The translations under genes were made by a program, and so were the position numbers. Below, piece after piece: positions 1-64,000 of a stretch of DNA of 64,000 nt; the first letter of the stretch is position 1, and every line of letters starts with the position of its first letter. The notes beneath the pieces are model-generated. The model was given only the letters and a program-made list of their open reading frames with translations. It was not told the DNA's origin and did not search any database. Where the stretch lies: positions 1 through 64,000 of the forward strand of contig JAPPDF010000097.1 of assembly GCA_028875575.1 (NCBI GenBank). The letters are read 5' to 3'. This DNA comes from Acidobacteriota bacterium (GTDB lineage Bacteria > Acidobacteriota > Terriglobia > Versatilivoradales > Versatilivoraceae).

Positions 1-497
1 GCTCTATCCTCCTCGATCGATACCCTATCAGCGTGTAAACCATGTTTGCGGTTTATGATGTAAAGGATGAATGCGGTCTGTACCCAAGAATCACTCCCCC
101 CTTGAGGGGGAGTCGCAGAAGCCGAGCCGCAGGTGAAGGCTGATGCGGAGGGGGGCATACGCGACGCCGCAAAGCAGCGCCGGATGGCGAAGGCTGATGC
201 GGTGGGGGTAAGGCTCGGCTCCGGACCGTGCGACGGCGCGGCTGATACAGGGCGAAACAGCGGTGTTTCAGGTAAGGGCGAGACCTGCCTGGCCCTCAAC
301 TCGAGTCCAACTATCGTGGAGAACCTGCGGCTATTCCGGGGGGCTAACTGTGGTACAACGCGGTGGCTAACTGCGGAAGGGGAAATCGACCCACCCAAGC
401 AGGTATTCCCACCCCCGAAAAGTGACGTTCAGACCGGACTGCAGTGCTAGTCTTGCAACCTGCACCGGTCGGTGTCATTAAGTCTATGACACTTCCG
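1..497. other. Intergenic region, no convincing gene
   Basis: I see no gene here. The only longer open frame (133-450) is low-complexity in composition, has no domain I recognise and lies in repeat-like DNA. The stretch holds a perfect CTCCCCC/GGGGGAG inverted repeat at 94-112. It also has two imperfect direct copies of a 'gaaggctgatgcgg' phrase (about 132-146 and 189-203). A piece around 249-290 resembles the outer end of the dispersed repeat family described at 38346-38713. It lies just downstream of the minus-strand PhyH gene and may end that operon. Confidence 0.6.
94..112. repeat. Short GC-rich inverted repeat (hairpin)
   Basis: Seven-base perfect arms CTCCCCC and GGGGGAG surround a five-base loop. 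There is no T-run, so it is not a standard intrinsic terminator. It looks like the core of a dispersed palindromic repeat. Confidence 0.5.
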
Positions 498-1367
498 TCA
501 AAAGGCCGCGATGTTGAGGACGGCCTTCTCCTCGGGCGTGAGGGCTTCGATCTGTTGCGGCGTCATACCCCGGAAGTGGGTATTGGGCGGGACCGCGGCC
601 TCCAACCCCCAGATGCTCCGTTCCTCCTCGGTCATGCGAGCCCTGGCCTCCGGGGGGCACAGCCGGTAGGCGTCGTTGAATCCCCGGACCCACCAGCGCT
701 GAAAGTAGTACACCAGCGAGTAGCGGGGCGCGGTGCCGCAGTTGGCGCCGCTGGTGTGCCAGAGGGCCGAGTCCCAGAGGATGGCCGAGCCGGCCGGGGC
801 CTCGGCGCGAATCCATCCCTTCGGCAGGGTCTGCGGCTGTTCCGGGGGGACTTCCAGGGACAGGTGGGATCGGGGCCAGACGTAGGTGGCGCCGTTCTGG
901 CGGGTGAACTCGGAAACGCACCAGACGGATTGGACGGCCAGCGGATAGTGCCTGCCGCCGATGAAGGGGTTGACCGTAAAGTGGTGCCAGTCGGCATGCA
1001 GGTAGCCGCCCAGCTTGGTCCAGTCCTTCTTTCCGGTCGGCAGCGGTTTGCGGATGGCCAGGTTGTGGGCGAACATGTCGTCCCCCAGCACCCGGCGGGC
1101 CACGAGCAGCGGTTCGGGGTGCCGGGTCAGCATGCCCGGAAAATGAGGGTGCTTGCCCTGGGCGTTGTAGCACATCAGCAGGTTCTCGTTCTGCAGGCCG
1201 TACTTGCGGGCGGTGGCGGCTTCCGCCTCCAGGGTTTCATCGATGGCCCGCTTGGCCCCTTCCAGGTCTGCCGGAGAAAGGACCTCGGGGATGATGGTGT
1301 AGCCCTCTTCGGTCAGCCTGTCGGCATGCCGATCCAGTTCGGTGGGACTGAGCCTTGAAGTGTTCAT
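498..1367 (-). CDS. Phytanoyl-CoA dioxygenase (PhyH) family protein
   Basis: A 289-residue protein of the Fe(II)/2-oxoglutarate-dependent PhyH family, which hydroxylates small molecules in the cytoplasm; the substrate is unknown. The facial triad is visible: H124-x-D126 in a HADWHH context and a distal H204 in WHTSG. R215 is a candidate 2-oxoglutarate-binding arginine. I chose the ATG at 1367 because GGAAG precedes it and the protein then begins with the usual 'deGYtiip.vLs' start of the family; the longer open frame upstream is a shadow of the preceding gene. It is the last gene of a minus-strand run of DUF1549/1553 protein, DUF1501 and glycosidase-like protein, 92 bases after the last of these. 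Confidence 0.88.
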   Translation of the reverse strand: MNTSRLSPTELDRHADRLTEEGYTIIPEVLSPADLEGAKRAIDETLEAEAATARKYGLQNENLLMCYNAQGKHPHFPGMLTRHPEPLLVARRVLGDDMFAHNLAIRKPLPTGKKDWTKLGGYLHADWHHFTVNPFIGGRHYPLAVQSVWCVSEFTRQNGATYVWPRSHLSLEVPPEQPQTLPKGWIRAEAPAGSAILWDSALWHTSGANCGTAPRYSLVYYFQRWWVRGFNDAYRLCPPEARARMTEEERSIWGLEAAVPPNTHFRGMTPQQIEALTPEEKAVLNIAAF

Positions 1368-1459
1368 TTCCGGTTCTTCCTCTCCATCTTCAGCCGTTGC
1401 CCGAATGCAAGAGCCGGAACGGGTCGATCGGCTGCCGCCGGCGGTTGTCCGACCTCCCG

Positions 1460-3166
1460 TCAAGCCTCGGCCGACACCTCCACCCGGGTGACTCGCAAGG
1501 GTTTGTCCGATCCGGCGCCGCGGGCCAACAGCTTGAGATCCAGCCGGTTGCGGCCCTTCCTGAGCCGGTTGACGGGAAGTTCGAGCCGCAGGGCCTGGAA
1601 CCGCATGTCGTACGATTCTCCGGCGGGGAAGCCCAGGATTCCCTGTCCGGCCGGCGGACTGACCTCGTAACCCACCTGCTGCCAGTGGCTGGATACGTGC
1701 AGTTCCGCGGGTTCCAGCGGCTGCCCATTGAGTACCAGGTTCAAGACGTCTCCCGTCCTGTGGTAATGCATGCCGATCCACAATTCAGCCTTCCGGGGGC
1801 GGTTCGTCCTGGATCTCGGATCATCCGCGATGGGAACCCGGAGGGTCTTTGCCTTGCCGTTGGGGTTCAGGTCGAAAGGGAGCGGGGCATCCCGGAGGGC
1901 GGTGTTGTAGCGAATGGCGTCGGTTACGGGAGTGAAGGGCGTCGAGTCGAATCGATGGACGGTTGTGTAGTGCTTGGTTGTACTGGGCAGGGTCGTCGGA
2001 TCGGCAATCTCATTCAACAGGGGCTTCCGCCATGGCCCGTAGGTGAACCAGTTGAAGGTGTAGAGGCCGTCGGCTCCGTCACGCCAGAGGTTGGCCGCGC
2101 TGCCCCGAATCACGGCATCGGGACTGACTCGGTATCCATTGCCATACATGTAGAGGCAGGGATAGATGGGCAGGTCTGCGCGGGTCATCAGTTGTCGAAA
2201 CTCTTTCAAATTCGGCAGTTCGGTCAATCCCTGTCCCAGGATCAGAAAGTCCACCAGGTCCTCGGAAATCCAGGTGGGGACGTCGTAACCTCCTTCCAGG
2301 CACCACTCCAGGCGCTCCGGAACCCGTACGCCCAGCTCAATGGGTCTACCGCGGCGCCGGCCTCGTTCTCGCAGGCTCCGGCGCACCGAGCGCATGAAGC
2401 TGTTGAGGTGTTTGGCGTTCTCGCGTTCCGTGCCCCGCGGAAAGTTCAGGGTGTGGCGAAGCCAGTCCAACTCGATGCCGTCGAAATCCCAGCGATCGAA
2501 AAATTCCTCGATCACTCGCAGCTTGAGCTCGCGGACCTGGGGTTTTTCGAAATTGAGCGCCGTCCACCAACGCAGATTGGAAAGCCAATCGGGATTGAGA
2601 CGCTTGAAGGTGGGCAGTTCCGGGTTGGGCAACTGCCCGCGCCCTCGAAGGGCATCGTGGCAATCGTTCATGCGCAGGGAAACGAAGGCCTCCAGACCTC
2701 GGCGGCGGCACTCCTCGACCACAACCGCCGGGGGATTGTGTCCGGCGTCGGCCAGCGACTTCGGGTTCCGGTACTGATCCTTGGGGTCCACCGGGATGCC
2801 GGCGTGCCAGGTTCTTTCCTCGGGGAATTGGAAGTTGTCGGCTTCTCCCGGCCACTCCAGCACCCGGCTCTGGTATTCGGCCACGTTTCCGCTGCCGAAG
2901 CTGAAGAGCACGGTATCCACGGCCGAGCCCTCAATGGGAGCGAACACCAGGGAAGTGAACTGGTCGCGGGTCAGAGGGCCCTTGGAGTGCGGCAGGGCGG
3001 CGCGGCCCCAGCAGTGGATCATGGAGCCGTCCCAGTTGAACAGGAGGCGGCGTTTCCGGGGAGAGGCGGTCCTGGAAGGGAGAGCAGCGGCAGGCCGCAG
3101 CAGACGGGCGGCTCCGGCGGCACCCATGGCCAGAAAGCCGCGCCGGGTGACCGTTCCGGTTTCCAT
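1460..3166 (-). CDS. Tat-exported TIM-barrel glycoside-hydrolase-like protein (GHL10/DUF187-like)
   Basis: A 568-residue protein beginning with a Tat-type signal (TRRGFLAMGAAGAARLL, residues 7-23), so probably exported folded. The middle resembles family-10-like glycosidases of the DUF187/GHL10 type. It has 'FVSLRMND' around 161-168 and an acidic strand end at 226-235 (WDFDGIELDW), as in TIM-barrel active sites. A C-terminal part (about 430-568) looks like a beta-sandwich. The start is an ATG whose A is the last base of the upstream DUF1501 stop codon (TGATG), implying translational coupling. The reaction and substrate are inferred only at the level of 'carbohydrate-acting'. Confidence 0.72.
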   Translation of the reverse strand: METGTVTRRGFLAMGAAGAARLLRPAAALPSRTASPRKRRLLFNWDGSMIHCWGRAALPHSKGPLTRDQFTSLVFAPIEGSAVDTVLFSFGSGNVAEYQSRVLEWPGEADNFQFPEERTWHAGIPVDPKDQYRNPKSLADAGHNPPAVVVEECRRRGLEAFVSLRMNDCHDALRGRGQLPNPELPTFKRLNPDWLSNLRWWTALNFEKPQVRELKLRVIEEFFDRWDFDGIELDWLRHTLNFPRGTERENAKHLNSFMRSVRRSLRERGRRRGRPIELGVRVPERLEWCLEGGYDVPTWISEDLVDFLILGQGLTELPNLKEFRQLMTRADLPIYPCLYMYGNGYRVSPDAVIRGSAANLWRDGADGLYTFNWFTYGPWRKPLLNEIADPTTLPSTTKHYTTVHRFDSTPFTPVTDAIRYNTALRDAPLPFDLNPNGKAKTLRVPIADDPRSRTNRPRKAELWIGMHYHRTGDVLNLVLNGQPLEPAELHVSSHWQQVGYEVSPPAGQGILGFPAGESYDMRFQALRLELPVNRLRKGRNRLDLKLLARGAGSDKPLRVTRVEVSAEA

Positions 3167-4620
3167 CAGGCGATCATCTCCTTGATCAAGTGACCGCCCA
3201 GATCGGTGAGACGTTTGAAACGCCCGCCGTGATAGTAGGTCAGGCGCATATCGTCCAACCCCATCAAGTGGAGGATGGTGGCATGCAGATCGTGAATGTG
3301 ATAGCGGTTTTCGACGGCCCGGCGTCCCATTTCGTCGGTCGCTCCCACCACGGTCCCCCGCTTGACGCCCCCGCCGGCAAACCACATGGCCATGGCTTCC
3401 TTGTTGTGCTCGCGCCCCATGGTCTCCTTCACCAGGCCGCGGCCGCTTGCAGAGGTGCGCCCGAATTCTCCTCCCCAGACCACCAGGGTTTCGTCCAGCA
3501 GGCCACGCTGCTTCAGGTCCTGCAGAAGACCCGCGATCGGCCGGTCGGTTTCCAGACCCCTGCGGGAGTGTTCCTTGGTGAGATCGAAGTGGGAATCCCA
3601 ACTGCTATTGAAAACCTGGATGAATCGGACGCCGCGCTCCACCATCCGCCTGGCCATCAGGCACTTTCGTCCCATGGGCTCGGTGACGGCGTTGTTCAGG
3701 CCATAGAGTTCCCGAATGCTCTCGGGTTCCTTCTCCAGGTCGAGGGCCTCGGGGACCGAGGTCTGCATCCGGAAGGCCAGCTCATAGTTGCGGATGCGAG
3801 CCTGCAGGTCATCCTTGACCGGATTGGAACGCAGGTGGTCTCGATTCCACTTGTTGATCAGGCGCAGATTGGCCGCTTGTCGGCCTCGGGTCACCCCTTC
3901 AGGCGGCTTCAGATCGACGATGGGCGGCCCCACCAGATTCAGCAGGGTGCCTTGATAAATGGCCGGCAGATACCCGTTGGACCAATTTTGGGGGCCGTGG
4001 ATAAAGCGGTAGTCGGGCAGGATCACAAAGGCGGGCAAATTCTGGTTCTCGGTGCCCAGGCCATAGACCATCCAGGAACCCAGGGAGGGACTGCCCGGCA
4101 TGGGTCGGCCCAGGTTCATGAGCAGGCTGCCGGCGGTGTGGTTGTCGCTGTCGGTGTAGAGAGAACGAACCACCGACATTTCGTCGACCCACTCGCCCAA
4201 GTGAGGAAAAAGCTCGGAGACCTCGATGCCGCTCTTTCCCCTTTTGCTGAACCGGAAGGGACTGCCGATATAGAGGAGCTTGGCGTCTTCGGGTTGGTCC
4301 GGTCCGCCGCTGGCGACCGTTCCGTGGTGCCGGGTGAGATCCGGTTTGGGGTCGAAGGTATCCATGTGGCCGGGACCTCCGCCCATGAACAGGAAGATGC
4401 AGGACTTGGCCTTGGCCGTCAGGTGGGGGGGCTTGGGGGCCAGTGGGCTGGCGGGAGATTCCGAGGCCAGCAGGGTCTCTCTTTGCATCAGGTAGGACAG
4501 GGCCAATCCCCCCAAACCGACTCCACCCTGCAAGAGGAAGTGCCGGCGTCCCACGGGTCCCGTCTGCGGACCGTTCCTGGAGCTCGGGACGGGGTTCCAT
4601 TTCGGCGGACCGTAAGCCAT
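3166..4620 (-). CDS. DUF1501 domain protein, Tat signal
   Basis: A 484-residue DUF1501 protein, a member of the alkaline phosphatase/sulfatase-like superfamily of unknown reaction. The N-terminus carries a twin-arginine signal (RRHFLLQGGVGLGG). Family hallmarks are visible: FLFMGGGPGHMDTFDPKP near the start, a 'WDSHFD' segment, and GGEFGRT near the end followed by GREHN. The last motif differs from the GRDH-(N/H) form of its paralogues here. The ATG at 4620 is preceded by AAGGAG at good spacing. An upstream alternative at 4683 would overlap the previous gene and lacks such a site. It is paired with the DUF1549/1553 gene 52 bases upstream, the usual neighbour of this family. Confidence 0.92.
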   Translation of the reverse strand: MAYGPPKWNPVPSSRNGPQTGPVGRRHFLLQGGVGLGGLALSYLMQRETLLASESPASPLAPKPPHLTAKAKSCIFLFMGGGPGHMDTFDPKPDLTRHHGTVASGGPDQPEDAKLLYIGSPFRFSKRGKSGIEVSELFPHLGEWVDEMSVVRSLYTDSDNHTAGSLLMNLGRPMPGSPSLGSWMVYGLGTENQNLPAFVILPDYRFIHGPQNWSNGYLPAIYQGTLLNLVGPPIVDLKPPEGVTRGRQAANLRLINKWNRDHLRSNPVKDDLQARIRNYELAFRMQTSVPEALDLEKEPESIRELYGLNNAVTEPMGRKCLMARRMVERGVRFIQVFNSSWDSHFDLTKEHSRRGLETDRPIAGLLQDLKQRGLLDETLVVWGGEFGRTSASGRGLVKETMGREHNKEAMAMWFAGGGVKRGTVVGATDEMGRRAVENRYHIHDLHATILHLMGLDDMRLTYYHGGRFKRLTDLGGHLIKEMIA

Positions 4621-4672
4621 GTTCAGGGTTCTCCTTGCCGGGGATGAGGAAGCCCATCCGCCCGCATTGCAA

Positions 4673-7267
4673 TTACTCGACATAGATGAATTCGTTCAGG
4701 TTGAAAAGGGCCAGACAGAGATCGGCCAAGGTTCCCTCTGCATCCTTTTTCCGCCCTGTGGCGGGATTTCCCCGGTCGTCGTCGATCGAACCTCCCCCGC
4801 CCGCGGCTAGACTCACGGTATCCCTCGGATCTCCCGAAACCGGCCGAGCGGCTCCCAGAAACTCCAGGCCGTCGGTTCGTTCCGAGGGAGTGGGGGCACG
4901 TTGCAGGGCAAGTTGGAAGGCTTGGTCGAGCTGTTGTCCGGGATCATCCCCAACCTCTGCAACAATTCTGCCGGCCAGCGCGCGGCTCTGCTCGTGGGCA
5001 AACCGGCTGTTGAAGAGGACGAATACCTGGGGAGTCACCGTGGTGACCTCCCTGGCGGCGCAGCTCTCGTCCAGTTGGGTGCCGTCAAAGACCTTCACCA
5101 GGGGCAACACCAGGCTGCGCTGCTGGTACATGTAAAGGCTGCGTCGATTTCTGGCCTCGGCAGTGGAGGGCTCGAACCAGGTCACTGCCCCTTCCAGCAA
5201 GTCCTTGTCGATCCGGGGAAAGAATCCGGGGCCTCCCATGAGCGGATTCAACCGGCCGCTCACCGCCAGAACGCTGTCTCGAATGGCCTCGGCTTCCAGC
5301 CGCAACATGTTCCATCGCCAGTAATAGCGATTCTCGGGGTCGATCTTCCGGAGACGGTCGAATTCAGGATGTTGCATCGACTGACGATAGGTGTTGGACT
5401 GCAGAATGAGCCGGTGCATGGACTTGACGCTCCAACCGCTCCGGATAAACCGGGTGGCCAGCCAGTCGATGAGCTCCGGGTAGTCGGTGCCGGAGCCGTT
5501 GCGTCCAAAATCGTTGGGGGTCCTGACCAGTCCTCGGCCGAAATGGTGCTGCCAGATCCGATTGACCATCACCCGGGCCGTCAGGGGGTTTTCAGGGCTG
5601 GCGATCCACTCGGCCAGAACCTTGGTGGGGTTGCGGATGGGGCGGGAGACTCCGTCGTGGCCAACCTCTTCCAGTCCGGCCGGTTCCGAGTGGCCGGTCA
5701 GGGCACTGAGAAATCCCGGCAGGACCACCTCGCCCCGCTTCTTGGGATCTCCTCCCTCCAGGACAAAGGTGGTCGGTGGGTCCGGAAGGCCTCCGGCATC
5801 TGTTCCCACGGCTGCGTAGTTCAGGCCCAGGGAGGCCGAGGCCGAGTGGGCCATGGCCTTGTAGTAGTCGGGGCTGTGCGGATTGCGATAGGCGGTGGTC
5901 TGCTTGCGCATCAGGTGGTAGAGCGCCTGTTCCTGCTCATTCAGGAGGACGCCTTCGAGGGCTGCCCGTTTGAGGTCTCCGTTGACGGGACTGTTGCTCA
6001 AGGGAGGCAGTTCCTTGAGATCTTGAAAAGCCTGCAGGAAGCGGGCCTTTTCCAGGCGTACCTTGAAGCTGGCCGTGGTCTTTTCGCGGAACTCCTTCTG
6101 GCGCTTGAGCAGATCTTCCCAGTAGGCCTTGCCGTCTTCCCAGGCCCTGGAGTCACGGCCGGGCAGCTCGTACTGGCTGAAGGGTACTTCCATGGTGCTG
6201 AGCTTGACCGGTGCGAAGAAGGCCTCCATCCGATAGTAGTCACGGATGGGGATGGGGTCGTACTTGTGATCGTGACAGCGGGCGCAGGCCAGAGTCAGTC
6301 CCAGGAAGGCCGAAGCGGTGGTGTTGACGATGTCGTTGAGGGCGTCGCGCCGTACGCCGTCCTCACTGTAGACCGTGCCATGCAGGAATCCGAGACCCAG
6401 CTTGCCTTCCTTGCCGTAGTGCGGATAGGAGTCGCCGGCAATCTGCTCCCGAATGAAACGGTCGAAAGGGCGGTCTTGGTTGAAGGCCCGGACCACGTAG
6501 TCCCGATAGCGCCAGATGTGGGGGAGGGGACCGTCATAGCCGCCGTCGGTATCGGCATACCGCGCAATGTCCAGCCAGTGCCGCGCCCAGCGCTCGCCGT
6601 AGCGAGGGTCTCGAAGCAGCCGGTCGATTTCCTGCCGGTATGCGTCGGGGCTGGGATCGCTGGTGAATCGACGCATCTGCTCGGGAGTCGGGGGCAAGCC
6701 GATGAGATCGAAATAGAGGCGTCGCAGCAGCAGCCGCTTCGAGACCGGCGAGGCGGGAGTCAGCTTCCGGCTCTCCAGCTTGGCCAGGATGAAGGCATCG
6801 ATGGGGTTCTTCACCCACTGGTCCTGGCGCACCTGCGGGACCTCGGGCTCCTTCAACCCCGTCCAGGGCCATCCCCGCACCTGGTTTCCGGCGTCCGAAA
6901 TTGGCGGCAGTCGATCGATCCAGCCGGCTATCGAGGCAATCTCTTCATCGCTGAGCGGATTGCCGCTCAAGGGCATCCGCGGTTGCTTGTGGCCGGTCAG
7001 GTAGAGCATCAACGGACTCTCCGAGCTCTTTCCCGGGATGACGGCGGGCCCGTTCAAGGCGCCTCCCTGGAGTGCAGCTCGGGGGCTCTCCAGGACCAGG
7101 CCACTCTGGTGCGCCCGGGAGTCGTGACAGGCCAGACAGTGTTTTTCGAGAATGGGCCGGATGTTTTCGAAGGCGGGGACGGATTCGGCCGGGGCCGGGG
7201 AAGGCGCGGATCCCATCAGCAGTAGCGACACCAGCCATGGAAGGAGTCTTGCCGGCATGCGGTTCAC
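4673..7267 (-). CDS. Cytochrome-like DUF1549/DUF1553 protein (planctomycete-type, PSCyt1)
   Basis: An 864-residue exported protein with a signal peptide (hydrophobic residues about 6-27). An N-terminal cytochrome-like domain follows with CLACH (about residues 45-49) and the 'MPLSG.PLS.EEI..I..WI' tail typical of PSCyt1. DUF1549 comes next, with YGERWARHWLD and a second CARCHDHKYDP motif. The C-terminal DUF1553 has NPLTARVMVNRIWQHHFG and SIRNTY-like 'LQSNTYRQS' segments. Domain order and length are normal for the family. Its chemistry is unknown; the two CxxCH motifs suggest haem or another redox centre in the envelope. The start is GTG at 7267, with ATG at 7258 as an alternative; neither has a strong ribosome binding site. 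It is the first gene of the operon that runs to 498. Confidence 0.92.
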   Translation of the reverse strand: MNRMPARLLPWLVSLLLMGSAPSPAPAESVPAFENIRPILEKHCLACHDSRAHQSGLVLESPRAALQGGALNGPAVIPGKSSESPLMLYLTGHKQPRMPLSGNPLSDEEIASIAGWIDRLPPISDAGNQVRGWPWTGLKEPEVPQVRQDQWVKNPIDAFILAKLESRKLTPASPVSKRLLLRRLYFDLIGLPPTPEQMRRFTSDPSPDAYRQEIDRLLRDPRYGERWARHWLDIARYADTDGGYDGPLPHIWRYRDYVVRAFNQDRPFDRFIREQIAGDSYPHYGKEGKLGLGFLHGTVYSEDGVRRDALNDIVNTTASAFLGLTLACARCHDHKYDPIPIRDYYRMEAFFAPVKLSTMEVPFSQYELPGRDSRAWEDGKAYWEDLLKRQKEFREKTTASFKVRLEKARFLQAFQDLKELPPLSNSPVNGDLKRAALEGVLLNEQEQALYHLMRKQTTAYRNPHSPDYYKAMAHSASASLGLNYAAVGTDAGGLPDPPTTFVLEGGDPKKRGEVVLPGFLSALTGHSEPAGLEEVGHDGVSRPIRNPTKVLAEWIASPENPLTARVMVNRIWQHHFGRGLVRTPNDFGRNGSGTDYPELIDWLATRFIRSGWSVKSMHRLILQSNTYRQSMQHPEFDRLRKIDPENRYYWRWNMLRLEAEAIRDSVLAVSGRLNPLMGGPGFFPRIDKDLLEGAVTWFEPSTAEARNRRSLYMYQQRSLVLPLVKVFDGTQLDESCAAREVTTVTPQVFVLFNSRFAHEQSRALAGRIVAEVGDDPGQQLDQAFQLALQRAPTPSERTDGLEFLGAARPVSGDPRDTVSLAAGGGGSIDDDRGNPATGRKKDAEGTLADLCLALFNLNEFIYVE

Positions 7268-7360
7268 GGTTGCCGTGGATTGAGTGGAGTAAGCCCTGTT
7301 CGAACCCCTCTACCTTATCGGAAATTCACTCCGATCTCAATGGGTCAAGGCTCCCACCGT

Positions 7361-7682
7361 CCTGAAACAAACGCCTGCGCCTGGTGGCTGGAAACCGGTT
7401 CAACGTCACGAAGGGGTAAATGGTTTATTCACATCGATGCACAGGATGCACAGGATTTTTTCTGGAAACGGTGGACCTGCGGTCCTAAAGATCCGCGAAT
7501 CCGCATCGGATCATCGCCCAAATCGGCTTCTGGTGCAGGAAGCTCTCGTCCTGTTAATCCTGTGCATCCTGTGCATCGATGTTCAATAGGTAGGAAACCC
7601 TGCTAGCGGAACATGGCCCTTGTTCCCGACAGGCTATGAAGATTCGTTGTTTCACTCTCGAATGATCTGCCGGCCGGGCAGG
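7361..7682 (+). repeat. Dispersed inverted-repeat element, family A, copy 1
   Basis: The intergenic region 7268-7690 has no gene but holds this element. Its core (7431-7582, 152 bp) has 26-27-base inverted ends reading ACATCGATGCACAGGATGCA and onward. Outer flanks begin at CCTGAAACAAACGC (7361) and end at TTCACTCTCGAATGATCTGC (about 7670). The same outer and inner parts recur at 38346-38713, 56842-57156 and, core only, 16066-16219. No open frame is conserved inside, so it is a non-coding, MITE-like element. It separates two minus-strand operons. Confidence 0.85.
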
Positions 7683-7690
7683 GGTGGTGC

Positions 7691-9937
7691 TTACCTCAGG
7701 AATTCCTTCAAGACGTTCTCCGTTATCCGGGACACGTTGTTGTCATAGTCGTTGTGGGACAGGCTGCCGCACCAGGACATCGACCCCACCGAGAAGACGG
7801 CTCCTCCGCGGGCGGACTCGAAGTAGACCATGTCGGCCCGAATTGGAGGATGGGTGCTGCCGCCGTAGAGCCGTTCGCTCTTGAGTTGGGGAATGTCCTC
7901 GATGACCTGCTGGTAATGGTGGTTGTGGCCGGTGGAGGAGGCCAGCAGCAGGGCGTGAGGAGGGGTCCCCAGATCGAAATCGAGCCGGTCCAGCTCGTCT
8001 CCGGCGGCCCCGCCCATGGCCAGGCCGAAGTCCCCGATGATCTCGTGGTCACCGACACCCTCGAAGATGAAGGCGGCCCGCGGGTCGCCGCTGGCCGGAG
8101 TGCGGGCGTAGCCCGGCGACTCCGTGCTCCAGCCCATGCAGGAAAGGCCCACTCCCACCAGGCTGTTGGGCGCCTTGCCCCGGTGTCGCCACAGCCCTCC
8201 CATCTCCCCGGTAGTGCTGTGGTGGACCTCTCCGGGAGCCGACTCCCAGGTCCGCGACCCGGCGTGGCCCCTCCGGACTTCCATGACCTGGGGTTTTTCC
8301 TCGGAAAGACTGGTGACCCAGTAAAACCCGTTGCCCCCCAGGTACATCAGCCGTCCCCCTTGGCCCAGGTATTGCTCCAGGGCCGACAACATGGAACCGG
8401 TGGTGTACTCGGGGTGGGTGCCCGTGAGCAGGACCCGGTAGTCCCGCAACAGCTCCAGGCCTTGATGGTGCAGATCCTCGTCCGTGATGACATCGCAGTC
8501 GAATCCCTTGGCATTCAGCCAGTCCACCAGGTAGAGGTCGCTGGCCAGATGGCGGGGCCCTCCCAGGCGCCATTTGAGGTACCTGGGACGCAGGTTGGTA
8601 ATGGGGCGCAATCGGGAGGCGTAGATGAAACCGCTTCCGTCTCGGTGATGGTCGTAGAGGGAGGCCGACAGTTCCGGGTGGTCCACCAGGTAGAGGTCTC
8701 TCGGGTCCCGATTGAGCGGCCGTGGACTCGCCATCAAGGCCGCCAGGCCGGGGCTGTAGTCCATCCTCTCGTTGGCGTAAGCCAGATAGGTCAGGGTGGG
8801 GACCAACAGGGCCGCCCGGGCCCGCTCTGCTCCCTCGCCGGGCCTGACGAAGAAGGGGATGTGATCCTCCCCATCGCCGCCTCTGAGCCTGGCCGCATAG
8901 ATTCCGCTCCTGAGCGTGGGGGGAACCTCCAGGGTGAAGTCGGTCCGCCAGGCCGCGTCCTCCAGGTCGTCGCCGTGGAAATGGATGGCGCCGTATTCCT
9001 CGGGGGACCGCTTGAAGTCCGTCTCCCGACCGCTCCAGTTGTGCCCGGTGACGGCCCGGGCCGGCATGTTGACGGCAGTGGCGTGCAGCTTGTTCGGCCC
9101 CAGGTCCCTGGCCCGGGAGGTGTGCATCTCCCTGGAAAAATCCCAGGCGGCGACCAGGTCCTGCTGACCCACCTCGAGGGGGAGGGCTCCACGTCTCAAC
9201 TGCTCCAGCTCCTCGCTCCCGAGAGCCCGTCTGAAGAGACAAGGTCGTTCGAGCTTGCCGTCATAGAGTTCTTTTCCCAGGATGCGCCCGCCGAGGCGGC
9301 AAGCGCGTCCGGACGCCATCAGCAGGGGGGCGTCGCTGTCGAGCTCCGCCTGGCGGGGAAGCATGTCCGTGGCGCTGCAGGAAGTGGTGTCGGGGCCGGG
9401 TCCGAAACACTCCTGCTGGCACAGTCGGACCCTTCGGTTGGGGACGTCGATGGTGGCGGCCACGAAATACCAGTGACGTCCTCGCAGGGCCCGTCCGGTC
9501 GAGAGGCTGTAGCTGTCGCCGTCCGGGCGGCCCACCCGCAGCTCCAGGTCTCCTCCGGGCCCCAATCCCAGCCCGTACCCGGCGGGATCCGACGACCACC
9601 ACTTCGAGATCAGTCCTTGCCGTTCCCCTCGGTCGGTTCCCGTCGGGAAGATCCATGCTTGCAGGGTGAGCGATTTCAGTCCCCTCAGCGCCGGCCGGTC
9701 GGGGACCGTCAGCCAGGATCCGCAGTGGATCTCCTGCCGGCGGCCGGGGTAGGCGCCGTCGATCGGGGTAGGGACGACTTCCTCCTTGTAGCCCGGCCCG
9801 GCGGTATTCTCGTCTCCATGGATGAGTCGCACGATGGCGGCCTCATATTGGGGCAGGTCCGTGCTGACCTTGAAAGCCAGCTTTTCTCCAGGGGATACGC
9901 TGAACTTGTCGCTGTAGCCGATGAGCTCTGTCGCCAT
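7691..9937 (-). CDS. N,N-dimethylformamidase large-subunit-like protein with LamG-type domain
   Basis: A 748-residue protein resembling the large (beta) subunit of N,N-dimethylformamidase, which hydrolyses the amide bond of dimethylformamide using mononuclear iron. An N-terminal domain is followed by a laminin-G/concanavalin-like insert (about 75-265, with SLTLQAWIFP and HWYFVAATID). The characteristic C-terminal domain follows (from about 330: LTYLAYANER, YLKWRLGG, LTGTHPEYTT, YLGGNGFYW). It has no signal peptide. The small subunit that accompanies this enzyme in known degraders is not nearby, so the true substrate may be another amide or the protein may act alone. It follows the FG-GAP gene by 27 bases and is probably cotranscribed with it. 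Confidence 0.8.
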   Translation of the reverse strand: MATELIGYSDKFSVSPGEKLAFKVSTDLPQYEAAIVRLIHGDENTAGPGYKEEVVPTPIDGAYPGRRQEIHCGSWLTVPDRPALRGLKSLTLQAWIFPTGTDRGERQGLISKWWSSDPAGYGLGLGPGGDLELRVGRPDGDSYSLSTGRALRGRHWYFVAATIDVPNRRVRLCQQECFGPGPDTTSCSATDMLPRQAELDSDAPLLMASGRACRLGGRILGKELYDGKLERPCLFRRALGSEELEQLRRGALPLEVGQQDLVAAWDFSREMHTSRARDLGPNKLHATAVNMPARAVTGHNWSGRETDFKRSPEEYGAIHFHGDDLEDAAWRTDFTLEVPPTLRSGIYAARLRGGDGEDHIPFFVRPGEGAERARAALLVPTLTYLAYANERMDYSPGLAALMASPRPLNRDPRDLYLVDHPELSASLYDHHRDGSGFIYASRLRPITNLRPRYLKWRLGGPRHLASDLYLVDWLNAKGFDCDVITDEDLHHQGLELLRDYRVLLTGTHPEYTTGSMLSALEQYLGQGGRLMYLGGNGFYWVTSLSEEKPQVMEVRRGHAGSRTWESAPGEVHHSTTGEMGGLWRHRGKAPNSLVGVGLSCMGWSTESPGYARTPASGDPRAAFIFEGVGDHEIIGDFGLAMGGAAGDELDRLDFDLGTPPHALLLASSTGHNHHYQQVIEDIPQLKSERLYGGSTHPPIRADMVYFESARGGAVFSVGSMSWCGSLSHNDYDNNVSRITENVLKEFLR

Positions 9938-9964
9938 GGGCGCGATTCAACCTTGGCGAATGCA

Positions 9965-12799
9965 TCATTCGCCCTGTCGCCGATACCCGACCGATACCGA
10001 TCGCAGCACCGGGCTGTTGGCGGAGTCCGGGCTGATCAGGGTGGCCTTGTACTGGATCCAGCGGGCCTTTGGGGGGAGGCCATCGATCCCGGCCGGCGAG
10101 GTTCGGTAGAAGCTGTCCGGACCCCGGGGACCCTGCCAGGGGGCGGCGTCCAATCCCTGGCGCGTATCGGCCGCACGGAGCTGAAATTCCAGTCCGGTCC
10201 GCCAGGGGGTGTCGCCCTTCCATGCCAGCGTGGAGAAAACGGCTCCGGGACCGGCGTCGAAAGCGGGGGAGGTGAAGTCGTAGCGGTCGCCGCGGTCATA
10301 GATGTGGCCGATGTCGATGACGCTGAGGTAGTGGGGCCCCAATACCGGCAGATGGCTGCGCCGGTCGGGCGAGAATCCGGCGGGGCCGCCCCAGTAGAGA
10401 AAGGCCTGGTTGCGGTGGTTTCCGTCCCTGGAATGGCAGGAAAAGAGAATGTCCTTGTAGCCGTTGCGGTCGAAGTCGGCTGTCAGGACCCCCGAGGCCG
10501 AGTTGGTCGGCAGCCGGGTGAAGCGGTCGGGCTGGAACCCCCGGGCGCTGTTCCAGTAGATGGTGGAGGGATGGCTGCGGGTGTGGCCGGCGTGATAGCT
10601 GGTGAGCACCAGGTCCAGGCGACCGTCCCCGTCCAGATCGGCCACGGCCACGTCGGCGTTCCCGATGGAAGGCAGAATCTGTCGGGAGGCCGGAGAATAG
10701 CCGTCGGGGCCGCCCCAGTAGATGAAGGTGTCGCCCTGCGGAGAGCCCCCGAAGGATTGAGGCTTGTCGGGATCGGGACCGGGATCGAACAGGTTGGGTA
10801 CGATGATGTCCAGCCAGCCGTTTCCATCGAGGTCGGCCACTTCGACGGTGGCGGCGACCCCGGTAGGCAAGCGGGTCTTGCGTGCGTTGTCGAAGCCCTG
10901 CGGATCGTTCCAGTAGATAAAGATCTCGCGGTTGGTGGTGCTGGTAAAGATGAGGTCCGGCCAGCCGTTGCGATCCAGGTCGGCCAGGTGGTGGTGGCGC
11001 AACCCTCCCACCCGGAAGACAAAGCGGTTGTCCAGGGAAAAGTCCCCGGGGCCTCCCCAGAGAAGGCTGGTCTGCTCATGTCCCGGCTGCCACTCGCTCA
11101 GCGCCAGGTCCAGGTAGCCGTCTCGATTGAAGTCGGCGAACCGGCCCGACATCGCCGGATCGGAGTCCACCTTGGAAGTGCGGCTGGGAGAATAGGGCTC
11201 CCGTCCGCCCCAGTAAATGGCGGGGGGCTGTTCCGGGAGAAACAGATCCGGGAATCCGTCCCGGTTCAGGTCGGCCGCCGCGTAGGAACCGGCGCCGCCG
11301 CTGCCGAGCTCCAGCCGTGCTTCTTGGCTGTAGCGGCCCTCGGGACCTCCCCAGTAGAGGAGGGAGGGCACCCGGCGGCTGCCGTCCGACTTGTTTGCGA
11401 AAACCAGGTCCCGGGCGCCGTCGGAGTCCAGGTCGCCGATGGCGATTCCGCTGGCGTTCAAGGTGGGAAGGGTCCGCTTGCGGTTCCGGCTGAATCCCTG
11501 GTCGCTGCCCCAGTAGATGAGTGAGCCGCCATCCCGGGCCAGGCGGTCCGCTCGCTGAGCAAAGATCAGGTCCGGGAAGCCGTCTCGATTGATATCCTCC
11601 ACTTCCACGGCGGCGGCTTCCGAGGTGGGGAGGGCCAACCGCTTGTTCGGTTGGAACCCTTCGGCCGATGCCCAATAGACGTAGGCCGCCCCTCCGGCCC
11701 CGTTGGCGAAGACCAGGTCGGGCCTGCGGTCCGCGTTGAGGTCGGCCGCTTGCACGTCCCTAGCGGCCACCGTCGGCAACCGGCTGGGCTCTTTGGCCTC
11801 ATAGCCCCCCGGACCGCCCCAGTAGACATACGAATCCACAGCCACGGTATCGACGATGTTGTAGATATCCATCTCCCGGGCCCGAAGCCTGAAGCCGTTG
11901 GCCAGAACCACTTCCGGCCATCCGTCGCCGTTGAGGTCGCCGGCGGCCACTGCCGAGCTCCGCTCACCGGACAGCCTGGTGACCGGACGCCTGGAAAAAT
12001 CCCCTTTTCCGTCCCCCCAGTAAATCCAGGCGCCCGACTCTTCATCGCGGTTTCCTTCGATGGCGAAGACCAGGTCGAGGGAGCCGTCCCGGTCCAGATC
12101 GGCGATCTCCAGGTCTCGGGCCAGCACCGTTTTCAGGCTGGTTCGGCGCTCCGGGCTGTACCCGCTCTCCGCGCCCCAGTAGATGAATGACTGGTTGAAT
12201 CTGTCCACCGGCACGTGGTAGCTCAAGCCGCTGTTGGCGAAGACCAGTTCCTTCCATCCGTCGCCGTTGAGGTCGGCGGCGGCCGCTGCCTCGGCGCCCC
12301 GGGTCGGCAGCAGCGTGCGGCGTCCGGGCTCGAAGCCGTCCCGGCCGCCCCAGTAGACGTAGGAGTCCAGGTCGCTGCGGGTGCCGTTGAAGCGATTGAC
12401 CAGTACCAGGTCGGGATAACTGTCCTGGTTCAGATCGGCAATGGTTACCGCTTTGCCCCCGTCGCTGGGCAGCCGGGTCCTGCCGGCGGGGTCGAATTCC
12501 GAACCTCCCCAATAGATGAACAGATCCACTTTCTCATTGTGATCGTGGCTGCTCGGAAAAAAAAGGTCCAGTTGGCCGTCATGGTTGAGGTCCCAGAGGT
12601 TGATGAGCCGGACCGTGCCGTCGGCCCCCACGTAGGTGTTGGCTCCGCCGTCGGCAAGGGTGCCGTCCACGAAATCCAGGAAGGAAGAGGAGGTCCATTC
12701 CCGGTTGGACCCGGATTCTCCCGGAGCGACGACCCAGAGGACGGCCAGCAGGATCGGGATGGCAAACCGCACGGCGCTCGCCTTCGACAAAAGTGACAT
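9965..12799 (-). CDS. Secreted FG-GAP/VCBS repeat protein (14 repeats)
   Basis: A 944-residue protein with a signal peptide (residues 1-30) followed by about fourteen repeats of roughly 60-75 residues. Each has an acidic calcium-loop motif of the form D-(L/F)-(N/D)-x-D/N-G-x-x-D-(L/I)-(V/I/L)-F. Each is followed by a SYVYWGG or FIYWGG element. These are FG-GAP/VCBS blades, enough for two beta-propellers. It is probably extracellular and binds calcium or surfaces; an enzymatic role is not evident. The ATG at 12799 is preceded by a near-perfect AAGGAGG, so strong translation is likely. It is the first gene of a two-gene unit with the dimethylformamidase-like gene. Confidence 0.9.
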   Translation of the reverse strand: MSLLSKASAVRFAIPILLAVLWVVAPGESGSNREWTSSSFLDFVDGTLADGGANTYVGADGTVRLINLWDLNHDGQLDLFFPSSHDHNEKVDLFIYWGGSEFDPAGRTRLPSDGGKAVTIADLNQDSYPDLVLVNRFNGTRSDLDSYVYWGGRDGFEPGRRTLLPTRGAEAAAAADLNGDGWKELVFANSGLSYHVPVDRFNQSFIYWGAESGYSPERRTSLKTVLARDLEIADLDRDGSLDLVFAIEGNRDEESGAWIYWGDGKGDFSRRPVTRLSGERSSAVAAGDLNGDGWPEVVLANGFRLRAREMDIYNIVDTVAVDSYVYWGGPGGYEAKEPSRLPTVAARDVQAADLNADRRPDLVFANGAGGAAYVYWASAEGFQPNKRLALPTSEAAAVEVEDINRDGFPDLIFAQRADRLARDGGSLIYWGSDQGFSRNRKRTLPTLNASGIAIGDLDSDGARDLVFANKSDGSRRVPSLLYWGGPEGRYSQEARLELGSGGAGSYAAADLNRDGFPDLFLPEQPPAIYWGGREPYSPSRTSKVDSDPAMSGRFADFNRDGYLDLALSEWQPGHEQTSLLWGGPGDFSLDNRFVFRVGGLRHHHLADLDRNGWPDLIFTSTTNREIFIYWNDPQGFDNARKTRLPTGVAATVEVADLDGNGWLDIIVPNLFDPGPDPDKPQSFGGSPQGDTFIYWGGPDGYSPASRQILPSIGNADVAVADLDGDGRLDLVLTSYHAGHTRSHPSTIYWNSARGFQPDRFTRLPTNSASGVLTADFDRNGYKDILFSCHSRDGNHRNQAFLYWGGPAGFSPDRRSHLPVLGPHYLSVIDIGHIYDRGDRYDFTSPAFDAGPGAVFSTLAWKGDTPWRTGLEFQLRAADTRQGLDAAPWQGPRGPDSFYRTSPAGIDGLPPKARWIQYKATLISPDSANSPVLRSVSVGYRRQGE

Positions 12800-13117
12800 G
12801 CATTACCTCCTTATCGTTCGCATCTGCGCTTCCACGGCAATCATCCGGGACGGTTCCTGCCGGTATCGTCCCATAATTCTCCGAAATCTCCGACGATCTT
12901 GCCGCAACGATTTTAGGCGGGCCGGGGCCCCTCCGAAAGGGAATTCGAAAGAAGCACCCGTCCTGCCTGCGGGGTGGCCATGAACTCTTGATCCGGCCGA
13001 CCGAGTCCAGTAGCCTTGCATGCTGCCGGTCCCTGTGCAAGCGGCAATGGTTGCCGACAGGTGTTTCAACGCCGGGAAGCGCGGAACCCCTGCCCGAAAG
13101 GCGGTCTGGAGGCTGCA
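12800..13117. other. Divergent promoter region
   Basis: This 318-base stretch lies between the minus-strand FG-GAP gene and the plus-strand FucP-like gene. I see no gene in it. Open frames crossing it in other phases have no recognisable domain. It must hold the promoters of both transcription units, but I could not pick out convincing -35/-10 pairs. Confidence 0.5.
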
Positions 13118-14398
13118 ATGGACGACTCCTCGAGAGTGCTGATCTCCCGCCGGACGCTCTGGCCCTTTGTCCTGCTCACCAGTTGCTTTGCCTGGTGGGG
13201 CCTGGCCAACAACATGACCGATACGCTGCTGGCGGCTTTCAAGCGGATCATGAGCCTGTCGGACTTCCAGACCTCCTGGATACAGATCGCCTTCTACGGC
13301 TCCTACTTCTGCCTGGCCCTGCCGGCGGCGCTGTTGGTCAAGAAGTGGTCCTACAAGGCCGGGGTGCTCCTGGGACTGGGGCTGTTCGTGTGCGGTGCGC
13401 TGCTCTTCTATCCTGCCAGCATGACCATGAACTACGCCCATTTCCTGCTGGCCCTCTACATCCTGGCGGGCGGACTGTCCATCCTGGAGACCGCCGCCAA
13501 TCCCTACATCATCGCCATGGGACCGGAAGAGACCGGGACCCGGCGATTGAATTTCGCCCAGTCCTTCAATCCCATCGGTTCCATCCTGGGGGTTTTTCTC
13601 AGCAAGTGGTTCATTCTTTCCGAGCTGAACCGGGCCGGCGCCGAGGATCGGGCCGCCATGGACCGGGAGCAGCTTGACCGGATTCAGGCCGAGGAACTGG
13701 CCGCCGTCATGGAGCCCTACGTGGCTGTTGCCCTGTTCCTGACCCTGGTATGGATCCTCATCGCCGTCACCCGCTGGCCCAGGGCTGCCGACACCGGCGG
13801 CGATATGGAGCTGGCGGCTACGGTGGGAAGGCTGATCCGTGTGTCCCGCTACCGTTGGGGGGTGGTCGCCCAGTTCTTCTACGTGGGCGCCCAGATCGGG
13901 GTGTGGTCCTTCACCATTCGCTACGTGATGCAGGAGCTGGGGCTGAACGAGGACCAGGCGGCCAGCTACTACCTGGCGGCGCTGATCCTCTTCACCGTCT
14001 CTCGATTCATCAACACCTGGCTGATGCGCTTCCTGAGTCCGGGAGCCTTGCTATGCCTGATGTCCCTGATTGCCATGGGCTGCACCCTGGGGGTGATACT
14101 GGCGGGAGGACCGGTCGGGGTCTATTCCCTGGTGGGGATATCGGGGTGCATGTCGCTGATGTTTCCCACCATTTTCGGCCTGTCGGTGCAGGGGCTCGGC
14201 CGCGACACCAAGATCGGTGGAGCCGGGCTGATCATGGCCATCCTGGGCGGAGCCGTCCTGACCGCCCTGCAGGGCCAGGTCTCCGACATGGCCGGCAGCA
14301 TCCGGATTGCCTATGCGGTGCCGCTGGCCTGCTTCCTGGTGACGGCCTGGTTCGGTGGGGTGGTCTGCCCGAGGGAGTTGCCGTCCACAAGACGGTAA
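13118..14398 (+). CDS. FucP-like sugar:proton symporter (MFS)
   Basis: A 426-residue inner-membrane transporter with about twelve hydrophobic segments. It belongs to the fucose:H+ symporter (FucP) branch of the major facilitator superfamily. Signature segments are FAWWGLANNMTDTL in helix 1, SWIQIAFYGSYF in helix 2 and ETAANPYI...RLNFAQSFNPIG in the helix 4-5 region. The ATG at 13118 has GGAGG seven bases upstream; the frame stays open further upstream without family similarity. The likely substrate is a hexose or deoxyhexose, imported with a proton. It stands alone, convergent with the next MFS gene. Confidence 0.9.
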   Translation: MDDSSRVLISRRTLWPFVLLTSCFAWWGLANNMTDTLLAAFKRIMSLSDFQTSWIQIAFYGSYFCLALPAALLVKKWSYKAGVLLGLGLFVCGALLFYPASMTMNYAHFLLALYILAGGLSILETAANPYIIAMGPEETGTRRLNFAQSFNPIGSILGVFLSKWFILSELNRAGAEDRAAMDREQLDRIQAEELAAVMEPYVAVALFLTLVWILIAVTRWPRAADTGGDMELAATVGRLIRVSRYRWGVVAQFFYVGAQIGVWSFTIRYVMQELGLNEDQAASYYLAALILFTVSRFINTWLMRFLSPGALLCLMSLIAMGCTLGVILAGGPVGVYSLVGISGCMSLMFPTIFGLSVQGLGRDTKIGGAGLIMAILGGAVLTALQGQVSDMAGSIRIAYAVPLACFLVTAWFGGVVCPRELPSTRR

Positions 14399-14403
14399 GC
14401 GGG

Positions 14404-14560
14404 AAAAGAGATATCCACGAAGGGACACGAAGGACTACGAAGGGCCACCAAGAGGTTGGAGGTGGATTGAGAGGGGTGCCGCGTCCCCTATTCACCGCAT
14501 CAATGAGTTTTTCTTCGTGAGTCTTCTTGGTTTTCGTGTCCCTTCGCGGATATCTCTTTT
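14404..14560. repeat. Long inverted repeat between convergent genes, family B
   Basis: Arms at 14404-14430 (AAAAGAGATATCCACGAAGG...) and 14534-14560 are near-perfect reverse complements around a 103-base centre. The right arm ends in TTTTT on the plus strand and the left arm begins with a run of A, so the structure could act as a bidirectional terminator for both convergent MFS genes. Half-copies of the arm occur near 38001, 50476, 62227 and 63866. Confidence 0.8.
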
Positions 14561-14590
14561 TGCGGCTTGTCGGTCTGAGACGAAGCCCCG

Positions 14591-15841
14591 CTAGGAACTG
14601 GAAGATTGCGGTGCCCGGGTCCGTTTTCCCAGTCCGGTCACGGCCGCGATCAGGCCGAAAGCCAGGAAACCGCAGGCGGCTACGCTCAGCGCCAGCCGGA
14701 AATCGCCGGTAAGGTCGGCCAGCCTGCCGGTTCCCTTGAGTAGTGCGAAGCCGATCAGCTCGCCGACCAGCATGCCGCCGGCCACGATGGAGCCGAATTC
14801 GGCCATGGACTCCGAGGAGATTTCGCTGACCAGCACCGGGTATTCGGCGGCAAACATCATGCTGGCCAGGGTATAGAGAATCGGCACCGAGACGGCCGGT
14901 CCGAACCAGAGGGTCAGGATGATGGTGGTTCCGCCCAGCGGTCCCGCCAGGCACAGAATGCCCCGGTGCCACTTCCCCTCGGGCCAGAAGGACAGCAGGG
15001 TCCGGGTGGCCACGTAGGCCACGCCGTGGCCGGCAACCGCCGTGGCCGGCGGCAGGGGTAGCCGTGTGAACTGGCTGGCCATGAACATGGGCAGGAAGGT
15101 GTAGAGGGTGGTGTCGGCGGCGGCGTGCAGGGAAAGCATCAGCACGATGGCCAGGGAACGAAGACGCAGCAGTTGGCTGACCCGGATGCCGTGGGGTTTT
15201 TCCAGCTCGCCCCGGGACTCCTTCAGCTTGGCCAGGCTCAACAGTAATCCTCCCAGCAGCAGCGCTCCCCCGCAAATGGCGAACGGGGTCTGGAAAATGG
15301 TGGCGAAAGCGGCATCCCCACGCTCGTCCGACCACTTCAACAACTCATGGGCCAGCAGCGGAGTCAGGATGGAAGGCGCCGCCGAAGCCACCAGCATGAG
15401 TGAGAAGATGCGCCGCTTGCGATCCGGGAAAAGCGAAATCAGGAATGCCGGGATGGCAACGCCGGAGAGCCCCAGGAAAAAGCCTATGGCCGGCATGGAC
15501 ACACGGAAGGCCGGCAGGGTTCCTCCGACTCCCAGGATCAGGAAGGCAATTCCGGCCCCCACCGCTGCCAGTTCCGTCGCCCGCCGAACTCCCAGACGGG
15601 CCAGCAGCGGGCCGATGGTCAACAGGGCCGGGATGCGGCCCAGACCTCGACTGCCGAACAGCGTCCCGAACTGCTCGGCGTTGATGGCGAAGTATTCCCT
15701 GATACGGGTTCCGTAGACCAGAAGCATGGCCTGACTGGAGGGCAGGGCCACCAGGCCGAGCACCAACAGGGCCAGGTTTCGCCGGCGGGCGGCCGCTTTG
15801 CCGGTAGCGTCAGGGGACGGGAGGCTGTCGCCGTCTGTCAT
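14591..15841 (-). CDS. MFS transporter
   Basis: A 416-residue major facilitator superfamily protein with about twelve hydrophobic segments and a short polar N-terminus (1-20). The segment 'FGSRGLGRIPALLTIGPLLARLGVRR' around residues 60-86 corresponds to the helix 2-3 loop region. A polar central loop near 'KLKESRGELEKPHG' separates the two halves. The subfamily and substrate are not recognisable from sequence alone. The ATG at 15841 is preceded by GGAGAG. It is a single gene on the minus strand, facing the FucP-like gene across an inverted repeat. Confidence 0.85.
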   Translation of the reverse strand: MTDGDSLPSPDATGKAAARRRNLALLVLGLVALPSSQAMLLVYGTRIREYFAINAEQFGTLFGSRGLGRIPALLTIGPLLARLGVRRATELAAVGAGIAFLILGVGGTLPAFRVSMPAIGFFLGLSGVAIPAFLISLFPDRKRRIFSLMLVASAAPSILTPLLAHELLKWSDERGDAAFATIFQTPFAICGGALLLGGLLLSLAKLKESRGELEKPHGIRVSQLLRLRSLAIVLMLSLHAAADTTLYTFLPMFMASQFTRLPLPPATAVAGHGVAYVATRTLLSFWPEGKWHRGILCLAGPLGGTTIILTLWFGPAVSVPILYTLASMMFAAEYPVLVSEISSESMAEFGSIVAGGMLVGELIGFALLKGTGRLADLTGDFRLALSVAACGFLAFGLIAAVTGLGKRTRAPQSSSS

Positions 15842-16065
15842 TCTTGGCTCTCCAGGAGGAAAACGATCGAGGAAGGGTTGATTCTCCAGAACCCGGCAGG
15901 CGGAGTCAACCGGTTAGCCGAGCCACCGTCCTGTCCGGGGCGGTTGCTCTTCTTGATTGGAACTTATTTATGAGTGGTCCAAAAGTGACATTTACGAAGG
16001 GGCAGGAAGAACCACGAATAAACACGAATTGACACCAATTGTCCAATCGTTTGGTTCCATTTTGA

Positions 16066-16219
16066 ACATCGATGCACAGGATGAATAGGACGTGAGGTTC
16101 CGGCACCGCAAGTCGGCGCGGCGATGATCCGTTGCGGGCCTGCAGATGCCCAGGACTACAGGATTCAGGATTCCCGAATAAATTCCCAAAAAAATCCTGT
16201 GCATCCTGTGCATCGATGT
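16066..16219 (-). repeat. Dispersed inverted-repeat element, family A, diverged core copy
   Basis: The gene-free stretch 15842-16419 contains this 154-bp core. The inverted ends match the other family A copies (ATCGATGCACAGGAT at the left, ATCCTGTGCATCGATGTGAA at the right). The centre keeps only patches such as 'gcgatgatccg'. The outer flanks of the full element are missing. Upstream, about 15994-16030, are CACGAA-type words of family B. A promoter for the phosphatase gene should lie between 16220 and 16419. Confidence 0.8.
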
Positions 16220-16419
16220 GAATAACTCATTCAAATGATTCCCGGGATTCCAGGACGCCAGACTCCCAAGAGCCATCCTGTATGACCTGGCCAACCATGT
16301 GAATTATCCCTGTAAATCACGAGACGGGCGAGGCACTTCCATCCGTGAAGACTATTTCCCAATCCAGGTATAATTCGGGATGGCAGGTTCAGCCGGGTTT
16401 CGTCCGAAAGGGGTTCATC

Positions 16420-17925
16420 ATGCGATCCAGACCATTGGGCAACACCATCACGGTCCTTCTCTTTTTGACTGTCGGCACCCTTTCCGCGGCAGACGTCCAC
16501 AACGGACAGGGGGAAATGGCGGGTGAAGTCACCGAAACCAGTGTGATTTTGCAATCCCGCTTGACCCGGAGCACCGCGCTGGTCGACGGAGATCTCGCCG
16601 GTACCCCCGGGGTCGCCCGTTTCGAGCTGTCGGCGGCCGAGGATTTTTCCGATCCCAGGGTGACCGAGTGGCTGTCCGCGTTGCCCGCGAACGACTATAT
16701 CGTCAAGACCCGGATCTCGGGATTGACTCCGGCAACCCGCTACTACTACCGGCTGCGCTACGGTGTCGATCAGGAAAATACCAAACTCGGTCTCGTCGCC
16801 ACCTTCAGGACCCTGGCCGGACGGGAGAGGAGCGCGGTGGTGAGCTTTGTGGTGGTGACGGGGATGAACTACGCCTTCTTCCAGGACGGCGCTCCCCAGT
16901 TTCAGCGTCCCAAGTACGAAGGCCACGACAAGCCCCTGGGCTATCCGGCCCTGGCCACCATCCTGCGCATGAAGCCCGACTTCTTTGTGGGAACCGGAGA
17001 CAACGTCTACTACGACCACCCGGCCGACTCCCGCGCCCGAACCCGGGCCGAGCTGCGGAAGAAATGGCACGAGCAGTTCGTGCAGCCTCGGTATATTCAG
17101 CTATTCCGACAGGTTCCGACTTACTGGGAGAAGGATGACCACGACCACCGCTTCAACGACTCCGATCCCCACACGCCCGTGCAGGGCTACCACGCCTGGG
17201 TGGAAGACAAGGAGAATCCGGAGCTGGCCCGACAGCCCTCCAACGCCCTGGGCATCGAAATCTTTCGGGAGCAGGTGCCGGTGGTGGACCCGGCGGACAA
17301 GGAGGCGGTGACCTACCGCACCCACCGGATCAGTCGGGAACTCCAGATCTGGCTGGTTGAGGGCCGCGACTACCGCAGCCCCAACGGTATGGAGGACGGT
17401 CCGGCCAAGACCCTGTGGGGGAAGGAGCAGATCGCCTGGTTGAAGCGGACGCTGCTGGAGTCGGACGCCCCCTTCAAGATCCTGATCTCACCCACGGCCC
17501 TGGTGGGCCCCGACGGCGCCACCAAGCGGGACAGCCACGTCAACATCGGCGGTTTTCAGCACGAGGCCGGGAAGTTCTTCGGATGGCTGGACCGGAATCG
17601 TCCGGTCAAGAGGAATTTCTATCTCATTTGCGGCGACCGCCACTGGCAATATCATGCCGTCCATCCCGGTGGCGTGGAGGAGTTCGCCTGCGGAGCCCTC
17701 TGCGACGCCAACGCCTTCGCGGCCATTTCACCCGGCGACCCCAACTCGACCGATCCCGAGGGCAGGATTATCCACAAGTACACCCAGCGGGGGCAGTCCG
17801 GCGGCTTCCTGCGGGTGCGGGTCCATCCGCCGGCCGCAGACAGGGCGGCTCAGGCCGAGTTCGCCTTCTACGACGAACTGGGAGCGCTGCTCTACCGGAC
17901 CCTCAAGTCTGCCCAAGGGCCATAA
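16420..17925 (+). CDS. phoD: PhoD-like alkaline phosphatase/phosphodiesterase
   Basis: A 501-residue exported metallophosphatase of the PhoD type. A signal peptide (1-24) is followed by a fibronectin-like N-terminal domain (to about 120) with the 'GLTPATRYYYRLRYG' phrase typical of PhoD. The catalytic domain shows the metal-ligand motifs GTGDNVYYD, WEKDDHDH and CGDRHWQYHAV. PhoD enzymes use iron and calcium to release phosphate from mono- and diesters in the periplasm. The ATG at 16420 has AAAGGGG upstream and sits directly before the signal peptide. It is a single gene; phosphate control (a Pho box) is plausible but I did not identify one. Confidence 0.88.
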   Translation: MRSRPLGNTITVLLFLTVGTLSAADVHNGQGEMAGEVTETSVILQSRLTRSTALVDGDLAGTPGVARFELSAAEDFSDPRVTEWLSALPANDYIVKTRISGLTPATRYYYRLRYGVDQENTKLGLVATFRTLAGRERSAVVSFVVVTGMNYAFFQDGAPQFQRPKYEGHDKPLGYPALATILRMKPDFFVGTGDNVYYDHPADSRARTRAELRKKWHEQFVQPRYIQLFRQVPTYWEKDDHDHRFNDSDPHTPVQGYHAWVEDKENPELARQPSNALGIEIFREQVPVVDPADKEAVTYRTHRISRELQIWLVEGRDYRSPNGMEDGPAKTLWGKEQIAWLKRTLLESDAPFKILISPTALVGPDGATKRDSHVNIGGFQHEAGKFFGWLDRNRPVKRNFYLICGDRHWQYHAVHPGGVEEFACGALCDANAFAAISPGDPNSTDPEGRIIHKYTQRGQSGGFLRVRVHPPAADRAAQAEFAFYDELGALLYRTLKSAQGP

Positions 17926-17931
17926 GAACAG

Positions 17932-18783
17932 TCAGACCATTTTCTTCTGAGAGCCGGCGGGGTGGTAGTAGGGGGCCAACAGCAGGTGGGACTTGACCGG
18001 GTCGGCCTGGGTGCGCCGCAGCAGATCCGGCGAGAATTCACAGCCGGGCCAGTTCTCCATGTAGGAGGGGCCGTACTGGAACTCCAACCAGGATTGGCTT
18101 TCCAGGCGGGGCGGCCTCAGGGCATGAGAGACGTTCTCGGTGAAAATCACCGCCGAGCCGGCCGTCAGGGGCAGGTCCTGCAAGGGAGGAACCTTGTCCA
18201 GCTCCCGGTCGGCATAGGGATGGGGCAGGTGGCTCTTGTGGCTGCCGGGGATCAGGCAGAAGGCTCCGTTTCCCTCATTGGCGTCGTCCAGCGCAATCAG
18301 GCAGGTCACCAGCAGGCAACGGAACTCTCCCTCGGGACCGCAACGGTAGCGCGCGTATCGGCGCGGGTCGGCCTTTCCGCCCTGAGTCAGGCGGCCGCGG
18401 CTTCCCACCCCTCGAATCCTTACCCGGGAAGCAATCAGCCGAAACTGCCTTCTCCATATGAGTGCCTGCAGGTGGCGCAGCACGGGCCGCAGGGCCATGG
18501 CGTCTTCCAGGACACCCCCGGCTTCGATGATGTTGAGCAGTTCGGCCTCGGAGCCGTCCCCCTGTCGCCGGGTGACCCCGCCGGAGGACGTCCGAGCCAG
18601 GGTCTCGAGGCGTTGTCGCGCCTGCTCGACCCGGCTAGGACTCAGCACTTCCGGCAGGAGGGCGTATCCGGCGATATCGAAAAAGTGCTGCTCTTCCAAC
18701 GAGAGCAGTTGGCGGTCGCTTCCGGTCTGAAGGTCGAAGACGTCTTCCTCGGTGGGGGGGCGTTGGATTGGAGTCGTGTCCAC
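17932..18783 (-). CDS. PhyH-like protein lacking the proximal iron histidine
   Basis: A 283-residue protein of the phytanoyl-CoA dioxygenase fold. Family signatures are clear: FFDIAGYALLPEVLSPS at the start, LIALDD...NGAFCLIPGSHKSH in the core, and a distal histidine in TENVSHAL. At the place where the family has its HxD (or HxG) iron motif the sequence reads RLTQGGKAD, so both the first histidine and the acidic ligand appear to be absent. It may be catalytically dead, use other ligands, or do another job. The start is a GTG. It lies beside a PhyH paralogue (18892-19719) that keeps a histidine there, with a gap of about 110 bases. Confidence 0.82.
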   Translation of the reverse strand: MDTTPIQRPPTEEDVFDLQTGSDRQLLSLEEQHFFDIAGYALLPEVLSPSRVEQARQRLETLARTSSGGVTRRQGDGSEAELLNIIEAGGVLEDAMALRPVLRHLQALIWRRQFRLIASRVRIRGVGSRGRLTQGGKADPRRYARYRCGPEGEFRCLLVTCLIALDDANEGNGAFCLIPGSHKSHLPHPYADRELDKVPPLQDLPLTAGSAVIFTENVSHALRPPRLESQSWLEFQYGPSYMENWPGCEFSPDLLRRTQADPVKSHLLLAPYYHPAGSQKKMV

Positions 18784-18891
18784 GGCTGAAAGGTGCTCTT
18801 TCCGGAGGGGCCGCCGCCTGCCCGCCAGGTATCCGGGCGACGCGGTCCGGCAGCGGTGTTGCCTTACCGGCGCGACCTCGCCCGCCTGGAC

Positions 18892-19719
18892 TCATACGGT
18901 GACAAGGTCGGCGGGTGCGTTTTCGAACGGCGCCGGTCCCTGGACCAGCTCCAGACGGCGCGGATTGGCCCGCGACTCAAAGCCGGGGGCCACCTCGGTC
19001 AACCGGCCCCAGGCGCACTGAAAGGCAGGGGCATAGGAATAGAACAGGGTTCGGCGCACTCTGGAGCCCCGGTTCTCCACGGCTCCGTGGGACAGGTCCT
19101 CGGAAAAGAGCACGGCGTCTCCCGCCTCGCAGGGCAGAGGCCGCACCAGCGGATGGGCAGGATCGGGAATCTGTCCCACCAGCGGGTTGCGAAAGTGACT
19201 CTTGTGGCTTCCCGGGATGACGGCAAAGCAGCCGTCCTCCACGCCCACGTCGGTCAGGGCAAAGGATATCTTGATGCTGGCGCAGCGAAAAACTTCCTGC
19301 TCAAAGGCATATTCGCTGTAGGGCAGCATCTCGGCGTAGCCGTGGTGGAAAACGAATCCTCCACCGCCCCGGCGCGACATGAAGCTGGCCGCGTCAAGCC
19401 GCATGGGTACCCCGATGGTCTCTTCCAGGTAGGGAAGGGTAGCGGGCCAGTCGATCAACTCCTCGAAGGGGCCGCCGCAGGGAAGGATGTTGCCGGAGTA
19501 GTCCGCCAGGCCCTGTTGCGGCTCCGGACCCACCTGCGCATAGACGTTGTCCTGCTGGTACTTCCGGGGCAGGTTGCGGGCCTCCACCTCCTGGTCGCTC
19601 AGGGTCTCCAGCCGGTCGATGCTCTCGTTCATGGCAGCCAGAACCGGCGGCGGCAGGACCTTCCTCAGCACCAGGTAGCCGTTGAGATCGAACAGATACC
19701 GCTCTTCCGCAGTCACCAT
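18892..19719 (-). CDS. PhyH-family oxygenase with an HxG motif
   Basis: A 275-residue PhyH-family protein. It has the N-terminal FDLNGYLVLRKVLPP, then FHHGY where HxD is expected. The core ALTDVGVEDGCFAVIPGSHKSH follows, with a distal histidine in SEDLSHGAVE and an arginine pair in RVRRTLFY. The usual aspartate of HxD is a glycine, giving an HxG arrangement. In known 2-oxoglutarate enzymes HxA/HxG is the signature of radical halogenases. It also occurs in large PhyH groups of planctomycete-like bacteria whose activity is not settled. I chose the ATG at 19719 because AGGGGG precedes it; a GTG at 19725 is possible. Confidence 0.85.
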   Translation of the reverse strand: MVTAEERYLFDLNGYLVLRKVLPPPVLAAMNESIDRLETLSDQEVEARNLPRKYQQDNVYAQVGPEPQQGLADYSGNILPCGGPFEELIDWPATLPYLEETIGVPMRLDAASFMSRRGGGGFVFHHGYAEMLPYSEYAFEQEVFRCASIKISFALTDVGVEDGCFAVIPGSHKSHFRNPLVGQIPDPAHPLVRPLPCEAGDAVLFSEDLSHGAVENRGSRVRRTLFYSYAPAFQCAWGRLTEVAPGFESRANPRRLELVQGPAPFENAPADLVTV

Positions 19720-19893
19720 GCCCACCCCCTATGACAGGACCTTGCGGGCCTCATGGTAGCAGATAGCCGGCGGCGTCGCCAACGCCCCATGGACTTGTCC
19801 CGGCGCCACCCCGGCGGAGGCGGGCCGGGCTGAGCAGATCCGGGCCCTGTCGTGGACCCAAGTTCCGGATCCTCTTCTCACCGGAGTCGTCCC

Positions 19894-22257
19894 TCACAGA
19901 TCGTTCGGTCTGGCCATGCGGTAGCCGACCCGGCGTACGGTGAAGATATAGGAGCAGTTGGACGGGTCATCGCCGAGCTTGCGGCGGAGCCTCTTCACGT
20001 AGGTACGAACCAGTTGAGGATCGCCGAATGCGCGTCTGCCCCACACCTTGCGCAGCAGCGAATCGTAGCTGAGGACCCGTCCCGCGTTGACCGAAAGTGC
20101 CCTGAGCAGATCGAATTCGGTCGCCGTCAGCTCCAGAGGTTTACTGCTCACTGTGACCCGGCGTCCCTCGTAGTCGATGGCCAGGTCTCCCAGCCTGAAA
20201 GGTTCGGACGGCGCTGCAAATCTGCGCAGGACCGCCTGGACTCTGGCTACCAGTTCCGTCGGCGAGAAGGGCTTGACGATGTAATCGGCGGCTCCCATCT
20301 GCAAGGCCTTGGCGATCGTCTCGTCCCTTCCATATCCGGAGATGAAGATGACCGGCAGGTCGGCCATGGCCGGAAGCTCCTCCATCAGTTGGATGCCATC
20401 GGTTCCGGGCAGCATCAAGTCGAGCAGGACCAATTGGGGTTTCTTCGTCTCGATCAGGTGGGACACCTTCCGTGGGTCGCCCGTCATGAGCGGCGAGTAG
20501 CCCACGGCCGAGAGGGCGTCCCGAACGTAGCGGAGGGTCAGCGGGTCGTCGTCCACCACCAGGATGCGATTTTCCTCCGGTCCTTGCCGGGGCAGAGGAG
20601 AGGTGCCTCCGGCAAAGCCGGTAGCAGCGCGCCCTCCGGCCTGCTCGGCCAAGGGAATGGTGAAAGTAAAGCGCGTGCCCAGGCCTGCTCCGCCGCTCTC
20701 GGCCCTGATGCGGCCCCCGTGGGCTTCCACCAACCCCTTGCAGATGGCCAACCCCAGGCCCGAACCCCTGATCCCGGCATCTTGGTCTCCCAGGCGCGCG
20801 TACTTGCGGAACAGGTGAGGCAACTGCTCGCGCGAAATGCCCCGGCCTTCATCGGAGACCGAGACCGCCACGTAAACCCCATCCTGCGCGGCTGCGACCC
20901 GGATGGGGGAGGTCTCGGGAGAGTACCTCGAGGCATTGGCAAAGAGGTTGTTCAGAACCTGGACGATGCGATGCTGGTCGGCCTTAACCGGGGGCAGGTC
21001 CGGAGGCAGGTCGATCAGGATGGTGTGCCTGCCGCCTCCGCTCAGGAAAGTGTTCCTGGCCTGGTCCACCAGGTCGGCTACCTCGGCCGGCTCCGGAATG
21101 ACCGACAGAGTGCCCGCCTCGATGCGCCCGGCGTCCAGCAGGTCGCTGATCAAGCCCCGCATATGATCGGCCTGTTCTTCGATGATGCGGTAAAACTGCA
21201 GCATCTCGGCCAGGTCCGGGGCTGGAGAAGCGTCCAGAACGGTAGTGGCCGAACCCTTGATGGAGGTCAGCGGCGCCCGCAGTTCGTGACTAACCAAGCT
21301 CAGGAATTCGGCCCGTGACCGCTCCAGCTCCTCCAGCGGCGCCATGTCCTGCAGGGTGACGACTACCGACTCGATCACGCCATCCGCGGAACGGATCGGC
21401 GTGGCGTTGATCAGCGTGGTGACGCTCCGGCCGCCGGGCACCTCGACCACGATTTCCTCGGCGCGCACCGTGGTCGCGCTGCTCAGCACCTGTGCCAGGG
21501 GGAACTCTTCCAACGATATCTCGCGGCCGTCGGCGCGGCGGCACTTCACGATCTCCAGCAACCGCTCCGCGGAGTGTTCTTCCGGGCTCAGGCCCTCGAC
21601 GATTCGCTTTGCCTCCTGATTGATCAATACCGGCTGGCCCGTCCTGGCATTGAAAACCGCCACGCCCACCGGCGAGGTATCGACCAGACCCTCCAGGTCG
21701 GCCCTGGCCCGATGCTCGTCACGGTAGGTGCGTGCGTTGGCGATCGCCGTCGCCGCTTGCGCCGCAAACAACACCAGTACCTCCTCGTCCTCGTCGGTGA
21801 ACTCTAGTCCGCCTGACTTTCCACCCAGAAAGAAAGTGCCCACATGCGCGCCCTGGTGTCGGAGAGCCGTCGCCTGAACGGTCTTCGGTAATATCGGGAG
21901 CGGACAAATGCCCAGCGACCGGATGTAACTGTGCAGGTCGGTCAGTCTCAGCGAACCGTCAAGCTCCCGGAACTGTTCGCATACCCCCCGCCCGTCGGTC
22001 CAGTCCATCAGCTGGCGGTGCTCCTCTGGAGCAAAGCCGAAAGAGACGAAGTCCTCTGGCTGCCCCGACTCGCCGATCGTCGAGATCCCACCATAGACGG
22101 CACCGGTCAGTTCGCGGGCGCTTTCCACAACTTCTGTCAAGACGGTGTCGAGGTCGAGGCTTGCACTGATGCGCAGGCTGGCTGCGCTCAGTTTGGAGAT
22201 GCGGTCCCGCAATTCCTGGATCTCCTGCATCAATTGGTTGGGACTCTTCGATTCCAT
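19894..22257 (-). CDS. Hybrid sensor kinase with receiver and OmpR-type DNA-binding domain
   Basis: A 787-residue soluble regulator that carries a complete two-component system in one chain. The order is coiled coil (8-30), GAF-like sensor (about 30-180), PAS-like domain (about 190-305) and HisKA with phospho-acceptor H324 in SHELRAPL. The HATPase follows with N-box NNLFANASRY, G1 DEGRGI and G2 GSGLGLAI (to about 535). A receiver domain with D613 in LLDLMLPG comes next (565-680), then a winged helix ending RRVGYRM (690-785). It has no membrane segment, so it should sense a cytoplasmic or diffusible signal. The ATG at 22257 follows GGAGGAGG. The last stretch would bind DNA directly after intramolecular phosphotransfer. 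Confidence 0.93.
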   Translation of the reverse strand: MESKSPNQLMQEIQELRDRISKLSAASLRISASLDLDTVLTEVVESARELTGAVYGGISTIGESGQPEDFVSFGFAPEEHRQLMDWTDGRGVCEQFRELDGSLRLTDLHSYIRSLGICPLPILPKTVQATALRHQGAHVGTFFLGGKSGGLEFTDEDEEVLVLFAAQAATAIANARTYRDEHRARADLEGLVDTSPVGVAVFNARTGQPVLINQEAKRIVEGLSPEEHSAERLLEIVKCRRADGREISLEEFPLAQVLSSATTVRAEEIVVEVPGGRSVTTLINATPIRSADGVIESVVVTLQDMAPLEELERSRAEFLSLVSHELRAPLTSIKGSATTVLDASPAPDLAEMLQFYRIIEEQADHMRGLISDLLDAGRIEAGTLSVIPEPAEVADLVDQARNTFLSGGGRHTILIDLPPDLPPVKADQHRIVQVLNNLFANASRYSPETSPIRVAAAQDGVYVAVSVSDEGRGISREQLPHLFRKYARLGDQDAGIRGSGLGLAICKGLVEAHGGRIRAESGGAGLGTRFTFTIPLAEQAGGRAATGFAGGTSPLPRQGPEENRILVVDDDPLTLRYVRDALSAVGYSPLMTGDPRKVSHLIETKKPQLVLLDLMLPGTDGIQLMEELPAMADLPVIFISGYGRDETIAKALQMGAADYIVKPFSPTELVARVQAVLRRFAAPSEPFRLGDLAIDYEGRRVTVSSKPLELTATEFDLLRALSVNAGRVLSYDSLLRKVWGRRAFGDPQLVRTYVKRLRRKLGDDPSNCSYIFTVRRVGYRMARPNDL

Positions 22258-23061
22258 ATCCTCCTCCCAATCTGAAATCAAACGCGGTTCCGGACCGTTG
22301 CGCTCCGTCTCGAGGGAAGGACGGAAATCGAGACGGGACAAGTTGCACCAAGGGTAAATATGACGTCCAGATGGGTAAGTTCATAGTAATAACATACTTA
22401 TAACATTACTATTCATAATATAGACATGTAAATACCTACATAATAGAGCATTGTTGCGGGTTTAGGTAACCATTGGAAGCACAGAGAGTGCAGCACCTTC
22501 AGATTTCAGGGGCCGCTCTCGAGTACCCACGCTCTGGCCCGGAGCGAGATCGTGTCCCTGCCGACTCGTGATTATCCCTGAGTGTCTCGAAACGTCACGA
22601 CGAGGTCAAAAGACGGAGCGGCTTAAACCGGCCACGTCTCAAGGGACACAGGGCAATGGCCTGGGTTTGCTCATCGCCCGGCCTGACAAGGGCCAGGTCC
22701 GCCGGACGCGTAGCGGTCCCGCCATCGCAACTCTGCCGCTGCAGAAACCGGCGGGACGGTGGCAGTGAGCCAAGCCGTGCCAAGGGAAGCGAAGGCCCAA
22801 CCGGTTTGCGATATGGCCGGCAACAAGCCGTCTATACGTTTTCTGATTGTTTGGGCGCTGCAGCTATCCACGCCGGATTGGCGAGGTGAATGGTCCGCCG
22901 ACCGTCAATTCGGCGATTGAGTGCTGTCCCGAAAATCAGGAGAACCAGAAAGATTCGACCATACATTAGCCTGGTGTCTCTCCGGCATATGCAAGGCCAA
23001 GGGGAACTATCCGGGGCGCCATTCAGAGTAAAGCCAACTCCAAACAGAAGGATATAGCCTC
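22258..23061. other. Gene-free region upstream of the regulator
   Basis: I found no supported gene in these 800 bases. The part 22378-22450 is strikingly AT-rich compared with everything around it and contains a palindrome (see 22384-22411). The part 22600-22900 is GC-rich with short complementary segments but no recognisable element or domain-bearing frame. Confidence 0.55.
22384..22411. promoter_or_regulatory. AT-rich palindrome, possible operator/promoter of the hybrid kinase gene
   Basis: TAGTAAT (22384-22390) and ATTACTA (22405-22411) form a perfect seven-base dyad, within an AT-rich block of about 70 bases. It lies about 130 bases upstream of the kinase start codon. Such a dyad could bind the OmpR-type domain of that same protein. 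This is inference from position and symmetry only. Confidence 0.4.
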
Positions 23062-23367
23062 ATGGTCCCTCCCAGAGCAATCGGTAACTCTGCAAAGTTT
23101 GCGCAAGCATTGACCGAACTGGTGTTCGATGCAGCTACGGTCGCGACTCAAACCCTGGATCAAGGGCTTAGAGAGAGCCATATCAGGTTGGCTCAACTAG
23201 GGGGAAAACTTAGTGAGCACGACGCCAAATTCAAACAGGTTGCTGCTTCGCTCGATCGGATCGAGAAGAACCTCAGTATCGCCTTGAACGAGAAACTTCA
23301 GGAATTCAGGGTTCAAATCCTTGCGGACGTCAAACAGGCCTTGAAGACGACGTCCAAAGAGGATTAG
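23062..23367 (+). CDS. Small hypothetical protein, helical/coiled-coil
   Basis: A 101-residue frame with an ATG preceded by AGAAGG. The composition is that of a real soluble protein, rich in Ala, Leu, Lys and Glu. A heptad-like helical pattern runs from about 45 to 95, with several Lys/Asp/Glu pairs. Base composition is less GC-rich than the neighbours, hinting at transfer or weak constraint. I recognise no domain. It stands alone between the regulator's upstream region and a repeat element. It could equally be a chance frame. Confidence 0.42.
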   Translation: MVPPRAIGNSAKFAQALTELVFDAATVATQTLDQGLRESHIRLAQLGGKLSEHDAKFKQVAASLDRIEKNLSIALNEKLQEFRVQILADVKQALKTTSKED

Positions 23368-23524
23368 CCCGGGGTTCTCATTCAGAGTTCACGGACAAGT
23401 CCCGCCCCCTCCCTGCCGGGCGCTTCATCGGAGGAAGGAACTGCCGATGGTTGTTGAAGATGAACCACGAATGGACTCAAAGACCGATGGACCTCCCTTG
23501 CTGCGACGACGTCACGGGATGAAG

Positions 23525-23738
23525 CCCACCCGGGAGCGCGGGCGTCTCGCCCGCAAGAGTCTTGGCACAGCCTCGGCCATCTCCTCCACCCGGTTCGGCC
23601 GGCAAGGGCGCCACGACTCTGCCTCGGCCGAGCCCATGCCGTTCCCGCCGGCAGGCTGTCTGGGTGCGGCATCGCAGGGAAACTGAGCGGCACCGAACGG
23701 GAGTGCATGCGGGCGGGACGCCCACGCTCCCGGGTGGG
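23525..23738. repeat. Dispersed inverted repeat, family C
   Basis: Arms 23525-23554 (CCCACCCGGGAGCGCGGGCG...) and 23709-23738 are imperfect reverse complements, enclosing about 155 bases. Just outside the left arm, 23478-23524 continues a block that recurs inverted at 38131-38189. The whole stretch 23368-23791 has no gene. Frames crossing it give short Gly-Ala-Pro-Arg-rich peptides that are products of the repeat, not proteins. Confidence 0.75.
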
Positions 23739-23791
23739 CCTGCTCGGCCGAAAAATCTCGAGGTCCACCTCACAAGCCCCAGGGATCGAAC

Positions 23792-24085
23792 ATGAATAGA
23801 CTGAGCGTTCTCGGCGTTGTCCTCCCGATCGCCGCGGTGGTGGCAGGCAGCCCCGCCTGGGCCTGGTCCGCACAATCACCCGAACCGGACCCTGGCTACG
23901 CCTCGCCGGTTCAGCAGCAGGACCTGGCCCAGAAGATGGAGATTTGTACCGAGAGTCGAACCTGGAAGCGGCCAGCCAACGTACACGGGGTTCAGGCTAC
24001 ACTGGTCGGCGGCGGTAGCGCCGGTGGAATCGTCATTGTCGAGTGGTGGGAGTGGATCGATCTGCCCAAGGTCGGGACACCGTGA
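23792..24085 (+). CDS. Small hypothetical exported protein
   Basis: A 97-residue frame starting with a good signal peptide (residues 1-24: MNRLSVL..., hydrophobic core, SPAWA cleavage-like site). The mature part is about 70 residues with one cysteine and a Gly-rich turn (LVGGGSAGG). I recognise no family. A CAGGGA sequence lies about seven bases before the ATG. The following 24086-24307 shows nothing further. It may be genuine, or a remnant of a larger exported protein. Confidence 0.4.
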   Translation: MNRLSVLGVVLPIAAVVAGSPAWAWSAQSPEPDPGYASPVQQQDLAQKMEICTESRTWKRPANVHGVQATLVGGGSAGGIVIVEWWEWIDLPKVGTP

Positions 24086-24307
24086 TGGTCCAAATCGGGC
24101 TGGATGCGGAGGCATGAGCTTTCATCAAATCACTTTCGGTCCTTTTTCCATGCCAGCCCTGAAATAAACCCCTCTGTGCATTAGTCTCCTGCCAATCACT
24201 CCTTTCCATCGATTCCGGTCAGTCGACCAGGCCGGTCACCAGGCCAGAGACAGCCGGAAGCCCCCTTCAACAGACCACTCGGCAGGACGGCTGTGGGGTG
24301 ACTGCCA

Positions 24308-25474
24308 TCACTCTACACCCAGCGGCACCCAGCGGAGGCAGGAGGGGCTGGACAGCTCCAGCACCTGCCCCGTGGGCGTGAGTCTGCCGGTCTGGGAGTC
24401 GACGGCAAAGGTGACGACGGTGTTGCTTTCCCGGTTCAGTGCAATCAGCCACCTGCCGGTGGGGTCCAGGTTGAAGTTTCGCGGGTAGCTGCCCCGGGTA
24501 GGGGTGTAGTCGACGGCGCTCAGGCGGCCGCTGTCCGGGTCGATGGAGAACACGGCGATGGAGTCGTGCCCGCGATTGGACCCATAGAGGAACTTGCCCG
24601 TAGGGTGGACCACGATCTCGGCGGTCCAGGTCTCCCCCGGGAAGGATGCCGGAACCGTGGGAATCCGCTGAAGTTCCTCCAGGATCCCGCTCCGCTCGTC
24701 CCACTTCAGTGCCATCACCGCGTTTCCCGTCTCCTCGAGGATATAGCAGAACCGGCCGGAAGGATGAAAGGCCAGGTGGCGGGGGCCGCTGCCCGGCCGG
24801 AACGGGAATTCGGCGGGGTCGTGGCGCTGGAGCATTGCCCTGGCCGGGTCGACCCGGTAGAGGTGGACCTTGTGGGTGCCGACGTCGGGCACGATGAGGA
24901 AGCGGTCGTCCGGCGCGAAGTTGGCGGAATGGGGATGGGGCGCCTCGGCGCCGCGGTGCTGCATGATGCTGACCGTCTTACCCAGCCGGCCGTCTCCGAG
25001 CACCGGGTAGGAAGCCACGGTGCCGGTGACGTAGTTGGCCACGGCCAACATGCTGCCGTCGCCGGCGAGGCTGATGTGACAGGTGCCCCTGCCCTGGGCC
25101 GGCGCCCGGTTGAGCAGACTGAGCCCGCCGGTTGCCGGATCGATGGCATAGGCGCTGACCGTTCCGGGGCGGCCTCCCACCTCGTTGGTGGAGTAGAGGG
25201 TGCGCCGGTTGGGGTGGACGGCCAGGTAGGAGGGGTCCTCTGCTTCCAGGGCCAGGCGGATGGGGCTCAGCCTGCCGCTGGAGACCTCGAAGCGGCTGAC
25301 ATAAATGCCCTTGCCGCCGTGCTCCCCCCGGGTAAAGGTGCCGAAATAGGCCAGGTAGCGCTTGGAAGTCTCGGGTTGCATGGGGTCCGGCTGTTGGGGG
25401 TCGGAATTCCCGCAACCGCCCGCAAGGGCAGCCAGAAAAATGATACCGGCAGGGAAAAGGCGGCGCAATCTCAT
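24308..25474 (-). CDS. Lactonase-family (YbhE/Pgl-like) beta-propeller lipoprotein
   Basis: A 388-residue seven-bladed propeller of the 6-phosphogluconolactonase/lactonase family. Family phrases include YFGTFTRG, YLAVHPNRRTLYSTNE, CHISLAGDG, HPHSANFAPDDRFLIVPDVG, GSGPRHLAFHPSGRFCYILEE and YPRNFNLDPTGRWLIALN. The N-terminus is a lipoprotein signal with C21 in LAGGC, so the protein is anchored in the envelope rather than cytoplasmic. A role in the pentose-phosphate pathway is therefore unlikely; cleavage of an external lactone or another sugar acid is more plausible. Its ATG overlaps the stop of the upstream M19 gene by four bases (ATGA). Confidence 0.88.
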   Translation of the reverse strand: MRLRRLFPAGIIFLAALAGGCGNSDPQQPDPMQPETSKRYLAYFGTFTRGEHGGKGIYVSRFEVSSGRLSPIRLALEAEDPSYLAVHPNRRTLYSTNEVGGRPGTVSAYAIDPATGGLSLLNRAPAQGRGTCHISLAGDGSMLAVANYVTGTVASYPVLGDGRLGKTVSIMQHRGAEAPHPHSANFAPDDRFLIVPDVGTHKVHLYRVDPARAMLQRHDPAEFPFRPGSGPRHLAFHPSGRFCYILEETGNAVMALKWDERSGILEELQRIPTVPASFPGETWTAEIVVHPTGKFLYGSNRGHDSIAVFSIDPDSGRLSAVDYTPTRGSYPRNFNLDPTGRWLIALNRESNTVVTFAVDSQTGRLTPTGQVLELSSPSCLRWVPLGVE

Positions 25475-26616
25475 CTTCCTTCGGCAGGGTTGTCGGGACC
25501 GGCGTCCTGGGACTGGGGCAGGTGGGTTTCAAAGAACCGCTGCCAGTTGCGGTGCATGACGTTCTCGATGGCCTCGGTGGAATAGCCCCGCCGCTCCAGC
25601 ACTTCCGCGACCTTCCGGTAGTCGGCCACGGTGTCGATTTCCGCCGGAGCCCCTCCGCTTCCGCCCTGGCCGTCGGTGTCCCCGCCGATGGCGGCATGGC
25701 GGCTGTTGCCCGCCAGTTGACAGACATGGTCGATGTGGTCGCAGTAGTCCTCCAGCGTCACCGCCTCCTTGGAGTAGACGCTGCGCCGGGGAGGAATGGG
25801 ACCACCCCAGTCCAGCCCGGGCCGATACAGCATCCAGGTGTCCATGGAGGCTCCGATGACTCCGCCCCTCCCAATCACGGCTCGCAACTGGTCATCGGGG
25901 AACTGCCGCTCTCCGGGGACGATGGCCCGGCAGTTCTGGTGGCTGGCCAGCACCGGACCCCCGAACAGATCCAGGGCCTCCCGGACCGAAGCGTCGGAAG
26001 CGTGGGTGACGTCCAGGATCATTCCGGCCGAGTCCATCTCCCGCAAGAGGGCCTTGGCGGGCGGGAACAGGCCCCCTGAGGTCCCGGTGCCGGTGCCGTG
26101 GCAGTAGGTGCTGAGTCCGTAGTGGGAGAGGCTGATGACTCGAATTCCGTCCTGCCACCACCGGGTCATCTGACCGGTTTCCAGAATGGGGTCGGCTCCT
26201 TCCATGCCGAGGATGAATCCCACGGGCAGTTCGTCCTGAGACTCACTGTTCGACCACGACTGCAGGTGGTCGGAAATATCCGAACCCGTCCGCAGGATGC
26301 TGGCCGCGCCGCGCACCTCCAGCATCTGGTAGTAGGCCAGTTGAGCCCGGGCGGCGGCGTAGGTCACCTCGGGGCCACGGTATCCCCACAACGGGCTCCC
26401 GGACCGGTAGTGGCGGGCCACAACCTTGACCAGGGCCGCGGCGATACCGCCTCGGCGCATCTCCGGCAGGGAGGCCATGGTCTCGGCATCCGGTCGGCTC
26501 TTCTCGGCGAAGCGGTCGGGAGCGGTGCGCCTGACCTCCGGGAGGGGAAGGGTCAGGTCGCGATTCAGGTCCATGGCGCCAATGGCCATGGGGTAATCCC
26601 CGTCGATGATCAGCAT
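25471..26616 (-). CDS. M19 (renal dipeptidase) family protein
   Basis: A 381-residue amidohydrolase-fold protein of the membrane dipeptidase family M19, which uses two zinc ions to cleave dipeptides or related amides. The bridging glutamate (GMEGAD), two histidine motifs (DVTHASD, ASHQNCRAI) and the terminal aspartate (IGGDTDG) are all present. The N-terminal motif, normally D-G-H-x-D, reads DGDYP here, so one zinc histidine is missing and the metal site may differ. The ATG follows GGGAGG. There is no signal peptide. It lies 77 bases after the alpha/alpha-barrel gene and overlaps the lactonase gene, suggesting a three-gene unit. Confidence 0.86.
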   Translation of the reverse strand: MLIIDGDYPMAIGAMDLNRDLTLPLPEVRRTAPDRFAEKSRPDAETMASLPEMRRGGIAAALVKVVARHYRSGSPLWGYRGPEVTYAAARAQLAYYQMLEVRGAASILRTGSDISDHLQSWSNSESQDELPVGFILGMEGADPILETGQMTRWWQDGIRVISLSHYGLSTYCHGTGTGTSGGLFPPAKALLREMDSAGMILDVTHASDASVREALDLFGGPVLASHQNCRAIVPGERQFPDDQLRAVIGRGGVIGASMDTWMLYRPGLDWGGPIPPRRSVYSKEAVTLEDYCDHIDHVCQLAGNSRHAAIGGDTDGQGGSGGAPAEIDTVADYRKVAEVLERRGYSTEAIENVMHRNWQRFFETHLPQSQDAGPDNPAEGR

Positions 26617-26693
26617 GGTCAGCCTCCCTGCTTGTCAATCCGGGTTCGGAACCGGAAGGATCCGTCTCATGGCGTCAGTCCGGCCGGCAGGTC

Positions 26694-27674
26694 TCATCCT
26701 CCGCCAATCTGGGCGATCTCGTCCATCCAGACCACGCGTTCGGCCGTGGAATCGAAGTTGGGTGTCTGCTGTCCTACTCCCGACCAGTACCCTTGCCTGG
26801 ATTGCAGCCGGATCAGATTGTCGCCGATCCTGAGGGCCATGGCCCGATATTTTTCCTCTCCTGTGATGCGGAACAGCAGGGAAGCGGCCCAGCCCACCTT
26901 GCCGGCCCGGATCAGTCGGAAGAGCTCGTCACTGGCCCCTTCAGCGAACCGCATGTATTCAATGGCCAGGTTCAGCCACTGCCTCTCTTGAGTGACCTGG
27001 AACAGCCGGCAGAGGAAGCCGGCGGCGATTCCCGGGTTGAAGAAGGCCTGGTCGGTGCGGGAGTCCGCCGCCACCACATGCCTTAGAGCTTCATCCGGTT
27101 CGAACGTGGTATGCAGACCGTTCAGTCTGCTGTAGACGGTGTACAACCGCTTCGGAAAATCCGGCTGCGCCTCCATCAGGTTCTTCAACCAGCCCGCGGC
27201 CCCGAAGGCCTCCTCGGTCCTGCCCATGGACAGACAGGCCAGTCCGCACAGGCTCACCACCATCAGGTCCTGCCTGGTCTCCGGAGTGCGCTCGGTGGGG
27301 TCTGAAAAAAAGCCTCCGGTCTCCTCGTCGTTAAACCTCAACAGGAAGTGGACTCCCCGCGTGGCAAGGTCGAGCTGCCCCAGCCTCTGTGCTCCCAGGA
27401 TGACCCAGGCGTTGAAATAGGCGCAGGAGTAACCGGAGGCCGCTTCTTTCCTGGGCCCGAAATCGCCCCCGGGAGTCATTCCCCGGGTGCGAATCCACTG
27501 GCAGAGGCGGTTGGCGGCGTCGTTGTGGCCGCAGACCTGAAAGGCGGTAAGGACCTTGTAGTAGTCGTCCAGCGCCGGCAGGCTCCGGGGAAATTCTCCC
27601 CGGATGCCCTGATGGCGCAGCAGAAAGGCGCATCCGCGGTCTCTGGCCTGCTTGAATCGGGGAGCGGGGTCCAT
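26694..27674 (-). CDS. Alpha/alpha-barrel (terpenoid-cyclase/epimerase-like) protein of unknown function
   Basis: A 326-residue soluble protein made of repeated helical pairs. Each contains phrases such as 'GCAFLLRHQ', 'GVHFLLRFNDEETGGFF', 'FNPGIAAGFLCRLFQVT' and 'GWAASLLFRITGE'. This is the pattern of six-hairpin or terpenoid-cyclase-like toroids (also seen in N-acylglucosamine epimerases and unsaturated glycuronyl hydrolases). I cannot assign a reaction. GGAG precedes the ATG at 27674. It is probably the first gene of the unit that continues with the M19 and lactonase-like proteins. Confidence 0.78.
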   Translation of the reverse strand: MDPAPRFKQARDRGCAFLLRHQGIRGEFPRSLPALDDYYKVLTAFQVCGHNDAANRLCQWIRTRGMTPGGDFGPRKEAASGYSCAYFNAWVILGAQRLGQLDLATRGVHFLLRFNDEETGGFFSDPTERTPETRQDLMVVSLCGLACLSMGRTEEAFGAAGWLKNLMEAQPDFPKRLYTVYSRLNGLHTTFEPDEALRHVVAADSRTDQAFFNPGIAAGFLCRLFQVTQERQWLNLAIEYMRFAEGASDELFRLIRAGKVGWAASLLFRITGEEKYRAMALRIGDNLIRLQSRQGYWSGVGQQTPNFDSTAERVVWMDEIAQIGGG

Positions 27675-27930
27675 GGTTTTCTCCGCTTGGGTCCGCCGAC
27701 AGGGTAGACCCTCTTTGAAAGAGTATCAATGGATTTCGGAGGCGGGGGGAGGTGGAGTTGACCATGGAGCCTTTTGCAAATGGCCTCGCTGCCCGCACCA
27801 GGCAGGTCGAACCAACCGTTTCTCTGTCGAACCCCCATCGGAGATGGTACCCTTGTTTCTGAGACAGGACACCCGGATCGGTTCACCGATCGGGTGGCCC
27901 CCGCCGGCCTTCCAAGATCGAGGAATCGTC

Positions 27931-29838
27931 GTGGCCCTTTCCTGCAGAACCACCGGCCCCTTGAGCCGGGGATGGATGGTCACCGGCCTGCTGGTCCTGC
28001 TTCAGCCCCTCCCCTGTCCGGCCGAGGCCGACTCTTCCGGTCCGCCCGAAATCCTTTCGATGTTTCCCTTGGGAGGTCGTCCTGGAGAGGAGTTTCAGGG
28101 GACTCTCAGGGGGCGTGGGCTGGAGGGAGCCCGCGAGCTCTGGTTCGACTCCGGTGGAATCGCTGCGACCGTGCTCGGCCTCCGAAACGAGGAGGGGCCC
28201 AAGCCCGAAGAGACGCCCCAGTCGGACGCCGGGGCCAAGCCGGTGCAGTTGCTCGACCTGCGGATTCAGGTGGATCCGGGCGCCCGACCGGGTCCCCGCA
28301 GCCTGAGGGCGATCACTCCTCGCGGCCTTTCCCCTCCCCTGACCTTTCACGTGCACGCCGAGCCCGGCCATCTGGAGAGGCGTCCTTCTCACGATCTGGC
28401 CTCCGAGGCCGAGCCCTTGCCCGAGTGGCCCGTGGCGGTTCACGGGAACATCGGGCAGCCTGCCGAGGTGGACTACTACGCCTTCAGCGTTGCCGAGGGA
28501 GAGCGGTTGCGGTTCGAGGTGCGCTCGCTGGCGCTCTCGGATATGGCCATTACGCTCTATGAGCCCGACGGGAGCTGGTTCAGCCCCGACCGCGCCCGCA
28601 GGCTGGCTTTCAGCGACGAGCCGGTGTCCTATCCCGAGTTGAGCACTGAGCCTGTCCTGAGGTACCGGTTCGGGGAGGCCGGCCGATACCTGGTTCGGAT
28701 CAGCGGCTTTATGGGGGAGGGCGGTCCCGATCACCCCTACCTTCTGCGGATCGCCAGGGATTCGGACGAGGAGAACGGGAAGGCATCCGGTTCGGCCTCC
28801 ATCGGCTCGGGCGGGGAACTCTGGCAGGAACGAAGCTGGACTCGGGAGCTTCGAACCGATCGAATGGAAGCGCTGCGGGCGCGAACGGCATCGCCGCCAC
28901 GGCCTCGGTCCGATCGGGAGCCGGCTGCGGGGGGACAGGCCGGAACGCGGGAGCTCCCGGCGCCGGAGTCCATTCCGCTCATCGAACTGGATGGAGCCAC
29001 GGACGAAGCCTCGAAGGCGATGGTGGTTACGCTGCCGGCGCTGCTGGCAGGGACCATCGAGCATCCGGGCGATATCGACCGGGTGCGGTTTGCGGCCAAG
29101 GTGGGTGACCGCGTTGCCCTGGAGATCCAGACTCCCCGCGCCACGGTGCCGGTCTTCAACCCCTACCTCAAGATGGTGGATGCCGAGGGCGCCGAAGTCC
29201 TGACCAACGTGCACTCCATATTGAATGCCAACACCGAGATCGAGAAGCAGATCCGACCCAAGGTCATTCACTCCTTCCCCCGGGCGGGAGAATTCACACT
29301 GGAGATCCGTGACATCACGGCGGCCTTCGGCGGTCCCTCGATGGCCTACCGAGTCCTGATCCGTCCCCAGGTGCCTCACATGGGCCAGATCCACGTGGAG
29401 GAGGACCATTTGAACCTGGTCGCCGGCACGGCCACTCCACTGAGCCTGGTCGCAGACGAGGAGGAACACTTCGAGGGCAGCATCGCCTTGAGCCTGGCGG
29501 GGTTGCCGTCGGGCGTGACGGCGGTGGCGGGCACCCGGGCGGAGCCCGATGCTCCTCCCGCGGTCAACGAGGGTCGCAAGGAGCGCTACGTTTCCCGGAG
29601 CCGGAAAGCGACCCTGGTGTTGGTGGCAGCGGCCGACGCCCCACCCACGCCGGTCCCGGTCCCGGTGACGGTGATGGCTCAACCGGTGGAAGATGGACGC
29701 ATGGGCCGCATGACTCCGGTGAAGGATCTGCTGTTGATGGTGGTGGCTCCGGCCCCAACCTCCACCCGGGCGGCGTTGAAGCCGGTTGAAAAGAATGGCC
29801 CGGAAAGAGATAATAGGCGGGTGTCCCCTGATCGATAG
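27931..29838 (+). CDS. Exported PPC-domain (pre-peptidase C-terminal-like) protein
   Basis: A 635-residue protein with a signal peptide (residues 1-32) when started at the GTG at 27931, which follows GAGGA; the open frame upstream has no family similarity. It contains two beta-sandwich modules of the bacterial pre-peptidase C-terminal type. One is around 175-290 (GNIGQPAEVDYYAFSVAEGERLRFEV ... YLVRISGFMG, read in parts). The other is around 385-490 (GTIEHPGDIDRVRF ... FTLEIRD). Proteins of this type often sit next to DUF1549/DUF1553 and DUF1501 genes in planctomycete-like genomes, as here. It is probably a cell-surface or periplasmic binding partner. The next gene begins seven bases after its stop. 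Confidence 0.8.
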   Translation: MALSCRTTGPLSRGWMVTGLLVLLQPLPCPAEADSSGPPEILSMFPLGGRPGEEFQGTLRGRGLEGARELWFDSGGIAATVLGLRNEEGPKPEETPQSDAGAKPVQLLDLRIQVDPGARPGPRSLRAITPRGLSPPLTFHVHAEPGHLERRPSHDLASEAEPLPEWPVAVHGNIGQPAEVDYYAFSVAEGERLRFEVRSLALSDMAITLYEPDGSWFSPDRARRLAFSDEPVSYPELSTEPVLRYRFGEAGRYLVRISGFMGEGGPDHPYLLRIARDSDEENGKASGSASIGSGGELWQERSWTRELRTDRMEALRARTASPPRPRSDREPAAGGQAGTRELPAPESIPLIELDGATDEASKAMVVTLPALLAGTIEHPGDIDRVRFAAKVGDRVALEIQTPRATVPVFNPYLKMVDAEGAEVLTNVHSILNANTEIEKQIRPKVIHSFPRAGEFTLEIRDITAAFGGPSMAYRVLIRPQVPHMGQIHVEEDHLNLVAGTATPLSLVADEEEHFEGSIALSLAGLPSGVTAVAGTRAEPDAPPAVNEGRKERYVSRSRKATLVLVAAADAPPTPVPVPVTVMAQPVEDGRMGRMTPVKDLLLMVVAPAPTSTRAALKPVEKNGPERDNRRVSPDR

Positions 29839-29845
29839 AGATGCG

Positions 29846-32419
29846 ATGCGCAAGCATGCCCCTTGCCTTTCCCGGCCCCTGATAGTTTCGGCCCTGACTG
29901 CCGGGATTCTGCTGATCCCTGCGCTCCAGTCCACGGCAGGTGCCGAGCCTTCTGCGTTGGACCCCCTCTCCCTGCGCCTGACGCCGGAAATGACCACCCT
30001 GAGGTGGAAGGGCGCTTCCCAGCAGTTCTCGGTGGTGGCCACCCTTGCCGGGGGGCGCAAAAAGGACGTGACCGCCCGGGCCCGCTTCTCCCTGGCCGAT
30101 CCCGCGGTGGCCCGACTCGGTTCGGCCGGTCGGGTGATGGCGGCAGGGGACGGGGAGACCACCCTGAAGGTGACTGTCGGGTCCTTGAAAGCCAGGGCCA
30201 CCGTGGCTGTCATCGATTCGGCCCGTCCTCCTCCATTCAGCTTCGAAAGAGAGATCGGCGCCATCCTCACCCGCCGCGGCTGCAACGACATTGCCTGCCA
30301 CGCCGGGGTCAAGGGCCAGGGCGGCTTCAGGCTTTCCATCAACGCCGCGCACCCCCGTCGGGACTACGATTGGATCGTCAAGGGCGGCGTCTACCAGGTA
30401 TTGACCGACGAGCCCGGCGAGCCCATCGTTCCTCGCGTTGACACCGAGGCGCCCGAACGCAGCCTGCTGCTGAGGAAACCCGCCCTGGAGGTTGCCCACG
30501 GGGGCGGGCTGCGGCTGGAGAAGGGCTCGGAGGACTACCGGGCGATCCTGGACTGGATCGGCCGGGGAGCACCTTTCCGTGAGGGAAACGGTGTGGCCCG
30601 GCCCAAGGTGGAAGGACTGGAGGTGTTTCCCCGGGAAGGGTTGCTGCAGGAGGGAGGGAGCCGCCAGTTGATCGTGACGGCCTTGCTCTCCGACGGCACC
30701 CGGGAGGACTTGACCCACCGGGTGCGCTTCGAATCCAAGCAGCAGGAAGTGGCCGAACTGGACGGACAGGGCTTGGTGCGGGCTCTCAATCCCGGCGAGT
30801 CCAATATCCTGGTCCGCGGCGCCGGTTACGAAGTGCAATCCAGGATTGGCGTGGTTGCCGAGTGGATTCCCGACTATCCGGAGCTTCCCCGCGTCAACTT
30901 CATCGATGACGAGGTCTTGGCCAAGCTCAGAAAGTTCAACATCCTTCCCTCCCCGCTGTCCGGCGATGCCGAGTTCCTGCGCAGGGTCTGCCTGGATCTC
31001 ACCGGTCGCATTCCGCCCGCCGGCCGTGTGCGGGAGTTTCTGGCCGACTCCGATCCCCGAAAGAGAGAGAAGCTGATCGAGGTCTTGCTCGACTCCCCCG
31101 AGTTCGTGGACTACTGGACCTTCCGCTTGGCCGATCTGTTCCGGGTGGCCGTCTTTCCGGTGGGGATCAATCCCAAGTGGAGCCAGTCCTACTGGGAATG
31201 GATACGGGACGCCGTGGCCCGCAACCGACCCTACGACCGGGTGGCCGAGGAGCGGATCGCCGCTCAGGGATACAGTCCCGCCTCCAGGCACTATCTCCCC
31301 TACCTGGTGCTGCCTCCTCCCGAAAACATGATGGGTGAGGAGGTTCGTGTCTTCATGGGACGGCGCCTGGATTGCGCCCAGTGCCACGACCATCCCTACG
31401 AGCAATGGACCCAGGATCAGTTCTGGGGCATGGCGGCCTTTTTCGGGTCCATGTTCAGGCTCGGCGCCAATCCGGAGTCGGTGGTCTTCGACAGTCCCGA
31501 CGGCCGCGAGGTGGCTGCCGACGTTCCCAGTCCCACCGAGTTGCGGGTCCTCCACCCCCGTACCGGCCAGGAGGTGGCGCCCACCCTGCTGAACGGCACG
31601 CGGGTATCCTTCAGTGGCCCCGGCTTTCCCCGGGGCGAGCTGGCCAGGTGGATCACCTCCCACGCCTATTTCGCCGAGGCCTCCGTCAATCGTTTCTGGA
31701 GTTACTTCTTTGGACGAGGGATCGTGGATCCGGTGGACGACTTCCGCAGCAACAACCCACCCACCCATCCGGAGTTGCTGCGCCGATTGGCAGAAGACTT
31801 TGCCCGCAACGGCTACGACCTCAGGCACCTGTTCCGCCGGATCGTCAACTCCCGGACCTACCAGTTGTCGAGCGCCGTCAACCACACCAACCGGGCCGAC
31901 CGCCTCAACTACTCCCGAGCCCTGAGCCGTCCCCTGGACGCGGAGATCCTGCTGGATGCCATCTGCGACGTGACCGGGGTCCCCGAGACTTTTGGCAACT
32001 GGCTTCACAAGAAGAAGGGAAAAGGCGGGCCCCCCAGGGGAACGCGCGCCGTCCAGCTCAAGGAAACGGACATCTATCAGTCCATCTTCCTGGATACCTT
32101 CGGGCGTCCCAACCGGTTCTCCATTCCGGAGCGGGACGTCAAGTCCAACCTGACCCAGGCCCTGCACCTGCTGGTGGGATCGACCTACAACGACAAGCTC
32201 TGGACCGAGGGGGCTCGGGTCTATGAACTGTTTCAGCGGGAAGCCTCGGATGCGGAGATTGTCGAGGAGCTTTATCTGGCGGCCTTCTCGCGGTTCCCGG
32301 CTCCGGAGGAGATCGAGGAACTGGAGCGTTTGATTGCGCACACCCCCAGCCGGGAGCAGGCCCTCAGGGATCTGCAGTGGGCGCTGATCACTTCGCGGGA
32401 GTTTGCGGAGAATCATTGA
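29846..32419 (+). CDS. DUF1549/DUF1553 protein with Big2-type domains
   Basis: An 857-residue exported protein. A signal peptide (about 1-32) is followed by a Big2/immunoglobulin-like domain (about 45-125). A cytochrome-like segment with RRGCNDIACH (C-x4-CH spacing, usual in this subgroup) comes next, then a second Big2-like domain (about 250-330). DUF1549 has LRRVCLDLTGRIPP and a DCAQCHDHPY motif, and the C-terminal DUF1553 has VNRFWSYFFGRGIVDPVDDFR. I started it at the ATG at 29846, just after the PPC gene; an earlier frame overlaps that gene. Its DUF1501 partner follows at 33034 but is separated from it by a toxin-antitoxin pair. Confidence 0.92.
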   Translation: MRKHAPCLSRPLIVSALTAGILLIPALQSTAGAEPSALDPLSLRLTPEMTTLRWKGASQQFSVVATLAGGRKKDVTARARFSLADPAVARLGSAGRVMAAGDGETTLKVTVGSLKARATVAVIDSARPPPFSFEREIGAILTRRGCNDIACHAGVKGQGGFRLSINAAHPRRDYDWIVKGGVYQVLTDEPGEPIVPRVDTEAPERSLLLRKPALEVAHGGGLRLEKGSEDYRAILDWIGRGAPFREGNGVARPKVEGLEVFPREGLLQEGGSRQLIVTALLSDGTREDLTHRVRFESKQQEVAELDGQGLVRALNPGESNILVRGAGYEVQSRIGVVAEWIPDYPELPRVNFIDDEVLAKLRKFNILPSPLSGDAEFLRRVCLDLTGRIPPAGRVREFLADSDPRKREKLIEVLLDSPEFVDYWTFRLADLFRVAVFPVGINPKWSQSYWEWIRDAVARNRPYDRVAEERIAAQGYSPASRHYLPYLVLPPPENMMGEEVRVFMGRRLDCAQCHDHPYEQWTQDQFWGMAAFFGSMFRLGANPESVVFDSPDGREVAADVPSPTELRVLHPRTGQEVAPTLLNGTRVSFSGPGFPRGELARWITSHAYFAEASVNRFWSYFFGRGIVDPVDDFRSNNPPTHPELLRRLAEDFARNGYDLRHLFRRIVNSRTYQLSSAVNHTNRADRLNYSRALSRPLDAEILLDAICDVTGVPETFGNWLHKKKGKGGPPRGTRAVQLKETDIYQSIFLDTFGRPNRFSIPERDVKSNLTQALHLLVGSTYNDKLWTEGARVYELFQREASDAEIVEELYLAAFSRFPAPEEIEELERLIAHTPSREQALRDLQWALITSREFAENH

Positions 32420-32462
32420 CGGATCGAGGTTGGAAGAGATGGCAGCGTTACTGGAGGATCCC

Positions 32463-32762
32463 ATGACACCAGCCAGCAAAACAATTCCTGCGTCCATGGA
32501 AGGTGTATTTCACAGCAAGAAAGGCTTCGTGAGCGGCACGCCGATTTTTGTCGGGACCCGTGTGCCCCTCAAGAACCTGTTTGACTATCTGGCGGGAGGG
32601 CACAATCTGGACGTGTTTCTGCATGATTTTCCAGGCGTGACCCGCGAGCAGGCGGTAAGGGTGCTTGATATGGCTAGTGAGGTGTTGGAGAGCGTCGCAT
32701 ATGAGACTGTTGCTCGACGAACAGGTGCCGAGGCGGCTAAAAAGGTCATTCGCTGGACATAA
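32463..32762 (+). CDS. DUF433 antitoxin
   Basis: A 99-residue DUF433 protein, a small helix-turn-helix-like antitoxin. The family core is complete: FVSGTPIFVGTRVPLKNLFD, then AGGHNLDVFLHDFPGV and REQAVRVLDM. The ATG at 32463 has GGAGG at ideal spacing, favouring it over the ATG at 32439. It overlaps the downstream DUF5615 gene by 62 bases in another frame, as these pairs often do. It should bind and neutralise that toxin and repress its own promoter. It begins 43 bases after the DUF1549/1553 gene. Confidence 0.88.
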   Translation: MTPASKTIPASMEGVFHSKKGFVSGTPIFVGTRVPLKNLFDYLAGGHNLDVFLHDFPGVTREQAVRVLDMASEVLESVAYETVARRTGAEAAKKVIRWT

Positions 32763-33021
32763 CGTTCAGACTGTCAGGGAGATGGGATGGAGTGGAAAGA
32801 GCAATGGAGAACTTCTGGCGTTGGCCAGGGATAAGTTCGATGCGTTCATTACACTGGACCGAAAACTGGAATATCAGCAAAATATAACCGAAAAGGACAT
32901 CCCAATATTCGTACTCATCACGAGAAGAAATAACATAGAATATCTTCAGCCGTTGGTTCCAAAAGTGCTCCGAGCTCTGAACGATCCGAAGCGCGGAGAG
33001 GTCGTCCATATTGAAGCCTGA
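32701..33021 (+). CDS. DUF5615 PIN-like toxin
   Basis: A 106-residue DUF5615 (Mut7-C-like PIN) protein, presumed ribonuclease toxin. The family pattern is visible: RLLLDEQVPRRL at the N-terminus with the first acidic residues, VREMGWSGKSNGELLALA in the middle, and FDAFITLDRKLEYQQN carrying the second aspartate. The ATG at 32701 lies inside the DUF433 gene, so the two are translationally linked. Its codon use is AT-richer than the flanking genes, suggesting later acquisition. The next gene, DUF1501, begins 12 bases after its stop. Confidence 0.88.
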   Translation: MRLLLDEQVPRRLKRSFAGHNVQTVREMGWSGKSNGELLALARDKFDAFITLDRKLEYQQNITEKDIPIFVLITRRNNIEYLQPLVPKVLRALNDPKRGEVVHIEA

Positions 33022-33033
33022 TGACATAACGCC

Positions 33034-34374
33034 ATGCTGAAAAAAATGGGCTGTTTATCTGCCACCCGGGAGCAGTGGAACCGGCGGGAGTTTATCGGTG
33101 TCGGGTCCCTGGGATTTCTGGGCATCCACCTGAGCCAGGCCCTGCGGCTGGAAGCGGCCCTGGCCGATTCTGCCCGCCCCAACCCCGGGAAAGCCAAGGC
33201 CTGCATTCTGGTGTGGCTGGACGGCGGTCCCAGCCAGGTGGACACCTGGGATCCCAAGCCCAACAGCTCCTTTCGACCCATTCCCACCAATGTGGCCGGC
33301 ATTCAGATTTCGGAGCTTCTTCCCCGTCTGGCCAAGCGGATGGACAAGCTGGCCATCGTCCGCTCCATCAAGTCCTTCGGCAACGACCATCCCCAGGCGG
33401 TGCACTACTCCGCCACCGGACACCTGCACAACCCCGCCATGCAGTTCCCGGCCCTGGGGGCGATCGTGGCCAAGGAACTGGGGCCGCGGAACAATATGCC
33501 TCCCTACGTGATTGCGCCTCGTTGGGAAAAGAGCACCCAGTACCAGGATTACTTCAAGTCGGCCTTTCTGGGACCGGACTATGCTCCCATGACTATTCCC
33601 GATCCCTCCAAGGACGACTACCAGGTCCCGAATCTGAGCCTGCCCAAGTCGCTCATGCCGGCGGTGGTGGACAACCGCCGATCCTTTCTCCAGGCGGTGG
33701 ACCGGCTCTACCGCCATCGGGTGGAGAGCCTGGAGCATTCGCGGATGGATGCCTTCCTGGAGAAGGCCTGGGACATGATCCTGACTCCGAGCGTGGGAGC
33801 CGCCTTCGATCTCTCCAAGGAATCGACCCAGACCCGGGAGGCCTACGGACTGGATTCGGTGGGCCAGAGCCTGTTGCTGGCCCGGCGCCTGGTGGAGGCC
33901 GGAACCCGTTTCGTGACCGCGGCCGGCTATCACGGGAACTCCTGGGACACCCACCGGGCCAACGACAAGGGACACCGCGACCGCCTGACCCCACCCTTGG
34001 ACCGGGCGCTGTCGGCGCTTCTGGATGACCTCAGCCAGCGCGGGCTCTACGAGTCCACCCTGGTGGTGGCCATGGGCGAGTTCGGTCGAACCCCCCACAT
34101 CAATCCCGATTTTGGCCGGGATCACTGGCCGGGCTGCTGGTCTTTGGTCCTGGGTGGCGGGGGCCTGCAGACGGGCCAGGTGGTGGGGAAGAGCGACGAG
34201 CAGGGAGCCGTGATCGTGGAGCGGCCCATCAGCATCGGGGACCTGTTCGCCACCGTCTACAAGGCCATGGGGATCGACTGGCACAAGGAGTACATGACCC
34301 CCGTCGGACGTCCCATCAAGATCGCCAATTCCTTCGACGACCTCACCGGTCAACCCATCTCCGAGCTGATCTGA
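33034..34374 (+). CDS. DUF1501 domain protein
   Basis: A 446-residue DUF1501 protein with an N-terminal Tat-like signal (NRREFIGVGSLGFLGIHL, about 16-33). Hallmarks are CILVWLDGGPSQVDTWDPKP, a central WDTHR, and MGEFGRTPHINPDFGRDHWPG near the end, followed by LVLGGGGL. It is shorter than the three 484-490-residue paralogues and belongs to the subgroup with the 'GRDHWPGCWS' ending. It completes the PPC-DUF1549/1553-DUF1501 unit, although a toxin-antitoxin pair lies in between. The ATG follows the DUF5615 stop closely and no strong ribosome binding site is visible. Confidence 0.92.
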   Translation: MLKKMGCLSATREQWNRREFIGVGSLGFLGIHLSQALRLEAALADSARPNPGKAKACILVWLDGGPSQVDTWDPKPNSSFRPIPTNVAGIQISELLPRLAKRMDKLAIVRSIKSFGNDHPQAVHYSATGHLHNPAMQFPALGAIVAKELGPRNNMPPYVIAPRWEKSTQYQDYFKSAFLGPDYAPMTIPDPSKDDYQVPNLSLPKSLMPAVVDNRRSFLQAVDRLYRHRVESLEHSRMDAFLEKAWDMILTPSVGAAFDLSKESTQTREAYGLDSVGQSLLLARRLVEAGTRFVTAAGYHGNSWDTHRANDKGHRDRLTPPLDRALSALLDDLSQRGLYESTLVVAMGEFGRTPHINPDFGRDHWPGCWSLVLGGGGLQTGQVVGKSDEQGAVIVERPISIGDLFATVYKAMGIDWHKEYMTPVGRPIKIANSFDDLTGQPISELI

Positions 34375-34403
34375 GATTGTCTTGCCGGCGGTTCCAACCG
34401 GCC

Positions 34404-34421
34404 GGGCGCAGCAGTGCGCCC
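34404..34421. terminator. GC-rich hairpin between convergent genes
   Basis: GGGCGCA (34404-34410) and TGCGCCC (34415-34421) form a perfect stem with a four-base loop. It lies between the converging DUF1501 and Cache-like genes. No T-run follows on either strand, so a role in transcription ending is only possible. Confidence 0.4.
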
Positions 34422-34457
34422 TGCTGGCGGCGCTCCCCCGCCCGCACTCACCCTGTT

Positions 34458-35450
34458 TCAGTCCAGGTAATAGCCGGCGCCGATGAGCACCGGCACTCCG
34501 AAGGAGGTGACCCTCTTGACCAAGGTCACCTTGCGCTGCCACCGGTTGGTGGCCGGATTGTGGTTGGAGTAGTAGAGGAAGGTCTCGCCGAAGGCATCGG
34601 CGGCCGCCAGAACGTTACGGCCCATAAAGCTGTCGATGTAAATGGAGGACAACTCGGACCCGATGATGGGATTTGCCGGGGAGCCGCTGAAGAAGGTATA
34701 GCCGTAGGTGTCCAGGCCGAACAGGTATATGGAGCCGCTACGCCAACGGGGATCGTTGGCCAGGCTGACCGAGGCGAAATACCCCTTCGTATCCAGCTCC
34801 ATGGCGGCGCAGCGGACAAACTCCTGCAGCCGCGCCTCGGAAGGGTCGGCGTCGAGCATGGCGGCGTTGACCTCCTCGCTCCGGCAGGTGCCGGGCAGGT
34901 CGCGCCGGTAGATCCCCGCCCCGATCGCGGCCGGGATGCCCTCCCAGTCGATCTTCTTGAAATAGGAAGCCTTCGGCTCAGTCTCCCCCGTTACCGGGTT
35001 GGTAAAGGCGTAGTAGATCCACCCCCCGCCGAAGTTCGACCCGATACGATGGAATTCCGACATGAGGTCGTTGCCGAAGTCGTCCATCAGAAACCCCCAC
35101 GGCCTCCCTTCCATGGACGGGTCGGGCGGCTGAACGAACGCGCGGGACGCCCCCGGCACCGGTGTGAGTTCGGCGACGAAGACATAGGTGGAGCCGCTCT
35201 TCCAACGCTCGTCCTCATGGAAGGCGCGCTGTGCCTCTTCAAAGCCCATCTCCTGGACATACTCGTAGGCGCACTGAATGAAGACCTCGGCATCCTTCGG
35301 TGTCCGGACAGCCCTGGCTGCGACGGACTGATCCGCGCAAGTCAGAGGCCCCGGATAGCTGATGAGAGTCTGGGCGGCCCCTGTGAGGGGAATCAATAAC
35401 AGTGTGAGGAGCCGAAGCGATCTTATTCGACCGAGCATGGTACGTTTCAT
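34458..35450 (-). CDS. Exported protein with two Cache-like domains
   Basis: A 330-residue exported protein with a signal peptide (about 1-26). Two similar halves follow, each containing a conserved 'V...LT/L.ndpRW.sGsiYlF' strand pair and a tail of the type 'NP.T....K.sy.K..d..G.p..IGAGiY'. This is the pattern of small-molecule-binding Cache domains (the sCache_2-type phrase with a C-terminal GxGxY). There is no membrane helix after the domains and no kinase, cyclase or chemotaxis module. It may therefore be a free periplasmic binding protein. The ATG at 35450 is preceded by AAGGAGG. It is a single gene. Confidence 0.72.
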   Translation of the reverse strand: MKRTMLGRIRSLRLLTLLLIPLTGAAQTLISYPGPLTCADQSVAARAVRTPKDAEVFIQCAYEYVQEMGFEEAQRAFHEDERWKSGSTYVFVAELTPVPGASRAFVQPPDPSMEGRPWGFLMDDFGNDLMSEFHRIGSNFGGGWIYYAFTNPVTGETEPKASYFKKIDWEGIPAAIGAGIYRRDLPGTCRSEEVNAAMLDADPSEARLQEFVRCAAMELDTKGYFASVSLANDPRWRSGSIYLFGLDTYGYTFFSGSPANPIIGSELSSIYIDSFMGRNVLAAADAFGETFLYYSNHNPATNRWQRKVTLVKRVTSFGVPVLIGAGYYLD

Positions 35451-35552
35451 CACGAACGTCCTCCTTATAATCAAGTACTTGGCAGTGAGTTAAAGCGATA
35501 GCAAGAAAGATCTGGTCGGGTTGAAGTCAGAGGTCGATGCTTGGGGGCGGCA

Positions 35553-35975
35553 CTATCTGGCCTCGGGTGGAACCAGTGGCTCCAATTGGGTGATTAGAAC
35601 CGGAAGGTGGTTGCGCACCGTGTCCCAAACAAGCGGCAGATCTATGTCGAAATAGACATGAACGAGGCGATTGCGCATGCCGATGATCTCCGGCCACGGG
35701 ATTGACCGATGCGCTTTCCTGGTGTTTTCGCTTCAACGTGCGGCAGCCTCGCCAACGATCTCCACCGACTTCAGAATGGAGAGTTGAGTCCGCCGGTCCC
35801 TGAGAAATTCGGCGTACGACATGCCTTCAGCGAAAGACACGGCGTCCTGCGCGGCAACCAGCATGTCCAATAGGTATGCCGTGTCATCACGCGGCCTAGA
35901 CCACCCGCGCGGAGTCGAGAATGGCCTTTCGGCGGATATAGTTTCTACTGTTGTCGATTGCTCCCCGAGTGACAA
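35553..35975 (-). pseudogene. hepT: hepT toxin gene interrupted by an in-frame TGA
   Basis: The minus strand encodes a HepT (DUF86) toxin: RDDTAYLLDMLVAAQDAV, then LRDRRTQLSILKSVEIVGEAAAR. A TGA stop at 35735-35733 follows. The same frame then continues with SENTRKAHRSIPWPEIIGMR and NRLVHVYFDIDLPLVWDTVR (catalytic RNxxVHxY-type motif RNRLVHVY) to a TAG at 35553. No frame change is needed, so a single codon (normally Leu) has become a stop. No ATG or GTG lies near the expected N-terminus either; only a far TTG at 35975. It is most simply a dead toxin beside its antitoxin. Confidence 0.8.
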
Positions 35976-36213
35976 GATCGACTTGCCGGCCGAACAACTC
36001 GCTCAGCTCCCGTTCCATTCGGATGATACCAAGGAGCCCGGGAGTACGCTCGGATTCGAATCGGACTAACACGTCAACGTCGCTGTCGGGGCCGAAGTCG
36101 TCGCATAGCACGGAGCCGAATAGCGACGACTCCTTCACTCCCCAGCGTTTGCAGAAGGCACTGATTGTGTCTGGAGGAATATCGATATGTGGGCTACTCT
36201 GCCATGTTCGCAT
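35896..36213 (-). CDS. mntA: MntA-type nucleotidyltransferase antitoxin
   Basis: A 105-residue minimal nucleotidyltransferase with the GSx10DxD motif (GSVLCDDFGPDSDVDVLV) and a following LFGRQVDLVTRGAI. The family adenylylates the HepT toxin on its tyrosine and so silences it. I chose the ATG at 36213; earlier in-frame starts exist. The 3' end overlaps the region encoding HepT's N-terminus. Because the toxin gene is broken, this gene may be a remnant kept as a solitary antitoxin. Confidence 0.85.
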   Translation of the reverse strand: MRTWQSSPHIDIPPDTISAFCKRWGVKESSLFGSVLCDDFGPDSDVDVLVRFESERTPGLLGIIRMERELSELFGRQVDLVTRGAIDNSRNYIRRKAILDSARVV

Positions 36214-36327
36214 CCATGTCGAATGCGCCAGACTGCAACTCCTAGCTCCCCTGTCGTCGGTCATGGCCTTGAGGCCGAGTAAAGTATTTCCAACAATTCA
36301 ACAACCTCCCCAAACTTTCTCTCCAGG

Positions 36328-37803
36328 CTAAGCCAGGATCTCGTGGAGGATTCGTCCGTGGACGTCGGTGAGGCGGAAGTCGCGGCCCGAGTAGCGGTAG
36401 GTGAGCCGTTCGTGGTCCAGGCCCATCAGGTGCAGGATGGTGGCGTGCAGGTCGTGGACATGCACCCGGTCGTGGACGGCCCGCATGCCGAAATCGTCGG
36501 TGGCGCCGTAGGTCATCCCTGCCTTGACGCCTCCTCCGGCCATCCACACGGTGAAGCCGTAGTGGTTGTGGTCCCGCCCCGGCCTCTTGGTGCTGGGATC
36601 GGCGGTGGGGGTGCGGCCGAACTCGCCGGCCCAGAGCACCAGGGTCTCCTCCAGCAGACCCCGGGCCTTCAGGTCCTTGAGCAGGGCCGCGATGGCCTGG
36701 TCGCAGTCCTTGGCCTTGGGTCGATGCCACAGGATGTCGCCATGGTCGTCCCAGGCGATGTCGGGGGCAAAGGCCAGTTGCACCACCCGGACCCCCCGTT
36801 CCGAGAGCCGGCGGGCCAGCAGGCATCCCTCGGCGAAGCCTCCGAAGGGGCGTCCGCCGATGGTGCTGTAGGTGGGTTCATCGGTGATCCCGTAGAGATC
36901 GCGGGTGGCTTGAGTCTCCCGGCTGAGGTCGAAGGCCTCGGGGGCGGCCGTCTGCATTCGATAGGCCAGCTCGAAGGACTGAATCCTGGCCTCCAGGGCC
37001 TGGTCCCGTTCCACCTGCTCCAGGTTCAAGCGGTTCATGCGGGCCAGCAGGTCGACCTGCCGCTGCTGCTCGGCGCGCGACAGGTAGGGGTTGCGCAGGT
37101 CGGGGACGACCTTGCTGGGGTCCAGGTTCTCGGTGTCGACAAAGGTGCCCGAGTAGATGCCCGGCAGGAAGCTGCTGTTCCAGGCGGGCTCTCCGGGGCG
37201 GTGCCGGCCCTTGTGACAGATGGAAATAAAGGCGGGCAGGTTCTGGTTTTCCGTGCCCAGGCCGTATCCCAGCCAGGCCCCAATGCTGGGCCGGTTGGGT
37301 TGAATCGCCCCGGTGGTCATCATCAAGAGTCCGGCCACGTGCTCGGGAAGGTCGGTATGCATGGAGTGGATGATGCAGAGGTCGTCGATGCTCTGGGCCA
37401 CGTGGGGAAAGAGTTCGCTGACCCAGCGGCCGGACTGGCCATGGCGTTGGAACTCGAAGGGCGACTTCATCAAGCCCTCGGTCTTGCGCAGGGTCTTGAT
37501 GTCCACGGCTGCCGGGCGTTGGCCGTGGTATTTCTCCAGCAGGGGCTTGTGGTCGAAGGTGTCCACGTGAGAGACGCCGCCGTTCATCAGCAGGTGAATC
37601 ACCCGCTTGGCCCGGGGTGCGAAGTGAGGGGCCTTGGGAAGCAGGGAGCTGCCGAGCCGCGCTTCCGAGGCCTGCAGGGTGTCGGAGCCGAGCCATCCGG
37701 CCTGGTCCATTACGGCTGCCAGTCCCAGGGAACCGATTCCCGTGCCGACCCGGCTCAGTAGTTCCCGGCGGGACAACGACTGTTGAAGGAGTGGGTGTCT
37801 CAT
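36328..37803 (-). CDS. DUF1501 protein, duplicate copy without partner
   Basis: A 491-residue DUF1501 protein with a Tat-like N-terminus (SRRELLSRVGTGIGSLGL). It has HLLMNGGVSHVDTFDHKP, WDDHGD and AGEFGRTPTADPSTKRPGRD. It is nearly identical in DNA to 38822-40288 over the whole coding region. The match stops at the N-terminus (this copy begins MRHPLLQQS, the other MDFRTP) and at the stop codon. A block near 37140-37330 carries most of the differences. No ribosome binding site is visible before the ATG at 37803 and no DUF1549/1553 partner is adjacent. It is likely a recent duplicate whose expression is uncertain. Confidence 0.9.
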   Translation of the reverse strand: MRHPLLQQSLSRRELLSRVGTGIGSLGLAAVMDQAGWLGSDTLQASEARLGSSLLPKAPHFAPRAKRVIHLLMNGGVSHVDTFDHKPLLEKYHGQRPAAVDIKTLRKTEGLMKSPFEFQRHGQSGRWVSELFPHVAQSIDDLCIIHSMHTDLPEHVAGLLMMTTGAIQPNRPSIGAWLGYGLGTENQNLPAFISICHKGRHRPGEPAWNSSFLPGIYSGTFVDTENLDPSKVVPDLRNPYLSRAEQQRQVDLLARMNRLNLEQVERDQALEARIQSFELAYRMQTAAPEAFDLSRETQATRDLYGITDEPTYSTIGGRPFGGFAEGCLLARRLSERGVRVVQLAFAPDIAWDDHGDILWHRPKAKDCDQAIAALLKDLKARGLLEETLVLWAGEFGRTPTADPSTKRPGRDHNHYGFTVWMAGGGVKAGMTYGATDDFGMRAVHDRVHVHDLHATILHLMGLDHERLTYRYSGRDFRLTDVHGRILHEILA

Positions 37804-38821
37804 CTGTGAGGGTAAGTGGGTGTTGTTGACTTGCCGGAGTAACCTTGTTCCGGCGTCTAGCCCGCATTCGCTACCGACCCTGTCACACTAAGGGTATCAA
37901 GCACTTTCGGCCATATCCAAGGCAATTCGGAATCGTCCCGCCCGGCATTTCCAGCCATTCAACAGTGTCCCCGTTTCCCTGACCTGAGACAAACGAAAAA
38001 AGAGTGGTCCACGAAGCGACACGAAGAACGACGAAGGGCCACCAAGCGTGACGGCTCTGCCGCATCGGCAGGGCTGCGGGCCGGAAAGCCGGCGCGTGCC
38101 CCCTTGAATAGCAAGAGTGATGGGAGGAGGCGCTCCCGGGTGGGCTTCGTCCCCTGACGTCATCGCGGCCAAGGAGGTCCATCGGTCTTTGTGATTAGCG
38201 GCCCCCCGCCCGGACGTGCGGATCATACGAGAGTGAAACCGGTTTGTTCCAGTTGCTGAACGTGTCGATCAATGAACCATCCACTAACCGCTGACCACTT
38301 TTCACTTTTCACCTGGTTGCGCCGCCGTCCCATACGACGAGGCAGCTCATAGGGGGCGAAACAGGGGCGTTCCAGACAAGTACCACCCCTGCCCTGCCGG
38401 GCAGATCATACGAGAGTGAAACAACGAATCTTCATAGCCTTTCGGGGAAAAGGGTCCTGTTCCGTTAGCATGGTTTTCCACCTAATTGAACATCGATGCA
38501 CAGGATGCACAGGATTAACGGGACAAGAGCTTCCAGCACGAGAGGCCAGCTCAGGCGATGATCCGGTGCGGTTTTGCGGATTCCCGGCATGAAGAGCTAG
38601 CCGTTTCCTGAAAAAAATCCTGTATATCCTGTGCATCGATGTGAATAAAAAATTTGCCCATGCTCGACTTTGAACCGGTTTCCAGCCACTAGGCGCCAGC
38701 GTTTGTTTCAGGTAAGTCGTGGTTCGTCTTCGACAAGCGTCGTCAGTTTCTTCCTCGAATGATTTGCCCGGCAGGGCGGAGGCGGGACTTGTCCGTGAAT
38801 CCCGTGATGGTTGTGCCCAGG
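37804..38821. other. Repeat-filled intergenic region between duplicated DUF1501 genes
   Basis: There is no gene in this kilobase. From left to right it holds a family B arm (about 38001-38045), an inverted copy of the family C flank (38131-38189) and a GTGTCGATCAA-type family F fragment (about 38258-38312). A full family A element (38346-38713) follows. This density of different repeats between two copies of one gene suggests a recombination hot spot. Confidence 0.75.
38346..38713 (-). repeat. Dispersed inverted-repeat element, family A, copy 2
   Basis: This is the longest copy. Its 153-bp core (38490-38642) has the ATCGATGCACAGGATGCACA-type inverted ends. The flank towards 38713 ends in GCGTTTGTTTCAGGT. 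The flank towards 38346 contains CGAGAGTGAAACAACGAATC and GGCAGATCATACGAG. Read in reverse it is identical, as far as I can compare by eye, to 56842-57071 over about 230 bases. No frame is conserved. Confidence 0.88.
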
Positions 38822-40288
38822 CTAGGCCAGGATCTCGTGGAGGATCCTTCCGTGGACGTCGGTGAGGCGGAAGTCGCGGCCGGAGTAGCGGTAGGTGAGC
38901 CGTTCGTGGTCCAGGCCCATCAGGTGCAGGATGGTGGCGTGCAGGTCGTGGACATGCACCCGGTCGTGGACGGCCCGCATGCCGAAATCGTCGGTGGCGC
39001 CGTAGGTCATCCCTGCCTTGACGCCTCCTCCGGCCATCCACACGGTGAAGCCGTAGTGGTTGTGGTCCCGCCCCGGCCTCTTGGTGCTGGGATCGGCGGT
39101 GGGGGTGCGGCCGAACTCGCCGGCCCAGAGCACCAGGGTCTCCTCCAGCAGACCCCGGGCCTTCAGGTCCTTGAGCAGGGCCGCGATGGCCTGGTCGCAG
39201 TCCTTGGCCTTGGGTCGATGCCACAGGATGTCGCCATGGTCGTCCCAGGCGATGTCGGGGGCAAAGGCCAGTTGCACCACCCGGACCCCCCGTTCCGAGA
39301 GCCGGCGGGCCAGCAGGCATCCCTCGGCGAAGCCTCCGAAGGGGCGTCCGCCGATGGTGCTGTAGGTGGGTTCATCGGTGATCCCGTAGAGATCGCGGGT
39401 GGCTTGAGTCTCCCGGCTGAGGTCGAAGGCCTCGGGGGCGGCCGTCTGCATTCGATAGGCCAGCTCGAAGGACTGAATCCTGGCCTCCAGGGCCTGGTCC
39501 CGTTCCACCTGCTCCAGGTTCAAGCGGTTCATGCGGGCCAGCAGGTCGACCTGCCGCTGCTGCTCGGCACGGGACAGGTAGGGGTTGCGCAGGTCGGGGA
39601 CGACCTTGCTGGGGTCCAGGTTCCCGGTGTCCACGAAGGTGCCCGAGTAGATGCCCGGCAGGAAGCTGCTGTTCCAGCCAGGCTCACCGGGACGGTGGCG
39701 TCCCTTGTGACACAGGGAGATGAAGGAGGGCAGGTTCTGGTTTTCCGTGCCCAAACCGTATCCCAGCCAGGCGCCCAGGCTGGGCCGGTTGGGTTGAACC
39801 GCCCCCGTGTTCATCATCAAGAGCCCGGCCACGTGCTCGGGAAGGTCGGTATGCATGGAGTGGATGATGCAGAGGTCGTCGATGCTCTGGGCCACGTGGG
39901 GAAAGAGTTCGCTGACCCAGCGGCCGGACTGGCCATGGCGTTGGAACTCGAAGGGCGACTTCATCAAGCCCTCGGTCTTGCGCAGGGTCTTGATGTCCAC
40001 GGCTGCCGGGCGTTGGCCGTGGTATTTCTCCAGCAGGGGCTTGTGGTCGAAGGTGTCCACGTGAGAGACGCCGCCGTTCATCAGCAGGTGAATCACCCGC
40101 TTGGCCCGGGGTGCGAAGTGAGGGGCCTTGGGAAGCAGGGAGCTGCCGAGCCGCGCTTCCGAGGCCTGCAGGGTGTCGGAGCCGAGCCATCCGGCCTGGT
40201 CCATTACGGCTGCCAGTCCCAGGGAACCGATTCCCGTGCCGACCCGGCTCAGCAGTTCCCGGCGGGACAACGGTGTACGAAAGTCCAT
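38822..40288 (-). CDS. DUF1501 domain protein (partner of 41453-43828)
   Basis: A 488-residue DUF1501 protein starting MDFRTPLSRRELL, with a GGAGAAG ribosome binding site before the ATG at 40288. The Tat-like signal and hallmark motifs match the duplicate at 36328-37803. It is the more likely original, because upstream lie an RNase D gene and a DUF1549/1553 gene on the same strand. Its first 40 bases overlap the end of the RNase D frame, implying coupling. The function is unknown as for the family; the superfamily fold suggests a hydrolase acting on a sulfate- or phosphate-like group. Confidence 0.93.
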   Translation of the reverse strand: MDFRTPLSRRELLSRVGTGIGSLGLAAVMDQAGWLGSDTLQASEARLGSSLLPKAPHFAPRAKRVIHLLMNGGVSHVDTFDHKPLLEKYHGQRPAAVDIKTLRKTEGLMKSPFEFQRHGQSGRWVSELFPHVAQSIDDLCIIHSMHTDLPEHVAGLLMMNTGAVQPNRPSLGAWLGYGLGTENQNLPSFISLCHKGRHRPGEPGWNSSFLPGIYSGTFVDTGNLDPSKVVPDLRNPYLSRAEQQRQVDLLARMNRLNLEQVERDQALEARIQSFELAYRMQTAAPEAFDLSRETQATRDLYGITDEPTYSTIGGRPFGGFAEGCLLARRLSERGVRVVQLAFAPDIAWDDHGDILWHRPKAKDCDQAIAALLKDLKARGLLEETLVLWAGEFGRTPTADPSTKRPGRDHNHYGFTVWMAGGGVKAGMTYGATDDFGMRAVHDRVHVHDLHATILHLMGLDHERLTYRYSGRDFRLTDVHGRILHEILA

Positions 40289-41430
40289 AGTGCTTCTCCA
40301 AGTTCCTGACGCTGCCATCGGCGAACATCCTTGCTTTTCATCTCGTCGTCGAGCCCATCCGTCCAGGTGGTGGAGAGACGCGCCAGGCTGGCGGTTGGCC
40401 AGAGCAGAAATGAAGAGAGCCTGAGGCGACTCGCTTCTCCGGCCCGCCACTCTTTCAGGAGACGCAGCCGGGTTCGATTCTCCCTGAACCCCGCCCTGCG
40501 CTTCCGCGGGCGCTGGACGGGGCCCGTCCTGATCCCTTCTTGGATGGCTTGGCGCACTCCCAGGGATAAACGGCCGTCTCCGTATCTTCCTAGGCCCTTG
40601 ACACGGGCAGGATCGGAGTAGGGGCTGGCCGCCAGCTCCACCATGGCCGCGTCGGAAAAGATTCTGAACGGCGGCCGATCACACCGCAGCGCTTCTGTCT
40701 CGCGAAAGGCGTGGAGCGATCGCAGGACCGCCAATCCCCGTCCGTCGAGGTCTCGACTGCCCTTGACCGAGAGGAATTTCCACTCGGCGTCCGGCGCCAC
40801 ATAGCGAATGCCCTCAAGCCGCTGGCATTCCTCCCTTACCCACTCCGTTCTGCCAAGCCTGTCCAACTCCTCGTACAGGAGTGTCGCAAGCCGGTCGAGG
40901 TGAAGCACATCCAGGGCCGCGTACCGAAGCAGGGCTCCCGTAAGCGGCCTGCGAGACCAGTCGGCCCGCTGCAACTTCTTGTTCTTGTCGATCTCGATGC
41001 CCAGATATTCCGTGAGGACCGCTGCCAGGCCGAGCTTTTCGGATCCCACGAAGGCGGCGGCCATACTGGTGTCGAACAGGCCGCTTACGGTGAATTTCCA
41101 ATCACGATCCAGGAGCCGCAGGTCGGAGTTGGCAGAGTGGAAAACCTTCTCGACGGCGGCGTTGGCCAGGAACTCCCCGAGAGGTGTGATGTCCTCGATC
41201 GAGAGCGGATCGATGATGTATACGGCGTCAAGGGTTGCAAGCTGTACCAGGCACACCCGTTCGGGGTAGCGGTGGAAGTTGTTGGACTCCAGATCCACCG
41301 CAACGCGTGCCTGCCGTTGCACCGATTCGACGACTTCCTCCAGCTGCGCCTGGGTCGTTATTCTCTTGCCCAGGCCCCCGCCGGTGTGCTCCAACGCCGC
41401 AACGCTTGCGGGGTTGGCTATCCCATCCAT
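40249..41430 (-). CDS. rnd: Ribonuclease D-like 3'-5' exonuclease
   Basis: A 393-residue DEDDy exonuclease. The catalytic residues are visible: D46-x-E48 in VAVDLESN, the aspartate in VFHSANSDLRLLDRD, and the YAALDVLHL motif with its Tyr and Asp. An HRDC-like domain follows (about 225-300). The C-terminal stretch (LKEWRAGEASRLRL...) is family-like up to the end, so the overlap with the DUF1501 start is real. RNase D trims tRNA precursors in the cytoplasm. Its position between an exported DUF1549/1553 protein (22 bases or more upstream) and its DUF1501 partner is unusual. Confidence 0.9.
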   Translation of the reverse strand: MDGIANPASVAALEHTGGGLGKRITTQAQLEEVVESVQRQARVAVDLESNNFHRYPERVCLVQLATLDAVYIIDPLSIEDITPLGEFLANAAVEKVFHSANSDLRLLDRDWKFTVSGLFDTSMAAAFVGSEKLGLAAVLTEYLGIEIDKNKKLQRADWSRRPLTGALLRYAALDVLHLDRLATLLYEELDRLGRTEWVREECQRLEGIRYVAPDAEWKFLSVKGSRDLDGRGLAVLRSLHAFRETEALRCDRPPFRIFSDAAMVELAASPYSDPARVKGLGRYGDGRLSLGVRQAIQEGIRTGPVQRPRKRRAGFRENRTRLRLLKEWRAGEASRLRLSSFLLWPTASLARLSTTWTDGLDDEMKSKDVRRWQRQELGEALWTFVHRCPAGNC

Positions 41431-41452
41431 ATGAGTTGGTATTCGGTCCCTC

Positions 41453-43828
41453 TCAGCGCACGTGCATCAATTCGTTTGAGCTCAGCAGCACCTGGGCGTA
41501 CTGTTCCCAGCGGGTCAGCCGCTTGGGCGGGTCCACTCCCGGGTCTTCCTGCAGGAATTCCTGCGCCAATCTCCGTTCCGTTTCCGATGGGGGCCGCGAG
41601 AACACCAGGCGGAAGGCCTCATCGATGCGCTTGCCGTTTTCCTCCACCACGGAGAGGCGCCGGGCCAGGGCTTGGGCTCGAGCCACCATGAAGGGACTGT
41701 TCATCAGAAAGAGCTGCTGCTGAGGCACGGTGGAGACGGTTCTCTGGCTGCGGGAGAGCCAGGCGCTGGGAAAGTCGAACAGGCGCAGGAACTGGTCGGA
41801 GGCCGAGCGCATGTCCCGGTGGACGGAGGCGTAGAGTGTTCGCCGACGGCTGCCGAGAATGTTCTCGACCGAAGGGCCTCCGATCTGCAGATCCTGCTCG
41901 CCGGCGGCCGCCAGCAGTCCGTCCCGCCAGGCCTCCACGTCCAGCCGCCTGGGATTCATGCGCCAGAGCCAGCGGTTTTCCCCGTCCACCTCGAAATTGC
42001 CGCGGTTGAAAGTGCTGCTCTGGCGGTAGGTGGCAGACAGCAGGATCTCCCGGTGCAGGCGCTTCATGGACCAGCCGGAGTCGATAAAGCGGCCGGCCAG
42101 CCAGTCCAGCAGCAGCGGGTGGGTGGGAGGCTCTCCCATGAATCCGAAGTTGCTGGGCGTGCGAACCAGGCCCTGACCGAAGTGGTGCTGCCAGATGCGG
42201 TTGACCATGACCCGGGCCGTCAGCGGATTGTTCTCGCTGACGATGGTCCGGGCCAGCTCCAGCCGGCCGCTGCCTTGAGTGAAGGGAGCCGGCCGGTCCC
42301 CGGCGATGACGCGCAGGAATCGGCGGGGCACCATCTTGCCCGGATGCACCGGATCTCCCCTGATGGCCACCGGGATGTCCTCCGAGCCACCCTCGGTGAC
42401 GCTGTGGACATGGGTCGGCTCAGGGGGCAGCGTCTCCTTGAAGGCTTCCAGCTTGGCAGTCAGAGCGTCGACGACCTTCTGTTGCTCCTTCATGGCGTCG
42501 ACCTCGTCGTCCTGGAAGAAGATCTTCTTGGTCTTGGCCTCTTCGACGCATTTCTTCTTGTCCTTGAGGACCGCTTCCAGGTACTCGTAGCGATCGGACA
42601 CCTTGGAGGGCACCGTCCACTTGCGGGACACGTACTCGGTGTTGAAGAAAACGCCCGCCAGGGAGTAGTAGTCCTCGGTGGGGATGGGATCGAACTTGTG
42701 GTCGTGGCAACGGGCGCAGGAGACCGTCAAGCCCAGAACGGCCCGAGACATGGTGTCGATCTTGTCATCCATGGTGTCGTAGCGGTGGCGCAGCTTGCTC
42801 TCCTTTCCACCGCCATCGGATTCGTAGATGGGACCCAGGGAAAGGAAACCCAGGGCGCTCCACCCTTCCATGCCCACACCGCTCATCAGGTCCCCGGCGA
42901 TCTGCTGCATGATGAACCGGTCATAGCCCAGGTCCCGATTCAAGGCTCCCACGACCCAATCCCGATACTTGTAGGCGTAAGGCAGTTCCTTGCGGCTATG
43001 GTTGTTGGCGCGCTGTTCTTCGGCGTAGCGGGCCAGGTCCAGCCAGTAGCGGGCCCAGCGCTCCCCGTAGTGGGGAGAGGCCAGCAGGCGGTCGACCACG
43101 GTCTCAAAAGCCTGGGGTGAAGTATCCGCCAGGAAGGCCTCGACCTCTTCCGGGGAGGGTGGCAGACCGATCAGATCCAGGGTGACCCGGCGAAGCCAGG
43201 TGCGCCGGTCGGCCGGTCCCACCGTCTTGAGTCCCTTCTCTTCCAGTCGGGCCAGCACGAAGCGGTCAAGGGAAGAACGGACCCAGTCACCGTCCTGCAC
43301 GGCGGGAAGCGCCGGTTGAGCCAGGGGCTGAAACGACCAGAACCTGCGCCCCTCCTCCAGGTCGATGGAGTCCTGGACCGGCGCGACTCCGGAAGCGTCG
43401 CTTCTGGGGTCGGGGGCGCCGACCCCCACCCACTGCTCCAGCAGCTCGATCTCCTCCGGTGGCAGGGTTCCCTCGGGCGGCATGGACAACTGGGGATCCT
43501 TGTAGTTGACGGCCTGGATCAGCAGACTTCCGGCGGGGTTGCCGGGGACAATGGCGGGACCTCGGCTTCCCCCGGTTACCCATCCCTCTCGGGTGTCCAG
43601 GCGCAATCCCCCCATGGGAGCGGGCTCGGCTGAATGGCAGGCGTAGCAGCGATCAACCAGCAGCGGGCGGATCTTGGATTCGAAGAATTCGACCTCGGCA
43701 GGCTTGAGAACCGGGGGTTGCAGGGCATCGGCACCGGCGGCCGCAGACCGGGAGGCTGTCGAGAGGAGTCCCCCCAGCAGCAAGAGGGCCAAGCCCGTGG
43801 ACTTTCGGATAGGAATGCTTGCCGACAC
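41453..43828 (-). CDS. Cytochrome-like DUF1549/DUF1553 protein
   Basis: A 791-residue exported protein when started at the GTG at 43828, which places the signal peptide (STGLALLLLGGLLSTASRS) directly after the start; a TTG at 43885 is the upstream alternative. The domains are PSCyt1 with RCYACH, DUF1549 with YGERWARYWLDLARY and VSCARCHDHKFDP, and DUF1553 with NPLTARVMVNRIWQHHFG. A lysine- and glutamate-rich helical insert (KKKCVEEAKTKK...) lies in the middle. It pairs with the DUF1501 gene at 38822, with RNase D in between. Confidence 0.9.
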   Translation of the reverse strand: MSASIPIRKSTGLALLLLGGLLSTASRSAAAGADALQPPVLKPAEVEFFESKIRPLLVDRCYACHSAEPAPMGGLRLDTREGWVTGGSRGPAIVPGNPAGSLLIQAVNYKDPQLSMPPEGTLPPEEIELLEQWVGVGAPDPRSDASGVAPVQDSIDLEEGRRFWSFQPLAQPALPAVQDGDWVRSSLDRFVLARLEEKGLKTVGPADRRTWLRRVTLDLIGLPPSPEEVEAFLADTSPQAFETVVDRLLASPHYGERWARYWLDLARYAEEQRANNHSRKELPYAYKYRDWVVGALNRDLGYDRFIMQQIAGDLMSGVGMEGWSALGFLSLGPIYESDGGGKESKLRHRYDTMDDKIDTMSRAVLGLTVSCARCHDHKFDPIPTEDYYSLAGVFFNTEYVSRKWTVPSKVSDRYEYLEAVLKDKKKCVEEAKTKKIFFQDDEVDAMKEQQKVVDALTAKLEAFKETLPPEPTHVHSVTEGGSEDIPVAIRGDPVHPGKMVPRRFLRVIAGDRPAPFTQGSGRLELARTIVSENNPLTARVMVNRIWQHHFGQGLVRTPSNFGFMGEPPTHPLLLDWLAGRFIDSGWSMKRLHREILLSATYRQSSTFNRGNFEVDGENRWLWRMNPRRLDVEAWRDGLLAAAGEQDLQIGGPSVENILGSRRRTLYASVHRDMRSASDQFLRLFDFPSAWLSRSQRTVSTVPQQQLFLMNSPFMVARAQALARRLSVVEENGKRIDEAFRLVFSRPPSETERRLAQEFLQEDPGVDPPKRLTRWEQYAQVLLSSNELMHVR

Positions 43829-43971
43829 GGTCACTTCTTCTGGTTCACGGGGATCGACGATCGATTCATCCAACGACTGATCCAAGCCGGAAAAGGAAAA
43901 TCAATTTTACCTTTATCCCTATAGCCAAGACAAGGTCGGGCAAGCGCCTAATGCCCCGTTTGCGCTATCTG

Positions 43972-44100
43972 ATCGACTGCGCCGAGACAAACAAGACGCT
44001 GGACGCATCGATCCAAAAACCCTGCACCCTCCACGCTTCACCCTCTACGCTTCACCCTTCCTCCTTCAAACTTCAAACTTCACACTTCAAACTTCAAAAA
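43972..44100. repeat. Family F repeat with short tandem (CTTCAAA) units
   Basis: A GCGCCGAGACAAACAAGACG-type segment is followed by pyrimidine-rich near-repeats (CTCCACGCTTCACC) and then (CTTCAAA)n (44063-44099). The same arrangement, with (CTCTCCA)n, occurs at 57187-57265, and a shorter version near 38258-38312. It directly abuts the end of the GH32 gene. Confidence 0.6.
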
Positions 44101-44102
44101 AA

Positions 44103-45584
44103 TCACCAGATGGAGTTCATGGACCACACGTCCAGCGATTTCAGCACGGCGGCGCCGTTCTCGGCAAAAACAGCGATACCGAGATCCTCCGCCGGCGCGT
44201 AGTTGACCCGCGTAACCGCGGTGCGTCCTTCGTCGATAAACACTTCCAGGACGGACTTGTCGAGAAACAGGTGCACCTTGAGAGTCCTGGAACCGACCTC
44301 CAGCGGCACCTCGGTTCCCGCCACGTTCAAAGTCCCATCGCTGTAACGCAATGAAATGCCGTTCTGCCCATCCCGGCTGCAACGAACCTTCAGGCCGAAA
44401 GCGCCGGCATCTCCCGGGACGAATTCGGCCTTGATCTCCAGCGCATCCCCGGCGGCGCCCTCAACGACTTTCAACTCGTCGGCCAGGCTCAGACTCTCCA
44501 GCTTCAGATGTTTTCCCCGCAGTCGTTCCAGTTCCGGCGCCGGGGTCTGGATGAGACGATCATCCTGGTCCAGGCTCAGCAGGCGGGGCAGCGACATGCA
44601 GCCGTTCCAGCCACGATCGGGTTTGAAGCCGCTCACCCATCCCAGCAGGATGGTGCGACCGGCCTGATCGGTGAACACCGTGGTGCCGTAGACACCCCGG
44701 TGCAGGGGTGTCGGCATCTCTTCGCCGCCATAGCCGTAGTCCAGAACGCGAGGCGGGGTCTTGAGGTCCAGGGCGATGGCGTCCGGATCGAAGTCGCCGA
44801 TCAGATAGCTGATGGGATAGGTGGAGCGGATCACCACCTGGCGGCCGTCCAGCGAAAAGAGATTGGGGCATTCGCCATCGACCCCCTCGACCTTGCCCAC
44901 CGCTTCCCAGGCGGTGAGTCGATCGTTTTTCGCCTTGCAGATCAGCCCCTCGGTTTCCTTGAAAGTGGCGAAGACGCCGTCTCCCACCTGAAATACGAAC
45001 ATGTCTGCCCAGTTGGCCTTGACGTCCTCGGGGATCCCACTCTTTCCTGCCGCCAGGCCGATATCGAACCTGCGCCAGACCATGAGGTCCTCATCGAGCG
45101 GCTCGGCCGCCCACTGTTCGCGCTTGTTCTTGGAGAGATCCATGGGCGTATGGGCGAAGAACAGGATAGGACTGCCGTCCTTTCGGATGAAGGCGCTGCC
45201 GGAGGCTTCCAGCCTTGCGCCTTCCGGCGGCATCAGAACGGGACGCAAGTGCTCCCAACTCACCAGGTCGCGGCTCCTGGTATGTCCCCAGCCGATGCCG
45301 CGCCCTCGGTTGTGGCCGTCCGACAACGGACCCTGTTGGAAGAAAACGTGGTAGTAGCCCCGGTAGTGGAAGCCGCCGCAGACATCGTTCATCCACAGGG
45401 CGGGCGGGCGATAGTGGTATACCGGGCGGGTGGGATCCCGGGCCGCCTTGGCGGCGGCGTCGTCGATGGCGGCCACGGCCCGGTCGATCCGTTCCTGCTC
45501 CGGGTCTTTCACTGGACCGCATCCGAGTAAAGCGACTGCAATCGTCAATAGCGCCAAGCCCGCTCGCAGGCTGCTCTGGTTCAT
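44103..45584 (-). CDS. Glycoside hydrolase family 32 lipoprotein (levanase/fructosidase-like)
   Basis: A 493-residue GH32 enzyme, which cleaves fructose-containing sugars such as sucrose, levan or inulin. The five-bladed domain shows the nucleophile D67 in WMND (followed by VCGG instead of the usual PNG), RD at 105-106, and the acid/base glutamate in GECPNLF. A C-terminal beta-sandwich (about 340-490) contains LFLDKSVLEVFIDEGRTAVT, typical of the family. The N-terminus is a lipoprotein signal with C22 in LLGC, so it is membrane-anchored outside the cytoplasm. GGGGAAGAG precedes the ATG. No fructose transporter is adjacent; the FucP-like symporter is 30 kb away. Confidence 0.9.
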   Translation of the reverse strand: MNQSSLRAGLALLTIAVALLGCGPVKDPEQERIDRAVAAIDDAAAKAARDPTRPVYHYRPPALWMNDVCGGFHYRGYYHVFFQQGPLSDGHNRGRGIGWGHTRSRDLVSWEHLRPVLMPPEGARLEASGSAFIRKDGSPILFFAHTPMDLSKNKREQWAAEPLDEDLMVWRRFDIGLAAGKSGIPEDVKANWADMFVFQVGDGVFATFKETEGLICKAKNDRLTAWEAVGKVEGVDGECPNLFSLDGRQVVIRSTYPISYLIGDFDPDAIALDLKTPPRVLDYGYGGEEMPTPLHRGVYGTTVFTDQAGRTILLGWVSGFKPDRGWNGCMSLPRLLSLDQDDRLIQTPAPELERLRGKHLKLESLSLADELKVVEGAAGDALEIKAEFVPGDAGAFGLKVRCSRDGQNGISLRYSDGTLNVAGTEVPLEVGSRTLKVHLFLDKSVLEVFIDEGRTAVTRVNYAPAEDLGIAVFAENGAAVLKSLDVWSMNSIW

Positions 45585-45692
45585 CTCTTCCCCTTTTCCC
45601 GGTAACGTTTGGAGACCGGGAATTATCGCACAGGGGTCGGCCGGGGGAAACCCCGGACCTCGCCCGTCCGCACGGCTATCCCGGCCTGCCCC

Positions 45693-45717
45693 GTAGGGGC
45701 AACCCTTGTGGTTGCCC
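45693..45717. repeat. Short palindromic repeat, family E, copy 1
   Basis: GTAGGGGCAACCC then TTGTGGTTGCCC: arms GGGCAACC (45697-45704) and GGTTGCCC (45710-45717). An identical 25-base copy occurs at 49370-49394. REP-like words (GCGAAAGCCGGAAT) follow at about 45790. The region 45585-45872 otherwise holds only the divergent promoters of the GH32 and BKACE genes. Confidence 0.8.
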
Positions 45718-45872
45718 GGTTGGTCCCGTTCGCCCGGTCATCCCCGCGCTGGGTGGCCACCCTGCCCGCGGGCTGGAACTATCCGGTTTACGAGCGAAAG
45801 CCGGAATCAGTATAGTGAGCAGCCTGTTCTCCCCGCCAGGGTTGTTCCCGCGGGGCCTCATGAGGAACTGCC

Positions 45873-46784
45873 ATGGACAAGCTCGTCATTACGGTGACCA
45901 CCGATTCCACCGGGTCCTATCCCCGCAATCCCTACCTGACGCCTTGCACCGATGCCAGGGGCGTGGCCGAGGAGTACCTGCGCGCCCTGGATGCCGGCGC
46001 CGCCATCGTGCACACCCATGGCGCCTACACCCACGATCCCGTCATTCAACCGGACGGGCGCAAGTTGTCCATCCCGGACATGGAAGGCTGGCGGGACATC
46101 TCCGAGCGGATTCGCGCCAGGTTCAATCCCATCATGCAGTTTGGAATGGCCAGCATGCGCCTGGAACAGAAGCTGGAGCTCTGGGAGACCCTGCGGCCCG
46201 ACATGAGCTCCATCAACTTCAACTCCCACGACGAGTATTTCCAGCCCGATCCGGAATATCCGCCCTTCAGCGTCTACTCCGTCCATCCCATCAACGAGCT
46301 GCGGGAGTACGCGCACCTGGCCAAGGAGCGGGGCGTCAAGCTGGAGATCGAATGCTTCAGCACGGGCGCCTTCTGGGCTATCGGCAAGATTCGATCGGGC
46401 GATTTCTGGACCGACGAAGGGGTGCGGGAGCAGGAACCCGGCCTGCTGGCCGATCCCCTGTGGCTCACGCTCTTCTTCGGCTGGGACGGCCAGAGCTGGA
46501 CTCCTCCCACCATTCGGGCCTTGCAGTACATGGTGGACAACCTTCCCCCCCACGCCAACTGGAGCATGAGCTGCATGGAGCCGCCGGTGTACTGGTCGAT
46601 GGTGGCTCACACCATTGCCGTGGGAGGGCACGTGCGCATCGGCATGGAAGACTGTCCCTACCTGGAGGCCGGGGTCTATGCCAAGACAAACGCCGAGCTG
46701 GTGGAAAAGGCCGTGCGCATCGCCGCGGAAATCGGCAGGGAGGTCGCCTCGCCGGAGGAAGCCCGCAGAATCGTGGGCCTGTAA
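45873..46784 (+). CDS. BKACE family (DUF849) beta-keto acid cleavage enzyme
   Basis: A 303-residue TIM-barrel enzyme of the beta-keto acid cleavage family, which splits a beta-keto acid using acetyl-CoA and zinc. The zinc ligands H47 and H49 (VHTHG) and the glutamate in VRIGMEDCPYL near the C-terminus are present. NFNSHDEYF and EIECFSTGAFW also match family blocks. The substrate class depends on a few pocket residues that I cannot assign. GAGGA precedes the ATG. It is followed after 56 bases by an isomerase-like gene, then an FAD oxidoreductase; together they resemble a catabolic cluster for an amino- or hydroxy-acid. Confidence 0.86.
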   Translation: MDKLVITVTTDSTGSYPRNPYLTPCTDARGVAEEYLRALDAGAAIVHTHGAYTHDPVIQPDGRKLSIPDMEGWRDISERIRARFNPIMQFGMASMRLEQKLELWETLRPDMSSINFNSHDEYFQPDPEYPPFSVYSVHPINELREYAHLAKERGVKLEIECFSTGAFWAIGKIRSGDFWTDEGVREQEPGLLADPLWLTLFFGWDGQSWTPPTIRALQYMVDNLPPHANWSMSCMEPPVYWSMVAHTIAVGGHVRIGMEDCPYLEAGVYAKTNAELVEKAVRIAAEIGREVASPEEARRIVGL

Positions 46785-46840
46785 GCGCTCGGGTTCCGGC
46801 GCGGCCGTGGGAACATCGACCGCCGGTCAGGGAGCCACCA

Positions 46841-47695
46841 ATGAAGGGCATCAGTTGCAACTCCAACCTGCTGAGCGACCTGCCGGTGGAGCAGGCTATG
46901 GACGTGCTGGCCGAGCACGGCTACGCGGCCATTGACATCTGCCTGGAAATCGCACCTCCCTTCGTTCCCATACCCACCCCCCACCTCAGCCCCGAAGACG
47001 GGTCCGGCAAGCGGGAGCAGGTGCGAAAACGGGCCGAAGAGGCCGGAATCGCCATCGCCGCCCTCAATGCCCACACCAACCTCTGTGCCCGAGATCCGGC
47101 GGAGAGGGCCGCCAACGCCCGGTTTCTGGAAGGTTCCGTCCAAATGGCAGCCGACCTGGGGGCTCCCATCGTGGTCACCGCCGGGGGAGGGAAGAATGCC
47201 TACGGATATGAGCAGTGGTTCTTCGATTGGTCCGTCGAGGTCCTGCGCCAGGTGCTGCCGACCGCCCAACGCCTGGGCGTTGCCCTGGCCATCGAAGCCG
47301 GCAGTCCGGCGGGGTCCCTGATCTACAACCTCAAGACCATGCGGAAGCTGCTGAACACCAGTGGTCTGGAAGGATTGCAGGCCCTGTTCGATTGCGCCCA
47401 CTACCACATTCGGGGAGACTCGCCGGTCACGGTGTTCAACACCCTGAAGGACCGCGTGGTTCACATGCATGCCAAGGATGCGGCGGGCGATCCGGAGAAC
47501 ATCGTCTTTCCGCCACTGGGCCAGGGGGAGGTGGACTTCGACGGCTTGCTGGGCGCCATGGCTCGAGCCGGCTACCACGGTTACATCGCCATGGAGTACG
47601 AGGCCTTTGCCTGGGGCTATTCCAGGGACTACCGCAAGGTCCTTTCCGAAAGCAAGGCATTCCTGGACCCGCTGATCGCAAGGCACTGGGGCTGA
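46841..47695 (+). CDS. Sugar phosphate isomerase/epimerase-like TIM barrel (AP-endonuclease 2 superfamily)
   Basis: A 284-residue xylose-isomerase-like TIM barrel. Typical elements are AEHGYAAIDICLE at strand 2, IAALNAHTNL, ADLGAPIVVTAGG, LAIEAGSP (metal glutamate), LFDCAHYHI, VVHMHAKDAAG and GYHGYIAMEYEAF. The metal ligands are E, D/H, H and E in the family order. GGGAG precedes the ATG at 46841. The exact substrate (inosose, keto-sugar, hydroxypyruvate-like) is open. It probably belongs to the same transcript as the BKACE gene. Confidence 0.87.
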   Translation: MKGISCNSNLLSDLPVEQAMDVLAEHGYAAIDICLEIAPPFVPIPTPHLSPEDGSGKREQVRKRAEEAGIAIAALNAHTNLCARDPAERAANARFLEGSVQMAADLGAPIVVTAGGGKNAYGYEQWFFDWSVEVLRQVLPTAQRLGVALAIEAGSPAGSLIYNLKTMRKLLNTSGLEGLQALFDCAHYHIRGDSPVTVFNTLKDRVVHMHAKDAAGDPENIVFPPLGQGEVDFDGLLGAMARAGYHGYIAMEYEAFAWGYSRDYRKVLSESKAFLDPLIARHWG

Positions 47696-47807
47696 ACCCG
47701 GGCGTCATCCCAGGGAATCCAGCGGAGCCGCGAAGCGGCGGCAGCAGTTATCCGTGGGCGTCAGCCGGGCTTGTGCCCGGCACGAGCCATTGGTAGAATT
47801 TCGCCCA

Positions 47808-49373
47808 ATGTCCGAAACAACCTCAACCACCCGCTCCCATTCGCAGGCAGCCGTGCCTTTGGGCACACGTCTGCGTGTTGCCCTGGAGCTGCTGTTCGGT
47901 CTGCGTCCGGCCGATCTGCAGACAGCCAGGATCTACGCCGACGCCCAATTTGCCGGCCACTCCCTTGTCGTCAGGTGGGCAAAGCTGGTCTGGTGGGCCT
48001 GGCGCCAGATGTGGGTCACGATCCCGGACGCCAACCGGGATCTGGTCATCGAAGGCAGGATTTCCAGGACCCCCATGTGGTTGATCGACGCCAACCCCCT
48101 GGCCAATCACCCCTGGGAAAGCGACCCTTCGGCCCGACTGCCGCAGGAGGTGGACACGGTGGTGATCGGCGCCGGCTTCACCGGTGCAGCCGTGGCCTAC
48201 CACTGGGCCCGCAGGGCTCCGGACGACCGCCGTCTGCTGGTGCTGGAGATGGATGATCCCGCCAGCGGCAGCTCGGGACGCAACGAGGGGCTGGTGGTGA
48301 TGGGCCGCTACTTCAAGTATGTATACGACACCGTGCTGGAAAGATTGCCGAGCCTGCGTCCCGATCTGGAACGGGACCAGCGGCAGCGCCTGGCCCGTCA
48401 ATTCGCCCGGGTCTATTGTGTAGGGGCCTACCGCAACGCCGAAATGATCGAGAAGACCATCCGGAGCGAGGGCTTCGACTGCGACTATTCCCGTTCGGGC
48501 TGGGTTCAGGGCCAGGATGCCCTGGGTCAGGAGGGGCTGGAGGCATCGGTGAAGATGGCGGTCGAAACCGGTTTCACCGACTGGACTTCCATCGGTCCCG
48601 AGGAGGTCCTGGAGCGCAGCGGCATGCGGGTGGATCATCCGTCCGGGTTTTCGCGGGCGGCGGCTTCCTGGCACCCGGCCAAGTGGGTCTGGTGTCTGCT
48701 GGGAGCCGCGCTCGGAAAGCCGAGCGTGGAACTGATGACCCGAACGCGTGTGACAGGGGTCGAGGACGAGGGAGAGCTCTATCGCGTGTCCACTACCCGA
48801 GGCTCCCTGTGGACCCGCCACCTGGTCTACGCCACCGAGTCCTACACTCCCAGGATCTATCCGCTGCTGCACGACTGCATCCTGCCCATGCAGCAGCAGG
48901 CAGCCAGCGGCGACGGCGGGCCCGAAAACATGAAGCCCCACGTGGGGATCAGCGGCTCCTGGTACTTCGCCGGACGTTACGCCCGCCGGGTCCTTTTCGG
49001 TTCGGGCGGTCCCCGTGTCCCCGATCAGGAGGCGGGCCGCAACCAGCCCTCACGTTTTCTCACCCGGTTCGTGGCGGCGGAGATGAAGAAGCAATTCGGT
49101 CCCTTTCGGCTCCGCATGGCCAACGAATGGAGCGGCACCGTGAGCTATACGCCGGATGAATATCCCATCGTCGGACTGCTGGATGGGAAGCGCCGACACA
49201 TCATCGGCGGAATGGCCGGCTCCGGCAGCGGGGTGTCCTTCAACGGCGGCCGCTGTATCGTCAACCGCATCCTGGGCCTGGACGACGAGCCCGACGACTA
49301 TCCCCCCGCCTACTTCGCTCCCAGCCGCCTCATCGATCCCTCCCGCCACCCCTGGCCGGATATCGAACGGTAG
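47808..49373 (+). CDS. FAD-dependent oxidoreductase (DAO family)
   Basis: A 521-residue flavoprotein of the D-amino-acid-oxidase-like (DAO) family. About 110 residues precede the FAD-binding VVIGAGFTGAAVAYHWA motif, longer than usual and including a hydrophobic Trp-rich part that may touch the membrane. GSSGRNEGLVVMGRYFK and the C-terminal EYPIVGLLDGKRRHIIGGMAGSGSG region are family-like. It should oxidise an amine or amino/hydroxy acid. I chose the ATG at 47808 near the end of the intergenic segment. Its stop codon is part of the family E palindrome that begins at 49370. Confidence 0.85.
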   Translation: MSETTSTTRSHSQAAVPLGTRLRVALELLFGLRPADLQTARIYADAQFAGHSLVVRWAKLVWWAWRQMWVTIPDANRDLVIEGRISRTPMWLIDANPLANHPWESDPSARLPQEVDTVVIGAGFTGAAVAYHWARRAPDDRRLLVLEMDDPASGSSGRNEGLVVMGRYFKYVYDTVLERLPSLRPDLERDQRQRLARQFARVYCVGAYRNAEMIEKTIRSEGFDCDYSRSGWVQGQDALGQEGLEASVKMAVETGFTDWTSIGPEEVLERSGMRVDHPSGFSRAAASWHPAKWVWCLLGAALGKPSVELMTRTRVTGVEDEGELYRVSTTRGSLWTRHLVYATESYTPRIYPLLHDCILPMQQQAASGDGGPENMKPHVGISGSWYFAGRYARRVLFGSGGPRVPDQEAGRNQPSRFLTRFVAAEMKKQFGPFRLRMANEWSGTVSYTPDEYPIVGLLDGKRRHIIGGMAGSGSGVSFNGGRCIVNRILGLDDEPDDYPPAYFAPSRLIDPSRHPWPDIER

Positions 49374-49394
49374 GGGCAACCCTTGTGGTTGCCC
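49370..49394. repeat. Short palindromic repeat, family E, copy 2
   Basis: Same 25 bases as 45693-45717. It starts inside the last codon, and its TAG supplies the stop of the FAD oxidoreductase gene. It could serve as that gene's transcript end, facing the convergent dehydrogenase gene. Confidence 0.8.
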
Positions 49395-49437
49395 GACTAT
49401 TCTCCCGCCCCGTCATTCGGCGCCATCCCTCGGCAAT

Positions 49438-50412
49438 TTACAGGTCGATGCGGTAGATCGGATCGAGTCCGCGGGCCACCCGGTCCAGGTTTTCAGCGGC
49501 CATGGCGGCTCGCCGCTCGGCCGTCTCCTGGGTCTGGCCGGCAATGTGGGGCGCCGCCACCACGTTGGGGAGTTGAACCAGCGGGGAATCCGGATCGACG
49601 GGCTCCTCGGCGAAGACGTCCAGGCCGGCCCCGGCCAACTGTTTTTCGATCAGGGCCGCATAGAGGGCTTCCTGGTCCACCAGGGCACCTCGAGCCACGT
49701 TGATGAGGTAGGCGGTGGGCTTCATCAGCCGGAGCCGGCGCCCGTCGATGGTATGCCGGGTTTCCCGATTGAGGTGGAGGTGCAGCGAAAGGTAGTCGCT
49801 GTGAGCGATCATCTCGTCCAGTTGGTCGGGTGCGCCCACGAAATCGACTCCAAACTCCTCCTGTTCCTCCCGGGAGATGGACCGGATGTCAATGGCCGAA
49901 ATCTTCATGGAAAAGCTCTTGGCCCGCCGCGCCAGCTCGATGGCGCTGGCGCCGAAGCCCACCAGGCCCAGACGCCGGTTTTCCAGGTCCAGCCCCTTGG
50001 GTCTGCCCACCACCCGGTCCCGGAGAAGAGCCTGGGATTCCGGCCAGCGGCGGGACACCATGATCATGAGCATCAGGGCGCATTCGGCCAGGGAGACGGC
50101 GCTGGAACCGCCGGGGGTGTTGGCGACCGGGATCCGCCTCTCACGCCAGTAGTCCACGTCGAAGTTGTCGAATCCTGTGCTGACCAGCTGCCACAACTTG
50201 ACCGAACCGGCCAGGAGGTCGGCCAACGGCCGCTTGTCCGTGGGACCGCCTATGTCCAACACCGCGTCTACTCCCTGCAATTGTGGCGCCGGGTCCTGTT
50301 TGGGGTCGAATCGGACAACCTGGTGACGGGGGGCAATCAACTTCATTGCCTCCTGCTCCCAGAAGTCGGGAGGGGGCGTGGCAAGCAAGAGAACCTTGAT
50401 AGAGGGAGCCAT
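49438..50412 (-). CDS. D-2-hydroxyacid dehydrogenase
   Basis: A 324-residue NAD(P)-dependent D-2-hydroxyacid dehydrogenase. The nucleotide-binding loop is GLVGFGASAIELARRA (G-x-G-x-x-A, a small change from GxGxxG). The catalytic residues are in place: R in NVARGALVD, E in DVFAEEPV, H in APHIAGQT. Such enzymes reduce 2-keto acids (glyoxylate, hydroxypyruvate, phenylpyruvate) or run in reverse. GGAGG precedes the ATG. It is convergent to the BKACE-isomerase-oxidoreductase cluster and may act on the same small acids. Confidence 0.92.
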   Translation of the reverse strand: MAPSIKVLLLATPPPDFWEQEAMKLIAPRHQVVRFDPKQDPAPQLQGVDAVLDIGGPTDKRPLADLLAGSVKLWQLVSTGFDNFDVDYWRERRIPVANTPGGSSAVSLAECALMLMIMVSRRWPESQALLRDRVVGRPKGLDLENRRLGLVGFGASAIELARRAKSFSMKISAIDIRSISREEQEEFGVDFVGAPDQLDEMIAHSDYLSLHLHLNRETRHTIDGRRLRLMKPTAYLINVARGALVDQEALYAALIEKQLAGAGLDVFAEEPVDPDSPLVQLPNVVAAPHIAGQTQETAERRAAMAAENLDRVARGLDPIYRIDL

Positions 50413-50592
50413 AAGATGAACCTCCTGGTTGGATGGACTAGCGAGGCGGAGACTCGGACCGACACGCGATTAAGGGAAAAGAGATATCCACGAAGGGGCA
50501 CGAGGGGAATTGTTGATTTCGGATTTTTGATTGGGGAGTACGGACAACTGATTGTGCTTCAAACCCAAAGTCTACCATTGCGAAGCCGGGTC

Positions 50593-50832
50593 CTACTCGC
50601 AGGCTCCCTCGGCAACAGCCTGTTCCATGTCCTCCGGCGTGCGGTGAGGGCCGTCATGTCTCAATGCTGCAAAGAGTCGCCCGATGGACCGCACGGGCAA
50701 GATTCGGACCTCATTGTCCAGGATGACATAACGTACGCGACCTCCGGTCCTGACACCGAGTGCCTGCCGCACGGATTTTGGCAATGTCGTTTGCCCTTTT
50801 GAAGTGACGGCGGATTCAACCATGGAGAACAC
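50593..50832 (-). CDS. AbrB/PrlF-type antitoxin, apparently without toxin
   Basis: A 79-residue swapped-hairpin AbrB-like DNA-binding protein: AVTSKGQTTLPKSVRQALGV then GGRVRYVILDNEVRILPV. The GTG at 50832 has AAGGA at good spacing; an ATG at 50823 is in the same frame. These antitoxins usually precede a PIN or YhaV toxin, but no toxin frame follows in the 180 bases before the dehydrogenase gene. The downstream stretch 50413-50592 instead contains a family B repeat arm at about 50476-50507. Confidence 0.85.
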   Translation of the reverse strand: MFSMVESAVTSKGQTTLPKSVRQALGVRTGGRVRYVILDNEVRILPVRSIGRLFAALRHDGPHRTPEDMEQAVAEGACE

Positions 50833-50955
50833 CTGATTCCTTACTTAAGTTAAACATGCCTTTACATATAAGAAAACCAAGGTGACGTGATGCATTGCAC
50901 GCCGGGTAAGCCGGTCCCCTTTCATGCCGTGCGGATCAATCGGGTGGAGCCGGTT

Positions 50956-51100
50956 GCAAAATTCGGCGGCGGAATCTTTGTCGGGAATGGCCACAAAAGG
51001 CACAAAAACACAAAGAGAGCGGAACGATATCAAAATTCGTTTTGTGCTTTTTGTGGTGAACCTGAATTTCTCACCAAGTCGCAGCCGATATTGCAATGGG
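50956..51100. repeat. Dispersed inverted repeat, family D, copy 1
   Basis: The segment starts GCAAAATTCGG and contains a strong AT-rich dyad CCACAAAAGGCACAAAA (50991-51007) / TTTTGTGCTTTTTGTGG (51040-51056). A second copy with the same order lies at 63651-63770. The bases 51103-51122 just after it (GTTTGTTTCAGGTAA) equal the outer end of family A. The stretch 50833-51127 has no gene. Confidence 0.75.
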
Positions 51101-51127
51101 CTCTAGTTTGTTTCAGGTAAATGCAGG

Positions 51128-52621
51128 CTAGCCGGCCGGGAAGTGCCTGGCCAGATCGTGCTTGTTGACCTTGCCCATCACGTTGCGGGGCAGGTCATCC
51201 ATCTGCAGGAAATGTTGGGGCACCTTGTAGACAGCCAGCCTGGCCTTGGCCCACAGGCGCAGGCGGTCGGGATCGGGGGACCGGCCGGAGCGGGGAACCA
51301 GCGCCACCGCCACGCACTCTCCCCATTCCCTGTCGGGAAGTCCGACCACGGCACACTCGGCAATGTCCGGGTGGGTCAGCAACACCTCTTCGATTTCCAG
51401 GGCCGAGACCTTGTATCCTCCTGTCTTGATGATGTCCACGCTCTGGCGGCCCAGGATGCGGTAGGAGCCCTTCTCGACCACGGCCACGTCACCGGTCCGG
51501 AACCAACCGTCCGTGAACGCTGCCCGGGTTTCCTCCGGTCTTCTCCAGTACTCCGCGAAGACTCCGGGTCCCTTGACCTGAATCTCCCCTGGAGTGCCGG
51601 ACTCGACCGGTTTCTCCTGGTCGTCCACCAATCGCACTTCGACGCCTGGAAGCGGTGTGCCCACGTATCCCGCCCGCCTATCGCCCTCCAGGGGGTTGGA
51701 GAGGGCCATCCCGATCTCGGTCATGCCATAGCGTTCCAGCAGCCGGTGGCCGCTGATCTGCTGCCACTTCTGCAGCACCTGCACCGGCAGCGCCGCCGAG
51801 CCCGAGACCATCAGGCGCAGCTTGGAGCAGGCCTGAGACCAGATCTTTCGTCGGGAGGCAGGCGAGGCCTCCCAGGCGGTGATCAGCATGGAATAAACGG
51901 TCGGTACCGCCATGAACAGCGTCAGGGGGCTCCGGACGAATCGCTCCCACACCTCGCCGGCCTGGAATCCCGGCAGCATCTCGCAGGTGGCGCCCGACCA
52001 GAGAGCACAGCACAGAACATTGACGATGCCGTGCACGTGGTGCAGGGGAAGGACATGCAGGATATGGTCCTGTGGTTGCCATCCCCAGGCCCGGACCAGT
52101 GTCTCGATCTGGGACTCGAGGTTTCCATGGGTGGAGACCACTCCCTTGGGCCGGCTGGTGGTGCCGCTGGTGTAGACGATCATGGCCCGTCGCGAGGGAG
52201 AGATGGAGGGCAGCCGCACCGAGGCGGAGTCCGGTTCCGCAGAGGCGTCATCCATAAGGGCCACGTCGCACCTGCGGGCGACCGGACGGATCCGTTCCGC
52301 AAAGGATCTGTGGACGACGACCAGGTGGGCTCCGGAGTCCCGGATGACGTATTCCCACTCCGGCGGCGGATGGGAGGTGCAGAGGGGCACGGCAATGCCG
52401 CCGGCTCTCCAGATTCCCCACTGGGTGCCCACGTGGGAAAACCCCGGGGGTAGCAGGAAGGCGACTCTCTTTTCCTCGAGGTCGGCGGCTCCTTGAAGCA
52501 GTCTCCCCGCCGCACCGGCCGACGCCCGCAGCAGATCGCGGTAGGAGAAACAGGCGCCCTCGGCCAGAACGGCGGTTCGGTCGGGATGCTGCCGGGCCTG
52601 TTGGACCAGTCCTGGTTCCAT
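51128..52621 (-). CDS. Malonyl-CoA/methylmalonyl-CoA synthetase (ACSF3-like)
   Basis: A 497-residue acyl-adenylate-forming enzyme. The AMP motif IVYTSGTTSRPKG is present, with the segments LPLHHVHGIVNVL, FMAVPTVYSML, LMVSGSAALP, LLERYGMTEIGMAL and SVDIIKTGGYKVSALEIEE, and a final lysine region RNVMGKVNK. These match the malonyl/methylmalonyl-CoA synthetase group that includes mitochondrial ACSF3 more closely than general acyl-CoA ligases. It should activate malonate or methylmalonate with ATP and CoA in the cytoplasm. I used the ATG at 52621; the longer frame runs into the upstream receptor gene in the wrong phase. It lies 59 bases after the TonB receptor and may share its transcript. Confidence 0.88.
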   Translation of the reverse strand: MEPGLVQQARQHPDRTAVLAEGACFSYRDLLRASAGAAGRLLQGAADLEEKRVAFLLPPGFSHVGTQWGIWRAGGIAVPLCTSHPPPEWEYVIRDSGAHLVVVHRSFAERIRPVARRCDVALMDDASAEPDSASVRLPSISPSRRAMIVYTSGTTSRPKGVVSTHGNLESQIETLVRAWGWQPQDHILHVLPLHHVHGIVNVLCCALWSGATCEMLPGFQAGEVWERFVRSPLTLFMAVPTVYSMLITAWEASPASRRKIWSQACSKLRLMVSGSAALPVQVLQKWQQISGHRLLERYGMTEIGMALSNPLEGDRRAGYVGTPLPGVEVRLVDDQEKPVESGTPGEIQVKGPGVFAEYWRRPEETRAAFTDGWFRTGDVAVVEKGSYRILGRQSVDIIKTGGYKVSALEIEEVLLTHPDIAECAVVGLPDREWGECVAVALVPRSGRSPDPDRLRLWAKARLAVYKVPQHFLQMDDLPRNVMGKVNKHDLARHFPAG

Positions 52622-52680
52622 GGATCGTTTCCCGGGAAGACAAGAGTGCTGACGGCTATGGGGCCTGGATTCGGCCCCGG

Positions 52681-55600
52681 TCAAAACCGCTGGGTGACGG
52701 TCAGCTTTACCCTGCGCCCCCGGGGGTTGTGCGTCAGGGAATCGAAGGCCAGCTCGGTGTTCACAAGGGGAGGCCGCTGGTCGGCCAGGTTCAGCGCGGA
52801 AACGGTCACCGTCGTTCCGGAATTGGGAATCTGCCACCGGAAGTTCATGTCGAAGGTCAGGAACTTGTCGATCTGACTGTAGGCGGCCACGGTGTCCCGA
52901 TCCTCGTATCCCGAGATGTAGTGCACCCCTCCGATCAGGCCGTAGTGCCTCCAGTGGTAGCCCAGGCTGCCGTGCGTTCTCCAGCGGGGCAGGGGAGGGG
53001 CCAGCGGATTGGTCCGGTTCAGGTAGCCAGCCGCCTGCTCCCTGGGACGCAGTACCACGTCGTTGTGGCGGAGCGCCTCCACTTCGAAGTCGAGGGTGTG
53101 ATTGCCGTCCAGGCGGCCAACCAGCACACCCGGTCCCATGAGCCTGCGGCCGCCCAGGTGCCAGTCGATCCCCGAGGTCTTGATGCCCGGCCAGTTGATG
53201 TGGTGCACGCGGATTCTCTCGATGTCCACCGGTTCGCAACTGCCGTCATTGCGGTTGCCGGGACAGAAGATGCGATCCTGCACCGCGCTTCGAGTGGCCG
53301 GGTCGGCGTAGGCGGAAGCCAGGGCGGCGTGGGGAAGGACCCCGATGGGGTTGTTGAAGTCGAATCCCCAGTAGTCCAGCGTGAAGTCGAAGTCGGGGTC
53401 GCGCTTGACGATCACGCCCAGGTTGTAGGTGAGCGCATCTTCCGGAAGCAGAGTGGTGCTCCCGGAAGTGCTGATGGCCTTCCAGGTCCCGCTGGCGGCC
53501 ACGTAGTCGGTGGTGGTGACCAGGTCCTGGTTGAGGTCGTCCACCGAGGGAGTGCGGAAGGAGGTCTGAATCGTGCCCCTCAGGGCCACCAGGTTGCTCA
53601 GTTGCACGCGGATGGAGGTCTTGGGGTCGAAGCTGTCGGCGAACTCGTAGCGTTCGTAGTGGGCGGCCACCTGGGCATCCACCCTCTCGCCCAACTTGAG
53701 AGCCAGTTCCACGAAGGTCACGTGCGTTCCCTGCTGGTCGTCGTAGGGATGGGCTCCGGAAGTGAAGGTGAAGGAGCCGGTTTGCACCGGACAGGTAGTA
53801 TCACCCGGGACCGGGCAGGGGTTGATGTCCAGGTTGCCGGCGGCGTTGGGGGTCGTTCCCACGTCCACCAGCCGGTACTGATAGCCCACCGCGTAGCTTG
53901 CCACGCTGGAATACAGCGTCCCGTTCAGGGTGGCGTCGGTCGTCAACAGGCTGGCCCGGTTGACGAAGGTGACGTCCTCGTTGATCCATCCCAGCAGTTC
54001 GGGACTGTTGGCCAGTTCGGGCCGAAACTCGGGGTTTTGAGTGTCTCTGAACTGGGAGCCCGGCTGGGCCGAGAATCCGATGGCGTTGCTGAAGGGGTTG
54101 TAGTAGGAGCAGTCGCCCCGCCCGGGAGCGACGCCCTCGGGGACGGAACCGAGAGCCATCCCGGAGGGCGCCGTCGGGTCCCGCGCCACGTTGACGCCGC
54201 AGTTGGGGCCGCCGAAACCCCGATAGGCCAGGAACTTGCGATGGGCCCATTCCCCCGGGTGGCTCAGCTCTCCCCTGGCGTCGGAGTAGGTTGCTCCCAG
54301 ATCGTAGAAGAGGCCGGTTTCGGCGATCTCTCCCCCCACCGATCCTCCCAGACGCCTGGTGCGGGACTGCCGGGGCGATCTGCGCCCGGGCCCGGAGTTG
54401 CCGACCAGGCGGCCGAAGAAGTACCAGGGCTCTTCTCCGGTGAGGTCCAGCGGCTCGCCGGCGCTGCTGGGCATCATCGGGTATTGGCTCACAAACGCCC
54501 GTCTGCCCGGGTGATCGGCGCCGATCACCTGCAGGCCGTCGAAAATGGACACCGGCGGGAAGGACGGGGTGGTCTCCCAGTCGGGAATTCGGGCATCGGC
54601 GTAGAGCATCTCCAGGTGGTAGTTCCTGTTGTCACCGAAGGTCCCGTTGATCTCGGCGAACCCCCGACTGTGCTGCTGGGCGTAGATCAGGCTGTCCCAG
54701 GGCTGGTAGCGGAAGCGGCAGGTGCGGGAGCCGTTGTCCGTGTATCCCCCCATTGCGTCGCAGCCCGGGTCGATGAAGCGGGGGGCTTCCACCAGAGCCG
54801 AAATTCCGGTGGCTCCGGTCTGGGGCACGATGAAGGCGCCGGGGTTGCCGGTCCCCGACCATCCCCACCACCACCCCGGGTAGGGGCGCAACGACCAGCC
54901 GGTCTCCTCGGCTCCGAAGTGGCCGGTGCGCTTGTGTTCCATGGCCACCACCACGTGGGCGGAGGAGCCGAACTTCCTGCCCCAGATTCCGCCCAGCATT
55001 CCGTCCTTGGAACCGGAAAAGTGGTCGTAGGAAGCCGTGACTTCGAAGCCCTCGAACTGACTGCGGGTGATGAAGTTGACCACGCCGGCGATCGCGTCCG
55101 AGCCGTAGACGGCGCCGGCGCCCTCCTTGAGGACGTCGATCCGGTCGATGGCCACGGTCGGAAACGCGTTCACGTCCACAAAGCGGCCGCCGGCAAGCCG
55201 GGCCGGCAGGTAGGTCTGGCGCCGTCCGTTGAGCAGGACCAGGGTCCGAGAGGCTCCCAGGGAGCGCAGATTCACGTTGGCCACCGTCTCGGCAATGCCG
55301 GTCGAGGTGCCGTTGTACCAACTGTTGGACTCGCCCAGCACGCCGCCGCTGACACTCATGTTCTTGAACAGTTCAACCACCGAGGGCGATCCCTGCTGGG
55401 AGAGGGATTCCCGGTTGATGATAGAGACGGAATTGGGAGAGTCGATGGGAGTTTCGCGGATCACGGTGCCCGTCACATCGATCTCGGTGTAGATGATGTC
55501 GCCCTCATCGGTCAGCAGGATGTCGGTGTCGTCGTCTGGAGTGGCCGGGTCGGTTTGTTCCTCTTGTTCGCCGCGGTCGGACTCCCCGGTCTCCTGATCC

Positions 55601-55710
55601 GGCGCCGGCTGGTCCTGCGGGGAGATTGCGGGGCTTGAGGCCACAGCAGGCTCTCCGAAGAGCGCCAGGAGAATGACCAGGCCGATGGCCTGAGCGAGTC
55701 GGTGGTTCAT
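52681..55710 (-). CDS. TonB-dependent outer membrane receptor
   Basis: A 1009-residue outer-membrane receptor. A signal peptide (1-24) is followed by an acidic, Glu/Asp/Gln-rich linker (about 30-70). The plug domain follows, with ITEIDVTGTVIRETP-like TonB-box region, SIINRESLSQQ, NVNLRSLGASRTLVLLNGRR and IDRIDVLKEGAGAVYGSDAIAGVVNFIT. A long barrel ends in aromatic F (VTQRF). It resembles the large receptors that import carbohydrates, peptides or siderophore-like ligands with TonB energy. GGAG precedes the ATG at 55710. The synthetase gene downstream hints at a carboxylated ligand, but that is only inference. Confidence 0.92.
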   Translation of the reverse strand: MNHRLAQAIGLVILLALFGEPAVASSPAISPQDQPAPDQETGESDRGEQEEQTDPATPDDDTDILLTDEGDIIYTEIDVTGTVIRETPIDSPNSVSIINRESLSQQGSPSVVELFKNMSVSGGVLGESNSWYNGTSTGIAETVANVNLRSLGASRTLVLLNGRRQTYLPARLAGGRFVDVNAFPTVAIDRIDVLKEGAGAVYGSDAIAGVVNFITRSQFEGFEVTASYDHFSGSKDGMLGGIWGRKFGSSAHVVVAMEHKRTGHFGAEETGWSLRPYPGWWWGWSGTGNPGAFIVPQTGATGISALVEAPRFIDPGCDAMGGYTDNGSRTCRFRYQPWDSLIYAQQHSRGFAEINGTFGDNRNYHLEMLYADARIPDWETTPSFPPVSIFDGLQVIGADHPGRRAFVSQYPMMPSSAGEPLDLTGEEPWYFFGRLVGNSGPGRRSPRQSRTRRLGGSVGGEIAETGLFYDLGATYSDARGELSHPGEWAHRKFLAYRGFGGPNCGVNVARDPTAPSGMALGSVPEGVAPGRGDCSYYNPFSNAIGFSAQPGSQFRDTQNPEFRPELANSPELLGWINEDVTFVNRASLLTTDATLNGTLYSSVASYAVGYQYRLVDVGTTPNAAGNLDINPCPVPGDTTCPVQTGSFTFTSGAHPYDDQQGTHVTFVELALKLGERVDAQVAAHYERYEFADSFDPKTSIRVQLSNLVALRGTIQTSFRTPSVDDLNQDLVTTTDYVAASGTWKAISTSGSTTLLPEDALTYNLGVIVKRDPDFDFTLDYWGFDFNNPIGVLPHAALASAYADPATRSAVQDRIFCPGNRNDGSCEPVDIERIRVHHINWPGIKTSGIDWHLGGRRLMGPGVLVGRLDGNHTLDFEVEALRHNDVVLRPREQAAGYLNRTNPLAPPLPRWRTHGSLGYHWRHYGLIGGVHYISGYEDRDTVAAYSQIDKFLTFDMNFRWQIPNSGTTVTVSALNLADQRPPLVNTELAFDSLTHNPRGRRVKLTVTQRF

Positions 55711-55868
55711 GGTTTCTCCGGAACAGGTGAGGTCGACGTCAAGGACTCAGTGGGTTAAGGCTATGCTAGCCAGTACTTTCGCGGTTCTTGTGGTTGCCAC
55801 CGATGGCCGCTCCAGTATAATCGAAGGGCTTGTATCGATTCCATCGGATATGGGCTGGGAGCGGAGCC

Positions 55869-56696
55869 ATGGCCGTCACCGGTATTGAAGGACTGAAGAT
55901 CATTCCAACCGGCGGAGCCCTGGGGGCCGAGATTCGGGGAGTGGACCTGTCCAGGCCGCTGACGGCGGATGCGGCGGCGATCATTCGCCAGGCTCTCCGG
56001 CAGCACTGTCTGATCTACTTCAGAAAGCAGCGCATCAGCGAGCGGAACCAGGTAGATTTTACCCGGCATTTCGGCAAACCCGTGGAGCACGTGCGCAAGC
56101 AGCTGGATCGCCCCGTCAAGGAGATTTTCCTCATCTCCAATCTCAAGAAGAACGGACAGCCGATCGGAGCCCTCAGCAACGAGGAAATCGGTTTTCATTC
56201 CGACCTTTCCTACCTGCCCCAGCCCGGGACCATCTCGACTCTCTACGCCGTCGAGCTCCCCGAGGGCGGCGGTGGCGCCACCCGGTGGTGCAATGGATAC
56301 GCTGCCTACGACGCTCTGGACGACGCGCTCAAGGCGCGCCTGCGGGGGCTGAGAGCTGTCCATCGACACTCGGTGGAGGCGCAGAATCGTCCCTATCCCG
56401 TGTCTCACCCCCTGGCCTGCACCCATCCGGAGACAGGCCGCAAGGCCCTCTACCTGGGTCCCCACCTTACCAAGTACGTTGTCGGGTTCGAACCCTCCGA
56501 GAGCCGGCAACTGCTGGACCTTCTATTCAGCCACATTGAGCTTCCGCGCTTCGTCTGGACACACCACTGGCAGATCGACGACCTGGTGGTCTGGGACAAC
56601 CGTTGCACCATGCACCGCCGGGAAGGGTTTCCCGGCCGGGAGCGCCGTCTCCTCAAGCGAACCCAGGTCTTCAACGACCAGACGCCCCGGGAATGA
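55869..56696 (+). CDS. TauD/TfdA-family dioxygenase
   Basis: A 275-residue Fe(II)/2-oxoglutarate dioxygenase of the TauD/TfdA family. HxD is in FHSDLSY, the distal histidine in NRCTMHRREGF, and a 2-oxoglutarate arginine in RRLLKRTQVF. The N-terminal GALGAEIRGVDLSRPL and LRQHCLIYFRKQ blocks are also standard. Known members open sulfonates such as taurine or aryloxy-acid herbicides; the substrate here is unknown. The ATG at 55869 has GGGAG upstream. It is divergent from the TonB receptor, 158 bases apart, so both may share regulation. Confidence 0.92.
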   Translation: MAVTGIEGLKIIPTGGALGAEIRGVDLSRPLTADAAAIIRQALRQHCLIYFRKQRISERNQVDFTRHFGKPVEHVRKQLDRPVKEIFLISNLKKNGQPIGALSNEEIGFHSDLSYLPQPGTISTLYAVELPEGGGGATRWCNGYAAYDALDDALKARLRGLRAVHRHSVEAQNRPYPVSHPLACTHPETGRKALYLGPHLTKYVVGFEPSESRQLLDLLFSHIELPRFVWTHHWQIDDLVVWDNRCTMHRREGFPGRERRLLKRTQVFNDQTPRE

Positions 56697-56841
56697 GCCG
56701 GGACCAACCTGCGGGCCCCCGGACGCCGCGATTAATTCGGACTGAAACAGGGGTGTTTCGGACCAGTGGAGAGTGGAGAGTGAAGAGTTGTCAGCCGTGG
56801 GTTTCGGGGACGAGCTGGCAGATTATGAACTGTCTGCGCTT

Positions 56842-57156
56842 ACCTGAAACAAACGCTGGCGCCTAGTGGCTGGAAACCGGTTCAAAGTCGAGCATGGGCA
56901 AATTTTTTATTCACATCGATGCACAGGATATACAGGATTTTTTTCAGGAAACGGCTAGCTCTTCATGCCGGGAATCCGCAAAACCGCACCGGATCATCGC
57001 CTGAGCTGGCCTCTCGTGCTGGAAGCTCTTGTCCCGTTAATCCTGTGCATCCTGTGCATCGATGTTCAATAGGGAGAACAACGTGCAAACGGAAAAGGGT
57101 CCTTGTTCCTGATTTGACATGAAGGTTCGATGTTCCACTCTCGTATGCTCCGCCCC
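56842..57156 (+). repeat. Dispersed inverted-repeat element, family A, copy 3
   Basis: The gene-free stretch 56697-57329 holds this element, opposite in orientation to copy 2. Its core is 56913-57065 with ATCGATGCACAGGAT-type inverted ends. Over 56842-57071 it reads the same as the reverse of copy 2. Past 57072 the two share only patches (AAAAGGGTCC, CACTCTCGTATG). GTGGAGAGT repeats at 56764-56785 and CTCTCCA repeats at 57234-57263 form an outer inverted pair around it. Confidence 0.88.
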
Positions 57157-57186
57157 GTCGTCGGGGCTGGGGCGGCACGTATTTGA

Positions 57187-57265
57187 AGGAATGCGCCGAG
57201 ACCGACAAGATGCTTTGCGTGTCGATCAAACAGCTCTCCACTCTCCACTCTCCACTCTCCACTAC
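57187..57265. repeat. Family F repeat with (CTCTCCA)n
   Basis: GAATGCGCCGAGACCGACAA is followed by a GTGTCGATCAA segment and at least four tandem CTCTCCA units (57234-57263). The same phrase order occurs at 43972-44100. The tandem units are the reverse complement of GGAGAGT units at 56764-56785. Confidence 0.6.
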
Positions 57266-57329
57266 TCACCTAGTCGCACCCCCGCCCAATGCGACGGTAC
57301 GGATCGTACAAAGCAAGAAACGGGGTGCT

Positions 57330-58076
57330 TCAGGAAAGCGGTTCCACCAACCGGGGCAGGGTATGTCCGATTTCGTCCCGGATCACCAGGTCGGCCAAGC
57401 CGTCCAGAGGGGTCTCGGTCCGGTTGAGGATGATGAGTCTGGCCCCGGACTGCTTGGCCAGAAGGGGAAGGGAGGCAGCCGGCTCCACCACCAGGGAGGA
57501 GCCCACTGCCAGGAAGACTTCACAGGCCCGGGCGGCCCGCTGGGACCGGTCCAGCACTTCCAGGGGAAGCGACTGGCCGAAGGAAACGGTGGCGGGCTTG
57601 AGCAGTCCTGCGCAATGGGTGCAGCGAGGCGCAAGCTCACCCTTGCCGACCCGTTCCACGGCCTCATCCATCGAGATCCTTCGGTCGCAGCCGAGGCAGA
57701 CCGCTTCGGCCGTGGTCCCGTGGAGTTCCAGGATCAGCTCGCTGTCCAGGCCCGAACGACGATGGAGGCCGTCGATGTTCTGAGTGATCATGGCCAGCAG
57801 CTTGCCCTGGCGGGCCAGCTCGACGAAAGCCAGGTGGCCGGGGTTGGGGACTGCGTCCCGCATGGCCGGCCAGCTTTCCACCTTCTGCCGCCAGTATTCG
57901 ATGCGGTCGGCTTCGTTGTCGAGGAATTCCTGATAATAGACGGTGCGGTTGCGGGCCCAGACCCCGTTGGGGCTGCGAAAATCGGGAATTCCCGACTCGG
58001 TCGAGATTCCGGCTCCGGTAAAGCCGGCCACCGACCGGCATTCTCCGATCCACCGTCTGCCTTGCTGCAGGTCCAT
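57330..58076 (-). CDS. Sirtuin (Sir2-family NAD-dependent protein deacylase)
   Basis: A 248-residue sirtuin. NAD-binding motifs are GAGISTESGIPDFRS and TQNIDGLH, with the catalytic histidine in ELHGT. The zinc module is C-x2-C (CLGC) plus C-x2-C (CTHC), followed by FGQSLP and GSSLVVEPAA. It is complete for a class of about 240-250 residues and should remove acyl groups from lysines in the cytoplasm using NAD. It begins 28 bases after the DUF1501 stop on the same strand, with no clear ribosome binding site. It may be translated as the third gene of that operon. Confidence 0.93.
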   Translation of the reverse strand: MDLQQGRRWIGECRSVAGFTGAGISTESGIPDFRSPNGVWARNRTVYYQEFLDNEADRIEYWRQKVESWPAMRDAVPNPGHLAFVELARQGKLLAMITQNIDGLHRRSGLDSELILELHGTTAEAVCLGCDRRISMDEAVERVGKGELAPRCTHCAGLLKPATVSFGQSLPLEVLDRSQRAARACEVFLAVGSSLVVEPAASLPLLAKQSGARLIILNRTETPLDGLADLVIRDEIGHTLPRLVEPLS

Positions 58077-58104
58077 CGGTTAGCTATTGGTGGCGCGAGG
58101 CAGG

Positions 58105-59577
58105 CTACGCCAGCACGGGCCGGATAATCTCTCCCCGCACGCCGGTGAGGCGTTGGTCCAGCCCTTGGTAGAAGTAGGTGAGCCTGGTGTGGTCCAGACC
58201 CATCAGGTGCAGGATGGTGGCGTGGAGGTCGGACACGTGGCAGCGCTGCTCCACGGCCGCAAATCCCAGCTCGTCGGTAGAACCCACCGCCTGTCCTCCC
58301 TTGACCCCGGCGCCGGCCAGCCACATGCTGAAGCCGTGCCAGTCGTGGTCTCTTCCGGGCCTGCCGACCCCTTCGCTGGTGGGGGTCCTGCCGAATTCAC
58401 CGCCCCATATCAGCAGGGTTTCCTCCCACAGGCCGGTGCGTTTGAGGTCGGCGATCAGGGCGGCGATGGGCTGGTCGGTTTCTCCGGCGTGGAGCTTGTG
58501 ATTGGTAATGCAGTCGCCGTGGCCGTCCCAGGTGTCCTCGATGTGTCCTCCCCCGGAATAAAGTTGAACGAAGCGGACGCCGTTTTCCAGGAGACGGCGG
58601 GTGATCAGGCACTTGCGGCCAAAGTCGGCCGTCAAAGGCCGGTTCAGGCCATACATTTCCCTGGTGGCCTCGTCTTCGCGATCCAGGTCTACCGCCTCGG
58701 CGGCAGTGGTCTGCATGCGGTAGGCCAGCTCGTAGGTGTTGATCCTGCCTGCCAGCTCGGCTTCCCGCGGACGTGAGGCCAGGTGCTCCTCGTTCAGGGT
58801 CCGCAAGAGATCCAGGGAGTGGCGCTGGGTCTTCCGGCTGACGCCGGGAGGGGTGGCCAGATCCAGCAAGGGCGCCCCAGTGCTTCGGAACAGGGTCCCC
58901 TGGTAGGGTGCGGGCATGTATCCGGCCGTCCAGTTGGAAGCACCGCTGATGGGCCCGCCCCGGGGATCGGTCATCACCACAAAGCTGGGAAGGCTTTCGT
59001 TGAGAGTGCCCAACCCATAGCTCAGCCACGATCCCAGGCAGGGCTTGCCGATGGTGACGTTGCCGGTGTTCATCTGGAGGCAGCCGGAGGCGTGGGCGGC
59101 CGTGTCGGTATACATGGAGCGAATGACGCACAGGTCATCGGCAAACTTGGCCGTGTGGGGGAAGAGGCTGCTGATCTCCAGGCCGCTCCGGCCGTGATTG
59201 CGGAATGGGAAGGGGCTCTGCATCAGGTAGCCGATGGCCCGGTTGTTGGAGCCGACCTCCAGGGGCCCCTTGTAGGGAGTTCCGTGAAAGCGGGTCAAGG
59301 CCGGCTTGGGATCGAAGGTGTCCACTTGGCTGGGAGCCCCGTTCATGAAGAGAAAGACGGCATGCTTGGCCTTGGCCGGGAAATGCGGCGTCTTGGCGGC
59401 CAGCAGGGAGCCGGCCCCGGAGAGACTGTCCGAAGCGGCCGCGGTCCGTGTGAAGTAGCCGTCGCGAGTCAGCAGGTCGGCGAGGGCCAAGCCGGCGAAG
59501 CCGCCCCCCACCTCCCAGAGGAACTGCCGCCGGCTCCGACCGCAGGGCGTGGGGTTGGGAATGTACCGATCGGACAT
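58105..59577 (-). CDS. DUF1501 domain protein
   Basis: A 490-residue DUF1501 protein. It has a Tat-like signal (SRRQFLWEVGGGFAGLALADLL) and FLFMNGAPSQVDTFDPKP. WDGHGD and GGEFGRTPTSEGVGRPGRDHDWHG appear near the end, with the closing 'LHATILHLMGLDHTRLTYFYQGLD'. I chose the ATG at 59577 because AGAGGT precedes it and the Tat signal then lies near the N-terminus. It follows its DUF1549/1553 partner by 34 bases, the usual arrangement. Confidence 0.93.
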   Translation of the reverse strand: MSDRYIPNPTPCGRSRRQFLWEVGGGFAGLALADLLTRDGYFTRTAAASDSLSGAGSLLAAKTPHFPAKAKHAVFLFMNGAPSQVDTFDPKPALTRFHGTPYKGPLEVGSNNRAIGYLMQSPFPFRNHGRSGLEISSLFPHTAKFADDLCVIRSMYTDTAAHASGCLQMNTGNVTIGKPCLGSWLSYGLGTLNESLPSFVVMTDPRGGPISGASNWTAGYMPAPYQGTLFRSTGAPLLDLATPPGVSRKTQRHSLDLLRTLNEEHLASRPREAELAGRINTYELAYRMQTTAAEAVDLDREDEATREMYGLNRPLTADFGRKCLITRRLLENGVRFVQLYSGGGHIEDTWDGHGDCITNHKLHAGETDQPIAALIADLKRTGLWEETLLIWGGEFGRTPTSEGVGRPGRDHDWHGFSMWLAGAGVKGGQAVGSTDELGFAAVEQRCHVSDLHATILHLMGLDHTRLTYFYQGLDQRLTGVRGEIIRPVLA

Positions 59578-59611
59578 GGTTTTACCTCTGGATAGAACAA
59601 GCCGTTCCGGA

Positions 59612-62137
59612 TCAATCGGGATAGACAAACTCGTTCAGGTTCAGAATCACCCGGCACATTTCTCGCAGAGCTCCACGGCGTGCGTTGGCCGGAAGAACGT
59701 CCTGCTGTCGGGTCTGGTTGTCGGTTTCCCGCCGCAAGAATGCGAGAAGGTTGCCTTTTTCCGCCTGGCTGGGAGACCGGGCCAACGCCAGGGCATAGGC
59801 CCTTTCAATCTGTTTCTCCGGGTCGGTCCCCACTTCGTTCTCCAGGCGGGCGGCCAGATAGCGGGCCTGCCGGTTCACGAACTCCCCGTTGAACAGGGAG
59901 AGCGCCTGCGGGGCCACGCTGGTGGTCATCCGTCGGGCAGCGGTCTTGGTGGTGTCGCACAGGTCCAGTACCTCCAGCATGGGAACCACCAGGGAGCGCT
60001 TCAGGAAGACATAGATGGTGCGGCGGGAGCGGGCTTCTTCCTCAGTGGAAGGCTTCCAGACGGTGTCGGGGTCGCTGTGCCCCTCCAGCGCCGCCCTGGA
60101 GATTCTGGGAAACATGCTGGGCCCGTACATGCGCCGGTTCAACCGGCCGCTGACCGCCAGCATGGAGTCCCGAATGGCCTCCACCTCCAGTCGAACTCGG
60201 GGCATGCGCCACAAGAGCCGGTTCTCCGGATCTTCCTCGCCGTACCGAGCATTCCATTTCCGGCTCATTCGGTAGCTGTTGCTGGTAAGGATCAGGCGAT
60301 GGAGCTTCTTGAAGGACCATCCTTCCCGCACGAACCAGTGGGCCAGCCAATCCAGAAGCTCCGGGTGTGTCGGCTTCTCGCCTCGCATGCCGAAATCGCT
60401 GGCGCTCCGAACCAGCCCGTATCCGAAGTGCTTTTGCCAGATGCGGTTGACAATCACCCGGGCGGTCAGAGGGTTTCGAGGATCGACCAGCCATCGAGCC
60501 AGTGCCAGCCTGCGCCCGCTGCTCCTGTTCCGGGGCTCCGGCCGAAAGACGGTCTCTGACAGAATGGCTGGAAAGGCCGGCTCTACTTCCGGCCCCGGAT
60601 TGGCGGCGCTACCCCGGATCAGCAGATGGGTGGCGGGCGGGGACGGAGCCGGCTCGTGCATGAAATAGCCGCGGGGCAGGTCGATTCGGGCGGCCTCCAG
60701 CGCCCGGATCTCTTGTTCCCCGGCCTCCAGCCGTTCCCGGACGGCGGCCGGCACCGGGGCGTTTCCCACTTCTTCCGCCAACTGTTTTTCGAAAACCTTC
60801 CTCAAGCCCTTCTGCTTCCGGCTGGGATCGGGGGCCAGAAAGGCCTGCACCGCCAGGGCCGGCAAATTGGATCGGCCCGACTCCAGGAAATCCCGTTGCA
60901 AGAGGGCTCTCAACCGGTCGAGCTCCTCCTGCAGGCTGTCGATCCGGTGGGAGGTGGCCTGGTACTGCTCCAGTTGCCGGGGAGTCCCGATCGGCAGGTC
61001 CAGCTCCGTGCGGTAGTCGCGGGGACGCTGCAAGCCGTTGAAGACGGCCACCATGGAGTAGTAGTCCCGGGCGGTCAGGGGATCGAACTTGTGGTTGTGG
61101 CAGCGGGCGCAACCCAGGGTCAGTCCCAGGAAGACCTGGGATGTGGTGCTGACGATATCGTCCAGTTGGTCGAATCGGTCGGTTTCGGGATCGGCGGGTT
61201 CATCGTCCCAGGGTCCCAGGCGGAAATACCCGGTGGCGATCATGCTCTCGGCCGAGGCGTCGGGCAGTTCGTCCCCGGCCAACTGCTCCAGCACAAAGCG
61301 GTCGAAGGGCTTGTCCCGGTTTAAGGACCGGATCACGTAGTCCCGGTATTTCCAGACGTGGGGCTTGGCGCGGTCGCGCTCGTATCCGTTGCTTTCGGCG
61401 TAGCGGACCAGGTCCAGCCAGTGCCGGGCCCAGCGCTCCCCGTAAGCCGGACGCGCCAGCAGGTCATCGATGGTCGCCTTGTAGGCAGCCTCGCTCGGGT
61501 CCTTCAGAAAGGCTTGCTGCTCTGCCAGGTTGGGGGGGAGTCCAATCAGGTTGAGATAGAGCCGCCGCAGCAGCTGATGGGGTTCGGCCGCTAGGGAGGG
61601 CTTCCAGCCGTTGACCTCCAGTTTTTCCAGGACGAAGGCATCGATGGGATTCCTGACCCAGCCCTTCGCCTGCACGGCCGGCAGCTCAGGGCTGGAGATG
61701 GGTTGGAATGCCCAGTGATCACTGGCGCCGGTCGGGGATTCGGAGGGGTCCTCTTCCTGCGGCCAGACGGCGCCCTGATCGATCCAGCGCCGCAACAGCT
61801 CCACCTGTTCGCCGGTCAGCGGCGGTCCCTCCGGCGGCATGACCACTTCGGGGTCCCGCCCGGAAACGTAGCGCAGCAGCAGGCTGTCCGAGCTGTTACC
61901 CGGAACGATGGCCGGGACACCTGAGTCACCGCCCCTGAAGGCATCCGACCTGCGGTCCAGCCGAAAACCGTGCATTTGGGCTTGGCTGCCGTGACAGGTC
62001 AGGCAACGCTCCTGGAAGATCGGCTGGATCTCGCGGGCGAAATCCACCGCGGAATCGCTGGCCCTTCCCGCGACGATCAGCAGCCCGGCGGTGGCCACAA
62101 TCGCCAGGGACGCCCGGGCCGGATTGCCCATGATCAC
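59612..62137 (-). CDS. Cytochrome-like DUF1549/DUF1553 protein
   Basis: An 841-residue exported protein. A signal peptide (about 8-27) is followed by a PSCyt1 domain with RCLTCHGS and the 'MPPEGPPLTGEQVELLRRWI' ending. DUF1549 has YGERWARHWLDLVRY and LGCARCHNHKFDP. DUF1553 has NPLTARVIVNRIWQKHFG and LILTSNSYRMS. A GTG start at 62137 sits six bases after AGGAG; the ATG at 62131 is also possible. It is the first gene of the operon with DUF1501 and the sirtuin. Confidence 0.93.
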   Translation of the reverse strand: MIMGNPARASLAIVATAGLLIVAGRASDSAVDFAREIQPIFQERCLTCHGSQAQMHGFRLDRRSDAFRGGDSGVPAIVPGNSSDSLLLRYVSGRDPEVVMPPEGPPLTGEQVELLRRWIDQGAVWPQEEDPSESPTGASDHWAFQPISSPELPAVQAKGWVRNPIDAFVLEKLEVNGWKPSLAAEPHQLLRRLYLNLIGLPPNLAEQQAFLKDPSEAAYKATIDDLLARPAYGERWARHWLDLVRYAESNGYERDRAKPHVWKYRDYVIRSLNRDKPFDRFVLEQLAGDELPDASAESMIATGYFRLGPWDDEPADPETDRFDQLDDIVSTTSQVFLGLTLGCARCHNHKFDPLTARDYYSMVAVFNGLQRPRDYRTELDLPIGTPRQLEQYQATSHRIDSLQEELDRLRALLQRDFLESGRSNLPALAVQAFLAPDPSRKQKGLRKVFEKQLAEEVGNAPVPAAVRERLEAGEQEIRALEAARIDLPRGYFMHEPAPSPPATHLLIRGSAANPGPEVEPAFPAILSETVFRPEPRNRSSGRRLALARWLVDPRNPLTARVIVNRIWQKHFGYGLVRSASDFGMRGEKPTHPELLDWLAHWFVREGWSFKKLHRLILTSNSYRMSRKWNARYGEEDPENRLLWRMPRVRLEVEAIRDSMLAVSGRLNRRMYGPSMFPRISRAALEGHSDPDTVWKPSTEEEARSRRTIYVFLKRSLVVPMLEVLDLCDTTKTAARRMTTSVAPQALSLFNGEFVNRQARYLAARLENEVGTDPEKQIERAYALALARSPSQAEKGNLLAFLRRETDNQTRQQDVLPANARRGALREMCRVILNLNEFVYPD

Positions 62138-62226
62138 GATGTTCTCCTGACCGTCAAGAATAGCAAATGGGCGATTGGACCTTCAAGGGAGGGATGAACT
62201 TGCGAGGCCGTGCCTCACACGGGCAG

Positions 62227-62262
62227 AAAGGGAAAAAGATATCCACGAAGGGCCACGAAGGG
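62227..62262. repeat. Family B repeat arm (single)
   Basis: GAAAAAGATATCCACGAAGG, then GCCACGAAGG, matches the left arm of 14404-14560. The second arm is not adjacent. It lies in the 171-base gap between the epimerase gene's 3' end and the start of the DUF1549/1553 gene. Confidence 0.65.
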
Positions 62263-62308
62263 GTTGGAGAGGGCTCAAGAATCCACCATTTGGTCGATGT
62301 TGTTTCGA

Positions 62309-63316
62309 TCAGGAATTTCTGGAGGACCCGCCCGTCACCAGTCCCAACTGCTCCATTTCGTGATCCAGCGTTTCCCGCAGTCCCTCCTCCAGCGAGCGGG
62401 GGGCGAAGCCCAACTCGCGGCGGGCCTTGCGGTCGTCGCCGATGTAAGTTGTCCCGGCCGTGACCCGAAGGCTCTCGGCCGCGTATGTCGGCGGGAGGGG
62501 TAGGAAAGCTCCCAGCAGGCTCATGCAGGCTGCCAGGGCCTTCAGGGTTCCGGGTCCCGGGTGAATCCGGGGCGCCTGGATGCCTGTCAGGCGCTCTGCC
62601 AATTCGAAGACCTCACGGAAGGTGTGGACCGGGCCGGCGACGATGTAGCTCTCGCCCGCCCGGCCTTGTTCCATGGCCAGAAGATGAGCCGCGGCGGTGT
62701 CCTCGACATGGGCCCAGCAGAATGTGGATCGTTGAGGGGTTGCGGGCAGCCGGCCCCGCAGATACTGCCGGATGGCCGTGCCGATGGCGCTGGTGTCAGC
62801 GGGTCCGTACACGACGCCGGGCTGCAGGATGACCAATGGCAAGCCGGCCTCGGCCATGGGTTGGGCCACCTGGTAGTGTGCCATCCACTTGGTTCGCTCG
62901 TACTCGGTCAACCAGGGGCCCTGGTGGCGGAATCCTTCGTCGACCAGCCTTCCACCGGTGTCGGAGGAGACGGCGACGGTGCTGGTGTAGACGATCCTGG
63001 GAACGCCCAGCTCCAGGGCTGTTTCCAGGACGTTGCGGGTGCCCTCCACGTTGATTGGGTAGGCCTCCCCCCGGTCTTTGACTCCGATTCGGTACCAGGC
63101 GGCAAGGTGGAAGAGGCCGTCAACCCCGCTCATGGGAACCCGCAGGGAGGATTTGTCCCGGACGTCTCCCTGATGGAGGACGGCGCCGTCAGTCTCGAGG
63201 TCCCCGGCGGCCCCGGGGTTGTGCACCAGTGCCGCCACCTCGTGTCCGGCCCGGAGGAGCTGCCTGGCCAGGCAGCCGCCGATGAATCCGGTGGCGCCCG
63301 TCACCAGATATTTCAT
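62309..63316 (-). CDS. NAD-dependent epimerase/dehydratase (extended SDR)
   Basis: A 335-residue extended short-chain dehydrogenase. The dinucleotide motif GATGFIGG is at the very N-terminus, HLAAW and TSTVAVSS follow, and the catalytic pair is Y-x3-K in YERTKWMAH. The C-terminal half (about 200-320) resembles the dihydroflavonol-reductase/HpnA-like group. The substrate could be a nucleotide sugar or a hopanoid-type lipid aldehyde; I cannot decide. The start is an ATG at 63316. It is upstream of the DUF1549/1553 operon but separated by a repeat, so probably its own unit. Confidence 0.88.
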   Translation of the reverse strand: MKYLVTGATGFIGGCLARQLLRAGHEVAALVHNPGAAGDLETDGAVLHQGDVRDKSSLRVPMSGVDGLFHLAAWYRIGVKDRGEAYPINVEGTRNVLETALELGVPRIVYTSTVAVSSDTGGRLVDEGFRHQGPWLTEYERTKWMAHYQVAQPMAEAGLPLVILQPGVVYGPADTSAIGTAIRQYLRGRLPATPQRSTFCWAHVEDTAAAHLLAMEQGRAGESYIVAGPVHTFREVFELAERLTGIQAPRIHPGPGTLKALAACMSLLGAFLPLPPTYAAESLRVTAGTTYIGDDRKARRELGFAPRSLEEGLRETLDHEMEQLGLVTGGSSRNS

Positions 63317-63650
63317 GAAGTGCCCCTGGTCATTGAAAAAGGCCGCGGCTGCCTTTCAATAATAGCAATGACAGGGAGTGATTATCTCTGGAAGAATGGA
63401 GGGGGCTGCCCGAAAGGGGTTGGCGCGCCCTCTGCCCTGACCTGTGGATCATTCGAGCAAAGAATGGCAGATGGTTAGCCAAGTTGAACCCCGAATGAAC
63501 ACGAATATACACGAATGCGTATGGACTTCGTTCGACGGCAAGCGACACCGAATTGCTTCTGCAAACTCTTTACTTTGGTATCACTTCGTGTCCTTCGTGG
63601 ATAACCCTCTCAATATCGGTTGTCACCCCCAAACAGCAAGCGGGCCTATT

Positions 63651-63770
63651 GCAAAATTCGGCAGCGGGACGTTTGCCGGGAATGGCCACAAAAGGCACAA
63701 AAACACAATTTGTGCCTTTTGTGCTTTTTGGGGTTAGACAGCGTTTTTTACCGAGTCGCACCCGATGTTG
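63651..63770. repeat. Dispersed inverted repeat, family D, copy 2
   Basis: Starts GCAAAATTCGGCAGCGGGAC and contains CCACAAAAGGCACAAA paired with TTTTGTGCTTTTTGGGG, as at 50956-51100. The surrounding 63317-63979 has no gene. It also contains CACGAATATACACGAATGCG at about 63494 and CTTCGTGTCCTTCGTGG at about 63585, both family B-like. Confidence 0.75.
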
Positions 63771-63865
63771 AAAAAGGCAGGACCGCAGGTTTGCCGGCAA
63801 GATGAACTGCCCCGCTGCGAATTGTGCAAAAAGCTCAACGCATCACTCCGTATATTGGTGTTCAT

Positions 63866-63912
63866 TCGTGTCCATTCGTGGTTCGTCGTTCCCCTTCGTG
63901 GGTATCTTTTTT
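63866..63912. repeat. Family B repeat arm (single, right-hand orientation)
   Basis: The segment TTCGTGTCCATTCGTGG, then CCCTTCGTGGGTATCTTTTT, matches the right arm of 14404-14560 and ends in a T-run on the plus strand. Confidence 0.65.
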
Positions 63913-63979
63913 GGGTCCCATGTAGTTTGTCCCTCAATTGTTTCAACCAAGTGACATCAGCCGTTCAAGGAGGCTGGCG

Positions 63980-64000
63980 ATGAGAAGCCGAAGCCGTTGC
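63980..64000 (+). CDS. Start of an unidentified gene cut by the window end
   Basis: An ATG at 63980 is preceded at ideal spacing by a perfect AAGGAGG (63967-63973). Seven codons (MRSRSRC) are in the window. Too little is visible to name a product; the Arg-rich start could precede a signal peptide. Confidence 0.6.

What the first reader, a model, noticed from the sequence alone, without database searches (positions are those of the whole stretch)
56842..57071. Two copies of a non-coding element identical over about 230 bases, 18 kb apart and inverted
Comparing by eye, 56842-57071 reads the same as the reverse complement of the 38490-38713 region and its flanks. Beyond 57072 the copies drop to patches. 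The element has 153-bp inverted-repeat cores, no coding capacity and further diverged copies in the same window. Identity in neutral DNA means recent mobility or gene conversion. It could be a MITE moved in trans by a transposase or TnpA-REP-type enzyme elsewhere.
Basis: seen in the sequence. Interest (0 to 1): 0.72.

Follow-up and report, generated by a model that had tools for sequence, protein, structure and literature searches.

The report
CT-targeted modular mobile element family
The two identical stretches are part of a ~340-base non-coding mobile element, one of hundreds of related modular elements that jump into 'CT' sites between genes in one genus of (probably sponge-associated) Acidobacteriota; they behave like known REP-type bacterial repeats, but the enzyme that moves them was not found.

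Summary
In detail: 56839-57070 equals the reverse complement of 38485-38716 over 232 bases, and three more near-identical copies lie elsewhere in the same 4.49-Mb genome among about 40 diverged ones. The 232 bp and its 153-bp inverted-repeat core are not the mobile unit. Comparison with six species of the genus gives precise empty sites for three of the five copies and for two related elements. These define the unit as CT|TRYYTGAAAC...[long imperfect hairpin, ~300 nt]...GTTTCACTCTCGWATGATC[small hairpin]~9 nt|CT, without terminal inverted repeats. Target, left junction and right junction carry CT in all five events. The same ends carry other cargos (e.g. CACGAAG arms), and elements chain head to tail at shared CTs. 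The family is genus-wide (329 3'-end sites in the one complete genome) and absent from 54 genomes outside the genus. CT junctions without terminal repeats resemble REP sequences cut at C|T by TnpA-REP (HUH/Y1) enzymes. But the GTAG guide is missing, the Y1 genes of this genome sit beside other repeat families, and three genomes have no Y1 gene. The five copies share their interior but differ at their 3' ends, so recombination also contributed. Verdict: a new variant of REP/BIME-like non-autonomous elements; enzyme unknown.

The parts
56839..57177 (+). X-type element, copy 1 (contains the finding); 5' CT at 56839-56840; 3' end followed by CG (57178-57179) where most copies have CT
   Evidence: Empty orthologous site in G005; alignment with other copies
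56839..57070 (+). 232-bp block identical to the reverse complement of 38485-38716 and to three copies on other contigs
56845..56852 (+). TGAAACAA: 5' strand of the outer stem of the long hairpin
56913..56939 (+). left inverted arm made of tandem 9-nt units (…GCACAGGAT ATACAGGAT…); unit number varies between copies
57039..57065 (-). right arm, inverted copy of the left arm
57131..57137 (+). degenerate TGTTCCA (consensus TTGTTTCA): 3' strand of the outer stem
   Evidence: sequence
57152..57167 (+). small 3' hairpin GCCCC-GTCGTC-GGGGC about 10 nt before the element's 3' end
   Evidence: sequence; hairpin and CT offset statistics over the family
38379..38716 (-). X-type element, copy 2 (inverted), CT at both ends; followed head to tail by a short module sharing the CT at 38379-38380
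7357..7691 (+). X-type element, copy 3, 78% to copy 1; 3' CT at 7690-7691; the same site in G001 holds a CACGAAG-type cargo instead
16045..16240 (.). degenerate X core, arms only
14402..14554 (.). Z-type (CACGAAG 9-nt unit) inverted-repeat cargo, absent in G005
56765..57263 (+). older Y-type element (AGTGGAGAGT arms 56765-56798 and 57230-57263) into which copy 1 is inserted; present without copy 1 in G005

Best explanation
The identical stretches belong to a young subfamily of a genus-wide superfamily of non-autonomous, modular mobile elements. SHOWN: the unit lies between two CT dinucleotides and inserts at a CT in the target; it has no terminal inverted repeats; its 5' end is CT|TRYYTGAAACAA; its 3' end is a small hairpin followed after about 9 nt by CT; different long-palindrome cargos share these ends; elements abut head to tail at shared CTs. 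INFERRED: the unit moves in trans as single-stranded DNA, cut at C|T on both sides by a HUH-type enzyme in the manner of TnpA-REP/IS200-IS605, with the hairpins as recognition structures. Recombination between copies then exchanges 3' ends and cargos, which explains identical interiors with unlike ends. Likelihood of each step: mobility at CT sites about 0.93; HUH chemistry about 0.5; supply of the enzyme by one of the detected Y1 genes about 0.15.
For: Five independent empty/filled comparisons have CT at target, 5' junction and 3' junction. Three are identical-set copies: C80:16994, absent in G005, G003, G002 and G001; C26:31549, absent in six relatives with clean junctions in G005 and G002; C84:64275, with G005 as the empty form. 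Two carry related cargos: L171 vs L219 and L265 vs L177. Over 130 3' ends, CT sits 9-10 nt after the hairpin in 53 of 71 with a clear stem, and conservation stops at CT: 0.06-0.07 bit just after it, at most 0.35 bit in the residue further on, about 0.02 bit beyond; on the 5' side conservation starts at CT. The whole element folds as one long hairpin plus a small 3' hairpin, z = -4.1. G001 has its own burst with the same 5' end, mostly 95-98% alike. C|T is the cleavage site of TnpA-REP enzymes (PMC8266576). No IS110-type (PF02371) gene in the genome.
Against: No GTAG precedes the 3' hairpin (GATC stands there). Both Y1 genes of the window's genome lie among other palindromic repeat families. 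Three genomes with the family, including G004 (100% complete), have no Y1 match. No replication-strand bias was visible in G001: 34 vs 22 forward sites, about 31:25 expected from replichore sizes. The 5' terminal 62 nt fold no better than shuffles, z = +2.25. Covariation support for the hairpin is slight: 2 of 60 pairs. A CT-specific recombinase of another kind gives the same junctions.
Confidence: 0.5

Rival explanations
1. The elements move as double-stranded DNA by a recombinase with a 2-bp CT crossover core (small serine recombinase of IS607 type, or a bridge-RNA IS110 recombinase acting in trans). CT at both ends is then the core.
For: CT at both junctions, no terminal inverted repeats, head-to-tail chains at shared CTs, no strand bias. 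IS110-type recombination also uses a CT core (from memory; PMC11208160 and PMC11208158 were listed but not read).
Against: No PF02371 match in the genome. Targets share little beyond CT, whereas a bridge RNA would impose a longer target.
Confidence: 0.2
2. The perfect identity is mainly gene conversion among resident copies; insertion is old and rare.
For: Among four identical-set copies 21 of 24 variable columns lie in the 3' third, and the identical block ends at about 232 in copy 1. The tandem DUF1501 genes beside copy 2 are 97.9% alike within this genome but about 93% to either G001 copy, so conversion acts in this genome.
Against: Three of the five copies are insertions absent from several relatives. 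The orthologous copy at 7357 (98% to G005) is not homogenised with the other copies of its genome.
Confidence: 0.2
3. A classical MITE whose terminal inverted repeats are the ACAGGAT arms, moved by a DDE transposase.
For: 27-bp inverted arms; some copies align only over the arm-to-arm core.
Against: Empty sites place the ends about 70-110 bp outside the arms, at CT. The arms are tandem 9-nt units of variable number and are replaced by other arms in elements with the same ends.
Confidence: 0.05
4. Assembly artefact.
For: Draft genome of 101 contigs.
Against: Five copies with distinct flanks, both flanks syntenic in relatives for four of them; the same superfamily with its own burst in a single-contig genome.
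Confidence: 0.02

Closest known systems
REP / BIME / REPIN sequences moved by TnpA-REP (RAYT)
   Same: Non-coding, high copy, extragenic, subterminal hairpin, cleavage/junction at CT, mosaics of modules, no long target duplication, mobile in trans
   Different: No GTAG or CGTC tag beside the hairpin; unit is about 140-675 bp, not 20-150; one asymmetric 3' hairpin plus a long palindromic cargo; no cognate RAYT found
IS200/IS605-derived non-autonomous elements
   Same: No terminal inverted repeats, no target duplication longer than CT, hairpin near the 3' end, insertion beside a short fixed target
   Different: IS200-type TnpA genes in the genus lie among other repeats; no guide tetranucleotide recognised; a 5' hairpin only exists if the whole cargo folds
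BOX elements and other modular bacterial repeats
   Same: Composite modules with shared ends and variable inner units (comparison from memory)
   Different: Different sequence, ends and target; not compared by computation here
MITEs of DDE insertion sequences
   Same: Small, non-coding, multi-copy, contain inverted repeats
   Different: Inverted repeats are internal, the two ends are unlike each other, no constant target duplication beyond CT

Membership tests
REP/TnpA-REP system | Junctions/cleavage at C|T | tested here: met
   Five insertions and end profiles
REP/TnpA-REP system | GTAG (or CGTC) tetranucleotide at the foot of the palindrome | tested here: not met
   ATGATC precedes the 3' hairpin in the family; no GTAG at its foot in the instances printed
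REP/TnpA-REP system | Cognate RAYT gene flanked by the repeats | tested here: not met
   Y1 genes of G000, G001, G003 and G006 that were scanned lack the X-element ends (one CACGAAG-type 5' end near the RAYT-like gene of G000), and those inspected have other palindromic repeats
REP/TnpA-REP system | A Y1 (PF01797) protein present in genomes that hold the repeats | tested here: inconclusive
   Present in 4 of 7 genus genomes, absent in 3, one of them 100% complete
IS200/IS605 non-autonomous element | Hairpins at both ends | tested here: inconclusive
   3' hairpin yes (z = -2.1); 5' end alone does not fold; the long hairpin closes with TGAAACAA/TTGTTTCA
IS200/IS605 non-autonomous element | Strand bias relative to replication | tested here: not met
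   34 vs 22 forward sites in the two replichores of G001; old and young copies mixed, list of reverse sites incomplete
MITE (DDE) | Terminal inverted repeats at the ends | tested here: not met
   Ends are CT|TRYYTGAAAC and hairpin-GGGGCGGCA|CT
MITE (DDE) | Target-site duplication of fixed length | tested here: inconclusive
   At most the dinucleotide CT, which is also the target preference
IS110-type mobilisation | IS110 recombinase in the genome | tested here: not met
   No PF02371 match in G000; the control rang in E. coli and three other genomes
IS607/serine recombinase mobilisation | Small serine recombinase with matching ends | not tested

The most novel reading that the evidence does not exclude
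A class of non-autonomous elements with a fixed two-part frame (CT-TRYY-stem ... stem-linker-hairpin-CT) into which different long palindromes of 9-nt units are swapped, moved by a recombinase that is neither a recognisable Y1, IS110 nor DDE enzyme and that prefers the CT at the end of resident copies, so that the elements grow as chains.
Probability: 0.25. Interest if true: 0.7.

Novelty: new variant of a known kind. Interest (0 to 1): 0.5.

Why it matters
How REP-type repeats spread is still largely inferred from in vitro cleavage. Here empty/filled site pairs between closely related species show insertion at CT in nature, define both ends of the mobile unit, and show that large palindromic cargo can ride inside it. 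That makes the mobilising enzyme searchable by its ends, and shows that much intergenic DNA of this genus is built of such modules.

Tried and rejected
Rfam: no family in the window. Plasmid and phage collections: no match. Papers holding the arm sequences or the genus name Versatilivorator: none in the held library; no paper on such repeats in sponge Acidobacteria surfaced. Element ends beside Y1 genes of the genus: none apart from one CACGAAG-type 5' end near the RAYT-like gene. Co-variation of the arms: weak only (one position, Fisher p = 0.047; unit numbers not positively correlated), and 2 of 60 pairs in the consensus fold, so a selected RNA hairpin is not claimed. Replication-strand bias in G001: not seen; the tool's list leaves out reverse-strand sites, so only forward sites and a 400-kb sample were used. 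Folding the 5' end or a short module alone: no better than shuffles.

Full report
OBSERVATION. The identity is exact from 56839 to 57070 (232 bp) against the reverse complement of 38485-38716. The alignment goes on, at about 90% overall, to about 57185. A third copy lies at 7357-7691 and a worn core at 16045-16240. The genome (G000, 4.49 Mb, 101 contigs; the window is contig 97) holds 44 main places at E <= 0.001 (105 candidates, 40 scored). Five of them are identical over 227-230 bp of the 230-bp query: contig 97 twice, 84, 26 and 80.

ORGANISM AND SPREAD. That they are sponge-associated is inferred from isolate names and general knowledge. All 7 genomes of the genus have the element, and 0 of 54 other genomes of the family and class do at E <= 1e-5. 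Plasmid and phage collections have none. G001 has 329 sites of the 3'-end motif, against 0 for the reversed control pattern.

EMPTY SITES. Relatives are syntenic at 86-98%. The copy at C80:16994 is absent in G005, G003, G002 and G001. In element orientation the junctions are GGGAAAAG|CT|TGTCTGGAAC ... GGGAGGGAGG|CT|CTTCATG, and the empty form in G005 is AAAAG|CT|ATTC. The copy at C26:31549 reads CATCC|CT|TACCTGAAAC ... GGAAGCGG|CT|AACC, empty form CATCC|CT|AACC. The copy at C84:64275 reads GATCC|CT|TACCTG ... GGCCGG|CT|AATCAC, empty form in G005 GATCA|CT|CATCAC. Two insertions with other cargos, L171 vs L219 and L265 vs L177, again show CT at target and both junctions. With CT at about 6% of dinucleotides, five targets out of five is about 1e-6 by chance (own estimate). 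Inserted units are about 165, 400, 477, 487 and 675 bp; those with X plus a second module are the 400-, 477- and 675-bp ones. Copy 1 (56839) sits inside an older element with AGTGGAGAGT arms that G005 has without it; its 3' junction reads CG, so it supports insertion but not CT on that side. Other indels found in the same screen were less clean, and some lack CT; they include degenerate or unrelated segments.

ENDS OVER THE FAMILY. Among 130 distinct 3' ends (motif TTTCACYCTCGWATGATCYG), 71 have a clear hairpin, and CT lies 9-10 nt after it in 53 of these. Conservation falls from up to 1.3 bits before CT to 0.06-0.07 just after it; positions 4-7 keep a residue of up to 0.35 bit, and beyond that it is about 0.02. 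Among 86 places with TGAAACAAA, conservation starts at C(-6)T(-5) and is about 0.1 bit before that. Of 115 aligned 3' ends 56 are followed at once by another module start, so elements form head-to-tail chains sharing a CT. The frame also carries CACGAAG-type cargo, and short modules without cargo exist (CTTGTCTGAAACACCCCTGTTTC...). At the site of copy 3, G001 has a CACGAAG cargo in the same place. The arms are tandem 9-nt units, mostly two or three.

STRUCTURE. Copy 2 folds as one long hairpin closed by TGAAACAA/TTGTTTCA, followed by the small 3' hairpin; z = -4.1, 0 of 100 shuffles as good. The consensus of 20 copies keeps these pairs, mostly by invariance: only 2 of 60 pairs show two-sided changes. 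The structure is conserved as sequence; selection for folding is not shown.

AGE AND RECOMBINATION. Four identical-set copies differ at 24 columns, 21 of them in the last third and only 3 before column 235 (binomial 4e-8); copy 1 departs from about column 232. A purely clonal burst would not do this, so exchange of 3' ends between copies (conversion or template switching) is inferred. Conversion is plausible here: the tandem DUF1501 genes beside copy 2 are 97.9% alike within this genome against about 93% to either G001 copy. G001 has its own burst, mostly 95-98% alike. G004 shows only about 91-92% pairs in the sample.

ENZYME. G000 has two Y1 genes: an IS200-type TnpA (NCBIfam NF033573, over cut-off) and a RAYT-like gene (NF047646, 76.5 bits, just under the cut-off of 80). 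The surroundings of both are rich in other palindromic repeats, and the scan for X ends around the Y1 genes of G000, G001, G003 and G006 found one CACGAAG-type 5' end near the RAYT-like gene and none elsewhere. G002, G004 and G005 have no Y1 match although G004 is 100% complete. No IS110-type gene in G000. TnpA-REP enzymes cut single-stranded REP at C|T next to the hairpin and depend on GTAG (PMC8266576). The elements share the CT but lack GTAG. There is no visible replication-strand bias. So 'works like a TnpA-REP-mobilised repeat' is the best available model, while 'is a REP of a known RAYT' fails two tests.

VERDICT. Real, mobile and genus-wide; a new variant of the REP/BIME kind with large palindromic cargo and a CT-to-CT unit; enzyme open.

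Noticed in passing
window 36323-37803 and 38817-40297: Tandem DUF1501 genes on either side of copy 2 are 97.9% identical within this genome but about 93% to the G001 copies (G001's own pair 95.2%): concerted evolution of a tandem gene pair.
   Followed up: partly
window 14397-14555, 38007, 50486, 62241; 50949-51101 and 63644-63778; 56765-57263: Three further repeat families with inverted arms (CACGAAG 9-nt units, CACAAAAG, and AGTGGAG 7-nt units); some share the CTTRYYTGAAAC start of the X elements.
   Followed up: partly
L031 and L032 (contig 99 of the window's genome): An IS200-type TnpA surrounded by GCTGCGAAGCTGCGG-type palindromes and a RAYT-like gene surrounded by GGAGCGCGGGCGTC-type palindromes, suggesting each enzyme has its own repeat family.
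   Followed up: no
L075:1107-1473 (contig 80 of the window's genome): A 367-bp stretch with palindromes like those around the IS200-type TnpA, absent at the orthologous place in G001.
   Followed up: no
window 23524-23739: 32-bp arms GCCCACCCGGGAGCGCGGGCGTCTCGCCCGCA in inverted orientation 152 bp apart: another REP-like family.
   Followed up: no
window 10346-12452: Direct repeats inside a long ORF, likely a repeat-rich protein.
   Followed up: no
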